NCBI RefSeq assembly: GCF_005844325.1
Contig: NZ_SPFY01000002.1
Coordinates: 62,001-126,000 of the forward strand
Direction: 5' to 3'
DNA: 64,000 nt
Source of the DNA: Collinsella aerofaciens
GTDB taxonomy: Bacteria > Actinomycetota > Coriobacteriia > Coriobacteriales > Coriobacteriaceae
Shown here: one piece after another, positions 1 through 64,000 of the stretch
How the letters are laid out: every line of letters begins with the position of its first letter
Numbering within the stretch: the stretch's first letter is position 1
Notes under the pieces: model-generated
Seen by the model: the letters and a program-made list of their open reading frames with translations, nothing else
The model's database searches: none
Told to the model about the DNA's origin: nothing
Position numbers and translations under genes: made by a program

Positions 1-1
1 C

Positions 2-1582
2 AATCCCGAGACCGTTTCGACCGACTACGACACGTCCGACCGTCTGTACTTTGAGCCGCTCACCTACGAGGACGTCATGGATGTCATCGATGTTGAGCGA
101 CCCGACGGCGTCGTGGTGACGCTCGGCGGCCAGACTCCGCTTAAGCTGGCGCGCATGCTCGAGGAGAGCGGCGTGAACATCATGGGCACCAAGCCCGATG
201 CCATCGACTTTGCCGAGGACCGCGAGCGCTTTGCCGCCCTGCTCGACAAGCTGGGCATTATGTATCCGCCGGCGGGCCAGGCAACCTCGTTTGAGGAGGC
301 CGAGGCCGTGGCCGCGCATATTGGCTACCCGCTGCTGGTGCGTCCGAGCTACGTGCTGGGCGGCCGCGGCATGATGATCGCCTACGATGCCGAGCATCTG
401 CGCGATTACATGGCCGAGGCTGCGCGCATTAGCCCCGACTACCCGGTGTATCTGGACCGCTTCTTGGAGGGCGCGATCGAGTCCGATGTCGACGCCCTGT
501 GCGATGGCGAAGAGGTCTACATCGGCGGCATTCTGGAGCATATCGAGGAGGCCGGTATTCACTCCGGCGACTCTGCGACCTGCATTCCGCCGTTCAGCTT
601 TAGCGAGAGCCTGCAGGCAAAGCTTCGCGAGACTACGCGCCGCATCGCGATGGCGCTGGGCGTACGCGGCCTGGTCAACGTGCAGTACGCCATTAAGGGC
701 GAGACCGTCTATGTGATCGAGGCCAACCCGCGTGCCAGCCGTACCGTGCCGTTTATCTCCAAGGCCACCGGCGTGCCGCTGGCCAAGTGCGCGGCGCGTA
801 TCATGGCAGGCGATTCCATCGCGAGCCTGGGCCTGCCGAGCGACGAGCGTCAGCTGGACTGGTTCTGCATGAAGGAAGCCGTTATGCCCTGGGGCCGTTT
901 CCCGGGCGCCGACGTTATCCTGGGGCCCGAGATGAAGTCTACGGGCGAGGTCATGGGTATCGCCAAGAGCTATCCCGAGGCATATGCCAAGACGCAGCTG
1001 GCGATTGACTACAAGCTGCCCGACCCGAGCGCCGGCAAGGTGTTCATTAGCGTGTGCGACCGCGACAAGCGTCATATCCTTTCGGTCGCGCGTATCCTGC
1101 GTTACCTGGGCTTTGACATCTGCTCCACCGAGGGCACGGCGCGCGTGCTGCGCGGCGGCAACGTGACCTGCGAGGTTGTGGAGAAGATCAGCGGCCCGCA
1201 CGACGGCGAGCGTCCCAACATCGGCGACCTCATCGCCGATGGCAAGATTGCGGTGATCATCAATACGCCATACGGCCCGGGCTCGCGTGGCGACGGTTAT
1301 CTGCTGCGCACCGAGGCCGTGCGCCGCGGCGTGACCTGCGTGACCGCGATGTCTGCCGCCAACACGTACGTGAGTGCCATCGAGGCCGTGCGCGAGGACC
1401 AGCAGGGTCACGGCAGCGCCAACGACATGGGCATGGACGTCATCGCCCTGCAGGACCTGCCGCAGCACACGGTGTGGGGTGACCTGTCCGGCCGGGGCGG
1501 GGGCCGAGTTTCCCCCTTCGCTCCGGCTGCAAGCAGAGTCGCTCAGTGGGAAACTCGGCTCCCCCGCCCCGGCCTGCGGTGA
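2..1582 (+). CDS. carB: Carbamoyl-phosphate synthase large subunit, C-terminal part
   Basis: The reading frame is open from base 2, so the N-terminal half lies upstream of the window. The protein makes carbamoyl phosphate from bicarbonate, ATP and ammonia for pyrimidine and arginine synthesis. The visible part begins with NPETVSTDYDTSDRLYFEP, typical of the second synthetase unit. An ATP-grasp domain follows (YPLLVRPSYVLGGRGM, VIEANPRASRTVPF), then the MGS-like allosteric domain (KVFISVCDRDKRHIL, INTPYGPGSRGDGYLLR). The last roughly 30 residues after HTVWG are Arg/Gly/Pro-rich, unlike the family. They are encoded by a palindromic element (1490-1574), so the native C-terminus appears to have been replaced. 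Identity is certain; the true native stop is not known. Confidence 0.96.
   Translation, partial: NPETVSTDYDTSDRLYFEPLTYEDVMDVIDVERPDGVVVTLGGQTPLKLARMLEESGVNIMGTKPDAIDFAEDRERFAALLDKLGIMYPPAGQATSFEEAEAVAAHIGYPLLVRPSYVLGGRGMMIAYDAEHLRDYMAEAARISPDYPVYLDRFLEGAIESDVDALCDGEEVYIGGILEHIEEAGIHSGDSATCIPPFSFSESLQAKLRETTRRIAMALGVRGLVNVQYAIKGETVYVIEANPRASRTVPFISKATGVPLAKCAARIMAGDSIASLGLPSDERQLDWFCMKEAVMPWGRFPGADVILGPEMKSTGEVMGIAKSYPEAYAKTQLAIDYKLPDPSAGKVFISVCDRDKRHILSVARILRYLGFDICSTEGTARVLRGGNVTCEVVEKISGPHDGERPNIGDLIADGKIAVIINTPYGPGSRGDGYLLRTEAVRRGVTCVTAMSAANTYVSAIEAVREDQQGHGSANDMGMDVIALQDLPQHTVWGDLSGRGGGRVSPFAPAASRVAQWETRLPRPGLR
1490..1574. repeat. Long imperfect palindrome at the carB 3' end
   Basis: The left arm (1490-1514) starts ggccggggcgggggccgag and the right arm (1548-1574) ends with the near-exact reverse complement, separated by about 33 bases. 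The element is translated as the tail of CarB. Its architecture resembles the palindromes at 3358, 11525, 39588 and 47157, which also sit at gene ends, although the arm sequences differ. Confidence 0.8.
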
Positions 1583-1620
1583 CTTGGTTGTGCCGTGTGC
1601 TGCAGAAGGGGCTTTGTGCG

Positions 1621-1851
1621 TCCGGTGGCAATCAGGGTTCCGGCAACGGTGGGCAGACATCCGGCGGTTCGAACGATGGCGCCCAGGCGGGAAAGCCCGC
1701 TGGTGACAAGGCTCAGGGTGGCAAGTCCGCTAACTCACTTGCGAGCACCGGTGATCAAACGGTGGCGACCGTCGCCGCGATCGGCGGCCTGGGTGCCGCG
1801 ATCGCCGCAATCGGAGTCTTCCTTGCTCGTTTCCGCCGCAAGGAAGACTAG
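1621..1851 (+). pseudogene. Orphan LPXTG-like cell-wall sorting tail (gene remnant)
   Basis: This frame encodes a Gly/Asn/Ser-rich linker, AGKPAGDKAQGGK, a sorting motif LASTGD, a hydrophobic helix (ATVAAIGGLGAAIAAIGVFLA) and a basic tail RFRRKED, then a stop. It is clearly related to the last about 75 residues of the large GH31 protein ending at 11418, which has AGKPAGDKAQGSK, IPNTGD and the same kind of helix. There is no signal peptide or catalytic domain upstream; the sequence just before it is the carB palindrome. I read it as the 3' remnant of a second anchored protein left by a deletion or recombination. A start at 1546 would give a 101-residue protein, but nothing supports its expression. 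Confidence 0.75.
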
Positions 1852-1884
1852 CGCGAGCGATTGACAATCGCACACGTTTCCCAA

Positions 1885-1912
1885 GAGGGCCGCGGTAACC
1901 GTCGCGGCCCTC
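1885..1912 (+). terminator. Hairpin terminator after the sorting-tail remnant
   Basis: The stem gagggccgcg pairs with cgcggccctc around an 8-nt loop, followed by a short T-rich stretch. It was probably the terminator of the lost surface-protein gene. Confidence 0.6.
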
Positions 1913-2046
1913 ACTTTACCGGAGCGGTCTGAGGACTCGCGTCTTTCGCTTCGGACTGCTGCGCAGGGTCAATCAGGCGGAGATCTCACCCGTGTCGGGT
2001 TTGCGATAGCTTGGCGAATATAATTACGCGAAATCTAGGATTTCTC

Positions 2047-2086
2047 AAAAACGCGAAGTAGATGATATATTGTACTTCGCGTTTTT
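2047..2086. promoter_or_regulatory. Perfect 14-bp inverted repeat upstream of the DUF4143 ATPase
   Basis: The arms aaaaacgcgaagta (2047-2060) and tacttcgcgttttt (2073-2086) flank a 12-nt AT-rich centre, 33 bases before the ATPase start at 2119. Related half-sites (acgcgaa near 2026, gcgaagt near 2104) lie on both sides. The position suggests an operator, possibly autoregulatory; it could also form an RNA hairpin in the leader. Confidence 0.55.
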
Positions 2087-2118
2087 CAGTTAATCTTAAT
2101 TTTGCGAAGTGGATTGCC

Positions 2119-3330
2119 ATGAGACTTATTAATCGACCGTTCTATATGGATAAGCTCTCCAAGGTGGCGGGTTCGCCAGACATCAAGGTGATTACCGGAA
2201 TCAGGCGATGCGGAAAATCGAAATTGCTTGAGGCGTTTGCCAGCCAACTTCGTTCAAACGACCCCTCGGCCAACGTCATACACGTCAACTTCAATCTACT
2301 TGAGTTCGAGCCGTTGGCGGAATACCATGCGCTGCATACATATGTGGAAAAGCATTATATCGAGGGTTGCCGGAATATCGTCATGATCGACGAGGTCCAG
2401 ATGTGTGAAGGGTTCGAGCGGGCTATCAACAGTCTTCATGCGTCAGAGAAATATGACATTTACATCACGGGGTCGAATGCCTTTCTTCTCTCAAGCGACC
2501 TCTCGACGTTGTTCACGGGAAGAACGGTGGAGATCGAGGTCTTTCCGTTTTCACTTGCGGAGTTCTCGGCGTATCACGAGATCACTTCTCCAGCCGAGGC
2601 CCTTGCTCGCTATGTCCGCGAGGGAGGAATGCCGGGTTCCTATATCTACCAGGACGAAAGGATGCGTTTCTCATACATCTCGGATGTGCTTGAAACTCTT
2701 ATCCTGCGCGACATCAGACAAAAATATCGTATACGTAATGCGGAGCAGCTTAAACGTTCCTGCGAGTTCCTGATGGATAACGTCGGAAACATCTCTTCTC
2801 TCAAGGGGATGGCGGCTGAGCTGTCACGAGCGAACCTTAAGATAAGCGACAAGACGCTGGCTGTGTATATCGACTACCTGTGTGATGCGTTTGCGTTCTA
2901 CCGGTTTCGTCGCTTTGACGTCTCAGGAAAGAAATACCTGTCGACGGGAGATAAATACTACCTGGCCGACCACTCGTTTCGCTACGCCGCGCTTGGTACG
3001 AAAAAGCTCGATTTTGGCCATGTTTACGAGAATATGGTGGCAATCGAGCTTATGCGCCGCGGATGGGAAGTCTACGTGGGCGTTCTCTACCAAAAGGAAG
3101 TAGACTTTGTCGCCATCAGGCGTGACCGCCGTGTCTATATCCAGGTGAGTGACGACATTTCCCAAGAAGCGACGCTTGAGCGTGAGCTTGATCCGCTGCG
3201 ACGGATTCGAGACGCCTATCCCAAGTGCGTCATCGCCCGAACAGGGCACGAAACGACTGATTGGGATGGCATCAAGGTCGTCGACCTGGCACGATGGCTT
3301 ATGGGTGAATCAGGCGAGCTGGCCGTCTAG
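2119..3330 (+). CDS. AAA-family ATPase with C-terminal DUF4143 domain
   Basis: A 403-residue protein of the AAA_14/DUF4143 ATPase family, common in gut bacteria and archaea but without a settled cellular role. The Walker A motif is GIRRCGKSK (residues 27-35), the Walker B-like segment is NIVMIDEVQ, and a sensor-like ITGSNAFLLS follows. The C-terminal half holds a nuclease-like DUF4143 fold with EVDFVAI and YIQVS. I chose ATG 2119 over 2062 because the upstream ATG lies inside the inverted repeat and the N-terminus starting MRLINRPFYMDKL fits the family. It stands alone, followed by a long hairpin and a toxin-antitoxin pair. Base composition is lower in GC than the flanking carB, consistent with an acquired gene. 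Confidence 0.85.
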   Translation: MRLINRPFYMDKLSKVAGSPDIKVITGIRRCGKSKLLEAFASQLRSNDPSANVIHVNFNLLEFEPLAEYHALHTYVEKHYIEGCRNIVMIDEVQMCEGFERAINSLHASEKYDIYITGSNAFLLSSDLSTLFTGRTVEIEVFPFSLAEFSAYHEITSPAEALARYVREGGMPGSYIYQDERMRFSYISDVLETLILRDIRQKYRIRNAEQLKRSCEFLMDNVGNISSLKGMAAELSRANLKISDKTLAVYIDYLCDAFAFYRFRRFDVSGKKYLSTGDKYYLADHSFRYAALGTKKLDFGHVYENMVAIELMRRGWEVYVGVLYQKEVDFVAIRRDRRVYIQVSDDISQEATLERELDPLRRIRDAYPKCVIARTGHETTDWDGIKVVDLARWLMGESGELAV

Positions 3331-3357
3331 CACGCGATGACGCGGGCTGGAACGAAC

Positions 3358-3421
3358 GAGCGAGGATTCCGTCCCGCGAGGAGGCCAATACGGCCCTCTT
3401 CGAGGGACGGAATCCTCGCTC
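3358..3421. terminator. Long hairpin after the DUF4143 ATPase
   Basis: The arms gagcgaggattccgtccc (from 3358) and gggacggaatcctcgctc (to 3421) form a nearly perfect long stem with a gaggcc/ggccctc top. There is no strong T-run. It probably ends the ATPase transcript and belongs architecturally with the other gene-end palindromes of this window. Confidence 0.6.
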
Positions 3422-3564
3422 GATCTCTTGGCGGGACATTTTGCTCGGTCGATGATCAACGGTTGGTGGAAAGCGATGCCTCGTCCGTGCCACTATTCCG
3501 TGATTGCTGGTATTTTCTGCATGCTAAAATGAATGCATAAAAGACTTTATATTTGGAGGTCTCG

Positions 3565-3885
3565 ATGCCTGCTTTAAAGATGCTCGACAATCTTGTTCCC
3601 ATCAGCGATTTCAGTCACGGTAAGGGTCCCGCTGCGTTTTCGAGAGTGAGCAACGACAACCCGGTTGTAGTTTTGAAACACAACAAGCCGGCGTTCGTTA
3701 TCGTGACGCCCGATGAATACCGAGAGGCTAAGCAGGCGGAGGAGGACCTCGCCTTGTTGACGTTGGCCCTTAAGAGGACGGCTGCGACAAGCGATGATGA
3801 ACTCGTTTCCCTATCTGATGTTATGGCAGAGTTGGGTGTGGGCCAGGACGAACTCGATCAGATGGATGAGGTCGAGTTTGAATGA
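3565..3885 (+). CDS. Type II antitoxin, Phd/YefM-like
   Basis: A 106-residue protein with an N-terminal Phd/StbD-like DNA-binding fold (SRVSNDNPVVVLKHNKPAFVIVTP region) and an acidic C-terminal tail (DELDQMDEVEFE) that would wrap the toxin. It is expected to neutralise the adjacent RelE-type toxin and repress their shared promoter. ATG 3565 is preferred over TTG 3553 because the ribosome-binding site GGAGGT (3555-3560) lies five bases before the ATG and overlaps the TTG codon. The gene overlaps the toxin by ATGA, the usual sign of translational coupling. Confidence 0.85.
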   Translation: MPALKMLDNLVPISDFSHGKGPAAFSRVSNDNPVVVLKHNKPAFVIVTPDEYREAKQAEEDLALLTLALKRTAATSDDELVSLSDVMAELGVGQDELDQMDEVEFE

Positions 3886-4232
3886 GCGGGTACGAAGTCG
3901 CTTTCTACCCGGATACTCTCAAGGATCTCAAGCGTCTCGATGGTTCCCAGCGAAAACACGTGTTTAAGGCTATAGAAAGAATCAGAACGAACCCATTGCC
4001 GCAGAACGAAGGCGGATTCGGCAAGCCTCTTGGAAACAAGGCAGGCACGGATTTGACGGGCTTCATGAAAATCAAGCTCAGGGGAAGTGGCATTCGGATT
4101 GTGTACCGCCTCATTAAAATCAAAGGAAAAATGGCCATCGTAGTGGTAGGCGCTCGTGAAGACATGGAAGCGTACCGAACCGCCCAAAGGCGTGCGATTG
4201 ATTTCGAGAAGTGGGCGGAAGAGGCTCTCTAA
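3882..4232 (+). CDS. Type II toxin, RelE/ParE-like
   Basis: A 116-residue basic protein of the RelE/ParE superfamily: YEVAFYPDTLKDLKRLDGSQRKHV at the N-terminus (two halves of a typical helical start), KPLGNKAGTDLTGFMKIKL in the middle strand and IRIVYRLI followed by VVVGAREDMEAYR at the core. RelE relatives cleave ribosome-bound mRNA and ParE relatives poison gyrase; I cannot tell which applies here. It overlaps its antitoxin by four bases and is followed by a terminator at 4288, so the pair is a self-contained bicistronic unit. Confidence 0.85.
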   Translation: MSGYEVAFYPDTLKDLKRLDGSQRKHVFKAIERIRTNPLPQNEGGFGKPLGNKAGTDLTGFMKIKLRGSGIRIVYRLIKIKGKMAIVVVGAREDMEAYRTAQRRAIDFEKWAEEAL

Positions 4233-4287
4233 CTTCATGGGCGAAAACAGGAATGCAGCGATGTGCTTCAGGTGTGCGAGTTTTGAA

Positions 4288-4320
4288 AGGCTCTGGTGAT
4301 TCGGAGGTCCGCCAGAGCCT
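4288..4320 (+). terminator. Rho-independent terminator of the toxin-antitoxin pair
   Basis: The stem aggctctgg (4288-4296) pairs with ccagagcct (4312-4320) and is followed immediately by TTTTT. Confidence 0.85.
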
Positions 4321-4345
4321 TTTTCTATCTGTGGACATTCCTCTT

Positions 4346-4547
4346 GGACAGTTAGTTCAGATACGTATTTTTCAGAGGACGTGTGGAGGCCAATTTGGGC
4401 ACAATTGAGCTATTTTTGATAGTCTGGACCGACAAGGCCGCGCGGGCAATAGCGAGAAAGACCTATTATTAGATCTAAAGCGACTTAAAACCAGTTTGTT
4501 AGCGCCAATTAGCACCGCCAAAATATACGTATCTGAACTAACTGTCC
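4346..4547. repeat. MITE-like element with 23-bp terminal inverted repeats
   Basis: The 23 bases at 4346-4368 (ggacagttagttcagatacg and tat) are repeated exactly in inverted orientation at 4525-4547. The 156 bases between contain no open frame of note and are AT-rich. I see no obvious target-site duplication, so insertion by a transposase is inferred from the ends alone. It sits in the 775-base gene-free stretch 4233-5007. Confidence 0.6.
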
Positions 4548-4740
4548 ACCACCCTCCAACAACCTCCTATTTCAAATCAAATCAGCCACCGTGCGTCATG
4601 GATATTCCCGGTGGGTCGCGGGGTGGCGGCTACGACTTTCCCTCAGGATAATTCGCGAAGCCCGTTTTCCGAGGAAAGGTATTGGTTATGTAATACCAGT
4701 TAAACAGTAAAACTATGCTTAAGTGGTATCTGGCTGGAGA

Positions 4741-4878
4741 ACCAATTGGTATGGTTGATTAGACCCACTTCGCCATCTACGTTCATTTTTATACCGCTGG
4801 GAGAATTCCAAACTTAATTTGCGCAACTGCTCACGTATACTGGTCCAACCTTATAGGTGGCTATCTGGTTACTACCAG
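4741..4878 (+). promoter_or_regulatory. Probable promoter and operators of the GH31 gene
   Basis: A perfect palindrome accaattggt lies at 4741-4750, a TATACT box at 4836-4841, and a second palindrome ctggt-tact-accag at 4865-4878. Further ggt/acc half-sites occur nearby (4694, 4845, 4888). This pattern fits control of the hydrolase by a LacI- or GntR-type sugar repressor. No clear -35 box is seen, and the regulator is not in the window. Confidence 0.4.
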
Positions 4879-5007
4879 TTGACCCCTTGGTAACGGGTGG
4901 GCCAATTGTACGGAATGTACCGAACACCCCCCCCCGTTTGATGCGTTCGCCCATGCTGCGGGGCGCGCGTCCGCGACACTTCCGCATGTCGGAGGGAAGG
5001 AGTCCAG

Positions 5008-8000
5008 GTGCGTAGGAATTCCATTTTTACGAAACGGTGGGTGAAGGGAAGCGCGGTCCTCGTTGCCACTGCAGCGACGCTTGTGTTTGCCAATCCCCAG
5101 CAGGCGATTGCCACGCCACTCAAGGGTGTCGACTCAGCGACCGTGTCTCAGTCTGCCTCGAACGTCGTCGACATCGATTTCGCTGACGGCATCAAGGGCC
5201 GTATTACGTTCCTCGAGGACGGTATTTTCCGTTATAACGTCGACCCCAAGGGTGAGTTTTCCGAGTACGCCACGCCGCGCAGTAAGTCCCACACGGCTAA
5301 GATCCAGGCTCAGCCCGATACCTCGGACACCTACAGCAAGCCGAGTGCGACGGTTGCCGACAAGGGCGACACTATCGAGATCACCGGCGGAAAGGCGACC
5401 GTGATCCTGGACAAGGCGACTGGCAAGATGAGTATCAAGTCAGGCGACCGTGGCGTGGTTTCTGAGTCTGCGCCCCTCGACCTTGATAAGAAGGGTACCG
5501 TCCAGACGCTCGCCAAGGAGAAGTCCGAGAACTTCTTTGGCGGCGGCACCCAGAACGGCCGCTTCCTGCACACCAACCAGACCATCGCCATCTCCAACAC
5601 TAACAACTGGACCGATGGCGGCGTTGCCTCGCCCAACCCGTTCTATTGGACGAGCGACGGCTACGGCGTGCTCCGAAACACGTTTGCAGAGGGTTCCTAC
5701 GACTTCGGTTCCACGGACTCATCGACGGTCACGACTTTGCACAGCGAGAATGAGTTTGATGCCTATTACTTCGTGGCGACCAACGAGGGCGCCTCGAACG
5801 TGGCAACCGAGATGCTGCAGGACTACTACAAGGTGACCGGCAATCCGGTGCTGCTGCCCGAGTACGGTTTCTACCTGGGTCATCTTAATGCCTATAACCG
5901 TGATGGCTGGTCAACGACCTCGGGTCAAAAGAAGTGGGAGACCAAGGGCAGCAAGTCCTCGAGTGAGAAGGGCGACGTTAAATACGAGTCCGGCATGTCG
6001 ACGGGCTACAAGCTCGACGGCACGCTTGCGGCCGAGACGCTCAACGGTGAGGGCCCTACGGTTGATACCGAGAACATGAAGGCGACCGATTTCGACCGCC
6101 AGTTCTCCGCCCGGCAGGTTATCGATGACTACGAGGACAACGACATGCCGCTCGGCTGGTTCCTGCCGAACGACGGTTACGGTGCTGGCTACGGCCAGAA
6201 CGGTTACTACAAGACCGGCGGCGTCAACTCCGACGGAACGAGTTCTGCCGAGCGCCTCAACGCCGTGCGCGCCAACGTCGACAATCTTAAGAAGTTCACC
6301 GAGTATGCCAACTCCAAGGGCGTGAGCACCGGTCTCTGGACCCAGTCGAACCTCGAGCCCGATAGCAACTCCGAGACCCCGTGGCATCTGCTGCGCGATT
6401 TCGATTCTGAGGTTAAGACTGGTGGCATCACCACGCTCAAGACCGACGTCGCTTGGGTGGGCTCTGGCTACTCCTTTGGCCTCAACGGCATCAAGACGGC
6501 CTATGACACCGTGACCACCGGCGCCAACAAGCGCCCCAACATCATCACGCTTGACGGCTGGGCCGGCACGCAGCGCTTTGGCGGCATCTGGACCGGCGAC
6601 CAGTACGGCGGTAACTGGGAGTACATTCGCTTCCATATCCCCACGTATATCGGCCAGAGCCTCTCGGGCAACCCCAACATCGGCTCCGATATGGACGGCA
6701 TCTTTGGTGGCGATCCCATCATCTCCGCTCGCGACTACCAGTGGAAGACATTCACGCCCTCTATGCTTGACATGGACGGTTGGGGCACCTACCGCAAGTC
6801 GCCCATGACGCACGGCGATCCATACACGGGCATCTCGCGCTTCTATCTCAAGCTCAAAGCACAACTCATGCCCTATATCTACACGAGCGCGGCCTCGGCG
6901 GCCAACATCGACACGGGCAACGGCGATACCGGCCTTCCCATGATCCGCGCCATGCTGCTTTCCGACAACTCCGAGTACGCCGCAAGCACCTCGACGCAGT
7001 ACCAGTACATGTTCGGTGAGAACTTCCTGGTGGCACCGGTGTATCAGGATACCCAGGCAGATGAGAACGGCAACGATGTCCGCAACGGTATCTACCTGCC
7101 CAACTACGGTACCGACGAGAATCCCGCCATCTGGATTGACTACTTCTCGGGCAAGCAGTACCGCGGCGGTCAGGTCCTCAACAACTACGAGGCTCCGCTT
7201 TGGAAGCTGCCACTCTTTGTTAAGGCCAACGCCATCGTGCCGATGTACGCCGAGAACAACAACCCCGAGGCTGTGACCGAGACCAACACCAAGGGCACCA
7301 ATCGCAGCCAGCGTATCGTCGAGTTCTTCGCCACCGAGGGTGAGGGCAGCTTTACGCAGTACGAGGATGACGGCTCCTCCATCGAGAACAACACGACCGA
7401 GGACGATTCCTACGGCACAATCGACAATATTTCCTACGGTGAGCATGTGAGCACCGTCTATAAGTCGAGCGTGGTGGGCGGCACGGCGACCTTTACCGCC
7501 GAGGCATCGCAGGGCGGCTACAGCGGCTACGACTCCAACCGCACCACGACCTTTGTGGCCAACGTCTCCGCCAAGCCCACGAGCGTCTCCGCCAAGAACG
7601 GCGGATCCGCGCTCAACGTGGTTGAGGTCGACTCGCAGGAGGCCTTTGACGCCGCGACCCCCGAGGCCGGCCAGGCGGTCTACTTCTACAACGAGACCCC
7701 CAACCTCAACCACTACGGTAGCGACGCAGGCAGCACCGAGGCCGAGCAGGGCGAGAGCTTCAACAACACCAAGATCACCACGAATCCCAAGGTCTACGTC
7801 AAGTTCGCGAAGACCGATGTCGCCACGGCAGCGCAGACGCTCGAACTGGGCGATTTCGTGAACGCCGATGCCACGCTCGCGGCCGACCGCTTCAACGAGA
7901 ACCTCTCCGCACCCGCGAACCTTGCTGCCCCCGAGGACGCCACGACCCCCACGAGCATTAAGCTCACCTGGGGGAAGGTCGATGGTGCTACCTCCTACGA

Positions 8001-11000
8001 CCTTAAGGTAGACGGCACTGTGTTCGCCGTGGGCGATGCGGCAGAATTCACGCATACCGATCTTGCCTACAACAGCAAGCATACCTACCAGATTCGTTCG
8101 CGCAACGCCGATGGCTACTCCGCATGGAGCGACGTGCTTGAGGCGAACTCTGCGCTCGACCCGTGGCGGAACGTGCCTGAGGCCGAGGAAATCACTTGGG
8201 AGGGCTCGCTCTACGGTAGCCATAAGGCCGAACTCGCCTTCGACCATGAGTTCCAGTCGGGCGACGGCGGTTTCCACTCCGGTGGCAACGATCTGGGCAA
8301 GGCGCTTACCGTTGACTACGGTCGCGCTTACAAGCTCGACAAGCTCGAGTACTATCCGCGCGATGATGCCGGTAACGGCACTGTGACCAAGATGCGCATC
8401 GAGACGAGCCTCGACGGCGTGCATTGGACGACGCAGGAGGTCGACTGGGAGCGCTCCGCCGCTTGCAAGACGGTGGCGTTCGACGGCGCCGTGGCCGCGC
8501 GCTACGTGCGTATGACGCCGCTCGCGTCCGTGGGCAACTTCTTCTCCGCCTCCGAGATCGCCATCTACAAGACCGACGGCACGGACGGCTTCGCTGTGGG
8601 CTCCAACCTCAACAAGGCCACGGTCTCCGACGGCGACTACTCCAACATGAAGAATTACCTGGGTCTTGAGAACCGCGAGCCCGACACCTCGACGTTCGAC
8701 TCCCAGATCCGCGCCCACTTCGCCGACCTCAACGGCAACGGCGTCTACGACGTGTACGACTACTCCTTCACCATGGCGGCGCTCGACGGCGGCACCAAGC
8801 AAAAGGGCAAGGCTGCTGGCACCCTCGCGGTGATCCCGAGCAAGATGGAGGTCGAGGCCGGCGACGAGATCACGGTCGACGTCTACGCCACCGACGCCGA
8901 GAACATCAACGCGCTCGGTGCGCTCGTCAACTTCAACAGCGACCAGTTCGAGTATGTCTCCGAGAGCATCGCGCAGGATGCGTCGACGGCGGGCATGGAG
9001 AACCTCTCGCGCGAGAAAGTGCAGTTCACGGATGGCCACCAGACCATCAACCTGGCCTTCGCCAACCGCGGCGACGCCAAGCTCTTCAACAGTACTGGTG
9101 TGGTCGCGAGCTTTAAACTCAAGGCTAAGACGGCCGGCAAGGTCGAGCTGCCCTCGACGTCTTGGCTCGTCGGCCCGGCGTGCGACGCGCTCGAGTTCGT
9201 GAGTGATGGCACCGTGACGATGCCCGGTGTCCCGCAGCCCACCAAGTCCGAGTACGGCCGCGACGCCTTTGACATCACGATGACCAACGACGAGCTCCCC
9301 ACCGACGACGGCACCAACGTCGAGAAGCTCATCCAGCAGAAGAGCTATGACGGACTGTTCGACAACAATGAGGGCGGCAACGACTTCGAGTTCCTGTGGA
9401 ACTATGGGCCCAACTGGATCGACGGCAAGATGCCGACCTACGTCAAGCTGCCCGCCACGATGACGTTCGCCTTCAAGACGCCGTCGAAACTCGATAGCGT
9501 CGAGGTCGTTAACCGCAACGGTGGCAACGGCACCGTGCAGAAGATTAAGTCCGTCGTGACGTTCGAGGACGGCTCGACCCAGGAGTTCTCGGGCGGAAGC
9601 TTTGATTCCTATCAGGCTCGCTACGCCTTTGGCCTCTCTGCCGAGAACAAGGGCAAGAAGGCGACCAAGGTCGAGATCACGCCGCTTGAGGCATCGGGTG
9701 ACCAGATGCTCACGCTGCGCGAGATCAACTTCAACTACACACAGGGTGTCGAGGCCATCGAGGGTGTCGAACTGGGCAAGAACCAGACCGAGTTCTTCGA
9801 GGGCGATGTGACGCTCGTCGACGCCAAGGCCACGCCCGAGAGCGCCGGCTACCCCTATGTGACGGTCGAGAGCTCCGATCCTTCTGTGGTGAGCGTCTCC
9901 GCTGTCCAGGCCGGCGATAGCGTGAGCTACTACCTGCGCGCCAACAAGGCCGGCAAGGCAACGATCACGGTGGCGTCGGTGCTCGATCCCTCCAAGACCG
10001 CATCCTATGAGGTCGAGGTCAAGGCTGGTGTCGACACCTCTGCGCTCATGGCAGCGCTTTCCAAGGCCGCGGGCTACAGCGAGTCCGTCTACACCAAGGA
10101 TTCCTATGCAGCCCTCACCGCTGCGGTCGAGGCGGCTCAGAAGCTCCTCGATGGCGGCCAGGGCAGCTATAGCAAGAAGGATGTCGCAGACGCCACGGCC
10201 AAGATCGAGAAGGCAATCGACGGCCTCAAGATGCGCCCCGTCGATGAGAAGAGCCTCATCAACACGCCCGAGAACCGCGAGAACGTCAAGGTGACCGGCT
10301 TCTCGAGCGAGGCCGACTATGAGGGCAGCAACGCCGTCAACGCTCTTGACGGCGATGAGCAGACGCTCTGGCACAGCGACTGGGCCTATAAGGCCGGTAT
10401 GCCCCAGTACCTGACCGTCGACCTGGGCCGCGACTACGATCTCACCGACGTCACGTTCCTGCCGCGCCAGGACGGCGGCACGAACGGCGATATCTTTGAG
10501 GCCGAGGTGCTGGTTTCCGACACCGCCGACGGTTATGAGATGGGCACCGCCACGTCGATGGGTACGTTTACCTTCGACAACGACGGCCGCGTGCTCACCG
10601 ACCGTGGCGACTGGAAGCAGATGAGCTTTGGTGCCGCGCGCGGTCGCTACGTGACCGTCAAGGTGCTCCACGCCGGCGGTGGCAGCGTTGACGCCTACTG
10701 CAGCATGGCGGAGCTCAAGTTCTACGGTACGGCCGTTCCCAATCCGGTGGCGAAGGACGACCTCACTGCCGCGATTGAAAAGGTTGATGCCGAGGTTGCA
10801 GCCGGCGACCTTAAGGCCAGCGACTACACCGAGGCTTCCTGGACCGCGTTCCAGAACGCCTTGGCGAGCGCCCGCGCCATCCTGAACGACGAGAACGCCA
10901 CGCAGGACGAGGTCGACCAGGCACTCAAGGCACTCGAGAGTGCTCGCGACGCGCTTGAGAAGACTCCGGTGACCCCGGTCGAGAACCCGACCAAGAAGCA

Positions 11001-11418
11001 GCTCAAGGCCTTGGTCAAGCAGGCGAAGGAGACTGACACCAGGGGCAAGACGGACGAGTCTGTCAAGGCCCTGACGGATGCCATTACCTACGCCGAGGAC
11101 GTCTTGGGTGATGAGAATGCTTCCGACATCCAGCTCCAGGCGGCCTATGACCAGCTCAAGCTGGCCATTGAGAGCCTCAAGGATGCCGATTCCGGCAACC
11201 AGGGCGGCTCGGGCAACCAGGGTTCCGGCAATGGCTCAAACGGCGGCAACCAGGCGGGCAAGCCCGCAGGCGACAAGGCCCAGGGCAGCAAGAAGAGCGG
11301 TTCGGCGATCCCCAATACCGGCGACCAGACGGCGGCGACCGTCGCGGCCGTCGGTGGTCTTGGCGCCATCATCGCCGCGATCGGCGCTTTCTTCCATCGT
11401 CGCAGCAAGGCTAAGTAG
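5008..11418 (+). CDS. Cell-wall-anchored GH31 glycoside hydrolase, possibly alpha-N-acetylgalactosaminidase
   Basis: A 2136-residue secreted, modular enzyme. GTG 5008 follows GGAGGGAAGGAG and opens a signal peptide (about residues 1-36). A galactose-mutarotase-like region precedes the GH31 barrel (about 270-760). Asp480 in KTDVAWVGSGYSF is the likely nucleophile and Asp531 in GIWTGDQYGGNW the acid/base. Then come FN3 (968-1051), CBM32 (1060-1195), a dockerin-like ADLNGNGVYDVYDYS module (1198-1270), a cohesin-like module (1272-1407), another lectin-like domain (1411-1578), Big_2 (1581-1673), FIVAR (1674-1745), a second CBM32 (1750-1908), two FIVARs, and the sorting signal IPNTGD (from 2101), helix and basic tail. 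The module set resembles mucin-active enzymes, and the active-site segments recall GH31 alpha-GalNAcases; that specificity is inference. A class B sortase gene lies 0.8 kb downstream. Confidence 0.88.
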   Translation: MRRNSIFTKRWVKGSAVLVATAATLVFANPQQAIATPLKGVDSATVSQSASNVVDIDFADGIKGRITFLEDGIFRYNVDPKGEFSEYATPRSKSHTAKIQAQPDTSDTYSKPSATVADKGDTIEITGGKATVILDKATGKMSIKSGDRGVVSESAPLDLDKKGTVQTLAKEKSENFFGGGTQNGRFLHTNQTIAISNTNNWTDGGVASPNPFYWTSDGYGVLRNTFAEGSYDFGSTDSSTVTTLHSENEFDAYYFVATNEGASNVATEMLQDYYKVTGNPVLLPEYGFYLGHLNAYNRDGWSTTSGQKKWETKGSKSSSEKGDVKYESGMSTGYKLDGTLAAETLNGEGPTVDTENMKATDFDRQFSARQVIDDYEDNDMPLGWFLPNDGYGAGYGQNGYYKTGGVNSDGTSSAERLNAVRANVDNLKKFTEYANSKGVSTGLWTQSNLEPDSNSETPWHLLRDFDSEVKTGGITTLKTDVAWVGSGYSFGLNGIKTAYDTVTTGANKRPNIITLDGWAGTQRFGGIWTGDQYGGNWEYIRFHIPTYIGQSLSGNPNIGSDMDGIFGGDPIISARDYQWKTFTPSMLDMDGWGTYRKSPMTHGDPYTGISRFYLKLKAQLMPYIYTSAASAANIDTGNGDTGLPMIRAMLLSDNSEYAASTSTQYQYMFGENFLVAPVYQDTQADENGNDVRNGIYLPNYGTDENPAIWIDYFSGKQYRGGQVLNNYEAPLWKLPLFVKANAIVPMYAENNNPEAVTETNTKGTNRSQRIVEFFATEGEGSFTQYEDDGSSIENNTTEDDSYGTIDNISYGEHVSTVYKSSVVGGTATFTAEASQGGYSGYDSNRTTTFVANVSAKPTSVSAKNGGSALNVVEVDSQEAFDAATPEAGQAVYFYNETPNLNHYGSDAGSTEAEQGESFNNTKITTNPKVYVKFAKTDVATAAQTLELGDFVNADATLAADRFNENLSAPANLAAPEDATTPTSIKLTWGKVDGATSYDLKVDGTVFAVGDAAEFTHTDLAYNSKHTYQIRSRNADGYSAWSDVLEANSALDPWRNVPEAEEITWEGSLYGSHKAELAFDHEFQSGDGGFHSGGNDLGKALTVDYGRAYKLDKLEYYPRDDAGNGTVTKMRIETSLDGVHWTTQEVDWERSAACKTVAFDGAVAARYVRMTPLASVGNFFSASEIAIYKTDGTDGFAVGSNLNKATVSDGDYSNMKNYLGLENREPDTSTFDSQIRAHFADLNGNGVYDVYDYSFTMAALDGGTKQKGKAAGTLAVIPSKMEVEAGDEITVDVYATDAENINALGALVNFNSDQFEYVSESIAQDASTAGMENLSREKVQFTDGHQTINLAFANRGDAKLFNSTGVVASFKLKAKTAGKVELPSTSWLVGPACDALEFVSDGTVTMPGVPQPTKSEYGRDAFDITMTNDELPTDDGTNVEKLIQQKSYDGLFDNNEGGNDFEFLWNYGPNWIDGKMPTYVKLPATMTFAFKTPSKLDSVEVVNRNGGNGTVQKIKSVVTFEDGSTQEFSGGSFDSYQARYAFGLSAENKGKKATKVEITPLEASGDQMLTLREINFNYTQGVEAIEGVELGKNQTEFFEGDVTLVDAKATPESAGYPYVTVESSDPSVVSVSAVQAGDSVSYYLRANKAGKATITVASVLDPSKTASYEVEVKAGVDTSALMAALSKAAGYSESVYTKDSYAALTAAVEAAQKLLDGGQGSYSKKDVADATAKIEKAIDGLKMRPVDEKSLINTPENRENVKVTGFSSEADYEGSNAVNALDGDEQTLWHSDWAYKAGMPQYLTVDLGRDYDLTDVTFLPRQDGGTNGDIFEAEVLVSDTADGYEMGTATSMGTFTFDNDGRVLTDRGDWKQMSFGAARGRYVTVKVLHAGGGSVDAYCSMAELKFYGTAVPNPVAKDDLTAAIEKVDAEVAAGDLKASDYTEASWTAFQNALASARAILNDENATQDEVDQALKALESARDALEKTPVTPVENPTKKQLKALVKQAKETDTRGKTDESVKALTDAITYAEDVLGDENASDIQLQAAYDQLKLAIESLKDADSGNQGGSGNQGSGNGSNGGNQAGKPAGDKAQGSKKSGSAIPNTGDQTAATVAAVGGLGAIIAAIGAFFHRRSKAK

Positions 11419-11442
11419 TCCCAGCGACAACTAAGCAAACGT

Positions 11443-11470
11443 GCCCGCCGCTCCGTCAAGGACGGCGGGC
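11443..11470 (+). terminator. Terminator of the GH31 gene
   Basis: The stem gcccgcc (11443-11449) with ggcgggc (11464-11470), extended inside by cgtc/gacg, is followed by ATTGCTTTATTATTT. Confidence 0.75.
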
Positions 11471-11524
11471 ATTGCTTTATTATTTCAGCCAACGTACGTC
11501 ATGGCAATATCCGGTAGGTCGCAG

Positions 11525-11616
11525 GGCGCTTCGCGGGCGGGCGGGCCAGGCTCTATCTGAACGACTTTGCGAAGCAACCGGAGTGAAGATAAAGCCTGGC
11601 CCGCCCGCGAAGCGCC
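11525..11616. repeat. Long imperfect palindrome between the GH31 gene and purE
   Basis: The left arm ggcgcttcgcgggcgggcgg (from 11525) and right arm ending ccgcccgcgaagcgcc (to 11616) also pair through ggccaggct/agcctggcc. It has the same plan as the palindromes at 1490, 3358, 39588 and 47157. Confidence 0.75.
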
Positions 11617-11642
11617 ACAGAGACCGCAGGGACGGGAGCAGC

Positions 11643-11660
11643 TATACTACTCTCAGTAGT
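11643..11660 (+). promoter_or_regulatory. purE promoter -10 with overlapping palindrome
   Basis: TATACT (11643-11648) lies 64 bases before purE and overlaps a perfect palindrome actact-ctc-agtagt (11646-11660), which would be well placed for a repressor. I see no convincing -35 box. Confidence 0.45.
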
Positions 11661-11711
11661 TAAGGGTCGCGGATCCGCCGCGTCACCGCTCTCAACAGGA
11701 GGTCTTTGTTT

Positions 11712-12176
11712 ATGGCAGATCAGAAGCCGGTTGTCGGGATCATCATGGGCTCCAAGTCCGATCTGGGCGTTATGGAAGGTTGCACCGCCGAGCTCGAGGC
11801 ACTGGGCGTGCCCTATGAGCTCGTGATTGCAAGCGCACACCGCACGCCGGCGAAGGTCCATGAGTGGGCCTCGACCGCTGCCGACCGCGGCATCAAGGTG
11901 ATTATCGCTGCTGCCGGCAAGGCTGCTCACCTGGGCGGTGTCGTTGCTGCGTTTACGCCGCTGCCGGTCATCGGTGTGCCTATGAAGACGAGCGATCTGG
12001 GTGGTATGGACTCGCTGCTGTCGATGGTGCAGATGCCTTCGGGCGTGCCCGTTGCCTGTGTGGCCATCAACGGTGCCAAGAACGCTGCCATTTACGCCAC
12101 GCAGATTCTGGGCGCCTGCGACCCCGAGTACCGCAAGGTTGTCGAGAAGATGAAGCAGGAGATGGCTGACGCTTAA
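11712..12176 (+). CDS. purE: N5-carboxyaminoimidazole ribonucleotide mutase
   Basis: A 154-residue class I PurE that rearranges N5-CAIR to CAIR in de novo purine synthesis. Family signatures are clear: [14 protein letters not shown] at the nucleotide-binding start, [14 protein letters not shown] with the catalytic His, and [23 protein letters not shown] 11712 has AGGAGG nine bases upstream; an in-frame TTG at 11706 is too close to that site. purF, purM and purN lie within 7 kb on the same strand, but the sortase, MoaE-like and membrane-protein genes interrupt the cluster. No purK is visible here. Confidence 0.96.
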
Positions 12177-12212
12177 GCGCTCTGCCAGTCCATTTGCAGC
12201 ATAAGGAGAGCC

Positions 12213-13211
12213 ATGTCCGACTATCAGGGAAAGCGTTTTTCGGCTTCTCGGATTCCCGATCCAGCCAAGTCGGGAGCGGCCCGCGCGCCGCAGCGGGGTC
12301 GGACATCCTCTCCTCAGCAGTCACGTGCGCCGCGCCCCGTGACGCCGGCGAAGCATCGCCGTCAGGATACACCTGCTGCATATCGCCCTTCGTCATACAG
12401 TACGGCCAAGAAGTCACCTCGCTCTTCGGCGCATGCCGCGCCATCGAGCTATACCGAGCCGCCGCGCAAAAATCGCCGCTCCGTCATTCCCATTCTGCTC
12501 ATCATCATCGGTATTGGCCTGATCGTTGCTGCGGCCGCTATCTTTATCAACGCGCAGATTGGCTACAAGCAGGCGAGCGAGTCGTATCAAAAAATCGAAA
12601 AGCAATATGTGAGCGACAAGGACGCCAGTGGCGTGCCAATTATCGACTTCAATGCGCTTGCCCAGACAAATCCCGAGGTTGTGGGTTGGATTTACGCGCC
12701 CGGCACCAACATCAACTACCCCGTGGTGCAGACCAACAACAACTCCAAGTACCTCAACACGCTGTTCGACGGCACCGCCAATGCGTCGGGTGCCATCTTC
12801 CTGGATAGCGACGACACCGCGCCGGGCATGGTGGATCAGCAGACCACGATTTACGGTCATCACATGAACGACGGTTCGATGTTCAACGTGATTTCGGATA
12901 CGACCGATCAAGCGACGTTCGACAGCATGGACTACGTGTACTACATCACACGTGACGCGACGTATAAGCTGCGTCCGCTGGCGACCAAGGTGGTCGAGGA
13001 CACGTATGCCAAGGCGCGCACGCCCAACTTTGAGGGCGATGACGGACTGAAGAATTATCTGTCCGAGATGCTCGACGGTGCCTCTGCCGTGGCGAGCGAT
13101 GCCACCGATCGTGCCGCTTCGGCAACCAAGGTCGTAACGCTTGTGACCTGCCGTTCGCTGTCATTTAGCAATACGCGCGCCGTCATGGTGCTCACGCCGG
13201 TCGAGGAATAA
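12213..13211 (+). CDS. srtB: Class B sortase
   Basis: A 332-residue membrane-anchored transpeptidase that would cleave sorting signals and attach surface proteins to the cell wall. A long basic cytoplasmic head rich in Ser/Pro/Arg (1-90) is followed by one membrane helix (VIPILLIIIGIGLIVAAAAI). The extracellular domain carries the family segments VGWIYAPGTNINYPVVQ, His216 in YGHHM, Cys313 in TLVTC and Arg322. The start follows AAGGAGAG. Class B enzymes often serve haem or pilus substrates; here the neighbouring GH31 protein with IPNTG is an obvious candidate client, though this is inferred from proximity. Confidence 0.9.
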   Translation: MSDYQGKRFSASRIPDPAKSGAARAPQRGRTSSPQQSRAPRPVTPAKHRRQDTPAAYRPSSYSTAKKSPRSSAHAAPSSYTEPPRKNRRSVIPILLIIIGIGLIVAAAAIFINAQIGYKQASESYQKIEKQYVSDKDASGVPIIDFNALAQTNPEVVGWIYAPGTNINYPVVQTNNNSKYLNTLFDGTANASGAIFLDSDDTAPGMVDQQTTIYGHHMNDGSMFNVISDTTDQATFDSMDYVYYITRDATYKLRPLATKVVEDTYAKARTPNFEGDDGLKNYLSEMLDGASAVASDATDRAASATKVVTLVTCRSLSFSNTRAVMVLTPVEE

Positions 13212-13264
13212 AGTGTCCGGGCCCCGTCCCAAAAAGACTACCCTGGAAATCAAAAGGAGAAATG

Positions 13265-13681
13265 ATGCTTGAGAACGGCAAATCGATGCCTTCGGTTGAT
13301 GCTTGGCTGCGCGAAGCCAAGGCCGATGTTTCGGCGGCTGATTGTGGGATGTACCTGACACACAACGGCGTGGTGCGCGCGACGCCCAAGGCCGAAGTGC
13401 GCGGAGTCGAGACCGATGGCGTGGCGCCAGGCCACAAGGTGGGCGGCATGGTGTTTGGCTTCGATGCCGAAAAGGTGCAGGCCGCTATCGAGGCGACGCG
13501 CACGATGCCGGGTATCGGCTATGTGCGCGTGTGGCTGGCGAGCGGCGAGCTTACCGTGGGCGACGACATCATGCTCGTGCTCATTGGCGGAGACATTCGC
13601 CCGCATGTGGTCGATGCGCTGCAGTCGCTCGTCGGCACCATCAAGAACGAGTGCGTGAGCGAGGTCGAGCGCGAGGCGTAA
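13265..13681 (+). CDS. MoaE-like molybdopterin synthase large-subunit homologue
   Basis: A 138-residue protein resembling the MoaE family, which inserts sulfur into precursor Z with MoaD in molybdenum cofactor synthesis. The family-like segments are SVDAWLREAKADVSAADCG, HNGVVRATPK and the central VGGMVFGFDAEKVQAAIEAT. The usual C-terminal catalytic PIWKKE-type stretch is absent; the C-terminus is DALQSLVGTIKNECVSEVER. It may therefore be a divergent or repurposed homologue. No other moa gene is in the window. ATG 13265 is favoured over ATG 13262 because AGGAGA ends at 13260. The gene lies just after the sortase. Confidence 0.65.
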   Translation: MLENGKSMPSVDAWLREAKADVSAADCGMYLTHNGVVRATPKAEVRGVETDGVAPGHKVGGMVFGFDAEKVQAAIEATRTMPGIGYVRVWLASGELTVGDDIMLVLIGGDIRPHVVDALQSLVGTIKNECVSEVEREA

Positions 13682-13714
13682 GGCCTCGTCGGCAATCCGA
13701 GTCTGTCTATAGCG

Positions 13715-13755
13715 AAAGCCCGCCGGCAGTTCATGTAGATCTGCCAGCGGGCTTT
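13715..13755. terminator. Bidirectional terminator between moaE-like and CmpB-like genes
   Basis: The stem aaagcccgccggcag (13715-13729) with ctgccagcgggcttt (13741-13755) ends in A and T tracts on its two sides, suiting the two convergent genes. Confidence 0.85.
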
Positions 13756-13787
13756 GATGTGTTGGAGCTATTTTGCTCTGGCGTTTG

Positions 13788-15017
13788 CTACACGCGTGTG
13801 GCGTCCTTGGGGCTCATGGTCATACTCTGAAAACGGTTCTCCATATATTCGTTATCGAAATGCTTGTCATAGAACTGTGCGACGGGAATATTTCGAACGG
13901 TTCCGTTGACGCGCTGATACCAATAGTCGAGCGATTGCAACGTCATGACGCCGTCGATCAACATGACGGCGGTCAGGATGACGGTAGCAGAGTAGCGGCG
14001 TTTCCATGGAATCATATTGATGAGCTTAAGCAGGTGCGGCAGCAAGACCTTGATCCAGATGAGGCCACCCAGGCCCCACATGCAGGCAAACGGCGTGCAT
14101 GTGCGTCCCCCGGTCAATACCGCGATGGGATCGGGCATGCCGAATAGCCTAATGTGTGAATAGCTCCACGACACCACGCCAAATGAGGTCTGCATAAACC
14201 AGCCTACAAACACCTCGAAAGCGCCGCCGATCAGGGCACTTACCAGGAAAATGATCAGAGGATTCTTTTTATAGAAGCGGTTGAGCGCCATGGTCATGAG
14301 CACCGCGCCAAATCCGTAGATGGGGCTAAAGGGGCCAAATAGCATACCGGCACGGTCCTGATAGACGCCGGGATCGACGACGACCATATGCCAGACTTCC
14401 TCGAGAATGAGACCTAACACGCTGCAGACGAAGAATACCCAGAACAGGTTGAAGTAGTTGAGCTTGATGTAGCCCTCGCCGGTTTCGTCGCGGCCGAGCA
14501 TCCCCTCGGCGGCGGCATCGCGGTCGAGCATCTCTTGCAGACGGCGCTGCAGTTCGCGCTCCTGGCGTAGCGTGGGGTCGACGGTGGCCGACAGCGCAAT
14601 GAGGATGACAAGCTGGACGGCGGGGCGCAGCAGGAAGGGTCCGATGCCCTGGAGCATCACGTCAACTAAAAGCTCGACGACGGTAAACGCGATAAGGATG
14701 TAGGAAAGACGGGCGGCGTTGCGGCGCTGGTTCTTGATGAGGTCCAGGCCAAAGATGATCAAGATGACGGCACTGGCAGCCGAGAGCATGATGCCGGCGA
14801 CGATAAGGCCGACTGCGACGAGCGTGTTGTCGCCGAGGTTGGCGGCGGCGTTGCCGTTGATGAGCGCGGTGATGACCTGCCACATAAAGGCGCCGACCGA
14901 CGGGAGCGTACCAACACCGGACAGGATGCACAGGACGGCATACACCTTAATGATGAGGGGGATCTTCTTGACCTCCGTGGCGCTGGGGACGCTGGGGTCG
15001 AGTTCGTTTCGATCCAT
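13788..15017 (-). CDS. CmpB-like putative ABC-transporter type IV membrane protein
   Basis: A 409-residue polytopic membrane protein. The first half has four to five hydrophobic spans (AVLCILSGVGTLPSVGAFM, LVAVGLIVAGIMLSAASAV), then a charged cytosolic stretch (RQERELQRRLQEMLDRD). The second half matches the putative ABC-transporter type IV family: LEEVWHMVVVDPGVYQDRAG, FGPFSPIYGFGAVLM, GGAFEVFVGWFMQ and GGRTCTPFACMWGLGG. The substrate is unknown and no ATPase is adjacent. ATG 15017 follows AGAAAGG; longer versions reach into the promoter region. The gene is divergent from purF. Confidence 0.82.
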   Translation of the reverse strand: MDRNELDPSVPSATEVKKIPLIIKVYAVLCILSGVGTLPSVGAFMWQVITALINGNAAANLGDNTLVAVGLIVAGIMLSAASAVILIIFGLDLIKNQRRNAARLSYILIAFTVVELLVDVMLQGIGPFLLRPAVQLVILIALSATVDPTLRQERELQRRLQEMLDRDAAAEGMLGRDETGEGYIKLNYFNLFWVFFVCSVLGLILEEVWHMVVVDPGVYQDRAGMLFGPFSPIYGFGAVLMTMALNRFYKKNPLIIFLVSALIGGAFEVFVGWFMQTSFGVVSWSYSHIRLFGMPDPIAVLTGGRTCTPFACMWGLGGLIWIKVLLPHLLKLINMIPWKRRYSATVILTAVMLIDGVMTLQSLDYWYQRVNGTVRNIPVAQFYDKHFDNEYMENRFQSMTMSPKDATRV

Positions 15018-15048
15018 ACATAACCTTTCTCGTTTTGCTGTAGGTACA

Positions 15049-15078
15049 AGGATACGCCGCCGACCTGCTAAAAGACAA
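15049..15078 (-). promoter_or_regulatory. Candidate promoter of the CmpB-like gene
   Basis: On the minus strand TTGTCT (15078-15073) and TATCCT (15054-15049) are spaced by 18 bases, about 30 bases upstream of the start codon. Confidence 0.45.
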
Positions 15079-15264
15079 GACAAACGACCCAATTGCAGCA
15101 ATGTAAGCCCTAGCGGTGGACGAGACGCGTCGCGACGGAAGCATGCGGGATCGTCGGCCCCGAGGCGGTTGCCCAATAAAATGTTTGGCTGCAAAACGGA
15201 TTATAAGCTCGGTGGGCTTTTAAAAAGCGCTGTTCATGCGCGGGAGTGCTTGTCTTGCCGTGCG

Positions 15265-15270
15265 TATAAT
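15265..15270 (+). promoter_or_regulatory. purF -10 box
   Basis: A consensus TATAAT lies 41 bases before the purF start. No good -35 hexamer is at the proper distance. The surrounding 294-base divergent region holds no other gene. Confidence 0.55.
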
Positions 15271-15311
15271 AGGGCAGGTAACGCCAAATAACGAGGCTCT
15301 GAGGGGATGCC

Positions 15312-16982
15312 ATGTCTCAAGAAACCATCCGCGCGGCCGAGCGTGCCGCGGGACAGGTGAAGACCATGTCGACGTATGATCCGGACTCCGACCAGCTGCA
15401 TGAGGAATGCGGCATTTTTGGTGTGTGGGCACCCGATCGCGATGTGGCTCGACTGACGTACTTTGGTCTGCGCGCGCTACAGCATCGCGGCCAGGAATCG
15501 GCGGGAATCGCCGTGGGTGATGGCGGCACGGTTATGGTTCGCAAGGACCTGGGCCTGCTCGACCGCGTGTTCTCCAACGCCGACCTGTCGACACTCTCCG
15601 GCCAGCTGGCCGTGGGCCACGTGCGCTATGGCACTGCCGGTGCCAAGAGCTGGGAGGCCTCTCAGCCGCACCTCTCTACCATCAATAGCGTCATTATCGC
15701 GCTCGCGCACAACGGTACCCTCGTCAACACCGACGAGCTGCGCCGCCAGCTGATCGAGCTGGGCGTGCCGTTCCTTTCCAATTCGGATTCCGAGGTCGCG
15801 ACTAAGCTTATCGGTTACTTTACTCAGCGTACAGGCCATCTACGCGAGGGCATTCGCAAGACCATGGAGCTCGTGCGCGGCGGCTATGCCATGACGCTCA
15901 TCAACGAGCAGGCGCTCTACGCATTCCGCGATCCGCACGGCATTCGCCCGCTTGTGCTGGGCAAGCTGGTGGACGAGGGTCTGGACCAAGCCGATGCCGC
16001 ATCCGTTTCGCAGCTGCCGTCGCAGGACGGCGCCGCGACGGTCGACGCCACCACCCATGTCACCCGCGCCGGCGGCTGGGTCGTTGCTTCCGAGACGTGC
16101 GCGCTCGACATTGTGGGCGCCGAGTATGTTCGTGACGTCCGTCCCGGCGAGATCTTGCGCATCAGCGCCGAGGGCCTTGTGTCCGAGCAGGGCGTGCCTG
16201 CCGCCGAAGAGCCTGCTAACTGCATCTTTGAGCAGGTCTACTTCGCTCGCCCCGACTCCATCATGAACGGCAAGAGCGTCTACGCCTGCCGTTATGACAT
16301 GGGTCGTCAGCTGGCACACGAGGAGCCCGTCGAGGCCGACCTGGTCATCGGCGTGCCCGATTCCGGCCTGCCGCCCGCGGAGGGTTATTCGCACGAGAGC
16401 GGTATTCCCTTTGGCGAGGGCCTTATCAAGAACCGCTACGTGGGCCGTACGTTTATCGAACCCACGCAGGAGCTGCGCGCCATGGGCGTGCGTATGAAAC
16501 TCAACCCGCTGCGCGACAACATCGAGGGCAAGCGCCTGGTCGTCATCGACGACTCCATCGTGCGCGGCACCACCATGGTGCAGCTCGTCAAGATGCTACG
16601 CAACGCCGGCGCCAAGGAGATTCATATCCGCATCAACTCACCCGAGGTTATCTGGCCGTGCTTCTACGGTATCGATACCGACGTGCAGTCGCAGCTTATC
16701 AGCGCCAACAAGACGGTCGACGAGATTTGCGAGTATATCGGCGCCGATTCGCTGGCCTTCCTTTCGGTCGAGGGCCTGCTTAAGGTCATGCCCAAGGGCG
16801 GTTACTGCGATGCGTGCTTTACCGGCCGCTACCCCGTGGCGATTCCCGAGAGTTTTGGTCGCGACAAGTTCATGGAGGGCTTTAAGCCCCGCAACCTGGA
16901 CAAGCCGCTGCACTTTGATGACGACGCCGTGGTCGAGAAATACGACGACCGCAGCTGGGAAGAGGAACACGGCGAGGCCTAA
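15312..16982 (+). CDS. purF: Amidophosphoribosyltransferase
   Basis: A 556-residue enzyme that transfers glutamine amide nitrogen to PRPP, the first committed step of purine synthesis. Cys33 in HEECGIFGVW is the Ntn nucleophile, so the first 32 residues are a propeptide to be removed. The glutaminase domain continues with LRALQHRGQESAGI and GHVRYGTAG. The phosphoribosyltransferase domain carries the PRPP loop VVIDDSIVRGTT. Cys residues near the C-terminus (YCDACF) suit an iron-sulfur-containing PurF of the Bacillus type. The start follows GAGGGG. A GGGACAG-type hairpin overlaps the stop codon, and purM follows 156 bases later. Confidence 0.96.
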   Translation: MSQETIRAAERAAGQVKTMSTYDPDSDQLHEECGIFGVWAPDRDVARLTYFGLRALQHRGQESAGIAVGDGGTVMVRKDLGLLDRVFSNADLSTLSGQLAVGHVRYGTAGAKSWEASQPHLSTINSVIIALAHNGTLVNTDELRRQLIELGVPFLSNSDSEVATKLIGYFTQRTGHLREGIRKTMELVRGGYAMTLINEQALYAFRDPHGIRPLVLGKLVDEGLDQADAASVSQLPSQDGAATVDATTHVTRAGGWVVASETCALDIVGAEYVRDVRPGEILRISAEGLVSEQGVPAAEEPANCIFEQVYFARPDSIMNGKSVYACRYDMGRQLAHEEPVEADLVIGVPDSGLPPAEGYSHESGIPFGEGLIKNRYVGRTFIEPTQELRAMGVRMKLNPLRDNIEGKRLVVIDDSIVRGTTMVQLVKMLRNAGAKEIHIRINSPEVIWPCFYGIDTDVQSQLISANKTVDEICEYIGADSLAFLSVEGLLKVMPKGGYCDACFTGRYPVAIPESFGRDKFMEGFKPRNLDKPLHFDDDAVVEKYDDRSWEEEHGEA

Positions 16983-17021
16983 AACCTGCCATGTAGGGAC
17001 AGGTTTATTTTGGTAGGTTTT
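16981..17021. repeat. GGGACAG-box hairpin element, copy A (overlaps purF stop)
   Basis: Aaaacctgcca pairs with tggtaggtttt around an asymmetric loop containing agggacaggtttatttt. The same element recurs at 46211 and, inverted, at 46373. It starts inside the purF stop codon and probably acts as a terminator or attenuator. Confidence 0.7.
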
Positions 17022-17138
17022 ACCTGCTGTTTTGTTGATATGACGGCGCGCGTTGTTATGGCGCGCGCCGAAATGAACGCAACTATGAGCACCGTTTGGC
17101 GTCTGTGCGTCAAACGGTAGTGGGAGAGGAAGGCTCAG

Positions 17139-18242
17139 ATGAGCGACAGCAAGCATGTGACGTATGAGGATGCCGGCGTCGATACCGCCGAGGGCGGCCG
17201 CGCCGTCGACGCGATTAAGCAGATGGTCAAGGACACCAATCGCCCCGAGGTTATCGGCGGCCTCGGCGGCTTCGGTGGCCTGTTCTCGGCCGCCGCGCTT
17301 AAGGATATGGAAGACCCGATTCTGATTAGCGGTACCGACGGCGTGGGCACCAAGCTCGTGCTCGCCCAGATCATGGATCGCCACGAGACGGTGGGCCAGG
17401 ACCTGGTCGCTATGTGCGTCAACGACATTCTGGCTTCGGGCGCCGAGCCGCTGTTCTTCCTGGACTACGTTGCCATCGGCCACATCGAGGCCGAGCACAT
17501 GGCAAAGATCATCAAGGGCGTGGCCGATGGCTGTAAGCTCGCGGGCTGCGCGCTCGTGGGCGGTGAGATGGCCGAGCACCCCGGCGTCATGGCTCCGGCC
17601 GACTACGACCTTGCCGGCTTTACCGTGGGCGTCGTCGACCGTCCCAAGATGCTCGACCCCGCAAACGTCCGCCCGGGCGATGTGATCCTGGGCCTGCCTT
17701 CCACCGGCGTGCACTCCAACGGCTACTCGCTCGTGCGCAAGGTCATCGGCGTCGACGGCATTAAGCCGGGCACGCCCGAGGCCGCCGCTAAGGCGGAGGA
17801 GCTGAGCCGTCCGCTCGAGGAGCTCGGCGGTGCTTCGCTGGCAGACGCCCTGCTGGCTCCCACGCGCATCTACGTCAAGCCGATTCTGGAGCTGCTGCGC
17901 GGCGGCGCTCCGGTGCACGCCATTGCCCACATCACTGGCGGCGGTATTACCGAGAACCTCAACCGCGCGCTCGCCGACGACGTCGATGCCGTGGTCACCC
18001 GCAACGGCGCCGAGATGGGCTGGGATGTTCCGCCCGTCATCACCTACGTGTCGCGTCAGGCCGAGCTCGCGCCCAATGAGGCATGCAAGACCTTCAACAT
18101 GGGCGTCGGCCTGTGCCTGATCGTCGCCCCCGAGGACGAGGCTGCCGTGACCGAGGCTCTGGTCGCGCTGGGCGAGAAGCCGTTCCGCGTGGGCGAGTGC
18201 GTCGAGGGTTCCGGTAAGGTCGTGTACTCCGATGAGCGCTAA
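17139..18242 (+). CDS. purM: Phosphoribosylformylglycinamidine cyclo-ligase
   Basis: A 367-residue AIR synthetase that closes the imidazole ring of purines using ATP. Recognisable segments are YEDAGVDTAEGGRAVD at the start, GTDGVGTKL in the nucleotide site, MCVNDILASGAEPLFFLDY, ALVGGEMAEHPGVM and ITGGGITENL. The start follows GAGAGGAAGG-type sequence. The last 11 bases overlap purN, so the two are translationally coupled, and both follow purF on the same strand. Confidence 0.96.
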   Translation: MSDSKHVTYEDAGVDTAEGGRAVDAIKQMVKDTNRPEVIGGLGGFGGLFSAAALKDMEDPILISGTDGVGTKLVLAQIMDRHETVGQDLVAMCVNDILASGAEPLFFLDYVAIGHIEAEHMAKIIKGVADGCKLAGCALVGGEMAEHPGVMAPADYDLAGFTVGVVDRPKMLDPANVRPGDVILGLPSTGVHSNGYSLVRKVIGVDGIKPGTPEAAAKAEELSRPLEELGGASLADALLAPTRIYVKPILELLRGGAPVHAIAHITGGGITENLNRALADDVDAVVTRNGAEMGWDVPPVITYVSRQAELAPNEACKTFNMGVGLCLIVAPEDEAAVTEALVALGEKPFRVGECVEGSGKVVYSDER

Positions 18243-18930
18243 CGAGCAGATGGCTGCCGCCGAGGGCCTGGGCTTTGTGCCCTACACCCGTCCGACCGGC
18301 ACCGATACGGCCGAGCCGCTCAAGATCGGCGTGCTTATCAGCGGTTCGGGTACCAACCTGCAGGCGCTGATCGACCTGATCGCCGCCGGCAAGCTCAACG
18401 CCTCGATTGAGCTTGTGGTGTCGAGCCGTCCATCGGCTAAGGGCTTGCAGCGCGCCGAGCGTGCGGGTATCCAGACGCTCACGCTGTCCAAGGACGTCTA
18501 TGCCGACCCCATCGCGGCTGACGAGATCATCGCGCATGAGCTGCTCGAGCGCGGCTGCGAGTACGTGGTGATGGCCGGTTACATGCGCATGGTGCACACG
18601 CCGCTGCTGGCGGCGTTCCCCAATCGCGTGGTCAACCTGCATCCGGCGCTGCTGCCGAGCTTTACCGGTGCCCATGCGATTGACGATGCGTTTGCTCGCG
18701 GCGTCAAGGTGACCGGCGTGACCGTGCACTTTGCCAACGAGATCTACGACAACGGCCCCATCATCGCCCAGCGTGCGCTGGCTGTCGAGGAGGGCTGGGA
18801 CGTCGACGTGCTCGAGGAGCACATCCACGCGATCGAGCATGTGCTGTATCCCGAGGTCGTGCAGATGCTCGCCGACGGTCGCGTTCACGTGCTGGAGAGC
18901 GGCAAGGTCGCAATTGATGCGCCGCGCTAG
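18232..18930 (+). CDS. purN: Phosphoribosylglycinamide formyltransferase
   Basis: A 232-residue GAR transformylase that uses 10-formyl-tetrahydrofolate in the third step of purine synthesis. The core begins after an unusual N-terminal extension of about 29 residues, at IGVLISGSGTNLQALID. It includes VMAGYMRMV, the catalytic NLHPALLPSFTGAHAIDDA and VTGVTVHFANEIYDNGPIIAQ. ATG 18232 is inside purM; a start nearer the core would remove the extension but no better ribosome-binding site is apparent. A strong terminator follows at 18978. Confidence 0.95.
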   Translation: MSANEQMAAAEGLGFVPYTRPTGTDTAEPLKIGVLISGSGTNLQALIDLIAAGKLNASIELVVSSRPSAKGLQRAERAGIQTLTLSKDVYADPIAADEIIAHELLERGCEYVVMAGYMRMVHTPLLAAFPNRVVNLHPALLPSFTGAHAIDDAFARGVKVTGVTVHFANEIYDNGPIIAQRALAVEEGWDVDVLEEHIHAIEHVLYPEVVQMLADGRVHVLESGKVAIDAPR

Positions 18931-18977
18931 CGCGTGTAAACGGGTCACCTAGGTTTCTCTGAGGCGTAAACGACTAT

Positions 18978-19023
18978 AAAGCCGATTGGGGCATATGGAA
19001 TCACATGTGCCCCAATCGGCTTT
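18978..19023 (+). terminator. Terminator after purN
   Basis: The stem aaagccgattggggca (18978-18993) with tgccccaatcggcttt (19008-19023) is followed by TTACTATCTCTTT. Confidence 0.88.
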
Positions 19024-19077
19024 TACTATCTCTTTGACTTCGGGCTCCTGATAACGTGACGGGTGGGACTTCGGAAA

Positions 19078-19239
19078 ATGAGGGCGGTTGGCCGCGAGCA
19101 TGATATGGATATCAGCGGCGATTTCTCCATCTCGGCAAAAAATGGCTTCAAGTTGAGCATCGGCTCGGACTTCGAGGGGGCGGACCTGTTCAGCGAAAAT
19201 TCTTACACTGACACTCATGCCATGAGCCAGGATAACTAG
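19078..19239 (+). CDS. Possible 53-residue small protein or gene remnant
   Basis: The frame from ATG 19078 encodes 53 residues (MRAVGREHDMDISGDFSISA, then an acidic half ending MSQDN). Codon usage resembles real genes of the window (ATC AGC GGC, TTC AAG, GAG), and the pattern DFSISAKNGFKLSIGSD looks like alternating strands. There is no good ribosome-binding site. It may be the 3' end of a decayed gene. It lies in the 450-base interval between purN and the first zinc-ribbon gene, which otherwise holds only the purN terminator. Confidence 0.3.
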   Translation: MRAVGREHDMDISGDFSISAKNGFKLSIGSDFEGADLFSENSYTDTHAMSQDN

Positions 19240-19380
19240 CCGGTATAGGGTCACTTGAGTGGGTATGCGTCTGTTCAAGTCACCCATCGATTTGTTTAAG
19301 AAATAGTTAAACTACGAAACAAACGGCACGTGGGTAACTCACGACTCAGCGAGAGTAAAAGGAATAGGAGAAGAAGGTTC

Positions 19381-20598
19381 ATGTTTTGCCCCAAATGTGG
19401 CAGCAAGATTGGTGATGATGCGCGGTTCTGTACCGAATGCGGTCTGCCCTTGGGCGGGCTCTCGGGCAAGACTGCGGCCGAGGAGGGGCCCAAGGCCGAG
19501 CCGTCGGAGCGAGAATCATCGTCCGCTGAAGTCATAATGGAACCCACAGATACCGAAACGGACTCTGCGATAGGATCCGCGAATGCCGAGTCCACAGCAG
19601 AACCGAGCCCCGAGCCGGTCTCGAAGACCGCGGGTAGCGGTCACTCCCAGATGTACAACTTCTTTATGCAACGCTGTCAGGTCGGTAACCGCCTAGTGCC
19701 GCAGTTTGCTATCATGATCGCCGCATTTATCGCCGCTGCAGGCATCGCTTACGCTGCTTTCATGCTCTACAAGAACGTCATCGAGCCCAATCTCCAGCAG
19801 CAATCCGTGCAACAGGAGCAAGCGACCGAAAGGCCCAAGAAGGACGAGAGAGCGGTCGAAGAAGTTGTCTATACGTTGGAGGCAAAGTCATTGACGGTGT
19901 CTGCTCCGGTCGACCCTATGCTCGAACAGGGCGAGCGGAGGGACATGGAATGGTCCTATCCGCAACTTAAGAGCTCCACCAAAGACGACGTTGCAGACAA
20001 AATTAACAAGGCGATTCTCGAGCCCCTTCAAATTGACGCGGAGCGAACAAATCGAGCATCAGATAATGAGCAATCAGATGCTGAGTTGTACCCCGACGGC
20101 GAATTTCCCTGCATATCGAGAAACGTGACGGTAACGTACATGGATGAGAACTTTTTCTGTATCCGTGACGAGCGCTATTCGACGGGATGGGGTCCGCATG
20201 GCGGCACGGTTGTGACTGGTGTTATTTTTGATTTGCATACGGGTGATACTGTTAGTCCTCAGGACATGTTTGGCATTGATACCGAGGATCTTGCCAGTTC
20301 CATGAGTTCGGCAGTTTGGCCGTATCTTACGGAAATGGGCAGAGAACATCCGTCTGATTACAATTCGATGCTCATGCGGAGTAATTCTTCGGACTATTCA
20401 ATCAAGGGCTCAACGTGCTTGTGTGTGACATCCAAGGGACTGGTGTATCACACCGAAGACTATGAGCTCGGTACTTTTGCGGACGGCAATTGCGAGATTT
20501 TGGTTGCGTCCTGGGATGATGAGTCTCAAGTGGGGTCCGAAGTAACCCCTGATGAGGTCAAGGACGGTACAACGGTGAAAGTCGATAAGGAGGACTAA
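19381..20598 (+). CDS. Zinc-ribbon membrane protein with RsiV/DUF3298-like outer domain
   Basis: A 405-residue protein. The N-terminus is a zinc ribbon with two CxxC knuckles (MFCPKCGSKIGDDARFCTEC), then an acidic low-complexity linker, one membrane span (about 105-128, VPQFAIMIAAFIAAAGIAYA) and an external part. That part contains VVTGVIFDLHTGDTVSPQDM, like the DUF3298 domain of the anti-sigma factor RsiV. The topology would place the ribbon in the cytoplasm. Function is unknown; an envelope-sensing role is inferred from topology. ATG 19381 follows AGAAGG. Its end is one base from the next zinc-ribbon gene, so they are co-transcribed. Confidence 0.78.
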   Translation: MFCPKCGSKIGDDARFCTECGLPLGGLSGKTAAEEGPKAEPSERESSSAEVIMEPTDTETDSAIGSANAESTAEPSPEPVSKTAGSGHSQMYNFFMQRCQVGNRLVPQFAIMIAAFIAAAGIAYAAFMLYKNVIEPNLQQQSVQQEQATERPKKDERAVEEVVYTLEAKSLTVSAPVDPMLEQGERRDMEWSYPQLKSSTKDDVADKINKAILEPLQIDAERTNRASDNEQSDAELYPDGEFPCISRNVTVTYMDENFFCIRDERYSTGWGPHGGTVVTGVIFDLHTGDTVSPQDMFGIDTEDLASSMSSAVWPYLTEMGREHPSDYNSMLMRSNSSDYSIKGSTCLCVTSKGLVYHTEDYELGTFADGNCEILVASWDDESQVGSEVTPDEVKDGTTVKVDKED

Positions 20599-20599
20599 C

Positions 20600-22216
20600 A
20601 TGTTCTGTCCCAACTGTGGATTTGAGCTTGATGGCGATTTGCGATACTGCACCGAGTGTGGCTATGCACTCGAAGATGCAAAGGCGGTGCTGAACTCTGC
20701 CAGCAACGAAGTGGCAGAAGAGCCTTCCGTTATCAATGAGGCTGCGGAAGAGATTTTCGCTAGTGACGAAACGGAGAAGGAGCCTTCCGCCGGTGCCGAG
20801 GCGGGGGAGGAAAAGTCGCCCGTGGAGAGCGGGCCCGTAGCGGACGAAGAAGACGACCGGCCCAAGGACGACGTGTCGTCCGATGCAACGCCTTCGATTC
20901 CAGCCGTGCGCGCCGACCGGCCAAAGCCGATCAATCCGGTCGCCAAGCCCGTCGCGGCGCCAGCCCCTGCGCCTGCGGCGAATGTATCCGCACAGAAAAA
21001 GGAGCCCAAGGCGCTCTATATCGTTGGTATCGTCGTTGGTCTGGCAGTCATTGCCATCTTTAGCTATCTGCTGTTCTTTAGCAAGTCCGGCGACGTTGCC
21101 CATTACGGCCAGGACAAGGCCATCGTGGTGGCCCAAGAATCCAAGATTACCCCGACCGACGCAAAGGGCGAGAAGATCAAGAAGTACTCGGTGACCCTGA
21201 ACGGCGACAACGGCTACAGCACCAATGCTGAGGTTAAGGGTGACGAGGGCTTCACGGTAAGCCAGTTTCCCGATATCAAACCGGGAAAATATACCCTCAC
21301 CGTTAGGGACTCCAAGTCAAAAGTCGAGTGGAGCATTCCCGTCAAAGTCGTCGATAACTCTAAATCCACTGATGCCGTAAAAGAGGTTTCCCTCGAGGTG
21401 CCTAAGGCCAACGAGGACGATACAAAGACAGGCGAAGGCGACAAGAAGGATGGAGGCGCCGCTGCGGACAATACCGCTGCGTATGCCGCTTACAAGCAAA
21501 AGTGCCAGGAATATCTCGCGTGCTATGGAGAGCCACGAATTGTTGAGGCGACTGATTCTGTCTATGCGATGCGGGGGCTTTGTCTTGTCGACCTCGTTGA
21601 TTTTGATCAGGATGGCCAGCCTGAGCTCTTGACCGTTGTGAACGGTATGAGCGATGACGAATTAAAGAGCGCTTGGAATGGAGATATAGAGGGACTTCAG
21701 AAGTCCTACACCGTAGAGGTTTGGTCGGCAGCTGATGGTGGCGTCAAGAGGCTTTACAGTCAAAATTGGCTTGATAACAGCAACGGAGGAACGATGTTTC
21801 TTCCGCTGATTAAAGCGGATGACGGCAGCATCCTCGTAAGCCAAAGTACATATGAGATGAGCAATGCGATTACGGCATTGCTTGCTGGCAGGCAGGCTTT
21901 GGCTGGGGACAATACTTCGGTATACGGCAAGAAAGGCGATGTTTTTTCGCTTGTAAGCAACTGCGAGTCCTGGGGAGTTGCGCCGAGCGAGGGCAATGGC
22001 TACGAATACTATTATGCGTCGGAGGGCAAGGACATTTCCGAGACGGACTATAATGCCCTATATCAGCAATTTGGCTATGGGCACAATTACCGGACATACT
22101 ACTTCTTTGATTTTTCAACCTCAGGTTACGGCTCTATTTCGGGGGAATCCCACGTCGATCCCAATCAAGTTGCGGAAGTCACCAAAGATACGCTCAAAAA
22201 GGTGGGAATCGAATAA
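20600..22216 (+). CDS. Zinc-ribbon single-span membrane protein
   Basis: A 538-residue protein with the same plan as its upstream neighbour: zinc ribbon MFCPNCGFELDGDLRYCTEC, a long Glu/Ala/Pro-rich cytoplasmic linker, one membrane span (about 138-160, LYIVGIVVGLAVIAIFSYLL) and a large external region. The outer region has a beta-rich part (YSVTLNGDNGYSTNAEVKGD, then KPGKYTLTVRDSKSKVEWSI) and a C-terminal part starting CQEYLACYGEP with DFDQDGQPELLTVV, an EF-hand-like repeat seen in extracellular domains. The ribosome-binding site AAGGAGG is inside the upstream gene. Function unknown. Confidence 0.75.
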   Translation: MFCPNCGFELDGDLRYCTECGYALEDAKAVLNSASNEVAEEPSVINEAAEEIFASDETEKEPSAGAEAGEEKSPVESGPVADEEDDRPKDDVSSDATPSIPAVRADRPKPINPVAKPVAAPAPAPAANVSAQKKEPKALYIVGIVVGLAVIAIFSYLLFFSKSGDVAHYGQDKAIVVAQESKITPTDAKGEKIKKYSVTLNGDNGYSTNAEVKGDEGFTVSQFPDIKPGKYTLTVRDSKSKVEWSIPVKVVDNSKSTDAVKEVSLEVPKANEDDTKTGEGDKKDGGAAADNTAAYAAYKQKCQEYLACYGEPRIVEATDSVYAMRGLCLVDLVDFDQDGQPELLTVVNGMSDDELKSAWNGDIEGLQKSYTVEVWSAADGGVKRLYSQNWLDNSNGGTMFLPLIKADDGSILVSQSTYEMSNAITALLAGRQALAGDNTSVYGKKGDVFSLVSNCESWGVAPSEGNGYEYYYASEGKDISETDYNALYQQFGYGHNYRTYYFFDFSTSGYGSISGESHVDPNQVAEVTKDTLKKVGIE

Positions 22217-22221
22217 AAACT

Positions 22222-22257
22222 GAAAGGGGCTTGGAAAACTGTTTCCAAGCCCCTTTC
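22222..22257. terminator. Bidirectional terminator between zinc-ribbon and DUF234 ATPase genes
   Basis: Gaaaggggcttggaaa (22222-22237) pairs with tttccaagcccctttc (22242-22257). The right arm touches the stop codon of the minus-strand ATPase. Confidence 0.88.
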
Positions 22258-23640
22258 TTATAGTAGTTGCTCGAGTCCAACAAGCCTCGCGCTGCTTGCT
22301 TGAGCCGCTCTATTTTGACACGCTTTGGTAAATCCACTCTTGCTAAACAAGTAATACTGTTCGATCGGCCGACCCAGCAGCGCGCTGCGCCGCTCGAGTG
22401 TTTCAAGAACATCGGTATCTACGGGCTCGTTTCTCCATTTGCACTCGCCAACGATGAGCTCCCCATCGGCGCCCTCTAACACAACGTCAATCTCTTCTTG
22501 CCGGCGCGTGTTCGGGTTCGTGCCCCACCAAGAGCCGATTGCCTTGGGCAGCACATCCAGCTCGCTCTCAACAACCTGCCGCATCAACCACTGGCGGCAC
22601 ACTTCTTCAAATGCAGGACCTACAAAGGTGGACAAATCATGCTTGGCGATACGCGCGGCCACAGCGGCTCCGAGCCCCTCCTCAATTGTTCCTGCGTACT
22701 GTGGAACAAAACGATACCAAAACCTAAACAGGTTATCGCAGATCCGATAGACTACCTGGCGTTTTGTTGCCTTTACAACAGGCGTGACGCGCTCAACGAT
22801 TCGCAGCTCGATCAATGCGTCGAGCAGTCGCGCGACCTGTGGCGTTGCGAGGTGGGTAACATCGGCAATCTCTTTGGAGCGTACATAGCCGTTGGCAATG
22901 GCGGTTATGACGGCATTGTAGATAGCCGGGCTGCGGACCTCTTGCAGCAGATAGTTCTGGGGTTCGGCATACAAAAACGCATCTTGACGCAACAGCGCAT
23001 GCTCAAGGTTCCATTGAGTGAAACGCGTGCCATCGAGCTGTGATAGATAGAGCGGCATCCCGCCAACAACGGAATACAGCTCGATGACCCTTTCGATGGG
23101 TGCATCGGGAAGCATGAGCGCCGCGTCGAAGATGGTGAAGGGGTCAATGCGCAGCTGCATGGTGCGGCGTCCATAAAGAGGGCTTTGGTGTCCTAGTACC
23201 TGGTGTTCCATAAAGCTCATGGACGACCCGCAGAGTACGAGGAACAGCTTGCTCGTGTCTTTATGTCGATCGATAAGCGTTTGCAAGCACGAAGAGATGC
23301 CCGGATCGCTCTCGGCGAGGTAGGGATACTCGTCAATAATCAGAACGATTCGCTCTGTCTTGGCGTGTTCGAAGACGGATTCGAGTGCAACCTGGATAGA
23401 GGGGAACGCTGCTCCTGCGGCGCTATCGCCAAGTATCTCGCGGCTGAGCAGCGCGAGATTTTCGCTTGCAACGGTTTGCTGCCCAGTAAAGAAGATCACA
23501 TGGGGTTTGCCCTGTGTAAAGGCGTGAAGCAGGCTGGTTTTACCTACGCGACGCCTTCCATAGACTACAGCAAACTGAAAAGAACTCTTTTGATAGGCGG
23601 TTTCCAGGGATTCAAGCTCTTCCCGACGTCCAACAAACAT
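22258..23640 (-). CDS. AAA-family ATPase with C-terminal DUF234 domain
   Basis: A 460-residue ATPase_2/DUF234 protein, a family common in archaea and gut bacteria with no firmly known role. It begins MFVGRREELESLETAY and has Walker A VVYGRRRVGKTS (near residue 29), Walker B IVLIIDEYPYLAE and sensor LVLCGSSMSFME. A winged-helix-like region follows (SKEIADVTHLATPQVARLL). The C-terminal nuclease-like DUF234 has EEIDVVLEG and GECKWR, matching a PD-(D/E)xK layout. The start codon lies 11 bases from a long inverted repeat (23651-23698). It resembles the DUF4143 ATPase at 2119 in general plan and in having such a repeat. Confidence 0.85.
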   Translation of the reverse strand: MFVGRREELESLETAYQKSSFQFAVVYGRRRVGKTSLLHAFTQGKPHVIFFTGQQTVASENLALLSREILGDSAAGAAFPSIQVALESVFEHAKTERIVLIIDEYPYLAESDPGISSCLQTLIDRHKDTSKLFLVLCGSSMSFMEHQVLGHQSPLYGRRTMQLRIDPFTIFDAALMLPDAPIERVIELYSVVGGMPLYLSQLDGTRFTQWNLEHALLRQDAFLYAEPQNYLLQEVRSPAIYNAVITAIANGYVRSKEIADVTHLATPQVARLLDALIELRIVERVTPVVKATKRQVVYRICDNLFRFWYRFVPQYAGTIEEGLGAAVAARIAKHDLSTFVGPAFEEVCRQWLMRQVVESELDVLPKAIGSWWGTNPNTRRQEEIDVVLEGADGELIVGECKWRNEPVDTDVLETLERRSALLGRPIEQYYLFSKSGFTKACQNRAAQASSARLVGLEQLL

Positions 23641-23650
23641 GATGCGCCTC

Positions 23651-23698
23651 GCTCATATACGTATTACTAACATATATATTACTAACACGTATATGAGC
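23651..23698. promoter_or_regulatory. Inverted repeat with internal direct repeats at the DUF234 ATPase start
   Basis: Gctcatatacgt (23651-23662) and acgtatatgagc (23687-23698) are exact inverted arms. Between them tattactaaca occurs twice (23662-23672, 23677-23687) with a 15-base period. It lies 11 to 58 bases before the ATG, so a bound protein would block transcription or translation initiation. Confidence 0.55.
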
Positions 23699-23742
23699 AA
23701 CTTTCCACCCGTCAATCGGATGGCAAGGAAATGACAGCGTTT

Positions 23743-25101
23743 CTACTTAACGAGGCGCTTGAGCTTGGCATAGTCCTGAATTTGCTTTTTGCGCTTGGCG
23801 TTGAGGAGGTTGTTGAGGTCGAGCTTCTCAGCGGTGCAGCGTTTGAGTAGCGCGGAGCTATCAAAGCCGTTTGACTCAATGTCTTCATCCAGATCGTGCT
23901 TGAGCTTGGTCCATTTATTGAGCTGCGAGCGCACGTAGGCCGCGGGACGTTCTATCTCGTTGGCGATGTCGCGTACACTGGTGCCCGTTCCAAACAGCTC
24001 GCGTATCTTTGCCGTCTCCTTGCGCGTGCGCTCATTTTTGGCATCGGTCTTGCATCGATCGCTGCAGTAGTGCCGTTTGACGCCACGATGCCCGGCAAGT
24101 GAATAGGCGCGTCCGCACTGCTCGCAATAACCAATTTTGACGGTGCTCAGCTTGCGTGAAAAATCAAACCAGAGCCACGAGAGATAGCTGTCAAAGGAGA
24201 GGAACCCTGTGGACTCGTTACCCTGGAACACATCCACGTGCGCGCCCGAGAGATGCGAGATCACGAGCGCCTGCACCAAAGCAGTGAGTGCATCGCGGTC
24301 ATCATTTTCAAGTTCTTCGCGGCGCTCCTGGATATCTGCTTGAGGGTCGATTACATAGAAGCTCTCCTCGCTATTGCTGACCTTGAGTCGCGCTGAAATC
24401 TCCGAGCTGGAGTCTTCGTCCATGTAGAACATCGCCTGCAAAACACTGAAGTCATTGGCGGTGAGCTCGTGTTCAAAAGAGAGCACGTTGAGTGCAACGA
24501 GGGATTCTTCCTCGTCGATCATAAACATAAAGGCGTAGAAATATCCCGCATCGGATTCGATTTTGCGCACGATGGGCAGGCTTTTGAATGAGTCGGTATA
24601 ATCACCGCCCGCCCTCAGGATAGTGGTGTAGATCTTGAAGGATGACCCGTTTGCCGCGCAGGTCACCACTGATTTCTCGATTCTTTCCAATGCGGAGACC
24701 TTTGCGATGGTGCAGCTCCCGTTGAGGTATTCCTGGATGCGCATGGCAATAAGTGCTGCCATCGCGGCATTGGCCCAATCGCGTACGGATTCTATTGCGT
24801 GCTTGCCAAAAAGCGGCCCGGTCTGTTCGGCGTAATCAAGTACGTTAAAGAGGCTTGCGCGGAAGGGCTGCTCTTTAACGGCGGTGGGTTCGATGCATGA
24901 TGCCAGCCTGATCAGATCGGCATGGCGCTCGCTGTGTGCGGGCCCTTCGTTGCTTTTGTTGCCGGCCAGCTCGGTGGGCATGTAGAGTTCAAAGACAAGC
25001 TGGGCCTCGCCAACGGGCCTATTGGGTTCGTTCTCTATGAGGTTGACTTTCTTAAACGGAATCGAACCTTCAACGGTGCGTGTTTGGGAGAACTCAAACA
25101 T
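23743..25101 (-). CDS. Unrecognised protein with CGNR-like zinc finger and HTH-like tail
   Basis: A 452-residue protein that I cannot assign. The first 300 residues are mixed alpha/beta without a motif I know. Near residue 325 is a four-Cys finger (YCEQCGRAYSLAG, then HYCSDRCKTDAKNERTRKE) of the type found at the end of CGNR/plasmid-replication-like proteins. A helix-turn-helix-like segment follows (SVRDIANEIERPAAYVRSQL), then a Lys-rich tail. The second half therefore probably binds DNA. It starts after an AGGGGTA site and is divergent from the next zinc-ribbon gene. Confidence 0.7.
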   Translation of the reverse strand: MFEFSQTRTVEGSIPFKKVNLIENEPNRPVGEAQLVFELYMPTELAGNKSNEGPAHSERHADLIRLASCIEPTAVKEQPFRASLFNVLDYAEQTGPLFGKHAIESVRDWANAAMAALIAMRIQEYLNGSCTIAKVSALERIEKSVVTCAANGSSFKIYTTILRAGGDYTDSFKSLPIVRKIESDAGYFYAFMFMIDEEESLVALNVLSFEHELTANDFSVLQAMFYMDEDSSSEISARLKVSNSEESFYVIDPQADIQERREELENDDRDALTALVQALVISHLSGAHVDVFQGNESTGFLSFDSYLSWLWFDFSRKLSTVKIGYCEQCGRAYSLAGHRGVKRHYCSDRCKTDAKNERTRKETAKIRELFGTGTSVRDIANEIERPAAYVRSQLNKWTKLKHDLDEDIESNGFDSSALLKRCTAEKLDLNNLLNAKRKKQIQDYAKLKRLVK

Positions 25102-25240
25102 TGTTACCCCTGTCTCTAGCTGCAGGTTTAATAGCGTAGCACGTTTAGGAAAATTACCCGGTCAAAATCTCTATATCGGATAAACGACAAATCGTATCTT
25201 GTGATCGTCAAGAAAAGGGGTAACGAGAAAGGACCCGATT

Positions 25241-25858
25241 ATGCATTGCAAACAGTGTGGAGCAGAGATTAACGACGGCGCCAAGTTCTGCGGCGTGTGC
25301 GGAACGCCTACGGTCGCGGCTGCGGCCAGCGCGGTGGGGGACGCGATTTACGTCGAGGCCCAGCCGATTGAGAGCCAGTCTGTCGAGGCTCAGTTTCAAG
25401 CGGCGGAGGATGCAGAGGCCGCTGCTTGCCTGCAGGATTCGCTTCACGAGTCCATCGGGTCGCTTGGGCGAGCAGCGGTGATTTCATTGCTCTATGTGCT
25501 CTTTTTCAATTACGTGCTGGGAGGTGGCTCGCTGGGACTTAACAATATGATTCCGCTGGCGCTGCTTCTGATTGGTCCCTGGAAGGTGATTATCTCGCTG
25601 TACCGCAGCGGTGTAAGGCTTCCCCTTGTCTATGGTAGCGGCATTATCGGTATCACGATTATGCTAATCGAGCTTGTGGTTCTCGTGGGCCTTCCTGTCG
25701 TGGTTCTGATGCTTTTTTACTGGTTGGGCAGCGTGATTCACGGGGCGGTTCCTGTTATTCCCGAATCGGTTCCGATGACGATCGTGGCGCTCTGGCCTAT
25801 TGCCTCGGTTGCCAACATCATCTTCAAGGCAATCAAGCTGCACATGGCTCGCGCCTAG
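25241..25858 (+). CDS. Zinc-ribbon multi-span membrane protein
   Basis: A 205-residue protein beginning with the zinc ribbon MHCKQCGAEINDGAKFCGVC, then an acidic Ala/Glu linker and about four membrane spans (ISLLYVLFFNYVLGGG, MIPLALLLIGPWKVII, IIGITIMLIELVVLVGLPVV, IVALWPIASVANIIFKAI). Unlike the single-span relatives at 19381, 20600 and 26008, almost all of it is in the membrane. Function is not known. The start follows AAAGGA. Confidence 0.72.
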   Translation: MHCKQCGAEINDGAKFCGVCGTPTVAAAASAVGDAIYVEAQPIESQSVEAQFQAAEDAEAAACLQDSLHESIGSLGRAAVISLLYVLFFNYVLGGGSLGLNNMIPLALLLIGPWKVIISLYRSGVRLPLVYGSGIIGITIMLIELVVLVGLPVVVLMLFYWLGSVIHGAVPVIPESVPMTIVALWPIASVANIIFKAIKLHMARA

Positions 25859-25912
25859 CAAGTAGCCCGTCGCATGCCTTCCGCGTGGGGTCAGGCGAAT
25901 TTGAAAGGTGAA

Positions 25913-25955
25913 AGAAAAGGTTTACAGTCGAGCAAATTGCTCCTGGGCCTTTTCT
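25913..25955 (+). terminator. Possible terminator after the 25241 gene
   Basis: Agaaaagg (25913-25920) pairs with ccttttct (25948-25955), with an inner gagca/tgctc hairpin. The stem is moderate. Confidence 0.45.
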
Positions 25956-26007
25956 GTTTGCAGGCTGTGGGCTATCGTTTCGATATGCTGAAGTTCTAGG
26001 GGGATTT

Positions 26008-27501
26008 ATGTACTGTGCAAGCTGCGGGGCAAAGATCAAAGACGGGGCGCGATTCTGTTCTGCATGCGGAAAACCGTTGGATGTGGATGATGCGCCGGCG
26101 AATGCTCAGCAGCCGCTTCCTTCAGGTACACCAAAGGCGTCTGCTGATAGAAAAGCGACAAGCGATCCTGCTGTATCTCGCGCAGAGGGCCCTTCTCTGG
26201 CGCCCTCTGATCATATGTCCTTTGCGGCCTTTATGATGCAGCGTCGGCAGATCGGCCGTTTTGCTGTGCCTACGTTTGTCACCATTCTTGCAGCAATCAT
26301 CTTTACCGCTGGTGTCGCTTACGCCCTGGTCAAAGCTTACGAAGCCTTTGTGCTGCCTCAAGCGCAGCAGCAGGAGCAGCCGGCTGCAGTCGAGGAGAAG
26401 TCGTCTAAAAAGAAGGTCGCGGCAACAAACAAGAAAGCACGCAGGGCTTACGAGGGCGTGGTTGCGCGTTACGAGGACTTTGCGAGCTATTGCGAGCGGA
26501 AGGGGGCTGGTGCTGCCAGCTACGACGACTGGGCCCAGGGACGCGGTGATGATTCTGGACTGGGGCAGATATTCGTTTATAACAACCAGACTGCCCCCGG
26601 CTTTTTAAGCTACTACTATGCTTTCGATGATTTGAATGGCGACGGAATTGACGAGCTGCTTGTTGGGTTTGTCGATGCGCAGAACGATATTTCGGCGATT
26701 GTGGGTGCCTACTGCTTTGTTGATGGAGAGGCCGTTTCGGTTATGCCTTCGTCAGAGATGGTAGAAGGCTCCAGCAATATGACGAATCAGTATGACGGTT
26801 TTATTGCTCAGGGTGAGAGCCAAGTCATTACTGTCTGTAAGGACGGCATCGTTAAATTTACTTGTAGTCAGGATTGTAACCAGGCAGATTTCTATATTTC
26901 GCTTACTGCAAAGGGTCCTGAGGTCGTAGACGCGGTGCAAATTCAAAATAAGGAATTCGATAGGCAGAATGGCGCCTACTTGGTGAGGACCGTTGAGGAT
27001 GGTGGCAAACCGCAGGAGGCGATGGTCCAGGGGCGTGAGGAAGCGTGCAGAATTCTTGACGAGCTCGCCGGGAAGTATCCGGAGGCCGACATTGAAATGC
27101 CGTCCGCAAGCAGCGATATGTGGAAGGCATTCAAAGGGGTGGAGCCTTCGGAGGGCTCTTTGAAGGACGGCTCTGGCACTGCGGACGATCGATCTGGCGC
27201 ATCTCAAGCACCATCTGAAGCGGCATCCGATAGCAGCGACGATGGGGAGGCCGCTGCGCGCGGCGATGGCGTGATCGCCGACATGGATGCGTTCATTGCA
27301 AACGCCAAGCGCGAGTTGATTGTGCCAGATGACGCCTCTATTACGTTCAAGGTCGCTGATAAGCCAAACTATTGGGAGGGGGCGGCAACGTACGTTTGGT
27401 ACGTCGAGTTTTATAAAGACGGAAAGGTCGTAGCGTCTGCGGAATGCGGCTCCGAAGGGTACCCATGTCGGTCGATTATGGCCTATCACGAGAGCTGGTA
27501 A
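26008..27501 (+). CDS. Zinc-ribbon single-span membrane protein
   Basis: A 497-residue protein: zinc ribbon MYCASCGAKIKDGARFCSAC, a variable linker, a segment MSFAAFMMQRRQIGRFAVP, a membrane span (about 88-112) and a long outer part. The membrane-proximal segment is closely similar to that of the 19381 protein (FFMQRCQVGNRLVPQF), so the two are paralogues sharing the anchor and differing outside. The outer region has YAFDDLNGDGIDELLVGF, an EF-hand-like motif also present in the 20600 protein, and a Ser/Asp-rich linker before a C-terminal beta domain. GGGGGA precedes the start. Function unknown. Confidence 0.75.
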   Translation: MYCASCGAKIKDGARFCSACGKPLDVDDAPANAQQPLPSGTPKASADRKATSDPAVSRAEGPSLAPSDHMSFAAFMMQRRQIGRFAVPTFVTILAAIIFTAGVAYALVKAYEAFVLPQAQQQEQPAAVEEKSSKKKVAATNKKARRAYEGVVARYEDFASYCERKGAGAASYDDWAQGRGDDSGLGQIFVYNNQTAPGFLSYYYAFDDLNGDGIDELLVGFVDAQNDISAIVGAYCFVDGEAVSVMPSSEMVEGSSNMTNQYDGFIAQGESQVITVCKDGIVKFTCSQDCNQADFYISLTAKGPEVVDAVQIQNKEFDRQNGAYLVRTVEDGGKPQEAMVQGREEACRILDELAGKYPEADIEMPSASSDMWKAFKGVEPSEGSLKDGSGTADDRSGASQAPSEAASDSSDDGEAAARGDGVIADMDAFIANAKRELIVPDDASITFKVADKPNYWEGAATYVWYVEFYKDGKVVASAECGSEGYPCRSIMAYHESW

Positions 27502-27597
27502 CTTTAACCGAGCCGTTTTGGCATTACAGCGCGCGCAGCTCTTATGCCTTTCCCCTTGTTCCATCCGACGAGTTTAGTTGCGGCTAAAACGGACGTT

Positions 27598-27693
27598 ACG
27601 AAGAGCTGACCGAGAGGCCGAACGCGCTCGCCCGCTCAGCGGGTATGCCCCAAAAGGGCATCTGGGGTTCGAACCCTCCCGGTTCTTCGTCAG
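27598..27693 (+). tRNA. Atypical tRNA-Ser(GCU)-like sequence, probably degenerate
   Basis: A 9-bp end stem (acgaagagc/gttcttcgt) encloses serine-tRNA features: gaccgagaggccgaa D-arm, an anticodon arm ctcgc-ccgctca-gcggg with GCT at the anticodon position, a long variable arm atgcccc-aaaa-gggcat, a TTCGAAC loop and a TCA end. Defects are base C instead of T before the anticodon, a D stem with one good pair, a mismatch in the T stem and two extra bases before the acceptor strand. I favour a tRNA pseudogene or tRNA-like RNA. Confidence 0.45.
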
Positions 27694-27753
27694 TTGACCA
27701 AAGGTGCGACATTATTGCCGCTCATCGGGGGTGGCTAAATGAGATGACTTGAG

Positions 27754-27767
27754 GGCTATAATTAGCC
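27754..27767 (+). promoter_or_regulatory. -10 box inside a palindrome before the SPFH operon
   Basis: Ggcta-taat-tagcc (27754-27767) contains TATAAT at 27757-27762. A bound regulator would occlude the promoter. Downstream (27776-27815) is another ggggacag box followed by an aggcgca/tgcgcct hairpin in the leader. Confidence 0.5.
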
Positions 27768-27884
27768 AAGCTAAGTTGGGGACAGATTGAGGCGCACAGG
27801 CTTTCGATGCGCCTGTCGACTCGGCAGTTCACAATTTATTAGACACGCGGAACGCGTGGTTTGGGATTAACGAAAGGAATCAGC

Positions 27885-29261
27885 ATGTCACTGTTCCATA
27901 GCGATAACGAAAAGGAAGAAAAGCACAGCGGAATTCTCGGTGCCTTTTCTGTCGACAATATCAAATGGGAGCCTGGCAACGACGAAGATGCCTCGCTTGT
28001 CTCATTCCGCTATCCCTACGAGGATTTTCCCAACGGGTCCTATCTTCAGGTTGCGCAATCGCAGATTGCCGTTTTTACCAACAATATGGGGGCGGGCAGT
28101 TCTACTGACGCTACGGGTGCCGGCGATTCTCAGGTAAGCGTGTTTGTCGGTCCGTGCAAGATCAAGCTCGACACGGGAGACAGCCGATTCGCCCCGTTCC
28201 GCAATGCCGCCCATTCGCTTACCGGCGGTAGCTCGGCGTTTCATTCCGTTGTGTACTTTATCAATACTAACTACATGAACGAGCTGCGCTGGGGCACGAC
28301 CGAGCCCATCATTGTCCAAGACCCTGAGGAAGACGTCAACGTTCATGTTCGCGCCTTCGGTTTGTTTGGCGCGCATATCGAGCAGAATGACTCGAGCCTG
28401 GTTCCCATTCAGGTGAGGAAGTTCCTCGTTAAGGTCGTGGGCACGCGAGATCGCTATACGCGAGAAGAACTTACTTCCTTTATGCGGGCAAAAATCCTTG
28501 AGTATGTTCCTGACCTGCTTGCCAAGGCGATTGTTGACCAGGAGGTTTCCGTTCTTAAAATTGCGACGCATCTGAGCGACTTCTCGTCTCAGATGCAGGG
28601 CAAGCTCGTTAACTATTTCGATGAGTTTGGTCTCACGCTCGATAACTTCTCGTTCAACAGCATCAAGCCCTTCGAAGAGGATCTTGCTGCCATCAACGAG
28701 ATGAAGATCCAGCGTAAGCGGAGCATTCTCGAGGCGCAGGGTAACGCTGCCCAGATGGACATCGAGTCCGAGGCACTTGCCAGGAAGCGTGCGCGCGAAG
28801 GCTACAACTATCAGCAGGAGCGCGGCATGGACGTAATGGAGAGTGCTGCGGGCAATGAGGGGAGTGCCGCATCGGGCCTCATGGGAGCCGGCATGGGACT
28901 CGGCATGGGCGTTGGCATGGGCGGTGCATTTGGAGCTGGCTTCTCCAACTTGGCCAACCAGGCCATGGGCGCTGTTGCTCCCATGGTTGGAACGGCTTCC
29001 GCGTCCGCAGGTATGCAAAACGGTCCCGTGTGTCCCAGTTGCGGAAACGTTAATCCGATGGGTGCTAAGTTCTGCCTGGAATGCGGACAAAAGCTCGAGC
29101 AGGGTGTTGCGTGTTTGGCGTGTGGGCATCTTAACCCGGTCGGTGCCAAGTTCTGCCTGGAATGCGGGAACCGGTTGATCTCGCCAAGGTGCCCGAGCTG
29201 CGGAGCCGAGTTGCCCGAAGGGACCAAATTCTGCCCCGATTGTGGAACTAAGATCCAATAA
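27885..29261 (+). CDS. SPFH-domain protein with three C-terminal zinc ribbons (YdjI-like)
   Basis: A 458-residue protein. Residues 1-310 form an SPFH/virion-core-like domain of the Bacillus YdjI type (IKWEPGNDEDASLVSFRYP, RWGTTEPIIVQDPE, VRAFGLFGAH), with a helical segment and a Gly/Met-rich linker. Residues about 383-458 are three zinc ribbons (CPSCGNVNPMGAKFCLECG, CLACGHLNPVGAKFC, CPSCGAELPEGTKFCPDCG). YdjI-type proteins assemble at the membrane with phage-shock partners; here a multimerising membrane-surface platform is inferred. ATG 27885 follows AAAGGA; a TTG at 27861 has no site. First gene of a five-gene operon. Confidence 0.87.
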   Translation: MSLFHSDNEKEEKHSGILGAFSVDNIKWEPGNDEDASLVSFRYPYEDFPNGSYLQVAQSQIAVFTNNMGAGSSTDATGAGDSQVSVFVGPCKIKLDTGDSRFAPFRNAAHSLTGGSSAFHSVVYFINTNYMNELRWGTTEPIIVQDPEEDVNVHVRAFGLFGAHIEQNDSSLVPIQVRKFLVKVVGTRDRYTREELTSFMRAKILEYVPDLLAKAIVDQEVSVLKIATHLSDFSSQMQGKLVNYFDEFGLTLDNFSFNSIKPFEEDLAAINEMKIQRKRSILEAQGNAAQMDIESEALARKRAREGYNYQQERGMDVMESAAGNEGSAASGLMGAGMGLGMGVGMGGAFGAGFSNLANQAMGAVAPMVGTASASAGMQNGPVCPSCGNVNPMGAKFCLECGQKLEQGVACLACGHLNPVGAKFCLECGNRLISPRCPSCGAELPEGTKFCPDCGTKIQ

Positions 29262-29273
29262 GGAGAAACAAAG

Positions 29274-29975
29274 ATGAACGGTTCTGTTAAACGTGTCATT
29301 TTGGGCGAGGCAATCGTCTTGGTGGCGTGGCTTGTAATCATGTTTGTCTGCAAAAACGCGCTGATGAACCCTATCGTCTTTGCTATGTCGCTTGGCTTTG
29401 GGGTTTTGGCTTTTGCGGCGGCTTCGATTTCGGCTGCCATGTCCGATAAGCAGTCCACGGTCAAAAGCACGACCGAAATCCATTATTTGCCGGTCGCATC
29501 CAGCTGTGCCTACTTTGTCGTTGCCCTTCTGGCCAACACGTACTTTGTGTTTGCGGCATATGGGTGGGGCGGCAGCACGATTCCAGTCGTCGTAAACGTT
29601 GTCCTTCTTGCTGTGCTTGTCCTTGTGCAGATGGGTCTGGGCTTCAATGGCCGCCAGGTTGACCAAAAGGTTGCTGCCGTGGCCGCAAAGACGGTTCAAA
29701 CGGCGCAGTTCGGATCGTATGTGGGACAGCTCCTCGCCGTGGCGCAGGACGCTCAGGTCAAAGCCGAACTCAAAGCGCTTAAGGATGACATCTCCTTTAG
29801 TTCCAACATGTCGCAACCCCATGTTCAAGAGATCGAGCGACAGTTCTCCGCCGCGCTTGAGGCGGTCTCGAATTCCATGAGTGCCGATGAGCCGGCAGAT
29901 GTTACGGTTGGCCTTGTCCATGATGCGCGCAATATCTGGAAAAAGCGCAATGCGGCGCTGACCGCTGTCAAATAA
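29274..29975 (+). CDS. Four-span membrane protein of the SPFH operon
   Basis: A 233-residue protein with four predicted membrane helices (about 8-26, 33-53, 73-96, 101-124) and a cytoplasmic helical C-terminal half (VDQKVAAVAAKTVQTAQFGS onwards). I do not recognise a named family. Its place beside an SPFH protein recalls the membrane partner in the Bacillus ydjGHI operon, so it may anchor the SPFH protein; this is inference from order and topology. AAGGAG precedes the start, 12 bases after the SPFH gene. Confidence 0.72.
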   Translation: MNGSVKRVILGEAIVLVAWLVIMFVCKNALMNPIVFAMSLGFGVLAFAAASISAAMSDKQSTVKSTTEIHYLPVASSCAYFVVALLANTYFVFAAYGWGGSTIPVVVNVVLLAVLVLVQMGLGFNGRQVDQKVAAVAAKTVQTAQFGSYVGQLLAVAQDAQVKAELKALKDDISFSSNMSQPHVQEIERQFSAALEAVSNSMSADEPADVTVGLVHDARNIWKKRNAALTAVK

Positions 29976-30029
29976 GGGCTCGCGCTGCTTTTTGCCAGGG
30001 CACTTTGATGGTTGAAGTGGGGGAAGCTA

Positions 30030-30836
30030 TTGGAAATCAACGGTATAACTTGTGAGGGCTGCGGCAGCACCGATGTCGAGTTTGACCCCGCAACTCGAAA
30101 GGTTCATTGCAACCAGTGCGGTCGCGAGATGTACTATTCGCGGGCGCGTCTGGGGGCCACGGGCAAAATCGCGTTTGCCAAGGACAATGCCATCAAGTTT
30201 TTTAAGGGTGGTAACTTTCCGGAGGCCCGCAAATTTGCCGCGGACGTGCTCAATATGATGCAAGACAACGCGGCAGCACAGTTTATGGTTGCGTACTGCG
30301 ATGAGTTTTGCGAAGGTCTTTCGGGTTCGATGACGGTTTTCTTTAAAAGGGCCGAAGATATCCCTCTCGAATATGACGAAGTGCGTGACTTGATCGACTT
30401 GTTTGAGTCGACGCTCTACAACATGCGTGACTTTGAGGTTCAGATGGTATCGCTCGTGGTCGCCAATATGCAGAGCATGGAGGATCGGTCTCGGCTTGAG
30501 AGCTTTATCGATGCTGTGTGCCCGTTCTGCATAGCGCGGTATGCTTCGGAAGACTTTATGACCGCAGAGCGGGAGAGCTTCTATCAAGATATCGCCGCCA
30601 ACTGCAACATACCCAAGACGTGTCTCGCACTACTCAAGGGCATTAGAGAGAACCCCGGGTCCCCCTATAAAACTGGTTCGTTTGCGTTACGAAGAAGGAC
30701 CTCGTACTTTCTCGAACACTATGTGGAGCCCGTCGGGCGCATCGTCAATTCGATGAAGGCAAGCCAATACAAACAGAAGTTTCTCGTGGCCTATCAGCAG
30801 GTGTCCGAGCAATACCGAAGCATGGCCTCTCAATAA
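30030..30836 (+). CDS. TFIIB-type zinc-ribbon protein of the SPFH operon
   Basis: A 268-residue soluble protein starting MEINGITCEGCGSTDVEFDP with a second knuckle CNQCGREMYY, a TFIIB-type zinc ribbon. The rest is helical (FFKGGNFPEARKFAADVLNM looks like a TPR-type pair) and lacks membrane spans. The start is read as TTG 30030 because GGGGGA lies eight bases upstream; TTG 30012 has no site. A zinc-ribbon protein also accompanies the SPFH gene in Bacillus (YdjG), although that one has a membrane span. Confidence 0.72.
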   Translation: MEINGITCEGCGSTDVEFDPATRKVHCNQCGREMYYSRARLGATGKIAFAKDNAIKFFKGGNFPEARKFAADVLNMMQDNAAAQFMVAYCDEFCEGLSGSMTVFFKRAEDIPLEYDEVRDLIDLFESTLYNMRDFEVQMVSLVVANMQSMEDRSRLESFIDAVCPFCIARYASEDFMTAERESFYQDIAANCNIPKTCLALLKGIRENPGSPYKTGSFALRRRTSYFLEHYVEPVGRIVNSMKASQYKQKFLVAYQQVSEQYRSMASQ

Positions 30837-30908
30837 AGCGGATGGCGGGTGCTTACTCGCTTAAAGCTATTGGATGATCTAAACAGTTCAAACTGAAAGG
30901 TGGTACAG

Positions 30909-32564
30909 ATGAGTGATTCGGGTTTAGATACTGCCCTTATCGAGCGCAGAATCGCCGCTATTGGAACAAAAGTTGACCAGATGACCACGAAGGTCGATAA
31001 GGTCGAATCCCAAATGGAGGAAGTGCGGAAGGACCTTAAAAAGCTCCGAAAGGACTTTCTCGAGATGATGCTCGAACAGCGTCGTACCGCCGCACTTGAG
31101 CAGGCGACTACGGAGCTCGTGAGCGTCCGGCAGGAGATGGACAAGAAGTTCGGCAACTACTCGGTGGTTCGAAACACCATGGTCGGTATTCTCCAGGCAA
31201 CCGATGCAGCGCTCGTGCGCAAGGCGACGATTTCGACGGTCTCCGAGGAGTTAATGATTTCTACCCCGGACTACTGGCTGGCGCCTGTCCTGGTTGCCCT
31301 TGCGGCATGGATCAACAACAACCGAGATCTTGCAGAGCGCGCAATACGCGAGGCTGTCAAACGTGACAACGAGCACACGTCGCTTGCGATGGCTCTGATC
31401 TGCAGACGTAATAACCGCACGGCTACGTGCTACGAATGGCTAGCACGCTACTTCTCGACGCAAAACGCCGCCCGCATCGATGCCGATGCGATGGTCTACA
31501 TCGATGCTTATATCAACGGCATCTTCGGAACCGACGAAAAGCACCTGTGCGACGACTATATGGCGGGCTGGATCGAGCAGATCAGAAATCAGAGCCCTGA
31601 GTTCGAGAATGAGCAGTCAGAGTCATGGGCGGAGTACTTTACCGGCTACGAGGAGGATATGAGCTCGAGATATCCGGCACTCAAGGTGGTGGTCAAGGAG
31701 TTTGACTACATCAATAAGTATCTCGGAAAAGTCGAGGCAATCGAGAGCATCTCCAATGACTTCGCCGACCTCAAGGCTTCTGATGTTGACGAGAGGACGC
31801 TTGCCGAGCAGGTTGACAGGCATCTGATGGAGCTCGTTAACTCCGATGACTCCAAGGAGCGAAATTTGCGCCGCCAGGAGGAGTATCTTCTTGCGGTCAA
31901 GGCGTTTGGCGGAGACGTGGAGCGCGCCCGAGAGCTCGTCAATCGTCGCCGTGATGAGAAGCGTCAGCAGACGATGAATATCATCGACCAGATGACACGC
32001 TCGATGCGCGACCAGAGTGCGTCTGTGGATGTGCATAAAAAGAAGACCGCGATTCAGTTTTTGGGTTCCTATATCAACGGTGGTTTCAACCGGTATCGCA
32101 AGAGCGATGTCCCCGAATTTCCGCAGGCGATCACCCTTGACTTCGACGGATGGACAAGCAGAGCGGTCACCGGCGATGAGGGCAATGCGCTGCGCGGCGA
32201 TTATGTTCGCTATGTCGGTGAAGAGAAGAAAAAGGAGCTCGCTGAGCTTGATGTCAAGGTTGCGAAGGGCAACAAGAGCCACAAGATAGCGGCCGTTGTC
32301 CTCGCTGTTTTGGGAGTAGCTTGCTTTGCGTTTGTAAACCAGGTTATTGGCATTCTGCTTCTTGCGGGGGCTGGCTATTGTCTAGTAAAGACGGGCCTCT
32401 CGAGCAAGCAGCGCGCTGCGGAGGCAGAAGAGATTGAGGCCAAATACTCCAAACGCATCCAGGAAGGCTGTTCCGAGATCGATCTGGCGCTTAATCAGTG
32501 GAAGAGCGCGAAGGAAGCGGCGGCCGAGCGCAGCGACCTGCTTAAGCTCGATAAGGTTGCCTAG
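30909..32564 (+). CDS. Coiled-coil protein with C-terminal membrane hairpin
   Basis: A 551-residue protein of no family I know. Residues 1-80 are a heptad-rich coiled coil (IGTKVDQMTTKVDKVESQME, then EEVRKDLKKLRKDFLEMM). A large helical domain follows (WLAPVLVALAAWINNNRDLA, YEWLARYFSTQNAARID). Two short membrane segments lie at about 459-493 (AAVVLAVLGVACFAFVNQVI, then ILLLAGAGYCLV), and a helical tail ends the protein. The layout suggests a tail-anchored scaffold facing the cytoplasm. ATG 30909 follows AAAGGTGG; GTG 30900 is too close. Fourth gene of the SPFH operon. Confidence 0.75.
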   Translation: MSDSGLDTALIERRIAAIGTKVDQMTTKVDKVESQMEEVRKDLKKLRKDFLEMMLEQRRTAALEQATTELVSVRQEMDKKFGNYSVVRNTMVGILQATDAALVRKATISTVSEELMISTPDYWLAPVLVALAAWINNNRDLAERAIREAVKRDNEHTSLAMALICRRNNRTATCYEWLARYFSTQNAARIDADAMVYIDAYINGIFGTDEKHLCDDYMAGWIEQIRNQSPEFENEQSESWAEYFTGYEEDMSSRYPALKVVVKEFDYINKYLGKVEAIESISNDFADLKASDVDERTLAEQVDRHLMELVNSDDSKERNLRRQEEYLLAVKAFGGDVERARELVNRRRDEKRQQTMNIIDQMTRSMRDQSASVDVHKKKTAIQFLGSYINGGFNRYRKSDVPEFPQAITLDFDGWTSRAVTGDEGNALRGDYVRYVGEEKKKELAELDVKVAKGNKSHKIAAVVLAVLGVACFAFVNQVIGILLLAGAGYCLVKTGLSSKQRAAEAEEIEAKYSKRIQEGCSEIDLALNQWKSAKEAAAERSDLLKLDKVA

Positions 32565-32605
32565 CCGATAGGATTGACTCGATAACCATGAATGGAGTGA
32601 AATAG

Positions 32606-32797
32606 ATGACTGATGAAGTGACTGATTTCGACCATAACGATGCCGCGATGCAGGACTTCGATGCATTGAGCGAGCTCGATAGTCTGTTTGAAGAGGACGA
32701 GCGACTGAAGCAAGCTGAGAACAATGTTTTGACTCAAAATCTCTCAGGCTTTGCAAACTGCTTTCCCGATTGGGATTTGCATCCGCCGGTAGCGTAG
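32606..32797 (+). CDS. Small acidic protein ending the SPFH operon
   Basis: A 63-residue strongly acidic protein (MTDEVTDFDHNDAAMQDFD, then LSELDSLFEEDERLKQAENN) with a hydrophobic Trp/Pro end (FPDWDLHPPVA). It follows the coiled-coil gene by 41 bases, with GGAGTG upstream of the ATG. It resembles no family I know; it could be an adaptor or inhibitor peptide of the operon. Confidence 0.55.
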   Translation: MTDEVTDFDHNDAAMQDFDALSELDSLFEEDERLKQAENNVLTQNLSGFANCFPDWDLHPPVA

Positions 32798-32847
32798 AAA
32801 AGCGCTTGAAACACAAGCTGCGATCATTTGGAAACATCGATGTTTCT

Positions 32848-32879
32848 GCGGGCTAGAAGCCATGGGGCTTTTGGCCCGC
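32848..32879 (+). terminator. Probable terminator of the SPFH operon
   Basis: Gcgggc (32848-32853) pairs with gcccgc (32874-32879), with an inner gaagcc/ggctt stem. TGTCTTT follows. Confidence 0.55.
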
Positions 32880-32999
32880 TGTCTTTCATATGCCGGTCGG
32901 CGGCATAGGGCATCAACCGTATTCTAGGTTCTTGGATGCCAGGCCGACTCGCTTCGGATCGGGCGCTACACTAACTTTCTCGAGACTACCAATCTGACA

Positions 33000-33027
33000 G
33001 GGCCTCGTCCGCGTGTGGACGGGGCCC
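33000..33027 (+). terminator. Strong terminator before the RelB-PIN pair
   Basis: Gggcctcgtcc (33000-33010) pairs with ggacggggccc (33017-33027) and is followed by TTTT. The gene ending here is unclear; it may back up the hairpin at 32848. Confidence 0.75.
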
Positions 33028-33029
33028 TT

Positions 33030-33057
33030 TTGCGTGGCCTTTTATGTCTGCTATACT
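33030..33057 (+). promoter_or_regulatory. Promoter of the RelB-PIN pair
   Basis: TTGCGT (33030-33035) and TATACT (33052-33057) have a 16-base spacer. The start codon is at 33082, after AAAGGAG. Confidence 0.6.
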
Positions 33058-33081
33058 GCTAGCACGTAGAAAGGAGCCGCT

Positions 33082-33426
33082 ATGGGAACGGCAATGGTGC
33101 AGCTCAACACGCGAATTGATCCTATGCTCAAAGCTGGTGGCGATGCGGTCCTAACTCGCAATGGGTTGGGGCCGAGCGATGCCATTCGCGCGCTTTGGGT
33201 CTATCTTGTCGAGCATCAAGCGCTGCCGGGATTTATGGTGGCGGATAAGCGCGAGGCGCCCCGTGCGGAGAGCCTGGCCGAGCAGGGGTGTGGCCTAGCT
33301 TTTTCCTCGTTGGGGCTAAGCGCTTCGGATTTTGCGCCAGCTGAATCGTCTGCGGAAGACTGGGATGCCGTACGCGATGATATGTATGACGCGATGATTG
33401 CCGACATGGAGGCGAATTGCCGATGA
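33082..33426 (+). CDS. RelB/DinJ-type antitoxin
   Basis: A 114-residue protein with an N-terminal ribbon-helix-helix of the RelB/DinJ type (VQLNTRIDPMLKAGGDAVLT, then GLGPSDAIRALWVYLVEHQ) and an acidic C-terminus (AEDWDAVRDDMYDAMIADME). It should bind DNA as a dimer and neutralise the PIN protein encoded next, with which it overlaps by ATGA. The usual partners of this family are RelE/YafQ toxins, so pairing with a PIN protein is less typical. Confidence 0.82.
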   Translation: MGTAMVQLNTRIDPMLKAGGDAVLTRNGLGPSDAIRALWVYLVEHQALPGFMVADKREAPRAESLAEQGCGLAFSSLGLSASDFAPAESSAEDWDAVRDDMYDAMIADMEANCR

Positions 33427-33890
33427 TCGAGGCAAAGCACCTGCTTGTGGATACGAATGTGTGGCTTGATTATTACCTGCAAGAGGGGGCATTCGACGAA
33501 GCGAAGCGCCTGGTGGAACTTGCCGAGGCGGGAAAGATTGACCTTCTGTACGCGCCGACGACGGCAAAGGATGTGTTCTACATTTTGCCGCGGCGCCTAG
33601 CCCGGCGGAATGCGAATGGGATGAACGTGCCGTTTGCCTCGGCGTCATGGGCCTGCATCGAGCACATGATGCAGGTGGCGACGGCCTCTCCGCTTTCGTT
33701 GGCAGAGTGCGAAATGGCGCGCATGCTTGGCAAGCGCATGCCGGATCTTGAAGACAACCTCATCATCGCTTCGGGCGAGACGGCAGATGTCGACTACGTG
33801 GTCACGAGCGACCGACGCATGCTGGAGGCGATGCCCGAGGTGTGCTTGACACCGGCTCGTGCGCTCGAGATGATCGGGATCCTCGGCTAA
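33423..33890 (+). CDS. PIN-domain ribonuclease toxin
   Basis: A 155-residue PIN-domain protein. Acidic metal-binding residues are visible in LLVDTNVWLDYY near the N-terminus, in LEDNLIIASGE and in VTSDRRML near the C-terminus. PIN toxins cleave tRNA or other RNA in a Mg-dependent manner. ATG 33423 lies inside the antitoxin stop overlap; TTG 33417 is a less likely start. The pair forms a two-gene operon from the promoter at 33030. Confidence 0.85.
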   Translation: MIEAKHLLVDTNVWLDYYLQEGAFDEAKRLVELAEAGKIDLLYAPTTAKDVFYILPRRLARRNANGMNVPFASASWACIEHMMQVATASPLSLAECEMARMLGKRMPDLEDNLIIASGETADVDYVVTSDRRMLEAMPEVCLTPARALEMIGILG

Positions 33891-33955
33891 CCTTGTCTGT
33901 TTCGTTTCGCTATCATATGGGGCATTGTGAACCTCATGCAACTTTGGAGGACAGT

Positions 33956-34420
33956 ATGGCGGATAACGAAGCATTGTTTACGCCTGAGCTGGTGTTTTTT
34001 GATTGGGAGTGTGCGACGCCGGATGAGGTGTTTGCGCAACTCGAGGACGAGCTCGCTCCGCGTGGCTACATTGCGCCCGGTTGGCTCGACGCCGTTCGCA
34101 CACGTGAGGATGCCTATCCCACGGGCCTTGCCATGCCGGCGGCCAACATTGCCATCCCACATACCGATCCGGGATTTGTGGCCAAGCCCTATATCGCGGT
34201 GGTGAAGCCCGCCGCGCCCGTGACATTTAACGCTATGGCTGGCATGGGCGCTCCGGTGCCGGCGCAGATCGTCATCAATCTGGGCATCGCCGAGCCGGGC
34301 GGCCAGGTCGAGGCCCTGCAGGCACTCATGAACATCTTTATGGGCGCCGATGCCGCAGCCGACGTGCTCGGCCAGACCACGCCCCAGGGCATGGTCGACG
34401 CCATCCGCCGCCACTTCTAA
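33956..34420 (+). CDS. Orphan PTS EIIA component (fructose/galactitol type)
   Basis: A 154-residue PTS_EIIA type-2 domain protein. His69 in NIAIPHTDPGFV is the phosphorylation site. Family segments include REDAYPTGLAMP and INLGIAEPGGQVEALQALMN. EIIA accepts phosphate from HPr and passes it to a sugar-specific EIIB. No EIIB or EIIC gene is nearby, so it may work with a distant transporter or have a regulatory role. ATG 33956 follows GGAGG; an upstream start would overlap the PIN gene in another frame. Confidence 0.85.
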   Translation: MADNEALFTPELVFFDWECATPDEVFAQLEDELAPRGYIAPGWLDAVRTREDAYPTGLAMPAANIAIPHTDPGFVAKPYIAVVKPAAPVTFNAMAGMGAPVPAQIVINLGIAEPGGQVEALQALMNIFMGADAAADVLGQTTPQGMVDAIRRHF

Positions 34421-34435
34421 GGTGGGGCTGAGTCG

Positions 34436-34520
34436 GCACTTGGGGACTGTCCCTAACTGCCGGCTGCCAGAGCTGTCCCCTTTGCACCAAAATGGTGCAG
34501 ATTAATCTGTCCCCAATGCA
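34436..34520. repeat. GGGACAG-box element cluster after the EIIA gene
   Basis: Ttggggactgtccc, agctgtcccc and atctgtccccaatgca occur within 85 bases, together with a small hairpin gcaccaaaatggtgc. This is a mosaic of the box shared by the hairpin elements at 16981, 36381, 40390, 43690, 46211 and 46373. Confidence 0.5.
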
Positions 34521-34590
34521 CCAAGCGTGCCGCGGGGGCTGCGTTGTGACACAATGGCGTTTGTTCGATTCGTTATGCGAAAGGCCAACT

Positions 34591-35811
34591 ATGGCAAATA
34601 AGAAAAAGAACTCCGAGGCCGCGCCGACGCCCGAGCAGCAGGCCCGCGCTGCCTCCAGCTCTCGCAAGAAGCAGCGCAAGACGTACGTGTCTAAGACCGT
34701 CAAGATCGTTCTGGTGGTCATCGGCGTGCTGGCGATGCTGCTTTCCGTCTCGGCGATGGCGTGCTCCGGCCTTATGTCGCAGGCTGAGGACACCTCGGGC
34801 TACAAGCTGACCGGCGGTGTTGCTGCCACTATCAACGGCACCAACCTTACCGAGGACACCGTGACCAAGCAGATCATGAGCATGCGCACGTCCTACGGCT
34901 ACACCAAGGATGAGGATTGGGCGCAGTATCTGGTTGACAACGACCTCACGCCCAAGAAGTACCGCAAGCAACTCATCGACTCCTACATGCAGCAGATTCT
35001 GCTTCAACAGGCACAGAAGGAGAACGGCGTGACGGTGTCGGACGAGGAGGTCGAGAAGGCTTGGAAGGACGCGTGCAAGAGCGCGGGCGGAGCCAAGGCC
35101 TTTAAGAAGACCCTCAAGACCTACGGCTATACCGAGGACACCTACAAGGACTCGCTCAAGGAGAGTCTGGCGCAACAGAAACTCAAGGATGCCGTCGCGC
35201 CCACGAGCAAGCCCAAGGACAGCGAGATTGTCGATTACATCAACGAAAATCTGTCCAGCTACAACGACGCCCGCCGCTCGTCGAACATCCTGATCAAGGT
35301 TGATTCCGACGCTTCCGACGAGGACAAGGCTGCCGCCAAGGCCAAGGCGCAGGAGTGCCTGGACAAGATCAACTCCGGTGAGCTGAGCTTTGAGGACGCC
35401 GTTGAGCAGTACTCCGAGGACACCGGTTCCAAGGAGAAGAAGGGCGATGTGGGCTGGGATAAGCTCACCACCTTTGTCGACAGCTACCAGACGGCGCTCG
35501 AGGGACTCAACAAGGGCGACGTGAGCGAAGTCGTCGAGTCGACCTATGGCTACCACATCATCAAGTGCACCGACTACTTCCATGTCGATAATCAGGTTGA
35601 TGACATCAACCAGGTGCCCAAGGACATCAAAAAGTACGTCTCCAACGTGGTGAAGACGCAAGCGGCCAGCACCGCGTACAGCGAGTGGCTGGAGCAGTAC
35701 AAGAAGGATGCCGACATCACCGTCAACCCCATGCCCAAAGACGTACCCTATAACGTGAGTCTGAAGGGTGTCACCAAGAGTTCGACCGACGATTCGTCGA
35801 CGACTGAGTAA
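34591..35811 (+). CDS. PrsA/SurA-like membrane-anchored peptidyl-prolyl isomerase
   Basis: A 406-residue foldase acting outside the membrane on secreted proteins. A basic cytoplasmic start (MANKKKNSEAAPTPEQQ) precedes a membrane helix (VKIVLVVIGVLAMLLSVSAM, with a Cys soon after that could be lipidated, although no good lipobox is present). A SurA_N-like helical domain follows. The parvulin domain lies at about 223-330 (SNILIKVDSDASDEDKAAAK, FEDAVEQYSEDTGSKEKKGD, GYHIIKCTDY). ATG 34591 follows AAAGG. A Gram-positive with many surface proteins would need such a foldase. Confidence 0.88.
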   Translation: MANKKKNSEAAPTPEQQARAASSSRKKQRKTYVSKTVKIVLVVIGVLAMLLSVSAMACSGLMSQAEDTSGYKLTGGVAATINGTNLTEDTVTKQIMSMRTSYGYTKDEDWAQYLVDNDLTPKKYRKQLIDSYMQQILLQQAQKENGVTVSDEEVEKAWKDACKSAGGAKAFKKTLKTYGYTEDTYKDSLKESLAQQKLKDAVAPTSKPKDSEIVDYINENLSSYNDARRSSNILIKVDSDASDEDKAAAKAKAQECLDKINSGELSFEDAVEQYSEDTGSKEKKGDVGWDKLTTFVDSYQTALEGLNKGDVSEVVESTYGYHIIKCTDYFHVDNQVDDINQVPKDIKKYVSNVVKTQAASTAYSEWLEQYKKDADITVNPMPKDVPYNVSLKGVTKSSTDDSSTTE

Positions 35812-35865
35812 TCATGGGGCGGTGCTCGCGCGAGTGCCGCCCACACTATTGAGGAGGATTTGCAG

Positions 35866-36309
35866 ATGACCAACGAAGAGCTGCAGAAGGAAATGATTGC
35901 GGCCATGAAGGCCAAGGACAAGGTTCGCCTGTCCATCATTCGCCAGGTTAAGGCCGAGGTGAAGAATATCGAGGTCAATGAGCGCCGCGATGTGACCGAG
36001 GAAGACGTCAACAGCATGATCAAGCGTCTGATCAAGCAGACGAGCGAGACGCTGGAGATGTCCATCAAGGCCGGCACCGACCAGGAGCGTACCGACAACC
36101 TGACCGAGCAGGTCAAGATTCTGGAGAGCCTGCTGCCCGCGCAGGTTTCGGGCGAGGAGCTCGAGGCCCTGATCGAGCAGGTTATCGCCGAGCTGGGCGC
36201 CACGTCCAAGAAGCAGATGGGCCAGGTTATGGGCGCACTCGGCAAGGCCACCGGTGGCAACTTCGATAAGCCGGCCGCGGCAAAGATCGTCGGAGCCAAA
36301 CTCGCGTAG
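35866..36309 (+). CDS. yqeY: GatB/YqeY-domain protein
   Basis: A 147-residue helical protein of the GatB/YqeY family, similar to the tail domain of the tRNA amidotransferase GatB and thought to interact with tRNA; its cellular role is not settled. Recognisable are NEELQKEMIAAMKAKDKVRL at the start and TSKKQMGQVMGALG near the end. ATG 35866 has GAGGAGG ten bases upstream; TTG 35860 is too close. Confidence 0.92.
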   Translation: MTNEELQKEMIAAMKAKDKVRLSIIRQVKAEVKNIEVNERRDVTEEDVNSMIKRLIKQTSETLEMSIKAGTDQERTDNLTEQVKILESLLPAQVSGEELEALIEQVIAELGATSKKQMGQVMGALGKATGGNFDKPAAAKIVGAKLA

Positions 36310-36336
36310 GGGCCGAGCGGTACATAGTTGATGTTT

Positions 36337-36370
36337 AGGGGGGCGTGGCCGTCATGGTCGCGCCCCTTTT
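36337..36370 (+). terminator. Terminator after yqeY
   Basis: Aggggggcgtggcc pairs with ggtcgcgcccctt around gtcat, followed by TTTTTG. Confidence 0.8.
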
Positions 36371-36380
36371 TGCTGGGCTG

Positions 36381-36452
36381 GGCACTCATTGGGGACAGGC
36401 TTAAATGAGTGCCCAATGAGCAGGTACTCATTTAAGTCTGTCCCCAATGACT
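36381..36452. repeat. Paired inverted GGGACAG-box elements before the ABC operon
   Basis: Ggcactcattggggacaggc folds with taaatgagtgcc (to 36413), and a second inverted copy (actcatttaagtctgtcccc, to about 36447) follows at once. The two halves can also pair with each other. Confidence 0.6.
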
Positions 36453-36557
36453 AGGTGGAAGGTTGCGGGTTCTTTACGGGAATGTAGTGTGGGCTGCGGA
36501 AACGTGATTCTTTCCGTACAATAGTTCAACTCGTGTAAACGCAGGGAAGGGACATTC

Positions 36558-37289
36558 ATGGCAGACATGATCGAGATCAAGCATCTCAACAAGTACTTTG
36601 GCGACCTGCATGTGCTCAAAGATATCAACCTCACCGTCAAACGCGGCGAGAAGCTCGTAATGATCGGGCCTTCCGGTTCGGGTAAGTCGACGCTCATCCG
36701 TTGCGTCGATTATCTGGAGGAGCCCACGTCGGGCGAGGTCGTCATCGACGGTACGCCGCTCACCAAAAAGAATCACCTGGAGATGGCTCGCAAGTATAGT
36801 TCCATGGTGTTTCAGCAGTTCAACCTGTATCCCAACATGACGGTGCTCGGCAACCTGACGCTCGCGCCCATCAAGCTTCAAAAGAAGAGCAAGGAGGAGG
36901 CGACCGAGATCGCTGTTGCCGCGCTCAAGCGTGTTGGCATGGCGCATAAGGCCGGCGAGTATCCGCAGAATCTCTCGGGCGGTCAGCAGCAGCGCATCGC
37001 CATCGCCCGTGCCCTGTGCACCAAGCAGCCCATCATCCTGTTTGACGAGCCGACCTCGGCGCTCGACCCCGAGATGGTCCAGGAGGTTCTGGACGTTATG
37101 ATTGAGCTCGCGCAGGAGGACATTACCATGATCTGCGTGACGCACGAGATGGGCTTTGCGCGCCAGGTGGCCGACCGCGTCATCTTTATGGAGGACGGCC
37201 GCATTCTGGAGGAGGGCACGCCCGAGCACTTCTTCGATAACCCCGAGAACCCGCGCTGCCGCGAGTTCCTGTCCAAGATTCTGCACTAG
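36558..37289 (+). CDS. Polar amino acid ABC transporter ATPase (GlnQ-like)
   Basis: A 243-residue ATP-binding subunit. Walker A is [14 protein letters not shown]-loop [13 protein letters not shown], signature [15 protein letters not shown], Walker [14 protein letters not shown], and switch His in VTHEMGFA. These match ATPases for glutamine, glutamate or other polar amino acids. It is the first gene of a four-gene operon with a binding lipoprotein and two permeases. A TACAAT box is at 36517 and AGGGAAGGGA precedes the start. Confidence 0.95.
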
Positions 37290-37297
37290 GCGCGGTG

Positions 37298-38173
37298 ATG
37301 GACATGACGGATATGACGAGGGCGGCCGTGTCGCGCCGTCACTTTTTGCAGCTGGCGGGCGCCGGCATGCTTGCGCTGACGGGGACCGCGCTTACCGGTT
37401 GCGGCAACTCCACCAGCGGCGAGGGCTCCGACAAGGGCTCCAAGCTTGCGGCCATCAAGTCGCGTGGCCATCTGAATGCCGGCGTTAAGAAGGACGTTCC
37501 CGGCTATGGCTATTACGACACCGCCAAGGGCCGCTTTGAGGGCATGGAAGTCGATTTGTGCTACCAGATCGCCGCTGCCGTCTTTGGCGTGAGCTACAAG
37601 GAGGCCCGTGCTCAGGAGCTTGTCGAGTTTACCGACGTAACGCCCAAGACGCGCGGTCCGCTGATCGATAACGGCCAGCTCGACGTGGTCGCAGCGACCT
37701 ACACCATCACCGACGAGCGCAAGAAGAGCTGGGATTTCTCGACGCCGTACCGCACCGACTACGTGGGACTCATGGTTAAGAAGCGTTCGGGCTTTACCTC
37801 GATTGAGGATCTGGACGGCAAGGTCATTGGCGTGAGCCAGGGTGCTACCACGCAGGGCCTGATCGAGCAGATGATCAAGGACAACGGCTTTAGCTGCAAG
37901 CCCGAGTTTAGGGCCTTTAGTGGCTACCCCATCATCAAGAGTTCGCTCGACGCCGGCAATATCGATGTCTTTGCCATGGACCGCTCCACGCTGGCCGGTT
38001 ACATGAACGAGACCGTTGAGCTGCTGCAGCCCGAGGTCAAGTTTGGCGAGCAGGGCTACGGTGTGGCGACCAAGAAGGGCTGCGACCTTTCGGCCGTGGT
38101 CGATCAGGTGATTTGCGATCGCCTGGCCGATGGCTGGCTCGACCAAGAGGTCAAGACCTGGGGTCTTGTATAG
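37298..38173 (+). CDS. Amino acid ABC transporter substrate-binding lipoprotein
   Basis: A 291-residue solute-binding protein of the polar amino acid family (GYGYYDTAKGRFEGMEVDLC, VAATYTITDERKKSWDFSTP, GVSQGATTQ). The signal peptide has both a twin-arginine-like SRRHFLQLAG and a lipobox LTGCG, so export by Tat with lipidation is possible. The residues do not allow me to separate glutamine, glutamate or aspartate specificity. GTG 37295 just before the ATG is an alternative start. It lies eight bases after the ATPase gene. Confidence 0.93.
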   Translation: MDMTDMTRAAVSRRHFLQLAGAGMLALTGTALTGCGNSTSGEGSDKGSKLAAIKSRGHLNAGVKKDVPGYGYYDTAKGRFEGMEVDLCYQIAAAVFGVSYKEARAQELVEFTDVTPKTRGPLIDNGQLDVVAATYTITDERKKSWDFSTPYRTDYVGLMVKKRSGFTSIEDLDGKVIGVSQGATTQGLIEQMIKDNGFSCKPEFRAFSGYPIIKSSLDAGNIDVFAMDRSTLAGYMNETVELLQPEVKFGEQGYGVATKKGCDLSAVVDQVICDRLADGWLDQEVKTWGLV

Positions 38174-38198
38174 GCGCATCGTCCAAGGAAGGAATCAA

Positions 38199-38945
38199 AT
38201 GCTCGAAGGATTATTTGACGCCGACCGTTGGTCGACGACATTTCAAAACATGGGGCCCTTCTGGGAGGGCTTTGGCGTGACGCTGCAGGTGGTCGTTGCC
38301 GGTCTGCTGCTGTCGCTGGTGCTGGGCACGCTGCTGGGCGTGTTCTCTACCACTCGCTCGCGCGTGCTGCGCGCCATAAGCCGCGTGTACGTGGAGTTTT
38401 ACCAGAACACCCCGTTGCCCGTGCAGGTGCTCTTTATGTACATGGCCGGTCCGCAGTTTTTGCAGGCCATAACCGGTGCCGACCAGCCGGTGCGCATTGC
38501 GCCGTTCGTGCTGGGCTTCTTGGGTGTGGGTCTGTATCACGCAGCCTACATTTCGGAGGTCATCCGCACCGGTATCGAGGCGGTTCCGCGCGGTCAGATG
38601 GAGGCGGCCCAGAGCCAGGGCTTCACCCGTGCGCAGGCATACTGGTACATCGTGCTGCCCCAGACATTCAAGATCATTCTGCCGCCGCTGTGTAACCAGG
38701 CGCTCAACCTGGTCAAGAACACGTCGGTGCTGGCGCTCGTGGCCGGCGGCGACCTTATGTACCGTTCCGACAACTTTGTGAGTCTGTACGGTTACCTGCA
38801 GGGATACATCGTCTGCTGCCTTATGTACTTCATCATCTGCTTTCCGCTCGCCATGCTGGTGCAGTGGCTCGAGCGCCGCTCCAAGGAGCGTCCGCGCGGC
38901 GTGAGCCTGGCCGAGCTGGGGCTCGACAACGTAGAGGAGGCCTAG
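38199..38945 (+). CDS. Amino acid ABC transporter permease 1
   Basis: A 248-residue inner-membrane permease of the HisM/GlnP type. The EAA loop that contacts the ATPase is GQMEAAQSQGFTRAQAYWYI, followed by VLPQTFKIILPPLCNQ. Other typical segments are YVEFYQNTPLPVQVLFMYM and NTSVLALVAGGDLMYR. ATG 38199 follows AAGGAA. The gene ends three bases before permease 2. Confidence 0.93.
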   Translation: MLEGLFDADRWSTTFQNMGPFWEGFGVTLQVVVAGLLLSLVLGTLLGVFSTTRSRVLRAISRVYVEFYQNTPLPVQVLFMYMAGPQFLQAITGADQPVRIAPFVLGFLGVGLYHAAYISEVIRTGIEAVPRGQMEAAQSQGFTRAQAYWYIVLPQTFKIILPPLCNQALNLVKNTSVLALVAGGDLMYRSDNFVSLYGYLQGYIVCCLMYFIICFPLAMLVQWLERRSKERPRGVSLAELGLDNVEEA

Positions 38946-38948
38946 CGC

Positions 38949-39587
38949 ATGGAAATCTTTAACGCGACCAACCTGCTCTACATTTGGGGCGGCTTTGTTA
39001 AGACAATCGAGATCTCGGCGCTGTCGATCTTTTTCTCGCTCATCTTTGGCACGGTGTTGGCGCTCGTTAAGAGCTATGCGCCCCGCCCGTTCCGTATTTT
39101 GGTGAGCGCCTATATCGAGCTGTTCCGTTGCACGCCGAACCTGCTGTGGATCCTGTTTATCTACTTTACGGTGCAGGGTTTGGACATTGTGATTTCGACC
39201 ATCGCCTTTACGCTGTTTACCAGCGCTGTTATGGCCGAGATTGTGCGCGGCGGCCTCAACTCGATTCCGCGCGGCCAGTTTGAGGCAGCGCAGAGCCAGG
39301 GCTTCGGCTTCTTTGCCACCATGCGCTACATCATTCTGCCGCAGACGTTTAAGACGATCATTCCGGCGCTGTTTAGCCAATGCACGACCGTCATCAAGGA
39401 CAGCTCGTATCTTTCGGGCATTAACGTGGCCGAGCTCATGTACACGGCAAACGTCGTGATGGCGCATGCGATCGACCTGTCGCAGGTGCTTATGCTCTAC
39501 GGCCTGGTGTTTGCGATGTACTTTGCACTCAACTTTGGCATTTCGCTGCTGGTCCGTGCGTATCAACGTCGAGTCGTAGCCGCATAG
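38949..39587 (+). CDS. Amino acid ABC transporter permease 2
   Basis: A 212-residue permease paired with the 38199 product. It has the matching EAA loop (RGQFEAAQSQGFGFFATMRY), YIELFRCTPNLLWILFIYF and KDSSYLSGINVAELMY. The two permeases would form the heterodimeric channel. A long palindrome starts directly after the stop codon. Confidence 0.93.
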   Translation: MEIFNATNLLYIWGGFVKTIEISALSIFFSLIFGTVLALVKSYAPRPFRILVSAYIELFRCTPNLLWILFIYFTVQGLDIVISTIAFTLFTSAVMAEIVRGGLNSIPRGQFEAAQSQGFGFFATMRYIILPQTFKTIIPALFSQCTTVIKDSSYLSGINVAELMYTANVVMAHAIDLSQVLMLYGLVFAMYFALNFGISLLVRAYQRRVVAA

Positions 39588-39693
39588 TCCTGCTTCCCCA
39601 AGCACGGCACCTTGCCCCTCAATCGTCGCTTGCGTACATTTAGTACGCGGCGCTCCTCTTTCGGGACAATCTGCCGCACTTGGGAAACCAGGA
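39588..39693. repeat. Long imperfect palindrome directly after the permease stop
   Basis: Tcctgcttccccaagcacgg (from 39588) pairs imperfectly with a right arm ending ccgcacttgggaaaccagga (to 39693). The centre has cgtac-attta-gtacg and gcgtcgc/gcggcgc pairing. Its plan matches the gene-end palindromes at 1490, 3358, 11525 and 47157. It probably also terminates the ABC operon. Confidence 0.65.
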
Positions 39694-39707
39694 CGGTCGT
39701 AAGTGAC

Positions 39708-39741
39708 AAAATGAGAAACGAGGACAGCCTTTTTCTCATTT
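39708..39741 (+). repeat. Small hairpin with gaggacag box
   Basis: Aaatgagaaa pairs with tttctcattt around cgaggacagcctt. It resembles the GGGACAG-box hairpins and lies 18 bases before the next gene, in its leader. Confidence 0.5.
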
Positions 39742-39758
39742 GTTAGAAAGGATTCGCG

Positions 39759-40382
39759 ATGAGCGATCTGGTGAACAAGAAGAGCCCTGTGGTCATTACC
39801 ATCGCGCATGACTTTGGTGCCGAGGGCCACGAGATTGGCCGTATCCTCGCCAACGAGCTGGGGATTCCGCTGTACGACAACGAGCTGCTGGTGCGCGCGT
39901 CGCTGCGCGCGGGTGAGTCGCTCGATAAGATGGCGGCCTACGACGAGCGCCTGGCCGTGGAGAACATGGCGTTTCTGCCCGACCGTTACGATGCCCGTTC
40001 GTACTCGGACAAACTTTTCCAAAAAATGAGCCAGGTGATTTTGGACCTGGGCGAGACCGAGAGCTGCATTATCGAGGGTCGCCTGTCCGATTATCTGCTG
40101 CGCAACAACCCCAACCACATTGCCGTGCTGGTGACTGCCCCCTTTGAGGACCGCGTCGAGATCGTTCGCAAGAAGCGTGGCCTCAACAAAAAGAAGGGTG
40201 CCAAGCTGGTCAAGCAACAGCAGAAGGCGCGTGAGGCGTTTTACAAGCGCTACAGCGCCGGCAAGTGGAAGATGACGAGCGGCAAGGACATCGTCGTCAA
40301 CCGCGCCAAGCTGGGCCGCGAGGGCTGCAAAGATGTCATCGCCGCAGCCTACCGCTACAAGCTGGCGCGGCTCGAAGGCTAG
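39759..40382 (+). CDS. Cytidylate-kinase-like protein
   Basis: A 207-residue protein of the cytidylate kinase-like (Cytidylate_kin2) family. The N-terminus VVITIAHDFGAEGHEIGRIL, LGIPLYDNELL and the later IIEGRLSDYLL are characteristic, with a modified P-loop. Some members phosphorylate CMP; others have unknown substrates. ATG 39759 follows AGAAAGGA. It converges with the LuxR gene, with a bidirectional terminator between. Confidence 0.85.
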   Translation: MSDLVNKKSPVVITIAHDFGAEGHEIGRILANELGIPLYDNELLVRASLRAGESLDKMAAYDERLAVENMAFLPDRYDARSYSDKLFQKMSQVILDLGETESCIIEGRLSDYLLRNNPNHIAVLVTAPFEDRVEIVRKKRGLNKKKGAKLVKQQQKAREAFYKRYSAGKWKMTSGKDIVVNRAKLGREGCKDVIAAAYRYKLARLEG

Positions 40383-40389
40383 TCGACCG

Positions 40390-40428
40390 AAACCACCACA
40401 AAGGGGACAGGCACCTTTGTGGTGGTTT
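40390..40428. terminator. GGGACAG-box hairpin, copy D: bidirectional terminator
   Basis: Aaaccaccacaaagg (40390-40404) pairs with cctttgtggtggttt (40414-40428); the loop contains ggacaggca. T-runs lie on both sides. It is the exact reverse complement of the element at 43690. Confidence 0.85.
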
Positions 40429-40433
40429 TTGTT

Positions 40434-41654
40434 TTAGGCTGAGGGAAAGGCTTTGGTGAGGCCGGCGCGCGTTTGCGTGTCGGTCTTTTGGTAGATGGAG
40501 CTCAGGTGGCGCTGCACCATGCGCATCGAGATGCCGAGCTCCTCGGCGATCTGTTTGAGCGGGCGCTCGTCTTGGGTTACGGCGAACAGCACGTCGACCT
40601 CGCGTGGGGTGAGAGCGTGATCGGTGATGAAGGCTCGGCGCTGTTCCTCGATGCTGGGTGCTGCGAGTGCCTCCTCGGCTCGTTGCTGGTGTTCGCGCTC
40701 CTGCTCGGTTTGGGGCAGGCGGAACAGGCCGGCGGCAACGAACGCAACACTCGCCGCCACAAGCAGCATGAGCGCGCCGATCATGATGAGGGCAACATTG
40801 CCCGAGGCAACCAGTGCCAGCGAGACGCCCGACGTAGTGAACGCGCACACGTTGTTGGCTGCGCGACCCATGCCGGCCCACAGGGCGGGTGCATGCATGC
40901 GCGGTGCCAGCTGTGTAAACGTGGCGGTAAAGAACGTGACGAAAAAGCCCGAGCTCAGGTAAAAGACGACGAGGCCTAAGTTGAGGTCGGCGCCGGCTTC
41001 CACAGCCAAAATCGAAATGGTGGAGAGCACCGTGACACCGAGCATGACGAGTCCCATGTAGCGGCGCTCGGCAAGGTCAAAGACGATGCCGGCGACGAGA
41101 CCGCTCGCTGCCAAAAAGAGGCGTGGCCAGGTCTGCACCGCAATGGTGCCGTGGGCGTTGGAAAACGTGACGACGTTATCGAGCGTCGAGAACAGGCAGG
41201 CGAGAATCATGACGAGCGCAATGCTCCAGCATGCCTGCTTGGCGAGGGCGTGCGAGGGCTCGGTAAAGGGATTGGCAAGGTCGCCGGAGCTCTTGGCGGC
41301 CTTTTGGGGAGCGGCGCTGAGGGCGGCGATGACAATTGTCGCCGCGCCAAGAATGATGAGCTCGACGATGCCGCCGCAATCAATCAGGTTAGTGGCAAAC
41401 TGCATCAGGATGCCGGCGGCATAGGCCGCTCCTGCGCCGGTAGCGAGCTTGGGGTCGTCTTGGAACGTCATCGCGAAGGTATGATGTGCCGCGGCACCCA
41501 GCAGGCCGAGTCCGAGGAATGACGTGCACCCCAGAATCTCGAGCGCAAGCGTGCCCGCGGGGAACTGAATCTGGGTCAATCCCAAGATGGCGATGGGGAC
41601 GGCAGCGGTGGCGATTGCCTGGGGCTGCCTTTTGCGCCGGCAGATGGCCCGCAT
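40434..41654 (-). CDS. Membrane-bound LuxR-family transcriptional regulator
   Basis: A 406-residue protein: about ten hydrophobic segments (for instance FVTFFTATFTQLAP region, IMIGALMLLVAASVAFVAAG) followed by a cytoplasmic C-terminal LuxR-type helix-turn-helix (LTPREVDVLFAVTQDERPLK, then QIAEELGISMRMVQRHLSSI). Such multi-span LuxR proteins are numerous in Coriobacteriia and are thought to sense small molecules at the membrane. ATG 41654 is the only start between the previous in-frame stop and the transmembrane region; it may be somewhat short at the N-terminus relative to relatives. It is divergent from the anchored surface protein, which is a plausible target. Confidence 0.88.
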   Translation of the reverse strand: MRAICRRKRQPQAIATAAVPIAILGLTQIQFPAGTLALEILGCTSFLGLGLLGAAAHHTFAMTFQDDPKLATGAGAAYAAGILMQFATNLIDCGGIVELIILGAATIVIAALSAAPQKAAKSSGDLANPFTEPSHALAKQACWSIALVMILACLFSTLDNVVTFSNAHGTIAVQTWPRLFLAASGLVAGIVFDLAERRYMGLVMLGVTVLSTISILAVEAGADLNLGLVVFYLSSGFFVTFFTATFTQLAPRMHAPALWAGMGRAANNVCAFTTSGVSLALVASGNVALIMIGALMLLVAASVAFVAAGLFRLPQTEQEREHQQRAEEALAAPSIEEQRRAFITDHALTPREVDVLFAVTQDERPLKQIAEELGISMRMVQRHLSSIYQKTDTQTRAGLTKAFPSA

Positions 41655-41688
41655 GCGAATTTGTACCCCGGGACCCGGATAACTTTTC

Positions 41689-41706
41689 GTAACATGGTGT
41701 TACAGA
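41689..41706. promoter_or_regulatory. Palindromic operator between luxR and the surface-protein gene
   Basis: Gtaaca-tgg-tgttac (41689-41703) is a perfect palindrome in the 79-base divergent gap. Its right half, tgttacaga, also matches the arm tgttacagat of the phased arrays at 43373 and 58884. It is positioned to control both genes. Confidence 0.55.
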
Positions 41707-41733
41707 AGCACCCCTTTCGACAAGGAGGTTCAC

Positions 41734-43335
41734 ATGCAAAAGCAAATCCATGACAGTTCAATCAACCGCGGCCGCGCATGCTCGCTCTCCCACGGAACGT
41801 GGCGTCGCGTGGGCGCCAAGCTCGCCTGTGCAGGGGCCTGCGTGCTCATGGCCGGTCAGCTGCTACTGCCGAGTGTGGCGCTCGCCGCCGAGTGGGTCAA
41901 CGTGGGCGGCACGCAGTACAACAGGGGCACGGCCGCCGGCGACGAGGCGGGAACCTGGTCCTGGGACGGTGGCGACGACATGAAGCTCAACGGCTACGAC
42001 GGCGCCGGCATCAGTGCTCAGGGCAACCTCAATATCGGCGTGACGGGCAATAACACCATCACGGCCGATGCCGGTCAGAACGCTATTGCTGTTAAAAACG
42101 GCAACCTCGCCATTACCGGCGACGGCACCCTTAATGCGACGGCTCAGAACGATGTTATTGCGGCGGAAGGCGACGGCAATGTCGGCGGCGATGTGACCAT
42201 CAGCGGCACCAGCGTCAACGTGACGGCTTCGGGTACATCGGATCATGTGACGGGCATTCGCGCGACGGCCGGCAGCGTGACGATCGATAAGGGCGCCGAT
42301 GTCAAAATCGAGGCGAAATCGGCGGAAGGATCTTGGCGTCCAATGCAGAGCATCTACGGTATCTTTGCCGATAACATTCCCAACAGACACACTGCTCAGG
42401 AAGGCGAGCAGGAAGAGCCGGATTCCTCTTACGAGCGCGGTGCCGATGTCACCATCGATGACGCCAATCTGTCGATTAAGACTGCCGATGCCCCGTGGGC
42501 TTCCGCGTGCATTTATACGGTCGGTATCAAGAAGAATACCTTCATGAAAATCGTTAACGGAGCCGATGTCGTGCTTTCCGCCGGTAGTGCGGCCTCGTTC
42601 TCGGCGGGCATCGGCGCACGCTCGCAAGACGGTGCGGTGTGGATGCTTGTCGAGAAGTCGAATCTTACGTCTCGAAGTCTATCTGCCGCAAGCAGCATCG
42701 ATGCCGCCCGCAATCAAAGTTTTGGAATCATGGCAGAGGCAAACACCAGGTCGGAAACGCCTCGTATCCAGATTTTCAACTCGAAGATCGAGGCTTCGGG
42801 TGCGACTGCGGGAATCTATGCGATCAACCGCAACGTCGTGAATGCGACACTGTTCCATGCCGCGATGATTGATTTGCGAGGAAATGCGACGATTACGACT
42901 CCGACGGATGGTGCCGTTCGCGATGTGAAAAAGGTTGTCGATACAGGGCAATGGCTGAGTTCCCAGAACGGGCAGGTCATCGGTGTTGCCGGTTCGTCTG
43001 CGATTTCGGATATCGTCGGTTCTGCCGAGGTTGCCCATGATGTGGTGATTAATTTTGGGGACGGGCAGGAGCCGGAACCAGCGCCGGACCCCGAGCCGAC
43101 TCCGGACCCCGATCCCATGCCCAATCCCGAGCAGAAGCCTGACCTCAAGCCCGTAGATAAGGACGCAAAGACCACCATGACCGTTGCGACCAAGACTGCT
43201 GCCGGCGCCAAAAGCGCTTCCGGTGTTCTGGCCGCCACGGGCGACAACGCCGCGACGGCCGCAGCCGCCCTTGGTATCGCCGGTGCGTCCGTCATTGGCG
43301 CCGGCTTCGTCGCGTCCAAGCGCCGCAAGCGCTAG
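41734..43335 (+). CDS. Sortase-anchored surface protein with beta-helix-like repeats
   Basis: A 533-residue secreted protein. The signal peptide (basic start, then CAGACVLMAGQLLLPSVALA) precedes a repetitive beta-rich region (GNLNIGVTGNNTITADAGQN, GNLAITGDGTLNATAQND) typical of right-handed beta-helix or carbohydrate-binding surface proteins. A Pro/Glu/Asp repeat linker (PEPAPDPEPTPDPDPMPNPE) spans the wall. The sorting signal is LAATGDNAA (from residue 499), followed by a hydrophobic helix and SKRRKR. AAGGAGG precedes the ATG. The ligand is not known. It is divergent from a LuxR gene and followed by the first phased repeat array. Confidence 0.85.
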   Translation: MQKQIHDSSINRGRACSLSHGTWRRVGAKLACAGACVLMAGQLLLPSVALAAEWVNVGGTQYNRGTAAGDEAGTWSWDGGDDMKLNGYDGAGISAQGNLNIGVTGNNTITADAGQNAIAVKNGNLAITGDGTLNATAQNDVIAAEGDGNVGGDVTISGTSVNVTASGTSDHVTGIRATAGSVTIDKGADVKIEAKSAEGSWRPMQSIYGIFADNIPNRHTAQEGEQEEPDSSYERGADVTIDDANLSIKTADAPWASACIYTVGIKKNTFMKIVNGADVVLSAGSAASFSAGIGARSQDGAVWMLVEKSNLTSRSLSAASSIDAARNQSFGIMAEANTRSETPRIQIFNSKIEASGATAGIYAINRNVVNATLFHAAMIDLRGNATITTPTDGAVRDVKKVVDTGQWLSSQNGQVIGVAGSSAISDIVGSAEVAHDVVINFGDGQEPEPAPDPEPTPDPDPMPNPEQKPDLKPVDKDAKTTMTVATKTAAGAKSASGVLAATGDNAATAAAALGIAGASVIGAGFVASKRRKR

Positions 43336-43372
43336 ATTTTGGTGGCTGCCCTCGGCCTCGTCCTCAGCAAAA

Positions 43373-43669
43373 TCTCAATCTATAACACGTAGCTGCTCAA
43401 AACGGTCCTAGATGTTACAGATTGAGATGAACCGTCTGACTGCCAACCTAATGTCTCGATCTGTAACACCAAACGAGTAATTTGGGTTCCAGATGTTACA
43501 GATTGAGACAAGCTGGCGAGTGTCGGAACAACGTCTCGATCTGTAACACGTGGCGGGAGATTTGGCCTCTTACTGTTATAGATCAAGATGAACGGGCGAA
43601 GCGCCGACATAATGTCTCGATCTGTAACATCTACGGGGATCAGCAGGGTCTACCTGTTACAGATCGAGA
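43373..43669. repeat. Phased array of alternating inverted repeats, array 1 (4 units)
   Basis: Left arms of consensus tctcgatctgtaaca lie at 43373, 43454, 43534 and 43615; right arms of consensus tgttacagatygaga at 43413, 43494, 43574 and 43655. Every arm is 15 nt. Starts follow each other at 40 or 41 bases, so orientation alternates with constant phase. The 25-nt stretches inside units and the 25-26-nt linkers differ from each other. It lies between convergent genes. It resembles BIME-type REP clusters rather than CRISPR. Confidence 0.9.
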
Positions 43670-43689
43670 CAAAACGGTCGGCCGAGTCT

Positions 43690-43729
43690 AAAACCACCAC
43701 AAAGGTGCCTGTCCCCTTTGTGGTGGTTT
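43690..43729. terminator. GGGACAG-box hairpin, copy E (inverted copy of D)
   Basis: Aaaaccaccacaaagg pairs with cctttgtggtggttt, with loop tgcctgtcc. It equals the reverse complement of 40390-40428. Copies D and E thus bracket the luxR and surface-protein genes in inverted orientation. Confidence 0.85.
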
Positions 43730-43746
43730 GGGCGAGCGGTATAGAA

Positions 43747-43782
43747 AAAGTCCCCGCCGGGCGTGTGCTCGACGGGGACTTT
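43747..43782 (-). terminator. Terminator of the nfn operon
   Basis: Aaagtccccg (43747-43756) pairs with cggggacttt (43773-43782). On the minus strand the stem is followed by CTTTTTCTAT. Confidence 0.85.
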
Positions 43783-43810
43783 GCCGTTTGATGGCTAGCG
43801 CTGCGGGTGA

Positions 43811-45220
43811 TTACTCGCCCAGCAGGCTCTTGGTGATGGAAGCGGCGGCCTTCTTGCCGGCGCCCATCGCCAGAATGACCGTAGCGGCACCGGTGACGAT
43901 GTCGCCGCCGGCCCAGATGCGAGGATCGGTGGTCTGGCCGGTCTCCTCGTCGGCGACGATGTAGCCCCACTTGTTGAGCTCCATCTTGCCGCCGATCTTG
44001 GCGGCGAAGGGGTTGGCGTTGGTGCCGATAGCCGAGATCGCGACGTCGCAGGGGATCTCCTCGATGGCGCCCTCGATGGCAACCGGACGACGGCGGCCGG
44101 ACTCGTCGGGCTCGCCGAGCTCCATCTTCTGGACCTTGACGGCGCACACGGTGCCGTCCTCGCCAGCGACAAACTCGAGCGGGGAGACGAGCGGCAGAAC
44201 CTCGACGCCCTCGGCCTTGGCGTGATGCAGCTCGGCGCGACGGCAGGGCATCTCGTCCTCGGTACGGCGGTAGGCGATGATGGCGTGCTCGGCGCCCAGG
44301 CGCTTGGCGGTACGGACGGCGTCCATAGCCACGTTGCCGCCACCAAAGACGACGACGTTCTTGCCGTGCTTGGTGGGGGTGTCGTACTCGGGGAACTTGT
44401 TGGCCTTCATCAGGTTCACGCGGGTGAGGTACTCGTTTGCGAAGAAGACGTTGGGCAGGTTCTCGCCGGGGACGTTGAGGAACTTGGGCAGGCCAGCGCC
44501 GGTCGCCACGTAGATGGCGTCGAAGCCCTGCTCGAACAGCTCCTCGGCCGTGGCCATGTTGCCCACGACGGAGTTGTACTCAAACTTGACGCCCATGTCC
44601 TCCAAGCCGTCAATCTCGCGCTTGACGACTGCCTTGGGCAGACGGAACTCGGGGATGCCGTAGACCAGCACGCCGCCACCGGTGAAGAATGCCTCGAAGA
44701 CGGTAACGTCAAAGCCGTTACGGGCGAGCTCGCCGGCGCAGGTGATGCCGGACGGGCCGGAGCCGACGACGGCGACCTTCTTGCCGTTCTTGGGGGCCAT
44801 CTTGGGCGTGGAGGCGAGTTCGGGGCGGTCACCCAGGAAGCGCTCGAGCTGGCCGATGGCCACGGGCTCGGACTTCTTACCACGGATGCACTTGCCCTCG
44901 CACTGGTTCTCCTGCGGGCAGACGCGGCCGCAGATGGCGGGAAGCATGGAGTCCTCGCGGATGGTATCGAGAGCGCCGCCGAAGTCCTTCGCGCGGATCT
45001 GCTCGATAAAGCGGGGAATGTTGATGTTGACGGGGCAGCCCTCAACACAGAACGGCTTCTTGCAGTTGAGGCAGCGCTCGGCCTCGGCCAGCGCCATCTC
45101 CTCGGTGAAGCCCTTGTCGACGGGGCGGAAGTCGCAGGCGCGCTCGGCAGCCGGCTCCTCGTTATCGGGGGTGCGGGGCGACTTCATATCGGCAACGAAA
45201 CGACCGTTAACTAGTGGCAT
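43811..45220 (-). CDS. nfnB: NfnB/GltD-type FAD and iron-sulfur oxidoreductase
   Basis: A 469-residue subunit homologous to the glutamate synthase small chain. The N-terminal ferredoxin-like domain has two Cys clusters (CLNCKKPFCVEGCPVNINIP and CGRVCPQENQCEGKC). FAD binding is at VVGSGPSGITCAGELA and NADPH binding at VVFGGGNVAMDAVRTAKRLG. Paired with the adjacent NfnA it should form NADH-dependent reduced ferredoxin:NADP oxidoreductase, an electron-bifurcating enzyme of anaerobes. A role as a GltD subunit is less likely because no GltB gene is present and the partner is of the NfnA type. It overlaps nfnA by 10 bases. Confidence 0.88.
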   Translation of the reverse strand: MPLVNGRFVADMKSPRTPDNEEPAAERACDFRPVDKGFTEEMALAEAERCLNCKKPFCVEGCPVNINIPRFIEQIRAKDFGGALDTIREDSMLPAICGRVCPQENQCEGKCIRGKKSEPVAIGQLERFLGDRPELASTPKMAPKNGKKVAVVGSGPSGITCAGELARNGFDVTVFEAFFTGGGVLVYGIPEFRLPKAVVKREIDGLEDMGVKFEYNSVVGNMATAEELFEQGFDAIYVATGAGLPKFLNVPGENLPNVFFANEYLTRVNLMKANKFPEYDTPTKHGKNVVVFGGGNVAMDAVRTAKRLGAEHAIIAYRRTEDEMPCRRAELHHAKAEGVEVLPLVSPLEFVAGEDGTVCAVKVQKMELGEPDESGRRRPVAIEGAIEEIPCDVAISAIGTNANPFAAKIGGKMELNKWGYIVADEETGQTTDPRIWAGGDIVTGAATVILAMGAGKKAAASITKSLLGE

Positions 45221-46050
45221 GCGCAGCTCTTTTCCTCATAGGCCTTGAGGGACTCGCCCTCTTCGGAACGGTAAGCGGCCTGGCGGGCACGAAGGTCATC
45301 CCAGTCGACCAGGGTGGCATCGAAGTCGGGGCCGTCGACGCAAGCGAACTTGGTCACGCCGCCCACCTCGACGCGGCAGCAGCCGCACATGCCGGTGCCG
45401 TCAACCATGATGGGGTTGAGCGACGCGGTGATGGGGGTGTCGTACTTCTGGGCGGTGAGGGTTGAGAACTTCATCATCGGAACGGGGCCGACGCAGAAGA
45501 CCTGGCTCACGGCCTTGTCCTGCAGCAGGCGCTCCAGCGGAGCGGTGACAACGCCCTGCTCGCCGTAGGAACCGTCATCGGTAGTGATGTGGATGTGGTC
45601 CTCGTCGAGGAGCTCGCGGAACTGGTCCTCCATGAGCAGGAGGTCCTTGGTGCGGGCGCCCATGATGGCGTGCACCTCGTGACCGGTCTCGACCAGGTGC
45701 TTGGCGACCGGGAAGGCAATTGCCAGGCCGACGCCGCCGCCAATGACAGCGCAGGGGCCCTCGGCCATCTCGGTAGGAACGCCCAGCGGGCCCACGACGT
45801 CGCGCAGCGACTCGCCGGCCTCGTAGGTGGACAGCATCTCGGTGGTCTTTCCGATCACCATGAAGATGAACTCGACCCAGCCCTCGTCACCGTTCCAGCC
45901 GGCCAGGGTAAACGGGACGCGCTCGCCCGTCTCGTTGGCGCGGACCATGAGGAACTGTCCAGCGTGCGCATGCTTGGCGATTGCAGGCGCCTCGATGCGG
46001 AACTTGAACACCTTCTCCGAGAACTGCGTCTTCTCCAGGATCTTATACAT
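45211..46050 (-). CDS. nfnA: NfnA-type FAD/NAD and [2Fe-2S] oxidoreductase
   Basis: A 279-residue protein of the sulfide dehydrogenase/dihydroorotate dehydrogenase electron-transfer family. FAD binding: GQFLMVRANETGERVPFTLA; NAD binding: VIGGGVGLAIAFPVAKHL; the [2Fe-2S] ligands are in GTGMCGCCRVEVGG with a later FACVDGP. It begins MYKILEKTQFSEKVFKFRIE. It supplies the NADH side of the Nfn complex. The minus-strand gene precedes nfnB and overlaps it. Confidence 0.9.
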   Translation of the reverse strand: MYKILEKTQFSEKVFKFRIEAPAIAKHAHAGQFLMVRANETGERVPFTLAGWNGDEGWVEFIFMVIGKTTEMLSTYEAGESLRDVVGPLGVPTEMAEGPCAVIGGGVGLAIAFPVAKHLVETGHEVHAIMGARTKDLLLMEDQFRELLDEDHIHITTDDGSYGEQGVVTAPLERLLQDKAVSQVFCVGPVPMMKFSTLTAQKYDTPITASLNPIMVDGTGMCGCCRVEVGGVTKFACVDGPDFDATLVDWDDLRARQAAYRSEEGESLKAYEEKSCACH

Positions 46051-46210
46051 AGAACCCCTCTCTTGTTAGGGCCGCCGAACCGTGCCTCCACGGAAATGGA
46101 CGGTAGCCCGAATAAAACCGTACGCGCACAGGCGTTGTGCAGACATACGGTGCAAATTATACCCTCATGGACATGTCGCTTACGTGTGTCTTTGGCAGGC
46201 GGGAAAAGTG

Positions 46211-46249
46211 ACCTGCCATTTAGGGACAGGTTTATTTTGGCAGGTTTTA
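46211..46249. repeat. GGGACAG-box hairpin, copy B
   Basis: Acctgccatttagggacagg followed by tttattttggcaggttt. It is nearly identical to copy A at 16981 and inverted relative to copy C at 46373. It lies in the 361-base region 46051-46411 upstream of nfnA. Confidence 0.7.
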
Positions 46250-46263
46250 TCAGGCAAAACGGC

Positions 46264-46305
46264 AAAGGGGGCCGGCCTCGCGCATCGGTGAGGCCGGCCC
46301 CCTTT
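46264..46305. terminator. Strong hairpin terminator after pth
   Basis: Aaagggggccggcct (46264-46278) pairs perfectly with aggccggcccccttt (46291-46305). It lies between repeat copies B and C and downstream of pth on the minus strand. Confidence 0.8.
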
Positions 46306-46372
46306 GGAGCGTTGTGTATGCATGGCGGTGCGGCGTCTATTGCGATGCGGACACCGGGGCGTTTCCGTAGAT

Positions 46373-46413
46373 AAAACCCGCCAAAATAAACCTGTCCCTT
46401 TTTGGCAGGTTTT
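46373..46413. repeat. GGGACAG-box hairpin, copy C (overlaps pth stop)
   Basis: Aaaacccgccaaaataaacc and ggcaggtttt form the ends; read on the minus strand it is copy A/B with agggacaggtttattttgg. Its end overlaps the pth stop codon at 46412. Confidence 0.7.
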
Positions 46414-47041
46414 AGTGCTTGCCGTTGGCAGAGGCGGCGCCGTTGACATGGTCGCGGGCATAGACCACGCCGTGCACGATGGCGAGACCCGCGGCGTCGG
46501 CCGCGCGGGTGCAGGTGTCCTGGAAGTCCTCGGCCTCGCGGGTGCGCAGCCGCTTGAGCACGTAGTCGGCCACGGCCATCTTGCCGGGAGGGTTGCCGAT
46601 GCCGGTGCGGATGCGACTAAAGTCGCGGCTGCCCATCTTGTCGATGATGGAGCGCAGGCCGTTGTGGCCGGCGTGGCCGCCGCCCACCTTAACGCGTACG
46701 TCGCCGGCGGGAATGTCGAGCTCATCATGGATCACGAGCAGCTCCTCGGCCTTGATCTTGTACTCGCGGCAGAGCTTGGAGATGGGGCCACCCGAGGTAT
46801 TCATATACGACTGCGGCTTGACCAGCACAATCTGGCGCTTCCCGCCCTCTTCCTCGGGATCGTTGATGTTGATGAGCGCGACCTCGGCGCCTGCCTGGTT
46901 TTTCCAGTACGTGACACCGGCCTGACGGGCCAACTCGTCGATTGCTTTGAAGCCAGCGTTGTGGCGGGTCTCGGCATATTCCTCGCCAGGGTTGCCAAGT
47001 CCGGCAACCATGCGAATTTTAAGCGGCTGTGCAGCTGCCAT
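46412..47041 (-). CDS. pth: Peptidyl-tRNA hydrolase
   Basis: A 209-residue esterase that frees tRNA from peptidyl-tRNA dropped by ribosomes. Motifs: VAGLGNPGEEYAETRHNAGF with the catalytic His, VKPQSYMNTSG, HDELDIPAGDVRVK with the catalytic Asp, and GGGHAGHNGLRSI. ATG 47041 follows AAGGGAC; the more distant start at 47071 lacks a site. prs and glmU lie upstream on the same strand, as in many Gram-positives. Confidence 0.95.
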   Translation of the reverse strand: MAAAQPLKIRMVAGLGNPGEEYAETRHNAGFKAIDELARQAGVTYWKNQAGAEVALININDPEEEGGKRQIVLVKPQSYMNTSGGPISKLCREYKIKAEELLVIHDELDIPAGDVRVKVGGGHAGHNGLRSIIDKMGSRDFSRIRTGIGNPPGKMAVADYVLKRLRTREAEDFQDTCTRAADAAGLAIVHGVVYARDHVNGAASANGKH

Positions 47042-47156
47042 ATTTGTCCCTTCGTTACACAAATAGTTCAATCAACGACAAAGGCTACCACGCCCGCCGA
47101 AGGCGAGGAAAGGTTGCAGCAAAGTCATTTCAGAAAACAGCTGCCCCTAGACAGCA

Positions 47157-47261
47157 GGAAGCCCCGGACACGCCGGGAGGGGTTATCAAAGCGAACATCC
47201 CGCAGCCGCAAAGCGGCGAGGACGTTCGCGTGATAACCCCGCAGGCGTGACCGGGGCTTCC
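47157..47261. repeat. Long imperfect palindrome between prs and pth
   Basis: Ggaagccccggacacgccgg (from 47157), continuing to gttatcaaagcgaac, pairs with gttcgcgtgataacccc and a right end gaccggggcttcc (to 47261). The centre is gccgc-aaa-gcggc. It follows the stop of prs by about 20 bases on the minus strand. Confidence 0.8.
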
Positions 47262-47284
47262 GGAGGGATGCGAGGGTCGAGCGA

Positions 47285-48271
47285 CTACAGCGCGAAGTCG
47301 CCGCCGACGAGCGTGGAGACGGGCTCCTCGTGGTAAACGGCGGAGATGGCCTGAGCGAACTCCTCGGCGACCGAGATGGTCTTGATCTTACCGCCGACCT
47401 CGACGGGAATGGCGTCGGTGACGAGGCACTCGACGATCGGGGCGTCGTTCAGACGCTCGATGGCCGGACCGGAGAAGATGCCGTGGGTGGCGCAGACGTA
47501 GATGTCGCCAGCGCCCATAGCCTTGAGCTCCTTGACGTTGGCGCACAGGGTGCCAGCGGTGTCGATCATGTCGTCGTTGATGATGCAGGTCTTGCCCTTG
47601 ATGTCACCGATGATGCCCATGACCTCGGCGGCGTTGTGGCGCGGACGGCCCTTGTGGGCGATGGCCAGGTCGCAGCCGAGCATGTCGGACAGCTTCTTGG
47701 CGGCCTTGGCACGACCCACGTCGGGGGAGACGACAACCAGGTTGTCGGTGTCGAAGTGCATGTTGTTGTAGTACTGGCCAAACAGCGGCAGCGCGGACAG
47801 GTGGTTAACCGGGATATCAAAGAAGCCCTGGATCTGGCCCTGGTGCAGGTCGAGGGTGATGATGCGGTTGACGCCGGCGCGCTCGAGCAGGTTGGCGACG
47901 AGGCGGGCGGTGATGGGCTCGCGCGGGCCGGCCTTGCGGTCCTGGCGGGCATAGCCGTAGTGGGTGATAACGGCGGTGATGGAGCGGGCGGATGCGCGCT
48001 TGGCAGCGTCGGTGGCGATGAGCAGCTCCATGAGCATGTCGTTAACGTTGCCGCCGGCCACGGACTGAATCAGGAAGACGTCGGCGCCGCGGACGGTCTC
48101 GTCGTAGCGGGCGTAAATCTCACCATTGGCGAACTGCTTTAGCGTAAGGCCCGAAAGCTCGACCCCAAGGTACTCAGCAATCTTCTGAGCGAGGGGACGG
48201 TTGGAGGAACCGGAATACACGCGGATGGACTTGCGCATATTCTCCGACTTCTCGGGATCATTAATCGGCAT
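47285..48271 (-). CDS. prs: Ribose-phosphate pyrophosphokinase
   Basis: A 328-residue class I PRPP synthetase making PRPP for purines, pyrimidines, His, Trp and NAD. Motifs: VYSGSSNRPLAQKIAEYLG, the flexible loop HYGYARQDRKAGPREPITA, and the ribose-5-phosphate/PRPP loop DDMIDTAGTL. ATG 48271 follows AAGGAGAAGGG. Its product is the substrate of purF in this same window. Confidence 0.96.
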   Translation of the reverse strand: MPINDPEKSENMRKSIRVYSGSSNRPLAQKIAEYLGVELSGLTLKQFANGEIYARYDETVRGADVFLIQSVAGGNVNDMLMELLIATDAAKRASARSITAVITHYGYARQDRKAGPREPITARLVANLLERAGVNRIITLDLHQGQIQGFFDIPVNHLSALPLFGQYYNNMHFDTDNLVVVSPDVGRAKAAKKLSDMLGCDLAIAHKGRPRHNAAEVMGIIGDIKGKTCIINDDMIDTAGTLCANVKELKAMGAGDIYVCATHGIFSGPAIERLNDAPIVECLVTDAIPVEVGGKIKTISVAEEFAQAISAVYHEEPVSTLVGGDFAL

Positions 48272-48412
48272 TACCCTTCTCCTTTATATCGAATGCCATA
48301 TAGATGCCTTGTTGCATTGTAACCGCGCGGCGGGGTTTATCGAGTCTTGATAACGTCTTTACCGTCAACGGACACGAACCGACCACTCATCCGGCCACGC
48401 AGGTCAGCATAG

Positions 48413-48446
48413 AAAAAGGAGCCGTCCCCCATGGGAACAGCTCCTT
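48413..48446 (-). terminator. Terminator after glmU
   Basis: Aaaaaggagc (48413-48422) pairs with gctcctt (48440-48446); on the minus strand the stem leads into CTTTTTCT. It separates glmU from prs. Confidence 0.8.
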
Positions 48447-48463
48447 AGATGCTTGGTAAAACG

Positions 48464-49876
48464 TTATACCTCGTCGTCCTCGTGCAGACGGCGGCGATAA
48501 TCGGCGGCCCAGCCCTCAATATTTACCTGACGGGCGCGGCCCAGTCCGAGCGCGTCTGCCGGGACCGGCTCGGTGATGACGGAGCCGGCGGCCACGAGCG
48601 CGCCGTCGCCAATTTGGGCGGGCGCGACCATCATGGTGTCGGAGCCGATGAAGGCATCCTTGCCGATAACGGTCTTGTGCTTGTGGACGCCGTCGTAGTT
48701 GCAGGTGATGGAGCCCGCGCCTACGTTGACGCCGGAGCCCATGGTGGTGTCGCCGATGTAGGACAGGTGGGGCACCTTGGAACCCTCGCCGATCGTGGAC
48801 TTCTTGATCTCCACGTGCGTGCCGGCCTTGGAACCGTCGAGCATATGGGTACCCGGGCGCAGGTAGGCGCGCGGGCCGCAGTCGACGCCGTTCTCGATGA
48901 CGGCCTCGATGGCGATGGTCTCATCGATGGTGCAGCCGCTGCCGACGGTGGTGTCGGTGAGGCGGCTGTTGGGGCCGAGCTGGCACTCTTCGCCCACGGT
49001 GACGCGGCCGATCAGGTGCGTCTGCGGCCACACGACGGTGTCGCGGCCGATGGTGGCGTCGGGGCCGATCCAGGCCTGCGTGGGGTCGATGAAGGTAACG
49101 CCCTCGGCCATCCAGTGCTCGTTGATGCGGTCGCGCGCGATGGCGGTGAGCTGTGCGAGCTGGATGCGGCTGTTGACGCCCAAGCCGTCGCGGTAGTCGT
49201 CACAGTGGAAGATGGAGACCGCCTGGCCGTGACCCTTGAGGATTTCGAGCATGTCGGGCAGGTAGTACTCGGACTGCGCGTTGTCGTTGCCGATCTCGTT
49301 GATGTGTGCGGCGAGCTGCGCGCCGTCGAAGGCGTAGCAGCCGGCGTTGCACTCGAGCAGCGTGGCGGCCTGCTCGGGCGTGCAGTCCTTCTGCTCGATG
49401 ATGCGCTCGATCTGACCATCGGCGCCCAGCTTGATGCGGCCGTAGCCGAAAGGATCGGGCGGGGTCATGGTCATGACGGTGCAGGCGAGCTCGCCGGTAG
49501 CGACGGTCTGCGCGAACTTGGCGACGGTGTCGGCGGTGATGAGCGGCAAGTCGCCGTTGAGCACGACGACGGGGCCTTGCGTGATGCCGCAGGCCTCGAG
49601 CGCGACCTTCACGGCGTGACCGGTGCCCAGGCGCTCAGTCTGCTCGACGCACTCGACCTTGGTGGCGCTGTTGGCGTAGGCGCCGTCGATAAGGGCGCGC
49701 ATCTCGTCGGCGTGGCTGCCGATGACGACCACGACGCGGCTGCAGCCGGCCTTGATGGTGGCGTCGACGATCCACTGAACCATGGGCTTACCCAGGATCT
49801 TGTGCGAAACCTTGCAGTGGTTCGACTTCATGCGGGTGCCCTCGCCGGCAGCGAGGATAATTGCGGTTGCGTCCAT
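48464..49876 (-). CDS. glmU: Bifunctional N-acetylglucosamine-1-phosphate uridyltransferase/glucosamine-1-phosphate acetyltransferase
   Basis: A 470-residue enzyme that makes UDP-GlcNAc for cell wall synthesis. The N-terminal uridyltransferase has LAAGEGTRMKS and VVVLNGDLPLI. The C-terminal acetyltransferase is a left-handed beta-helix with hexapeptide repeats (IGRDTVVWPQTHLIG) and the catalytic region YIGDTTMGSGVNVGAGSITC followed by NYDG. ATG 49876 follows AGGAGA; a longer frame upstream runs into the ECF operon promoter region. Confidence 0.95.
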   Translation of the reverse strand: MDATAIILAAGEGTRMKSNHCKVSHKILGKPMVQWIVDATIKAGCSRVVVVIGSHADEMRALIDGAYANSATKVECVEQTERLGTGHAVKVALEACGITQGPVVVLNGDLPLITADTVAKFAQTVATGELACTVMTMTPPDPFGYGRIKLGADGQIERIIEQKDCTPEQAATLLECNAGCYAFDGAQLAAHINEIGNDNAQSEYYLPDMLEILKGHGQAVSIFHCDDYRDGLGVNSRIQLAQLTAIARDRINEHWMAEGVTFIDPTQAWIGPDATIGRDTVVWPQTHLIGRVTVGEECQLGPNSRLTDTTVGSGCTIDETIAIEAVIENGVDCGPRAYLRPGTHMLDGSKAGTHVEIKKSTIGEGSKVPHLSYIGDTTMGSGVNVGAGSITCNYDGVHKHKTVIGKDAFIGSDTMMVAPAQIGDGALVAAGSVITEPVPADALGLGRARQVNIEGWAADYRRRLHEDDEV

Positions 49877-50069
49877 GTGATCTCCTGTTACGTTATAGAG
49901 ACGTGTGTTTGGAAACGATACACGGCGCAATATGATACCGCAGGCATATGTTGAGCGCGTAGCGATTGGCTCATGGCGGCCGATGTCGGTGCCGCCGGCG
50001 TGGCGTTTGCGCTGCTTGCGTGCGGCGTTGGCGGTGCTGCGGAGCTGTCGTTTGAGCGAGGGGACGGGG

Positions 50070-50963
50070 GTGCCCGTGGACAACATACAAGAGGAGTTTG
50101 GCGGCGAGCCCGTCGCGGCATTCTCGATGTCGCATCCGGCTGTGCCGGCCCTCTACATGGTGCTGACGCTGGGGCTCACCATGTTCTCGATGCAGCCGGT
50201 GCTGATTGCGCTGTCACTTGCGGGCGGGCTGGCGTATGGATTTGCGACGCGCGGGGCTGCCCGCACGCTGGGCGCACTCCGCTGGCAGCTGCCGGTGATT
50301 TTGATTATCGCGCTGGTCAATCCGCTGTTTAGCGCCTCGGGCTCGACGGAGCTGTTCCGTATTGGCATGCGCGCGGTGTATCTGGAAAGCATGGTATACG
50401 GCCTGTGCATGGGCGGGCTGTTTGTGGCGAGCGTGCTGTGGTTTGAGGCCGCGGCGTCGATGCTCGAATACGACAAGGTGCTCGCGCTGCTGGGCAATGC
50501 CGCACCGGTGATTGCGCTCATGATCTCGATGTGCATGAGGCTTATCCCGCAGTTTTTACGCCGCGGTCGTACGGTGCTGGCGGTGCAGGATGCGATTGAT
50601 GTGCCGGGCCGCGCGCCCACCGATCCCGTGCGATCGCGCCTGCGGGCGTCGAGCGTGTTGATGGGCTGGGGCATGGAAGATTCGCTGGAGCGTGCGGACG
50701 CCATGCGCTCCCGTGGGTGGGGCGCCGCGACGCGTCGAACGACGTATGCGCGGTATCGGCTGGGGCGCGGCGATGTTGCCGCGCTGGTTGGACTTGCGCT
50801 GTTTGGCATGGCCACGACGGCAGTGGCGTGGACTGCGACGATGCAGTATTCGTTTTACCCGCAACTATCGGTGCCGGCGCCGTGGCTGGGCTATGTCGTG
50901 TACGCTGCCTGGATGATGCTGCCTTGCGCGTCGCACGCGATTGATGAGAAGAGGTTTGGCTGA
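50070..50963 (+). CDS. ecfT: ECF transporter T component (CbiQ/EcfT-like)
   Basis: A 297-residue integral membrane scaffold of an energy-coupling-factor vitamin transporter. It has about five to six spans (YMVLTLGLTMFSMQPVLIAL, LPVILIIALVNPLFSASGS). The conserved coupling helices carry Ala-Arg-Gly-type signatures MRLIPQFLRRGRTVLAVQDA and ADAMRSRGWG, which contact the ATPases. GTG 50070 with GAGGGG upstream is chosen; GTG 50076 or the long start at 49905 are possible. It overlaps the double-ATPase gene by one base (TGATG). Confidence 0.85.
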   Translation: MPVDNIQEEFGGEPVAAFSMSHPAVPALYMVLTLGLTMFSMQPVLIALSLAGGLAYGFATRGAARTLGALRWQLPVILIIALVNPLFSASGSTELFRIGMRAVYLESMVYGLCMGGLFVASVLWFEAAASMLEYDKVLALLGNAAPVIALMISMCMRLIPQFLRRGRTVLAVQDAIDVPGRAPTDPVRSRLRASSVLMGWGMEDSLERADAMRSRGWGAATRRTTYARYRLGRGDVAALVGLALFGMATTAVAWTATMQYSFYPQLSVPAPWLGYVVYAAWMMLPCASHAIDEKRFG

Positions 50964-52606
50964 TGGCTCGGTTGGATAGGAGCTCGGCGGCGGGTGTGGC
51001 ATATGGCTCGGCCGCGCCGGCGATTGAGGTGCGAGGCCTTAGTTTTGCCTATCCCGGGGCCGAGGCACCGGTGCTCGAGGGGCTTGATTGGCGTGTTTCC
51101 CAAGGTGCGTTTGCACTGCTTGTTGGCGGTACCGGTTCGGGCAAGTCGACGCTGCTGTCGCTGCTCAAGCCCGAGATCGCGCCGGCGGGTACGCGCTCCG
51201 GCGAGCTGCGCGTGCTGGGCGAGCCCGTCGCCGACATGGATGTGCGGGCATCGGCGGAGCGCGTGGGCTATGTGTTCCAGGATCCCGAGAACCAGATCGT
51301 GTGCGAAACCGTGTGGCACGAGATGGCGTTTGGCCTGGAAAACTTGGGGCTAGCACGTGATGAGATGCGCCGTCGCGTAGCTGAGACCAGCTATTTCTTT
51401 GGGCTGGAAGATTGGCTTCACCGCGATACTGACACGCTTTCGGGTGGTCGCAAACAGTTGCTGTCGTTGGCGGCCGTTCTGGCGTTGCGCCCGCGCGTGC
51501 TGCTGCTCGACGAGCCCACGTCTCAGCTTGATCCGGTTGCGGAGAAGAATTTCCTGCACGCGCTGTTTCGTGTGAATCGCGAGCTGGGCTGCACGGTTGT
51601 TGTGGCGACGCATCAGCCGCGGCCGATGCTCGAGTATGCGACGTGTACGCACCGGATTGAGGGCGGTCGCGTGCGCGAGGTGGCGGATATGTCTTCTTTG
51701 GGACGCCGAGAATCGCTGTTTTCCGATGACATGTTGGGGTGGGGTGCCATCCGATGTGCAAAAAACGGAGTATTCAGCAGGCGTGAGGACAATTTGGGTT
51801 CTCTGGAGCCGCCCGGGGACGTATCGAGCGCGAAAAAAAGTTCGGAATTGGACAAATCGTCCGAATTTGTGGCGCAAACGTCGCTCGAGAACGGCTCGGA
51901 AGCCTTCTCGCGCACGGATGGAAGCAGAATACTCCAAAAAATGCACGGCGGGTCGGCTACCACCCTGTCGGAAGGCTGGTTTCGCTACGATCGAGCGTCC
52001 GGCTGGGTGTTGCGTGGGCTCGATGCGTCGTTTTCGGCCGGTGCGGTGCATGCGGTTGTTGGCGGTAACGGCTGCGGCAAGTCGACGATGCTCTCGGTGC
52101 TGGCGAAGACCGCCAAGCTGCAGCGCGGCCGCATGGTGCGCGGAGCGGCCTCGGCGGCGCTGCTGCCTCAGAATCCCAAAGCATTGCTGGTTGCCGAGAC
52201 GGTTCGCGATGAGCTGATGGAATGGGCCTCGACCTGCGGATATGACGAGAACTTGGCGCGGGAGCGTGCGGCGAGCTTGGGGTTGTCGGGTCTGGATGGA
52301 CGCCATCCGTACGATCTTTCGGGCGGGCAGCGTCAACTGCTTGCATTGGCAAAACTGCTGCTAATCGGCCCCGAACTGCTATTGCTCGATGAGCCCACCA
52401 AGGGTCTAGACCTGTTCAGCCGCCGCATCATTGCCCGCGCCCTGCGTGACCATGCGAAGGCTGGCGGCACCGTCATCATGGCTACGCACGATTTGGACTT
52501 TGCCGAGCAGGTAGCCGACGACGTCGTCATGATGTTTGACGGCGAGATTGCCTGCATGGAGCCGCCGGCCGACTTCTTTGCCGATAACGTGTTTTATAGG
52601 GCGTGA
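50963..52606 (+). CDS. ECF transporter double ATPase (EcfA-EcfA' fusion)
   Basis: A 547-residue fusion of two ABC ATPases powering the ECF transporter. Domain 1 (about 20-255): Walker A LVGGTGSGKSTLL, Q-loop VFQDPENQIV, signature LSGGRKQ, Walker B VLLLDEPTSQLDP. Domain 2 (about 336-545): Walker A VVGGNGCGKSTML, signature LSGGQRQ, Walker B LLLLDEPTKGLDL. The linker (residues about 266-328) is encoded by a 189-bp palindromic segment with different composition and is Ser/Glu/Lys-rich. The linker is probably a captured repeat. Confidence 0.92.
   Translation: MARLDRSSAAGVAYGSAAPAIEVRGLSFAYPGAEAPVLEGLDWRVSQGAFALLVGGTGSGKSTLLSLLKPEIAPAGTRSGELRVLGEPVADMDVRASAERVGYVFQDPENQIVCETVWHEMAFGLENLGLARDEMRRRVAETSYFFGLEDWLHRDTDTLSGGRKQLLSLAAVLALRPRVLLLDEPTSQLDPVAEKNFLHALFRVNRELGCTVVVATHQPRPMLEYATCTHRIEGGRVREVADMSSLGRRESLFSDDMLGWGAIRCAKNGVFSRREDNLGSLEPPGDVSSAKKSSELDKSSEFVAQTSLENGSEAFSRTDGSRILQKMHGGSATTLSEGWFRYDRASGWVLRGLDASFSAGAVHAVVGGNGCGKSTMLSVLAKTAKLQRGRMVRGAASAALLPQNPKALLVAETVRDELMEWASTCGYDENLARERAASLGLSGLDGRHPYDLSGGQRQLLALAKLLLIGPELLLLDEPTKGLDLFSRRIIARALRDHAKAGGTVIMATHDLDFAEQVADDVVMMFDGEIACMEPPADFFADNVFYRA
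51757..51945. repeat. Palindromic element inserted in frame in the ECF ATPase gene
   Basis: Tgcaaaaaacggagtattc (51757-51775) is mirrored by gaatactccaaaaaatgca (51927-51945), and an inner inverted repeat ttcgga/tccgaa lies at 51841-51865. The length is 189 bp, exactly 63 codons, without a stop, and the region is AT-richer than the rest of the gene. Confidence 0.65.
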
Positions 52607-52610
52607 TGGG

Positions 52611-53324
52611 ATGACGGATTATCGCGTCGCGCGCTTGCTTGCAAAACTGGAGGTCCCGCTGTTGTTGGCGGTGCCGGCGGTGATGGCTGCCGCGTTGCTG
52701 TCGGGTGTTGAGCAGGCAGCATTGGCCATGCTGGTTGTGGTGGCGCTGGTGCTCGCGCTGTTCTTTGCGGGTTACGAGGCGTCTCGTCCGGGTTTGCGCC
52801 AGATTATGCCCACGCTGGTTCTGGCAGCATTGGCCGCGGCGGGGCGCATCTTGTTTGGCCCCATTCCCGACTTTAAACCCGTGAGTGCCATCGCCATTAT
52901 CGCGGGGGCGACGCTTGGTCGCCGCAATGGTTTTATGGTCGGTGCGTTGGCGGCGCTGACCAGCAATTTCTTTTTTGGGCAGGGCATGTGGACGCCGTGG
53001 CAGATGTATGCCTGGGGGCTCGTGGGATACGTTGGCGGTGCGCTGGCGCATGCCGGCGCTTTTGATCGCGCCGATGGCACCGTGCGTATGCCGGCGCTGC
53101 TGACCTACGGCTTTGCTTCGGGTTTGCTGTACGGCGTTGTGATCAACGCCTACGACATTATCGGTTTTGTTCAACCGCTCACGTGGGCGGGTGCCATGGC
53201 ACGTCTTGCCACGGCAGTGCCGTTCGATATCACACACGGCCTCGCGACCTGCGTGTTCTTGGCTGCCTTGTACAAGCCTTGGTGCCGTCGCATTAACCGT
53301 GTCGTCGTGAAATACGGGCTGTAA
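52611..53324 (+). CDS. ECF transporter S component, substrate unknown
   Basis: A 237-residue membrane protein with about six spans that follows the T and A components in the operon. The segments GRILFGPIPDFKPVSAIAII, GRRNGFMVGALAALTSNFFF and GQGMWTPWQMYAWGLVGYVG are typical of ECF substrate-binding subunits; the GxWTPWQM type occurs in some cobalamin-related members, so a corrinoid or precursor is a guess only. ATG 52611 comes four bases after the ATPase stop. Confidence 0.82.
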   Translation: MTDYRVARLLAKLEVPLLLAVPAVMAAALLSGVEQAALAMLVVVALVLALFFAGYEASRPGLRQIMPTLVLAALAAAGRILFGPIPDFKPVSAIAIIAGATLGRRNGFMVGALAALTSNFFFGQGMWTPWQMYAWGLVGYVGGALAHAGAFDRADGTVRMPALLTYGFASGLLYGVVINAYDIIGFVQPLTWAGAMARLATAVPFDITHGLATCVFLAALYKPWCRRINRVVVKYGL

Positions 53325-53349
53325 GGCATTTCGCGTTCCCTCACGAGCT

Positions 53350-53410
53350 TGCGGTGGAATGGTTCTCGTTTTTGGCTATTTGCTGCCCAAACAGGAACTA
53401 TTCCACCGCA
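53350..53410. terminator. Bidirectional hairpin between ecfS and xth
   Basis: Tgcggtggaa (53350-53359) pairs with ttccaccgca (53401-53410), with an inner ggttct/aggaac pair. A further gtccccta box lies near 53452. Confidence 0.65.
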
Positions 53411-53474
53411 CCTTATAGAGGGAGAGGGGTCACATGATCTGTTTTCCTCTGTCCCCTAGAGGAATTACTTGGGG

Positions 53475-54293
53475 CTAGAGCTCTAGCGTGAGGGTGACGG
53501 GGCAGTGGTCGCTGCCAAAGATGTCGCCGCGGATGCCGGTGTCGCGAACGTTGGCGGCGATCGAATCGCTTACCAGAAAGTAATCGATGCGCCAGCCGGC
53601 GTTGTTCTTGCGGGCATTAAAGCGATAGCTCCACCAGCTGTAGACGCCCTCGACGTCGGGGTTTGCCGCGCGCCAGGTATCGGTAAAGCCGGCGTTGAGC
53701 AGCTCGGTAAACTTGCCGCGTTCCTCGTCCGAAAAGCCTGCGTTGCCGCGGTTGGACTTGGGGTTCTTAAGGTCGATCTCCTCATGCGCCACGTTAAAGT
53801 CGCCGCAGGTTACGACGGGTTTGCCGGTCTCGCGCTCGAGCGCGTTCAAAAAGCCGCGGTAGGCATCGTCCCAGGCCATACGCACGTCGATGCGCGCGAG
53901 CTCATTTTGTGCGTTGGGCGTGTAGACATCCACAAACCAGAATTTGTCGAACTCGAGCGCGCAGACGCGGCCCTCGGTTGCGACTTGGGCGACGAGCACG
54001 GCCGCCTCGCCTCCGCCGGCGTAGGGCAGCAGCGCATCGGCGCGCAGTACGCGCAGCGGCTCCTGGCGGCTAAAGACCGCGGTGCCCGAATAGCCTTTAC
54101 GCTCGGCGTAGCTCCAGGTTTGGTGATAGCCGGGCAGGTCAATATCGACCTGGCCTTCTTGCAACTTGGTCTCTTGCAGTGCCAGGATATCGACGTCGAG
54201 TTCTTGCGCGATCTGGATAAAGCTCGGGTCCTTTTTGAGCACGGCGCGCAGGCCGTTGACGTTCCACGAGGCGAAAGTGTAAGTCTGAGGCAT
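53475..54293 (-). CDS. xth: Exodeoxyribonuclease III
   Basis: A 272-residue apurinic/apyrimidinic endonuclease and 3' exonuclease for base excision repair. Catalytic features: ASWNVNGLRAVLKK, Glu in ILALQETKLQ, GDFNVAHEEIDL, and the C-terminal GSDHCPVTLTLEL with the catalytic His. Length is normal for the ExoA type. It is divergent from the sirtuin gene. Confidence 0.95.
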   Translation of the reverse strand: MPQTYTFASWNVNGLRAVLKKDPSFIQIAQELDVDILALQETKLQEGQVDIDLPGYHQTWSYAERKGYSGTAVFSRQEPLRVLRADALLPYAGGGEAAVLVAQVATEGRVCALEFDKFWFVDVYTPNAQNELARIDVRMAWDDAYRGFLNALERETGKPVVTCGDFNVAHEEIDLKNPKSNRGNAGFSDEERGKFTELLNAGFTDTWRAANPDVEGVYSWWSYRFNARKNNAGWRIDYFLVSDSIAANVRDTGIRGDIFGSDHCPVTLTLEL

Positions 54294-54428
54294 GGTGTCC
54301 TTTCGACGGGGTTGGCAGGCTTAAGATTAGCGCAACAGGGGCGGGGTGGGATCCGCGCATGCTGACTTAAAGGCCGCATGCTGGGACGTCGCTCAACGCT
54401 GCCCGACTAACAAGGACGGAGGACTCAT

Positions 54429-55181
54429 ATGACGCAGGCAATATCGGACCCCAGGCAGGCCTCCGCCGCGCTGGCGGATCTGTTTGACACCCACAAGCGC
54501 GTGGTCTTCTTTGGCGGCGCTGGTGTTTCCACGGCAAGTGGCATCCCCGATTTCCGCAGCGTGGGCGGCCTGTATCACCAGCAGTTTGCCTATCCGCCCG
54601 AGACCATGCTGTCGCATAGCTTTTACGAGGCGCATCCGGCCGAGTTCTTCGACTTCTACCGCACCAAGATGATCGCGCTTGGCGCCAAGCCCAATCGCTG
54701 CCACACCAAGCTGGCCGAGCTGGAGCGCGCCGGCAAGCTGAATGCCGTGGTGACGCAAAATATCGACGGCCTGCATCAGATGGCCGGCTCGCAGCGCGTG
54801 TTCGAGCTGCATGGCTCGGTCCACCGCAATGTCTGCCAGACGTGCGGCGCAGTCTACAGCGCCGAATGGATTTGCTCGCGCGAGCACGAGGACGCCGCGG
54901 GCGTGCCCGTGTGTCCTGCGTGCGGCGGGCGCATTAAGCCCGATGTGGTGCTCTACGAAGAGCCGCTCGACGAGCATGTGTTGACCGGTGCCGTTGCCGC
55001 CATCGCCGCGGCCGATGCCCTCATCGTGGGCGGGACCTCGCTCGTGGTGTATCCGGCGGCGGGCCTTACGCGTTACTTTACCGGCGATACGCTGGCCATT
55101 TGCAACCTTGCTCCCACCGATCAGGATGCAAATGCCGACCTGCTGATTTCTTGCGACATCGCGGCCGCGTTTGCGTTCTAG
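54429..55181 (+). CDS. NAD-dependent protein deacylase (sirtuin)
   Basis: A 250-residue Sir2-family enzyme that removes acyl groups from lysines using NAD. Motifs: FFGGAGVSTASGIPDFRS, VVTQNIDGLH, the catalytic His in FELHGSVHRN, and four zinc-binding Cys (CQTC, CPAC). A Tyr-Arg pair in FDFYRTKM fits the desuccinylase-type class of bacterial sirtuins, although that is only a hint. GGACGGAGGA precedes the start. Confidence 0.94.
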   Translation: MTQAISDPRQASAALADLFDTHKRVVFFGGAGVSTASGIPDFRSVGGLYHQQFAYPPETMLSHSFYEAHPAEFFDFYRTKMIALGAKPNRCHTKLAELERAGKLNAVVTQNIDGLHQMAGSQRVFELHGSVHRNVCQTCGAVYSAEWICSREHEDAAGVPVCPACGGRIKPDVVLYEEPLDEHVLTGAVAAIAAADALIVGGTSLVVYPAAGLTRYFTGDTLAICNLAPTDQDANADLLISCDIAAAFAF

Positions 55182-55276
55182 CCCGCGCGCGCGGATACAA
55201 TAGAAAGACTGAGTGCAAAGCGACCCCGCCGCCAGCTCCCCAAGCTCGGCGGCGTGGGCATTTTAGGAGGATGTTC

Positions 55277-57025
55277 ATGGCGAACGACAGCAAGACATGG
55301 CGGTGCGGAAAGTACGAGCTCAGCTTTGACCGTCCGCGCATCATGGGCGTCCTCAACGTGACGCCCGATTCGTTTAGCGATGGCGGGGAGCACTTCGACC
55401 CGGATGCTGCCATCGAGTACGGCCTGGCGATGCTCGACGCCGGCGCCGACATCATCGACGTGGGCGGCGAGTCCACGCGCCCCGGCTTTACCCCGGTCAA
55501 CCCCGACGAGGAGGCTCGCCGCGTGCTGCCCGTGGTGCGCGCGCTGGCCAAGGAGGGCGCCATCGTCTCGATCGACACGCGTCATGTGGCGGTTGCCAAG
55601 GCGGCCGTGCGCTGCGGCGCCTCGATCGTCAACGACGTGACCGGCTTCACCGATCCCAAGATGGTCGAGTTTGTTAAGACGAGCACCTGCGGCGTCATCG
55701 TGATGCATGCCGGCGAGGTCGCCGCGCCCACCCGCACGCACGCAACGGTGCAGCTCGATACCTCGGCAGCGGCGTTTGTTGCCGAGAAGGCGCGCGAGGC
55801 GGCTGCCGAGGCCGCGCGTGAGGCCGAGAAGCCGGCTCGCCGCCGTCGCGGCAAGCTGCTGGGTGAGCCCAAGGTTGAGGCCAAGCTTCCGGGCGGCGTG
55901 GTGCAGCCCTCGTTGCCGTTTGGCGAACCGGAGCCCACGTCCGAGCCCGCAACCGAGCTGGGGCAGGAGACGCCGGCCGCCGAGCAGGTTGCTGCCGCCG
56001 AGACCGTCGCGCCCGCGCCCGAGGCCGCGCCCGCAGCCACCGAGGTCGCATCGGAGTCCAATGACCACCTGGCAGCCATGATGCGCCGCAGCGCCCGCCG
56101 CGAGGAAGCCTACGTGCCCACCTCGCAGCTCCGCCGCTTCACCCTGCCCGATTCGGCGCCCATCATGCGCCGCGTTATGGGCTTTCTGTCCGACCAGGCC
56201 CGCACGCTCATCCATGCCGGCGTGTCTCGCGACCGCATCTGCATCGATCCTGGCCCGGGCTTTGGTAAGTCGGCTAACGAGGACATCGTCATCCAGCGCG
56301 AGACTGCCAAGATGGCGTCGCTGGGCTACCCGCTCATGTGCGCCGTGTCGCGCAAGCGCTTTGTGGGCGCTGTCTCGGGCGTGACCGAGGCCGCCGCGCG
56401 CGATGCCGCCACGTTTGGCGTGTGCCTGGGCGCCATCCAGGCCGGTGCCAACATCGTGCGCGTGCACGACGCCGCGGGTTTTGCGCAGTTCCTGAACGGT
56501 TACTGGGCCGTCGCCAAGCCGCAGCCGCGCCGTGCGTTTGTGGCCGTGGGCTCCAACCTGGGGCATCGTTGCGACAACATCCGCGCCGCGCGCGACATGA
56601 TCGCCGAGATTCCGCTCACCTGCGTGTCCAACTCCTCCAAGATCTACGAGAGCGAGCCGGCCTACGAGACGCGCCAGGACGCGTTTGCCAACGCTGTCAT
56701 CGAGATTAAGACCGAGCTGGCGCCGTTGGTGCTGCTCGACGAGCTCATGAAGATCGAGGTCGAGCTGGGGCGCGACCGCTCCAAAAAGGTCAAGGTCAAC
56801 GGCCCGCGCACCATCGACCTGGACCTGCTGTGGATGGACGGCGAGACCCACGGCGGCAAAAAGCTGCGCCTGCCGCATCCGCTCATTGGCGAGCGCGACT
56901 TTGTGCTGGTGCCGCTCGAGGACCTGATGCACGACCCGGCGCGGTTCTTCCGCTACAACGGCGTCGAGGTCAAGGAGCCCGAGGACCGCGTGGGTCATAT
57001 CGTGGGCGAATTGGGGCGTATGTAG
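55277..57025 (+). CDS. folP-folK: Dihydropteroate synthase-HPPK fusion with a large insertion
   Basis: A 582-residue fusion for folate synthesis. DHPS starts RPRIMGVLNVTPDSFSDGGE, then DVGGESTRPGF and IVNDVTGF. After VIVMHAGEVA (residue 143) the family barrel is interrupted by about 130-140 residues rich in Ala, Glu and Pro (residues about 150-288), then resumes with GFLSDQARTLIHAG, CIDPGPGFGKS and CAVSRKRFVG. HPPK occupies residues 418-582 (FVAVGSNLGHR, GPRTIDLDLLW). ATG 55277 is preferred over 55271 because AGGAGG ends at 55270. The biotin-ligase-like gene follows without a gap. Confidence 0.93.
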   Translation: MANDSKTWRCGKYELSFDRPRIMGVLNVTPDSFSDGGEHFDPDAAIEYGLAMLDAGADIIDVGGESTRPGFTPVNPDEEARRVLPVVRALAKEGAIVSIDTRHVAVAKAAVRCGASIVNDVTGFTDPKMVEFVKTSTCGVIVMHAGEVAAPTRTHATVQLDTSAAAFVAEKAREAAAEAAREAEKPARRRRGKLLGEPKVEAKLPGGVVQPSLPFGEPEPTSEPATELGQETPAAEQVAAAETVAPAPEAAPAATEVASESNDHLAAMMRRSARREEAYVPTSQLRRFTLPDSAPIMRRVMGFLSDQARTLIHAGVSRDRICIDPGPGFGKSANEDIVIQRETAKMASLGYPLMCAVSRKRFVGAVSGVTEAAARDAATFGVCLGAIQAGANIVRVHDAAGFAQFLNGYWAVAKPQPRRAFVAVGSNLGHRCDNIRAARDMIAEIPLTCVSNSSKIYESEPAYETRQDAFANAVIEIKTELAPLVLLDELMKIEVELGRDRSKKVKVNGPRTIDLDLLWMDGETHGGKKLRLPHPLIGERDFVLVPLEDLMHDPARFFRYNGVEVKEPEDRVGHIVGELGRM

Positions 57026-57727
57026 ATGATCGAGATGAATGCTGTTGCCGCCGGCACCGAGCTCGACGCGGCGCGCGACGCGGGCCGCGAGGGCGTGTCC
57101 GCGGGCTGGTGCGCGTGGAGCGCGGGCGATGCTTCGCTGACGTTTTCGCTGGTCGTGCGTCCGGATGTGAACATGCATGCCTTCCACGGCCTGCCGTTTG
57201 TGGCCGCGATGGGCATGATGGACGCGCTCGTGGGCACGGCTTCGACGCCGGGGTTGGGCCTTGCCGGTAAGGTGGGTATCCAGTGGCCGAGCGATATCGT
57301 GTGCGGTGCGCCTGCGTTTGAGACGTCGCTCGCGCGTGTTGCCGTGAACGGCGGTGCCGGTGCTGCGGGCATGTTCGGTGCCGTGACGGTGGATATTGAG
57401 CGTTCGGCGTTGAGCGAGCTCGGTGTGGGTGTGGCTGACGAAGCGCTGGTCGAGGCGCTGGCCGCCGCCATGCTGGCCCGCGTGGACGCCTGGGCGGTTG
57501 TTGCCAACACGCCGCAAGGCGCCGCGGGGCCGCTGGCTCCCGTGCTGGGCGAGTACTTCGACATGGTGCCGCTGCTGGGCCGCCAAGTTGCGGCGGTGTC
57601 GCCCAACGGTTTGCCGCTTGCGGTCGGTGTGTTTGCGGGCCTGGACATCTGGGGCCGAGCGACCATCAAGACCGATGCCGGCGAGCAGGAGTTTCCGCCC
57701 GAGGCTGTACGAATTCGCGGACTGTAG
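57026..57727 (+). CDS. Biotin-protein ligase-like protein
   Basis: A 233-residue protein resembling the BirA/LplA fold: VRPDVNMHAFHGLPFVAAMG, VGIQWPSDIVCG (compare the KWPNDI motif) and an SH3-like C-terminus LDIWGRATIKTDAGEQEFPP. The GRGRxGR biotinoyl-AMP motif is not seen; the equivalent place reads SAGWCAWSAGDASLTFS. It may be a divergent ligase or have lost activity. ATG 57026 follows the folP-folK stop directly, suggesting translational coupling. Confidence 0.6.
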   Translation: MIEMNAVAAGTELDAARDAGREGVSAGWCAWSAGDASLTFSLVVRPDVNMHAFHGLPFVAAMGMMDALVGTASTPGLGLAGKVGIQWPSDIVCGAPAFETSLARVAVNGGAGAAGMFGAVTVDIERSALSELGVGVADEALVEALAAAMLARVDAWAVVANTPQGAAGPLAPVLGEYFDMVPLLGRQVAAVSPNGLPLAVGVFAGLDIWGRATIKTDAGEQEFPPEAVRIRGL

Positions 57728-57747
57728 CGTCTCGGCTTCGCCAGAGC

Positions 57748-58521
57748 CTACGCTAACTCCTGCATGCGGCGGTAGATTTCGCAGATGCCTTTGATGGTGA
57801 GTTGGCCGTCGACTATGTCGAAGGCGTCGGTCGAATCGGCGACGATGCTGGCGAGGCCGCCCGTGGCGATAACGGTGGCATCCTCGCGGCCCAGCTCGCG
57901 CTTCATGCGCGCGACCAGGCCCTCAGCCATGGCGGCGGCGCCCGTTACGGCGCCGACCTTGATGCACTCCTCGGTATCGCGGCCGATGGCGTGCTCGGGC
58001 GCCTCGAGCGGCACGCTGGCGAGCTTGGCGGCACGGGCGGCAAGCGCGTCCATGGAGATGCGAATGCCCGGCGCGATCGCTCCGCCAATGTAATAACCGT
58101 CCTCATCGATGACGTCGATATTGGTCGCGGTGCCAAAGTCCACCACGATCGCCGGCGCGCCATAGAAGGTCTCGGCAGCGACGGCGTTGGCGATGCGGTC
58201 GGCACCAACGGCCTGGGGGCGCGCCGCCCGCAGCTTGGTTACGGCGGCCGTCTGCGGCCCGATGACGATGGCGTCCGCGGCAATGCGGTCGGCCACGGCG
58301 TGCCACTCGCGCGAGAGCTGCGGCACCACGCCCGCAAAGGCGATCGCGTCGACCGCATCGAGCGAAAGGCCGTACATCTTAAAGAAACCCATCAGGCGCA
58401 CATGGATCTCGTCGGCGGTATAGGAGCGGTCGGTGGGCATGCGCCACGACTGCACCAGCTCGTCTCCGTCAAACAGGCCCATGGCCGTCTGCGTGTTTCC
58501 CATATCGATAGCGAGCAGCAT
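57748..58521 (-). CDS. coaX: Type III pantothenate kinase
   Basis: A 257-residue kinase for the first step of coenzyme A synthesis. Motifs: LLAIDMGNTQTAMGLFDGDE (phosphate loop), GADRIANAVAA, VVDFGTATNIDVID and GGAIAPGI. ATG 58521 follows GGGAGTAG. An open frame continues upstream through the initiator tRNA, but that part is not protein coding. Confidence 0.94.
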   Translation of the reverse strand: MLLAIDMGNTQTAMGLFDGDELVQSWRMPTDRSYTADEIHVRLMGFFKMYGLSLDAVDAIAFAGVVPQLSREWHAVADRIAADAIVIGPQTAAVTKLRAARPQAVGADRIANAVAAETFYGAPAIVVDFGTATNIDVIDEDGYYIGGAIAPGIRISMDALAARAAKLASVPLEAPEHAIGRDTEECIKVGAVTGAAAMAEGLVARMKRELGREDATVIATGGLASIVADSTDAFDIVDGQLTIKGICEIYRRMQELA

Positions 58522-58657
58522 GTCTACTCCCGGTGTTGGCATAAAAGGACGCGCACCATTGTATACGCGCCGCCGACGGCGCTCGGCTGCGATTCGTTTA
58601 CGGTGATAGGGGCTGAGGGGTTTAAATATGAAGGAATTATGCTCTACGAGATTTTCC

Positions 58658-58686
58658 TTGCCGTTTACCGAACTCCCGCGTAATAT
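58658..58686 (+). promoter_or_regulatory. Promoter of the initiator tRNA gene
   Basis: TTGCCG (58658-58663), 17-base spacer, TAATAT (58681-58686), ending 31 bases before the tRNA. Confidence 0.65.
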
Positions 58687-58717
58687 TCTTTCTTGCGCAC
58701 ATGAGGCGCCCAGACAT

Positions 58718-58794
58718 TGCGGGGTGGAGCAGTCTGGTAGCTCGCCGGGCTCATAACCCGGAGGTCGTAGGTTCAAATCCTGCCCCCGCGACCA
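58718..58794 (+). tRNA. Initiator tRNA-fMet (CAU)
   Basis: A 77-base cloverleaf with encoded CCA end. The acceptor tgcgggg pairs with ccccgcg with a weak T-G first pair, the anticodon arm is ccggg-ctcataa-cccgg with CAT, and the T-loop is TTCAAAT. The three consecutive G-C pairs below the anticodon loop and the weak 1-72 pair mark it as initiator rather than elongator. Confidence 0.95.
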
Positions 58795-58803
58795 AGAACT
58801 TGC

Positions 58804-58828
58804 AGCTCGTCGGCCTAGCCGGCGAGCT
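58804..58828 (+). terminator. Terminator after tRNA-fMet
   Basis: Agctcgtcggc (58804-58814) pairs with gccggcgagct (58818-58828), followed by TTTTTTG. Confidence 0.9.
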
Positions 58829-58883
58829 TTTTTGTTATTTCGGGACCGTGTTTTCGGTCCAATTCTCGGCCTCTCAAACAAAA

Positions 58884-59099
58884 TCTCGATCTGTAACATC
58901 TAGACCCGATTTGGGCGGCTAGGTGTTACAGACCGAGATATACCGGTGGGTTGGGTCGTGTTTGTCTAAATCTGTAACACGAGGGACGGATTTTGCCGAG
59001 TTGTTGTTATAGATTGAGATTTTCTAGCAGGCGGGTTTGGTTTGTCTCGATCTGTAACAGTAAGACCCGGTTTTGCCGCGTAACTGTTACAGATTGAGA
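58884..59099. repeat. Phased array of alternating inverted repeats, array 2 (3 units)
   Basis: Left arms (tctcgatctgtaaca type) start at 58884, 58965 and 59045; right arms (tgttacagattgaga type) at 58924, 59005 and 59085. Spacing is again 40-41 bases throughout. Units two and three share a gattttgccg-type centre. The arms equal those of array 1 at 43373. It lies between the tRNA terminator and the enoate-reductase-family gene. Confidence 0.9.
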
Positions 59100-59246
59100 T
59101 AAACCGACGGGCCGCCCCGCCCATCCCCATCCACCTGCTGCCACCTGATATTCGCCGATTTCCGTTGCGCTGTTGTATTCCCATGCCATATCCTCTAGAT
59201 AACTACGCGGCATCATCGCCGCCGCGCCTACAAGAGAGGAATGTCC

Positions 59247-61277
59247 ATGACCACACCTGCATCCAAGCTGCTCCAGCCCATTACGGTTGGCCCCCTTGAG
59301 CTCAAGAACCGCATTATGTTTCCGCCGCTGACCACCGGCTACGAGGAGCGTGACGGTTCCATCGGCGAGCGCAGCCTGGCTTTTTACGAGCGCTTGGCCC
59401 GTGGCGGCGTGAGCTACATCGTCATCGGCGACGTCGCTCCCGTCATGACCGCAAGCCCCACGCCCAAGCTGGCAACCGACGCCCAGATCCCCACGTTTAA
59501 GGCGCTGGCCGACGCCGTCCACAAACACGGCGCCAAGGTCGCGCTGCAGCTGTTCCACCCCGAGTACGACGTGCCCGGTGTCGGCCGCATGGTCATGGGA
59601 TCCATGGCTGCCGCCAAGGCCGCGCAGGAGGCCAAGGCCGCCGGCGACGAGGAGACCTTTGCCGCCAAGATGGCCGAGTCCAACGAGATCCGCAACCAGG
59701 CCTACGCCAAGCTGCATCACGACATGCAGCACTTTGTGAACGAGGCGAGCGTAGAGCAGCTCACCCAGATTAAGGAGGCCATCGCTGCCTCGGCCGCTCG
59801 CGCACAGCAGGCCGGCATCGACGCCATCGAGGTCCACGGCGACCGCTTGGTGGGTTCGCTGTGCTCGGCCATCCTCAACCAGCGCACCGACGAGTACGGT
59901 GGTTCGTTCGAGAACCGCGTTCGCTACGCGCTGGAGGTCGTCGCTGCCATTAAGGAAGCCGCGCCGCAGCTGATGGTGGAGTACAAACTCCCCGTGATTA
60001 TGGAGAACCCCGACGGCACGCCGCGCGGCAAGGGCGGCCTGCAGCCCGACGAGGCCTGCGAGTTTGCCAAGCTGCTTGAGGGCGCGGGCATCGACATGAT
60101 CCAGGTCGCACAGGCCAACCACACCGGCAACATGGGCGACACCATTCCGCCCATGGGCGCCATGCCCTACAACTGGACGCTGCCCGTGGCCGAGCGCGTC
60201 AAGGCCCTGGTCTCCGTGCCGGTGGCAACCGTGGGCCGTGTTGTCTCGGTCGAGGCCGGCGAGAAGATTCTGGAAGACGGCGCGGCCGACATCATCGCCT
60301 ACGGCCGCTCGCTCATGTGCGACCCCGACATTGCGCTGAAGGCCGCCACGGGTGAGCCCATCCGCGAGTGCCTCAACTGCAACAAGGGTTGCGTCGACGC
60401 GATTCAAAACCGCAAGTACATTTCGTGTGTGCTCAACGCCGAGAACGGCGACGAGGCGACCATCGCCATTAAGCCGGGCGAGGGCGACAAGAAGATTGCC
60501 GTGGTGGGCGGCGGCATCGCCGGCCTGGAGGCCGCGCGCGTGGCGGCCAAGCGCGGCTACGACGTGACCGTCTACGAGGCGAGCGACCATCTGGGCGGCC
60601 AGATTGTGCTGGCGGCCGCGCCCCCGCGCAAGGACGAGATCATGCGCTCGGTCGAGTATTACGAGAAGATTCTGCCCGGTCTGGGTGTGAAGGTTGAGCT
60701 CAACCATGCCGCTACCGCTGAGGACCTCAACGCCGCCGACGCCGCGATTGTGGCTGTGGGCGCACACGACGTGGTCATTCCCGTTCCGGGCGCCGATTCG
60801 GACAAGGTCGTCTCGAGCTGGGACGTGCTGGCCGGCAAGGTGGAGCTTACGGGCCGCGTCGCCGTCATTGGCGGTGGCCTGGTGGGCACCGAGACTGCCG
60901 AGTACCTGCTGCAGCACGGCTGCGAGGTGGCGATCGTGGAGATGCTCGACAAGATTGCCGCGGGCGAGTCCGAGACCATTCTGCCGCTGATCATGAGCGA
61001 CTTTGCCGAGCACAACGTGGAGCAGCACGTGAAGACCCGCCTGACCGCCATTACCGACGAGGGCGTGGAGGCTGTTCGCACCACCGAGGACGGCGCCGAG
61101 GAGCCGGTGAAGATCGCCTGCGATTACGTGGTGATGGCCGTGGGCTCCAAGGCCAACGCGTTTGACCTGGATGGCGTGACGGTGCCCGTGACCTGCGTGG
61201 GCGACTGCTCGGGTGAGCGCACCGCCGACATTGCGAGCGCCATTCGCACGGCGTATCACGCGGCCAACGAGCTGTAG
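59247..61277 (+). CDS. Enoate-reductase/2,4-dienoyl-CoA-reductase-family flavoenzyme
   Basis: A 676-residue NADH:flavin oxidoreductase. The N-terminal Old-Yellow-Enzyme barrel (LLQPITVGPLELKNRIMFPP, RTDEYGGSFENRVRYALEVV) binds FMN. A [4Fe-4S] cluster is held by CLNCNKGCVDAIQNRKYISC. The C-terminal part binds FAD and NAD(P)H (AVVGGGIAGLEAARVAAKRG; AVIGGGLVGTETAEYLL). The family includes BaiCD/BaiH of bile acid metabolism and 2-enoate reductases; the substrate here is not determined. ATG 59247 has GAGAGGA six bases upstream, better than 59241. A terminator follows at 61353. Confidence 0.92.
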   Translation: MTTPASKLLQPITVGPLELKNRIMFPPLTTGYEERDGSIGERSLAFYERLARGGVSYIVIGDVAPVMTASPTPKLATDAQIPTFKALADAVHKHGAKVALQLFHPEYDVPGVGRMVMGSMAAAKAAQEAKAAGDEETFAAKMAESNEIRNQAYAKLHHDMQHFVNEASVEQLTQIKEAIAASAARAQQAGIDAIEVHGDRLVGSLCSAILNQRTDEYGGSFENRVRYALEVVAAIKEAAPQLMVEYKLPVIMENPDGTPRGKGGLQPDEACEFAKLLEGAGIDMIQVAQANHTGNMGDTIPPMGAMPYNWTLPVAERVKALVSVPVATVGRVVSVEAGEKILEDGAADIIAYGRSLMCDPDIALKAATGEPIRECLNCNKGCVDAIQNRKYISCVLNAENGDEATIAIKPGEGDKKIAVVGGGIAGLEAARVAAKRGYDVTVYEASDHLGGQIVLAAAPPRKDEIMRSVEYYEKILPGLGVKVELNHAATAEDLNAADAAIVAVGAHDVVIPVPGADSDKVVSSWDVLAGKVELTGRVAVIGGGLVGTETAEYLLQHGCEVAIVEMLDKIAAGESETILPLIMSDFAEHNVEQHVKTRLTAITDEGVEAVRTTEDGAEEPVKIACDYVVMAVGSKANAFDLDGVTVPVTCVGDCSGERTADIASAIRTAYHAANEL

Positions 61278-61352
61278 TTGAACATCGCGGCCAGGCGGGG
61301 CGGTAGCACGGATCCGTCTCGCCCGGCTGTGCCCCGTCGGGTGTCAACCGGT

Positions 61353-61381
61353 GCGGGGCCTGCAAGCGCAGCAGGTCCCGC
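61353..61381 (+). terminator. Terminator after the flavoenzyme gene
   Basis: Gcggggcctgc (61353-61363) pairs with gcaggtcccgc (61371-61381), followed by CCTTTTTGTTTTG. Confidence 0.88.
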
Positions 61382-61717
61382 CCTTTTTGTTTTGCTCCGG
61401 TGGATGGCAATGCGCGGTAACCATGAGGAGTGAGGACGTCTACTGCCTCGCAGATCACTCAAAATTATTGGGGGAGGGGTTAATAACTATATCCTCTATA
61501 TCAAAGGACATAAAGAGATGCCAATTTTGTTGACAAGCGAATGACGATTAGCTGCGAGTCAGCTACCAGCGTAAATAATCGATAAAGAAATGTCGTAATT
61601 TGGTGCCAAATGCCCAGATAACGCCGCGTCTATTTTAATTAACTGCTTTGAGCAAACAGTAAAATGCTACTATCTAACTTGCACGTAAGAAAGCAGATTA
61701 ACGGTTAAGGCTAAGAA
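61382..61717. other. AT-rich intergenic region
   Basis: I see no gene here. The stretch is much richer in A and T than its neighbours and has a TTGACA box at 61530 without a matching -10 at the usual distance. It probably contains the promoter of the two-HTH gene; the composition and an orphan transposase-like gene downstream suggest foreign origin. Confidence 0.4.
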
Positions 61718-62122
61718 GTGGCAGGTATGTCGGAAGCAACTAGGACTCGCACGCATGCGCCCGAGGTTAGGCAGCGCGCCGTCGAGATCCTCCAAGAGGG
61801 GGTCGGTCATCGCGCCCTCGCCGCGGAGCTTGGCATTCCCCAGGCCACGGCTCGTCAGTGGGCCCGCGCGTATGCCGTGGGCGGTGCCGACGCCGTTCTC
61901 AACGCCGGTTCGCATCATCACACCTATTCGTACGAAGTTAAGCTCGCCGTGGTCAAGGACCGCTTGGAAAACGGCTTAACGGTTCGCGAGGCCATGATCA
62001 AACACAAGATTCCAAGCGAGTCTTCGGTTAAGGCCTGGTGCCGCCAGTATCGCGAGAGCGGTGAGTCCGCACTGGTCGATAAGCCGCGAGGTCGCAAGCC
62101 GCGCGTTAAAAAGGCGGAATAG
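61718..62122 (+). CDS. Two-HTH protein related to IS3-type OrfA transposase subunits
   Basis: A 134-residue basic protein with two helix-turn-helix units: RQRAVEILQEGVGHRALAAE followed by LGIPQATARQWARAYAVGG, and LENGLTVREAMIKHKIPSES followed by SVKAWCRQYRESG. It ends in a Lys/Arg-rich tail (KPRGRKPRVKKAE). The pattern fits the DNA-binding subunit of IS3-like elements, but no OrfB or terminal repeats are visible, so it is an orphan or a domesticated regulator. GTG 61718 has AAGG seven bases upstream; ATG 61727 is an alternative. Confidence 0.75.
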   Translation: MAGMSEATRTRTHAPEVRQRAVEILQEGVGHRALAAELGIPQATARQWARAYAVGGADAVLNAGSHHHTYSYEVKLAVVKDRLENGLTVREAMIKHKIPSESSVKAWCRQYRESGESALVDKPRGRKPRVKKAE

Positions 62123-62134
62123 CAAACGGGATGG

Positions 62135-62152
62135 TGCGCCCACAGGGGCGCA
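62135..62152 (+). terminator. Terminator after the two-HTH gene
   Basis: Tgcgccc (62135-62141) pairs with gggcgca (62146-62152), followed by TTTTTCTT. Confidence 0.8.
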
Positions 62153-62245
62153 TTTTTCTTGCCGCCTCTCTGCTCCAAAGCGGACGTGCCCTTACCCCGT
62201 ACGCCTAAAACTCCCCAGTTGACCGAAAACCTGCCGCCGCTACTC

Positions 62246-62262
62246 CTCAATTGAGCTATAAC
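62246..62262 (+). promoter_or_regulatory. Palindrome and -10-like box before the NuoL-type gene
   Basis: Ctcaattgag (62246-62255) is a perfect palindrome just upstream of TATAAC (62257-62262), 41 bases before the start codon. It could be an operator. Confidence 0.4.
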
Positions 62263-62302
62263 GTTAAACAATTGCAGCGTTTTTGCACGGGGGAGTGATG
62301 GT

Positions 62303-64000
62303 ATGACGCTACTGTATTTCCTTACCCTGTTTCCGCTGGTACCGGCGCTGGGCATGCTGCTCGCGCGCGGTGACCGCGCCCGCGATGCGGTGGGGCTCAT
62401 AGGCTCCGGCATTATTATGGCGGTGACAGTTGTAGTCGCCGTCATGTTTTTTGGCATGGGTCCGCAGAGCTTTGAGGTTGCCTCCGGCACCTCGCATGTG
62501 CTCTCGATCATCAGCTCCGTCATCGACGTCATCCTGTGCGCCGTAATCCTGTACAACGCGTACAAATATAGGAACGCGCTCGCCACGGTGCTCGGCATAG
62601 TCCAGCTGGTGGGCTCGTTCGCCTTTGCAGCCATGACGCTGCCCGCGGTCGAAGCCGTCACGGCGACGCCGCTCTACCTGGACTACATGAGCGTGATCAT
62701 GGTCCTCGCCGTCGGCATTGTTGGCAGCCTCATCTGCGTGTATGCCTTGGGTTATATGAAGGACTTCCAGGCCCACGACGAGCACGAGGCCGCACTGCGC
62801 GGGCAGACCGCGCCCGACCGTCGCCCGCAGTTCCTGGCGCTTATGTTCCTGTTCCTCTCGGCCATGTTCGTCATCGTGACGAGCGACAACCTTGAGTGGC
62901 TGTTCTGCGGCTGGGAAATCACCACCGTGTGCTCGTTCCTTATGATTGGCTACACGCGCACGCCCGAGGCCATCAAGAACGCTTTCACCCAGATCATCCT
63001 TAACATGCTGGGCGGTATCGCGTTTTTGGCGGGCCTTATGTTCTTGCACGTTAACGGCATGCCGCTGACCATCTCGGGCATGATCGAGCTTTCCGGCGCC
63101 GGTACCGCGCAATCCGCACTGCTGGTGATGCCGGTCATCCTGTTGTCGCTCGCCGCACTCACCAAGGCCGCACAGATGCCGTTCCACACGTGGCTGTTGG
63201 GTGCTATGGTTGCCCCCACTCCCACGAGCGCCCTGCTGCACTCGTCAACCATGGTCAAAGCCGGCGTGTTCCTGATGGTCAAGCTGAGCCCGCTCTATGC
63301 CATCTATCCCGTGACCGGCTTTATGGTCACGAGTGTGGGTGCCATCACGTTTTTGCTCGCTGCCCTCATGGCCATCTCGCAGAGCAACGCCAAGCGTGTG
63401 CTCGCGTACTCCACCATTTCCAACTTGGGCCTCATCAGTGCCTGCTTGGGTGTCGGCGCGCCCGAGGCCGTATGGGCGGCCATCTTCCTGATCCTGTTCC
63501 ACACGGTGGCAAAGTCGTTGCTGTTCCTGTGCGTGGGCACGGCCGAGCATCATATCGGCAGCCGCAATATCGAGGACATGGACGGTATGTTCAGCCGCAT
63601 GCCGCACCTGACGCGCCTGATGATGCTGGGCATCATGGGCATGTTTGTGGCGCCGTTTGGCATGCTCGTGTCCAAGTGGGGCGCCCTGGTGGCGTTTGCC
63701 CAGACCGGCAACGTGCTCATGATCATGGTTCTGGCCTTTGGCTCGGCCGCGACGTTTTACTTCTGGGGCAAGTGGCTTGCCAAGCTTTCGGGCGTCGACC
63801 CCACGGCTCAAAACGTTGAGGTCAATGTCCATAAGACCGAATGGATGGCGCTCAACACCATCGCCGCGTTGCTGATTCTGTGCTGCGTGGCGTTTCCGAT
63901 TATCTCGAGCGGTCTGGTGTCGCCTTACTTGGCCATGGTGTTTGGCCGCGTGCCGTACGTTATCGGCAAGGACGCTATGTATCTGATGGTGGTTATCGTG
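62303..64000 (+). CDS. NuoL/HyfB-type proton-conducting membrane subunit, 5' part
   Basis: The frame runs open from ATG 62303 to the end of the window (566 codons) and continues beyond. It is a polytopic membrane protein of the complex I/Mrp/hydrogenase-4 proton-pumping family. Conserved are FCGWEITTVCSFLMIGYTR with the key Glu, PFHTWLLGAMVAPTPTSALL, HSSTMVKAGVFLMVKLSPL and VLAYSTISNLGLI. Compared with NuoL it could equally be HyfB, EchA or MbhH type; Collinsella makes hydrogen, so an energy-conserving hydrogenase cluster is plausible. GGGGGAG lies upstream of the start. Confidence 0.88.
   Translation, partial: MTLLYFLTLFPLVPALGMLLARGDRARDAVGLIGSGIIMAVTVVVAVMFFGMGPQSFEVASGTSHVLSIISSVIDVILCAVILYNAYKYRNALATVLGIVQLVGSFAFAAMTLPAVEAVTATPLYLDYMSVIMVLAVGIVGSLICVYALGYMKDFQAHDEHEAALRGQTAPDRRPQFLALMFLFLSAMFVIVTSDNLEWLFCGWEITTVCSFLMIGYTRTPEAIKNAFTQIILNMLGGIAFLAGLMFLHVNGMPLTISGMIELSGAGTAQSALLVMPVILLSLAALTKAAQMPFHTWLLGAMVAPTPTSALLHSSTMVKAGVFLMVKLSPLYAIYPVTGFMVTSVGAITFLLAALMAISQSNAKRVLAYSTISNLGLISACLGVGAPEAVWAAIFLILFHTVAKSLLFLCVGTAEHHIGSRNIEDMDGMFSRMPHLTRLMMLGIMGMFVAPFGMLVSKWGALVAFAQTGNVLMIMVLAFGSAATFYFWGKWLAKLSGVDPTAQNVEVNVHKTEWMALNTIAALLILCCVAFPIISSGLVSPYLAMVFGRVPYVIGKDAMYLMVVIV

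Follow-up and report, generated by a model that had tools for sequence, protein, structure and literature searches.

Repeats between bacterial genes tend to be interpreted as hairpins or as debris of selfish elements. In Neisseria, short inverted repeats of the NIME/dRS3 type bound variable intergenic segments, and Noc-binding sites, matS and SlmA sites are single short palindromes. REPs form hairpins and are characterised by a GT(A/G)G head, a GC-rich imperfect palindrome and complementary mutations, and the corresponding RAYT is flanked by inverted cognate repeats (PMC2817692). The Staphylococcus aureus repeat (STAR) consists of direct repeats of T(G/A/T)TGTTG(G/T)GGCCC(C/A) in one orientation. 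Copies of its conserved 14-bp motif are set apart by variable spacers whose length is nearly constant (40-44 bp at the gapR locus); STAR elements occupy stable intergenic loci, change in copy number and conserve their spacers within lineages, and their function is not known (PMC3532100).

The arrays described here were found in a window of Collinsella aerofaciens DNA (the whole analysed stretch of 64,000 nucleotides). They are not REP/BIME elements, and STAR repeats are their nearest published analogue. Like STAR, they are intergenic and stable in position but not in copy number, and they pair a short conserved motif with spacers that vary in sequence, keep a nearly constant length and are conserved within lineages. 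However, STAR has one orientation with a start signature and no dyad symmetry, whereas the arrays have a different motif, strict alternation, exact spacing and a dyad pattern in their fillers. With BIMEs and REPs they share alternation, regular spacing, extragenic position, a copy number of ~100 per genome and clade specificity, but their motif (TCTCRATCTGTAACA) has neither head nor palindrome, no complementary mutations are found, and the own genome contains no motif-flanked RAYT, which speaks against the REP/BIME-type origin that the original prediction had considered possible. The overall layout of the arrays resembles that of STAR elements and their alternation that of BIMEs, but defining features of both are missing. 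Neisseria NIME/dRS3 elements are likewise intergenic, with short inverted repeats around variable segments, but their fillers are longer, variable in length and without fixed phase. As with the Noc, matS and SlmA sites (for the Noc context, see PMC4331003), each chromosome has some tens of conserved sites for a protein that recognises a specific sequence (putative in the case of the arrays), and the weak origin bias of the arrays recalls such scattered chromosome-organisation sites; unlike these single palindromes, the arrays are phased dyads. No paper naming these alternating arrays was found in the literature, and motif 10-mers gave unrelated papers only, among the matches listed.

Array 1 consists of eight motif copies (starts 43373, 43413, 43454, 43494, 43534, 43574, 43615 and 43655) with the orientations + - + - + - + -, start-to-start distances of 40/41/40/40/40/41/40 bp and 0-2 mismatches each to TCTCGATCTGTAACA. 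The motif search of the window thereby reproduced exactly the eight strictly alternating 15-nt copies that had been noticed by reading the sequence. With up to 3 mismatches, the window contains 14 matches (0.88 expected; maximum 3 in 100 shuffles), i.e., the 8 of array 1 and 6 at 58884-59099 (array 2, three units). The dyad modules are listed below; their positions follow from the motif copies, and their extent of 63 bp was set from the A/T profile.

43369..43431, array 1 dyad module 1: forward copy 43373-43387, reverse copy 43413-43427, dyad centre 43400 (63 bp = centre +/-31)
43450..43512, array 1 dyad module 2: forward copy 43454-43468, reverse copy 43494-43508, centre 43481
43530..43592, array 1 dyad module 3: forward copy 43534-43548, reverse copy 43574-43588, centre 43561
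43611..43673, array 1 dyad module 4: forward copy 43615-43629, reverse copy 43655-43669, centre 43642
58880..58942, array 2 dyad module 1: motif copies 58884-58898 (forward) and 58924-58938 (reverse)
58961..59023, array 2 dyad module 2: motif copies 58965-58979 (forward) and 59005-59019 (reverse)
59041..59103, array 2 dyad module 3: motif copies 59045-59059 (forward) and 59085-59099 (reverse)

Unit architecture and its conservation

The distance from a forward copy to the following reverse copy is 40 in 396 of 402 pairs, whereas the reverse-to-forward distance is looser (40 in 153, 41 in 105 and 39 in 7 cases). Furthermore, 154 of 158 distinct arrays start with a forward and finish with a reverse copy. 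The unit is therefore the forward-reverse dyad, and the repeated object is a 55-bp dyad with short outer parts. The 25-nt segments between the copies had been described as variable; their sequence does vary, but they are not free, as the two kinds of interval differ and the composition is position-specific (NNTAG...A/T-tract...CTANN). The motif is followed by NNTAG, then by a G+C block and by three A/T at the dyad centre; in most units this centre is a run of a single base, either A or T, with A-runs about as frequent as T-runs, i.e., strand-symmetric. The outer side of the motif carries R, then three A/T. A/T maxima are found at 0, +/-10, +/-21 and +/-31 bp from the dyad, with a power peak at a period of 10-10.5 bp, and beyond 32 bp the A/T fraction is back to background, even outside terminal units; we therefore define a 63-bp module that is repeated every 80 or 81 bp. 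Note that motif position 5 alternates between G and A (TCTCGATC/TCTCAATC) much more often than the other motif positions in all arrays, which could reflect tolerance or mutation at CG.

In orthologous pairs (which are not independent of one another), substitutions per site amount to 0.138 in the fillers of the forward-reverse pairs, 0.135 in the flanks (151 flank comparisons, too diverged for alignment, were omitted) and 0.022 in the motif, which substitutes 6 times more slowly than the fillers. For indels the picture is different: 0.34 per kb in these fillers (indels beyond about 6 bp being excluded by design), 5.8 in the reverse-to-forward linkers and 19.3 in the flanks, so that the fillers have about 57 times fewer indels than flanking DNA at an equal substitution rate. 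This supports the selection on spacing with variable fillers that the original prediction had proposed; copies with random spacing or orientation are absent within the clade. Between non-orthologous units, fillers are only about 41% identical, i.e., their length is kept and their sequence is not, although the filler TA(G) and the centre WWW change less than the remaining filler positions. The number of units varies freely, and orthologous arrays have gained, lost or swapped units with breakpoints at the motif. Some members of the clade lack the array 1 locus, and single arrays are therefore dispensable.

Distribution and genomic context

The whole genome contains 117 motif copies at up to 2 mismatches (59 forward, 58 reverse), and the reversed pattern, used as a control with the same threshold, gave 0 forward and 1 reverse. 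The good matches sit in ~20 arrays; the few isolated copies have 2 mismatches each. Isolated perfect copies, as a possible autoregulatory site marking the partner gene, were not seen, so this gave no lead. With one mismatch allowed, genomes of the C. aerofaciens clade possess about 50-125 copies each and other Collinsella 0-3, with none in the sister genome G026. Across 23 genomes from the order's other families the paired motif is absent, and a scan of named genomes returned, among the matches listed, Collinsella records only, mostly C. aerofaciens. The array family is confined to the C. aerofaciens clade, apart from these 0-3 copies in other Collinsella. Three array-free Collinsella were also searched de novo, over 360-400 kb each, for phased alternating arrays built on different motifs, and this revealed ordinary palindromes only. 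Within the clade, 169 arrays group into 23 conserved orthologous loci, and the family is therefore not actively moving. Phage records gave no match to the arrays. One IMG/VR contig was matched; its array belongs to the host DNA and adjoins a prophage integrase, the prophage with its tyrosine integrase gene starting directly next to the array (L224, 908-2289). Among plasmid records, one 900-kb C. aerofaciens replicon was matched at 27 places and is probably chromosomal.

Four Collinsella outside the clade possess one stray array each. The array of G013 is intact and adjoins a tRNA, with a flank nearly identical to that of array 2 of the window (near 1501-1760 of L231, the tRNA flank and one dyad are nearly identical), which suggests a transfer of DNA that once lay beside that tRNA. 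In G029 and G032, the gene downstream of the array matches the clpB of the clade in its N-terminus (in L227 from G032 and L232 from G029, positions 1421-1800, the clpB start and the upstream region are close to the clade, decayed dyad included); judged by this resemblance, a horizontal replacement of clpB is likely. The stray array of G022 is found in a fragment. Alterations are seen in the copies of G022, G029 and G032 (35-bp spacing, a lost reverse copy, changes at positions near-invariant in the clade), which hints at a clade-specific partner that would maintain the arrays, although these copies are too few for more. The stray copies of the four distant Collinsella did not lead to a partner gene; they could be traced to the flank of the tRNA and array 2, to the region upstream of clpB and to a fragment.

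All 171 arrays examined with a simple gene caller lie between predicted genes, and none overlaps a predicted gene. By the orientation of neighbours, 7 loci are convergent, 6 tandem and 4 divergent. Of the arrays, 45% are convergent, but this share is inflated by orthologue counting; per locus, the convergent enrichment is weak (7/17, P 0.045). In the complete genome G060, the loci are somewhat nearer to dnaA than expected by chance (P 0.033), a weak and post hoc result. Several arrays can be found within 20 kb around gltB (L036 (C21) and G014:C1:1036000-1053000), and a cluster of three arrays with ~5-kb spacing flanks repeated genes for beta-glucosidase and LacI-type regulators (L044).

Candidate binding modules for a putative DNA-bending protein

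In these arrays motif and spacing are conserved, fillers drift, the A/T pattern is symmetric with a period of ~10 bp, and the loci are kept in the clade. We infer from this a putative protein, its cooperative binding and a role for the arrays. On balance, we favour a reading in which the arrays would be ~63-bp docking modules, set in 80-bp lattices, for a putative dimeric DNA-bending protein. Each forward-25-reverse pair would be one two-fold-symmetric binding module of ~63 bp, and a sequence-specific dimeric (or tetrameric) protein would read the duplex DNA and bend or wrap it. Each subunit would read one 15-bp motif together with the adjoining TAG, and would depend on the narrow minor groove of the A/T stretches at the dyad and immediately beyond the motif. 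With modules every 80 or 81 bp, bound dimers could form a phased nucleoprotein lattice between genes. The evolutionary patterns support the binding module well; cooperativity along the lattice is suggested less firmly than the dyad, because the reverse-to-forward spacing is looser. The arrays may serve as chromosome-organising elements or as boundary elements of transcription units. A clade-unique chromosome-organising system, in which the protein would wrap pre-phased 63-bp modules at ~20 sites per chromosome and so create fixed boundaries of transcription units, is conceivable and remains speculative. Spacing that is conserved while the sequence in between drifts at the rate of the flanks would be the evolutionary footprint of a protein lattice. 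The host is a very common gut bacterium, and the 63-bp unit is defined to the base, which makes it a test case for whether bacteria use pre-phased arrays for chromosome organisation.

The original prediction had left two options for the regular phase, a protein on a regular lattice or the folding of each unit into an RNA or DNA hairpin. The former fits the data. According to the latter, forward and reverse copies would pair in transcripts of either strand, or as cruciforms, to stabilise mRNA 3' ends or to end transcription between genes. The 15-bp arms, the very stable predicted fold (z -10) and the intergenic position, often close behind genes, agree with this, but the strong RNA fold has to be discounted, because inverted repeats give such folds anyway. 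In fact, stem position 4 is mismatched in 38 of 117 units, with matched pairs not above shuffles (P 0.675), stem position 5 can be either A or G (compensation P 0.096), and filler positions 1/25, 8/18, 9/17, 10/16 and 12/14 pair less than in shuffles. Missing stem compensation and anti-complementary fillers argue against a selected hairpin and for a protein that reads duplex DNA. Furthermore, a hairpin needs neither an exact 25-nt loop nor a fixed 25-26-nt linker, and the arrays gave no Rfam match at the gathering score and no covariation; we regard selected hairpins as unlikely.

That a RAYT (Y1_Tnp) transposase spread the arrays as elements of the REP/BIME type is quite improbable. Alternation, regular spacing and an intergenic position are features of BIMEs as well (PMC2817692), and Y1_Tnp genes occur in Collinsella genomes; however, these genes are also present in many array-free genomes, both RAYT-like (Y1_Tnp) loci of the own genome lack an exact motif copy, the array positions are fixed, and the repeats show, besides the missing head and complementary mutations, no GC-rich palindrome of their own. 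MITEs and IS ends are terminal inverted repeats found at changing places in the chromosome and accompanied by target duplications; the positions of the arrays are fixed at 23 loci. Equally improbable is a neutral origin, in which a mobile element that has since vanished left the arrays behind after a burst and gene conversion has kept them alike: clade-wide loci would suit one early spread followed by freezing, and some units are similar across loci, but conversion would homogenise the fillers too, whereas only motif and length are kept, and the WWW and TAG positions of the fillers are constrained. The gain, loss and swapping of units with breakpoints at the motif might recall a site-specific recombination array with the motif as recombinase site and the fillers as exchangeable or invertible cassettes. 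Yet filler inversions among orthologues number 0 versus 478 same-orientation pairs, the 25-bp fillers encode nothing obvious, and ordinary recombination between copies explains the loss of units, which makes such a system very improbable. A CRISPR array was rejected, as orientation alternates and the fillers share a common pattern, in contrast to same-orientation repeats with foreign spacers.

Surroundings of arrays 1 and 2

The features next to the two arrays are the following (genes are from the list of open reading frames and were named from sequence).

41734..43335, + strand: array 1 flanking gene, secreted or cell-surface-like protein
43690..43729, no strand: near-perfect palindrome AAAACCACCACAAAGGTGCCTGTCCCCTTTGTGGTGGTTT, beside array 1 and outside it
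43811..45220, - strand: array 1 flanking gene, oxidoreductase resembling the glutamate synthase small subunit (gltD-like), which served as orthology anchor
58718..58791, + strand: tRNA upstream of array 2 (Rfam RF00005)

Array 2 is present in 22 of 22 clade genomes with intact flank, with one to six dyads each. Close relatives differ in the presence of array 1 and often, along with it, of the surface-protein gene, which is convergent with the next gene and encodes a C-terminal hydrophobic stretch and an RRKR tail. The palindrome at 43690-43729 is retained in relatives without array 1 and is probably a REP-like terminator. This palindrome, ACCACCACAAAGG-TGCCTGTCCCC-CTTTGTGGTGGT, also found in most of the loci L174-L197, is repeated at gene ends and often paired around inserted genes; the orientation of its core differs between close relatives. 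Three states are seen downstream of gltD in close relatives, with the surface-protein gene present, missing, or missing with array 1 kept (L175, L178, L180, L185 and L193 compared with L183 and L186-L190), i.e., the slot of this gene, bounded by two hairpin repeats, is polymorphic.
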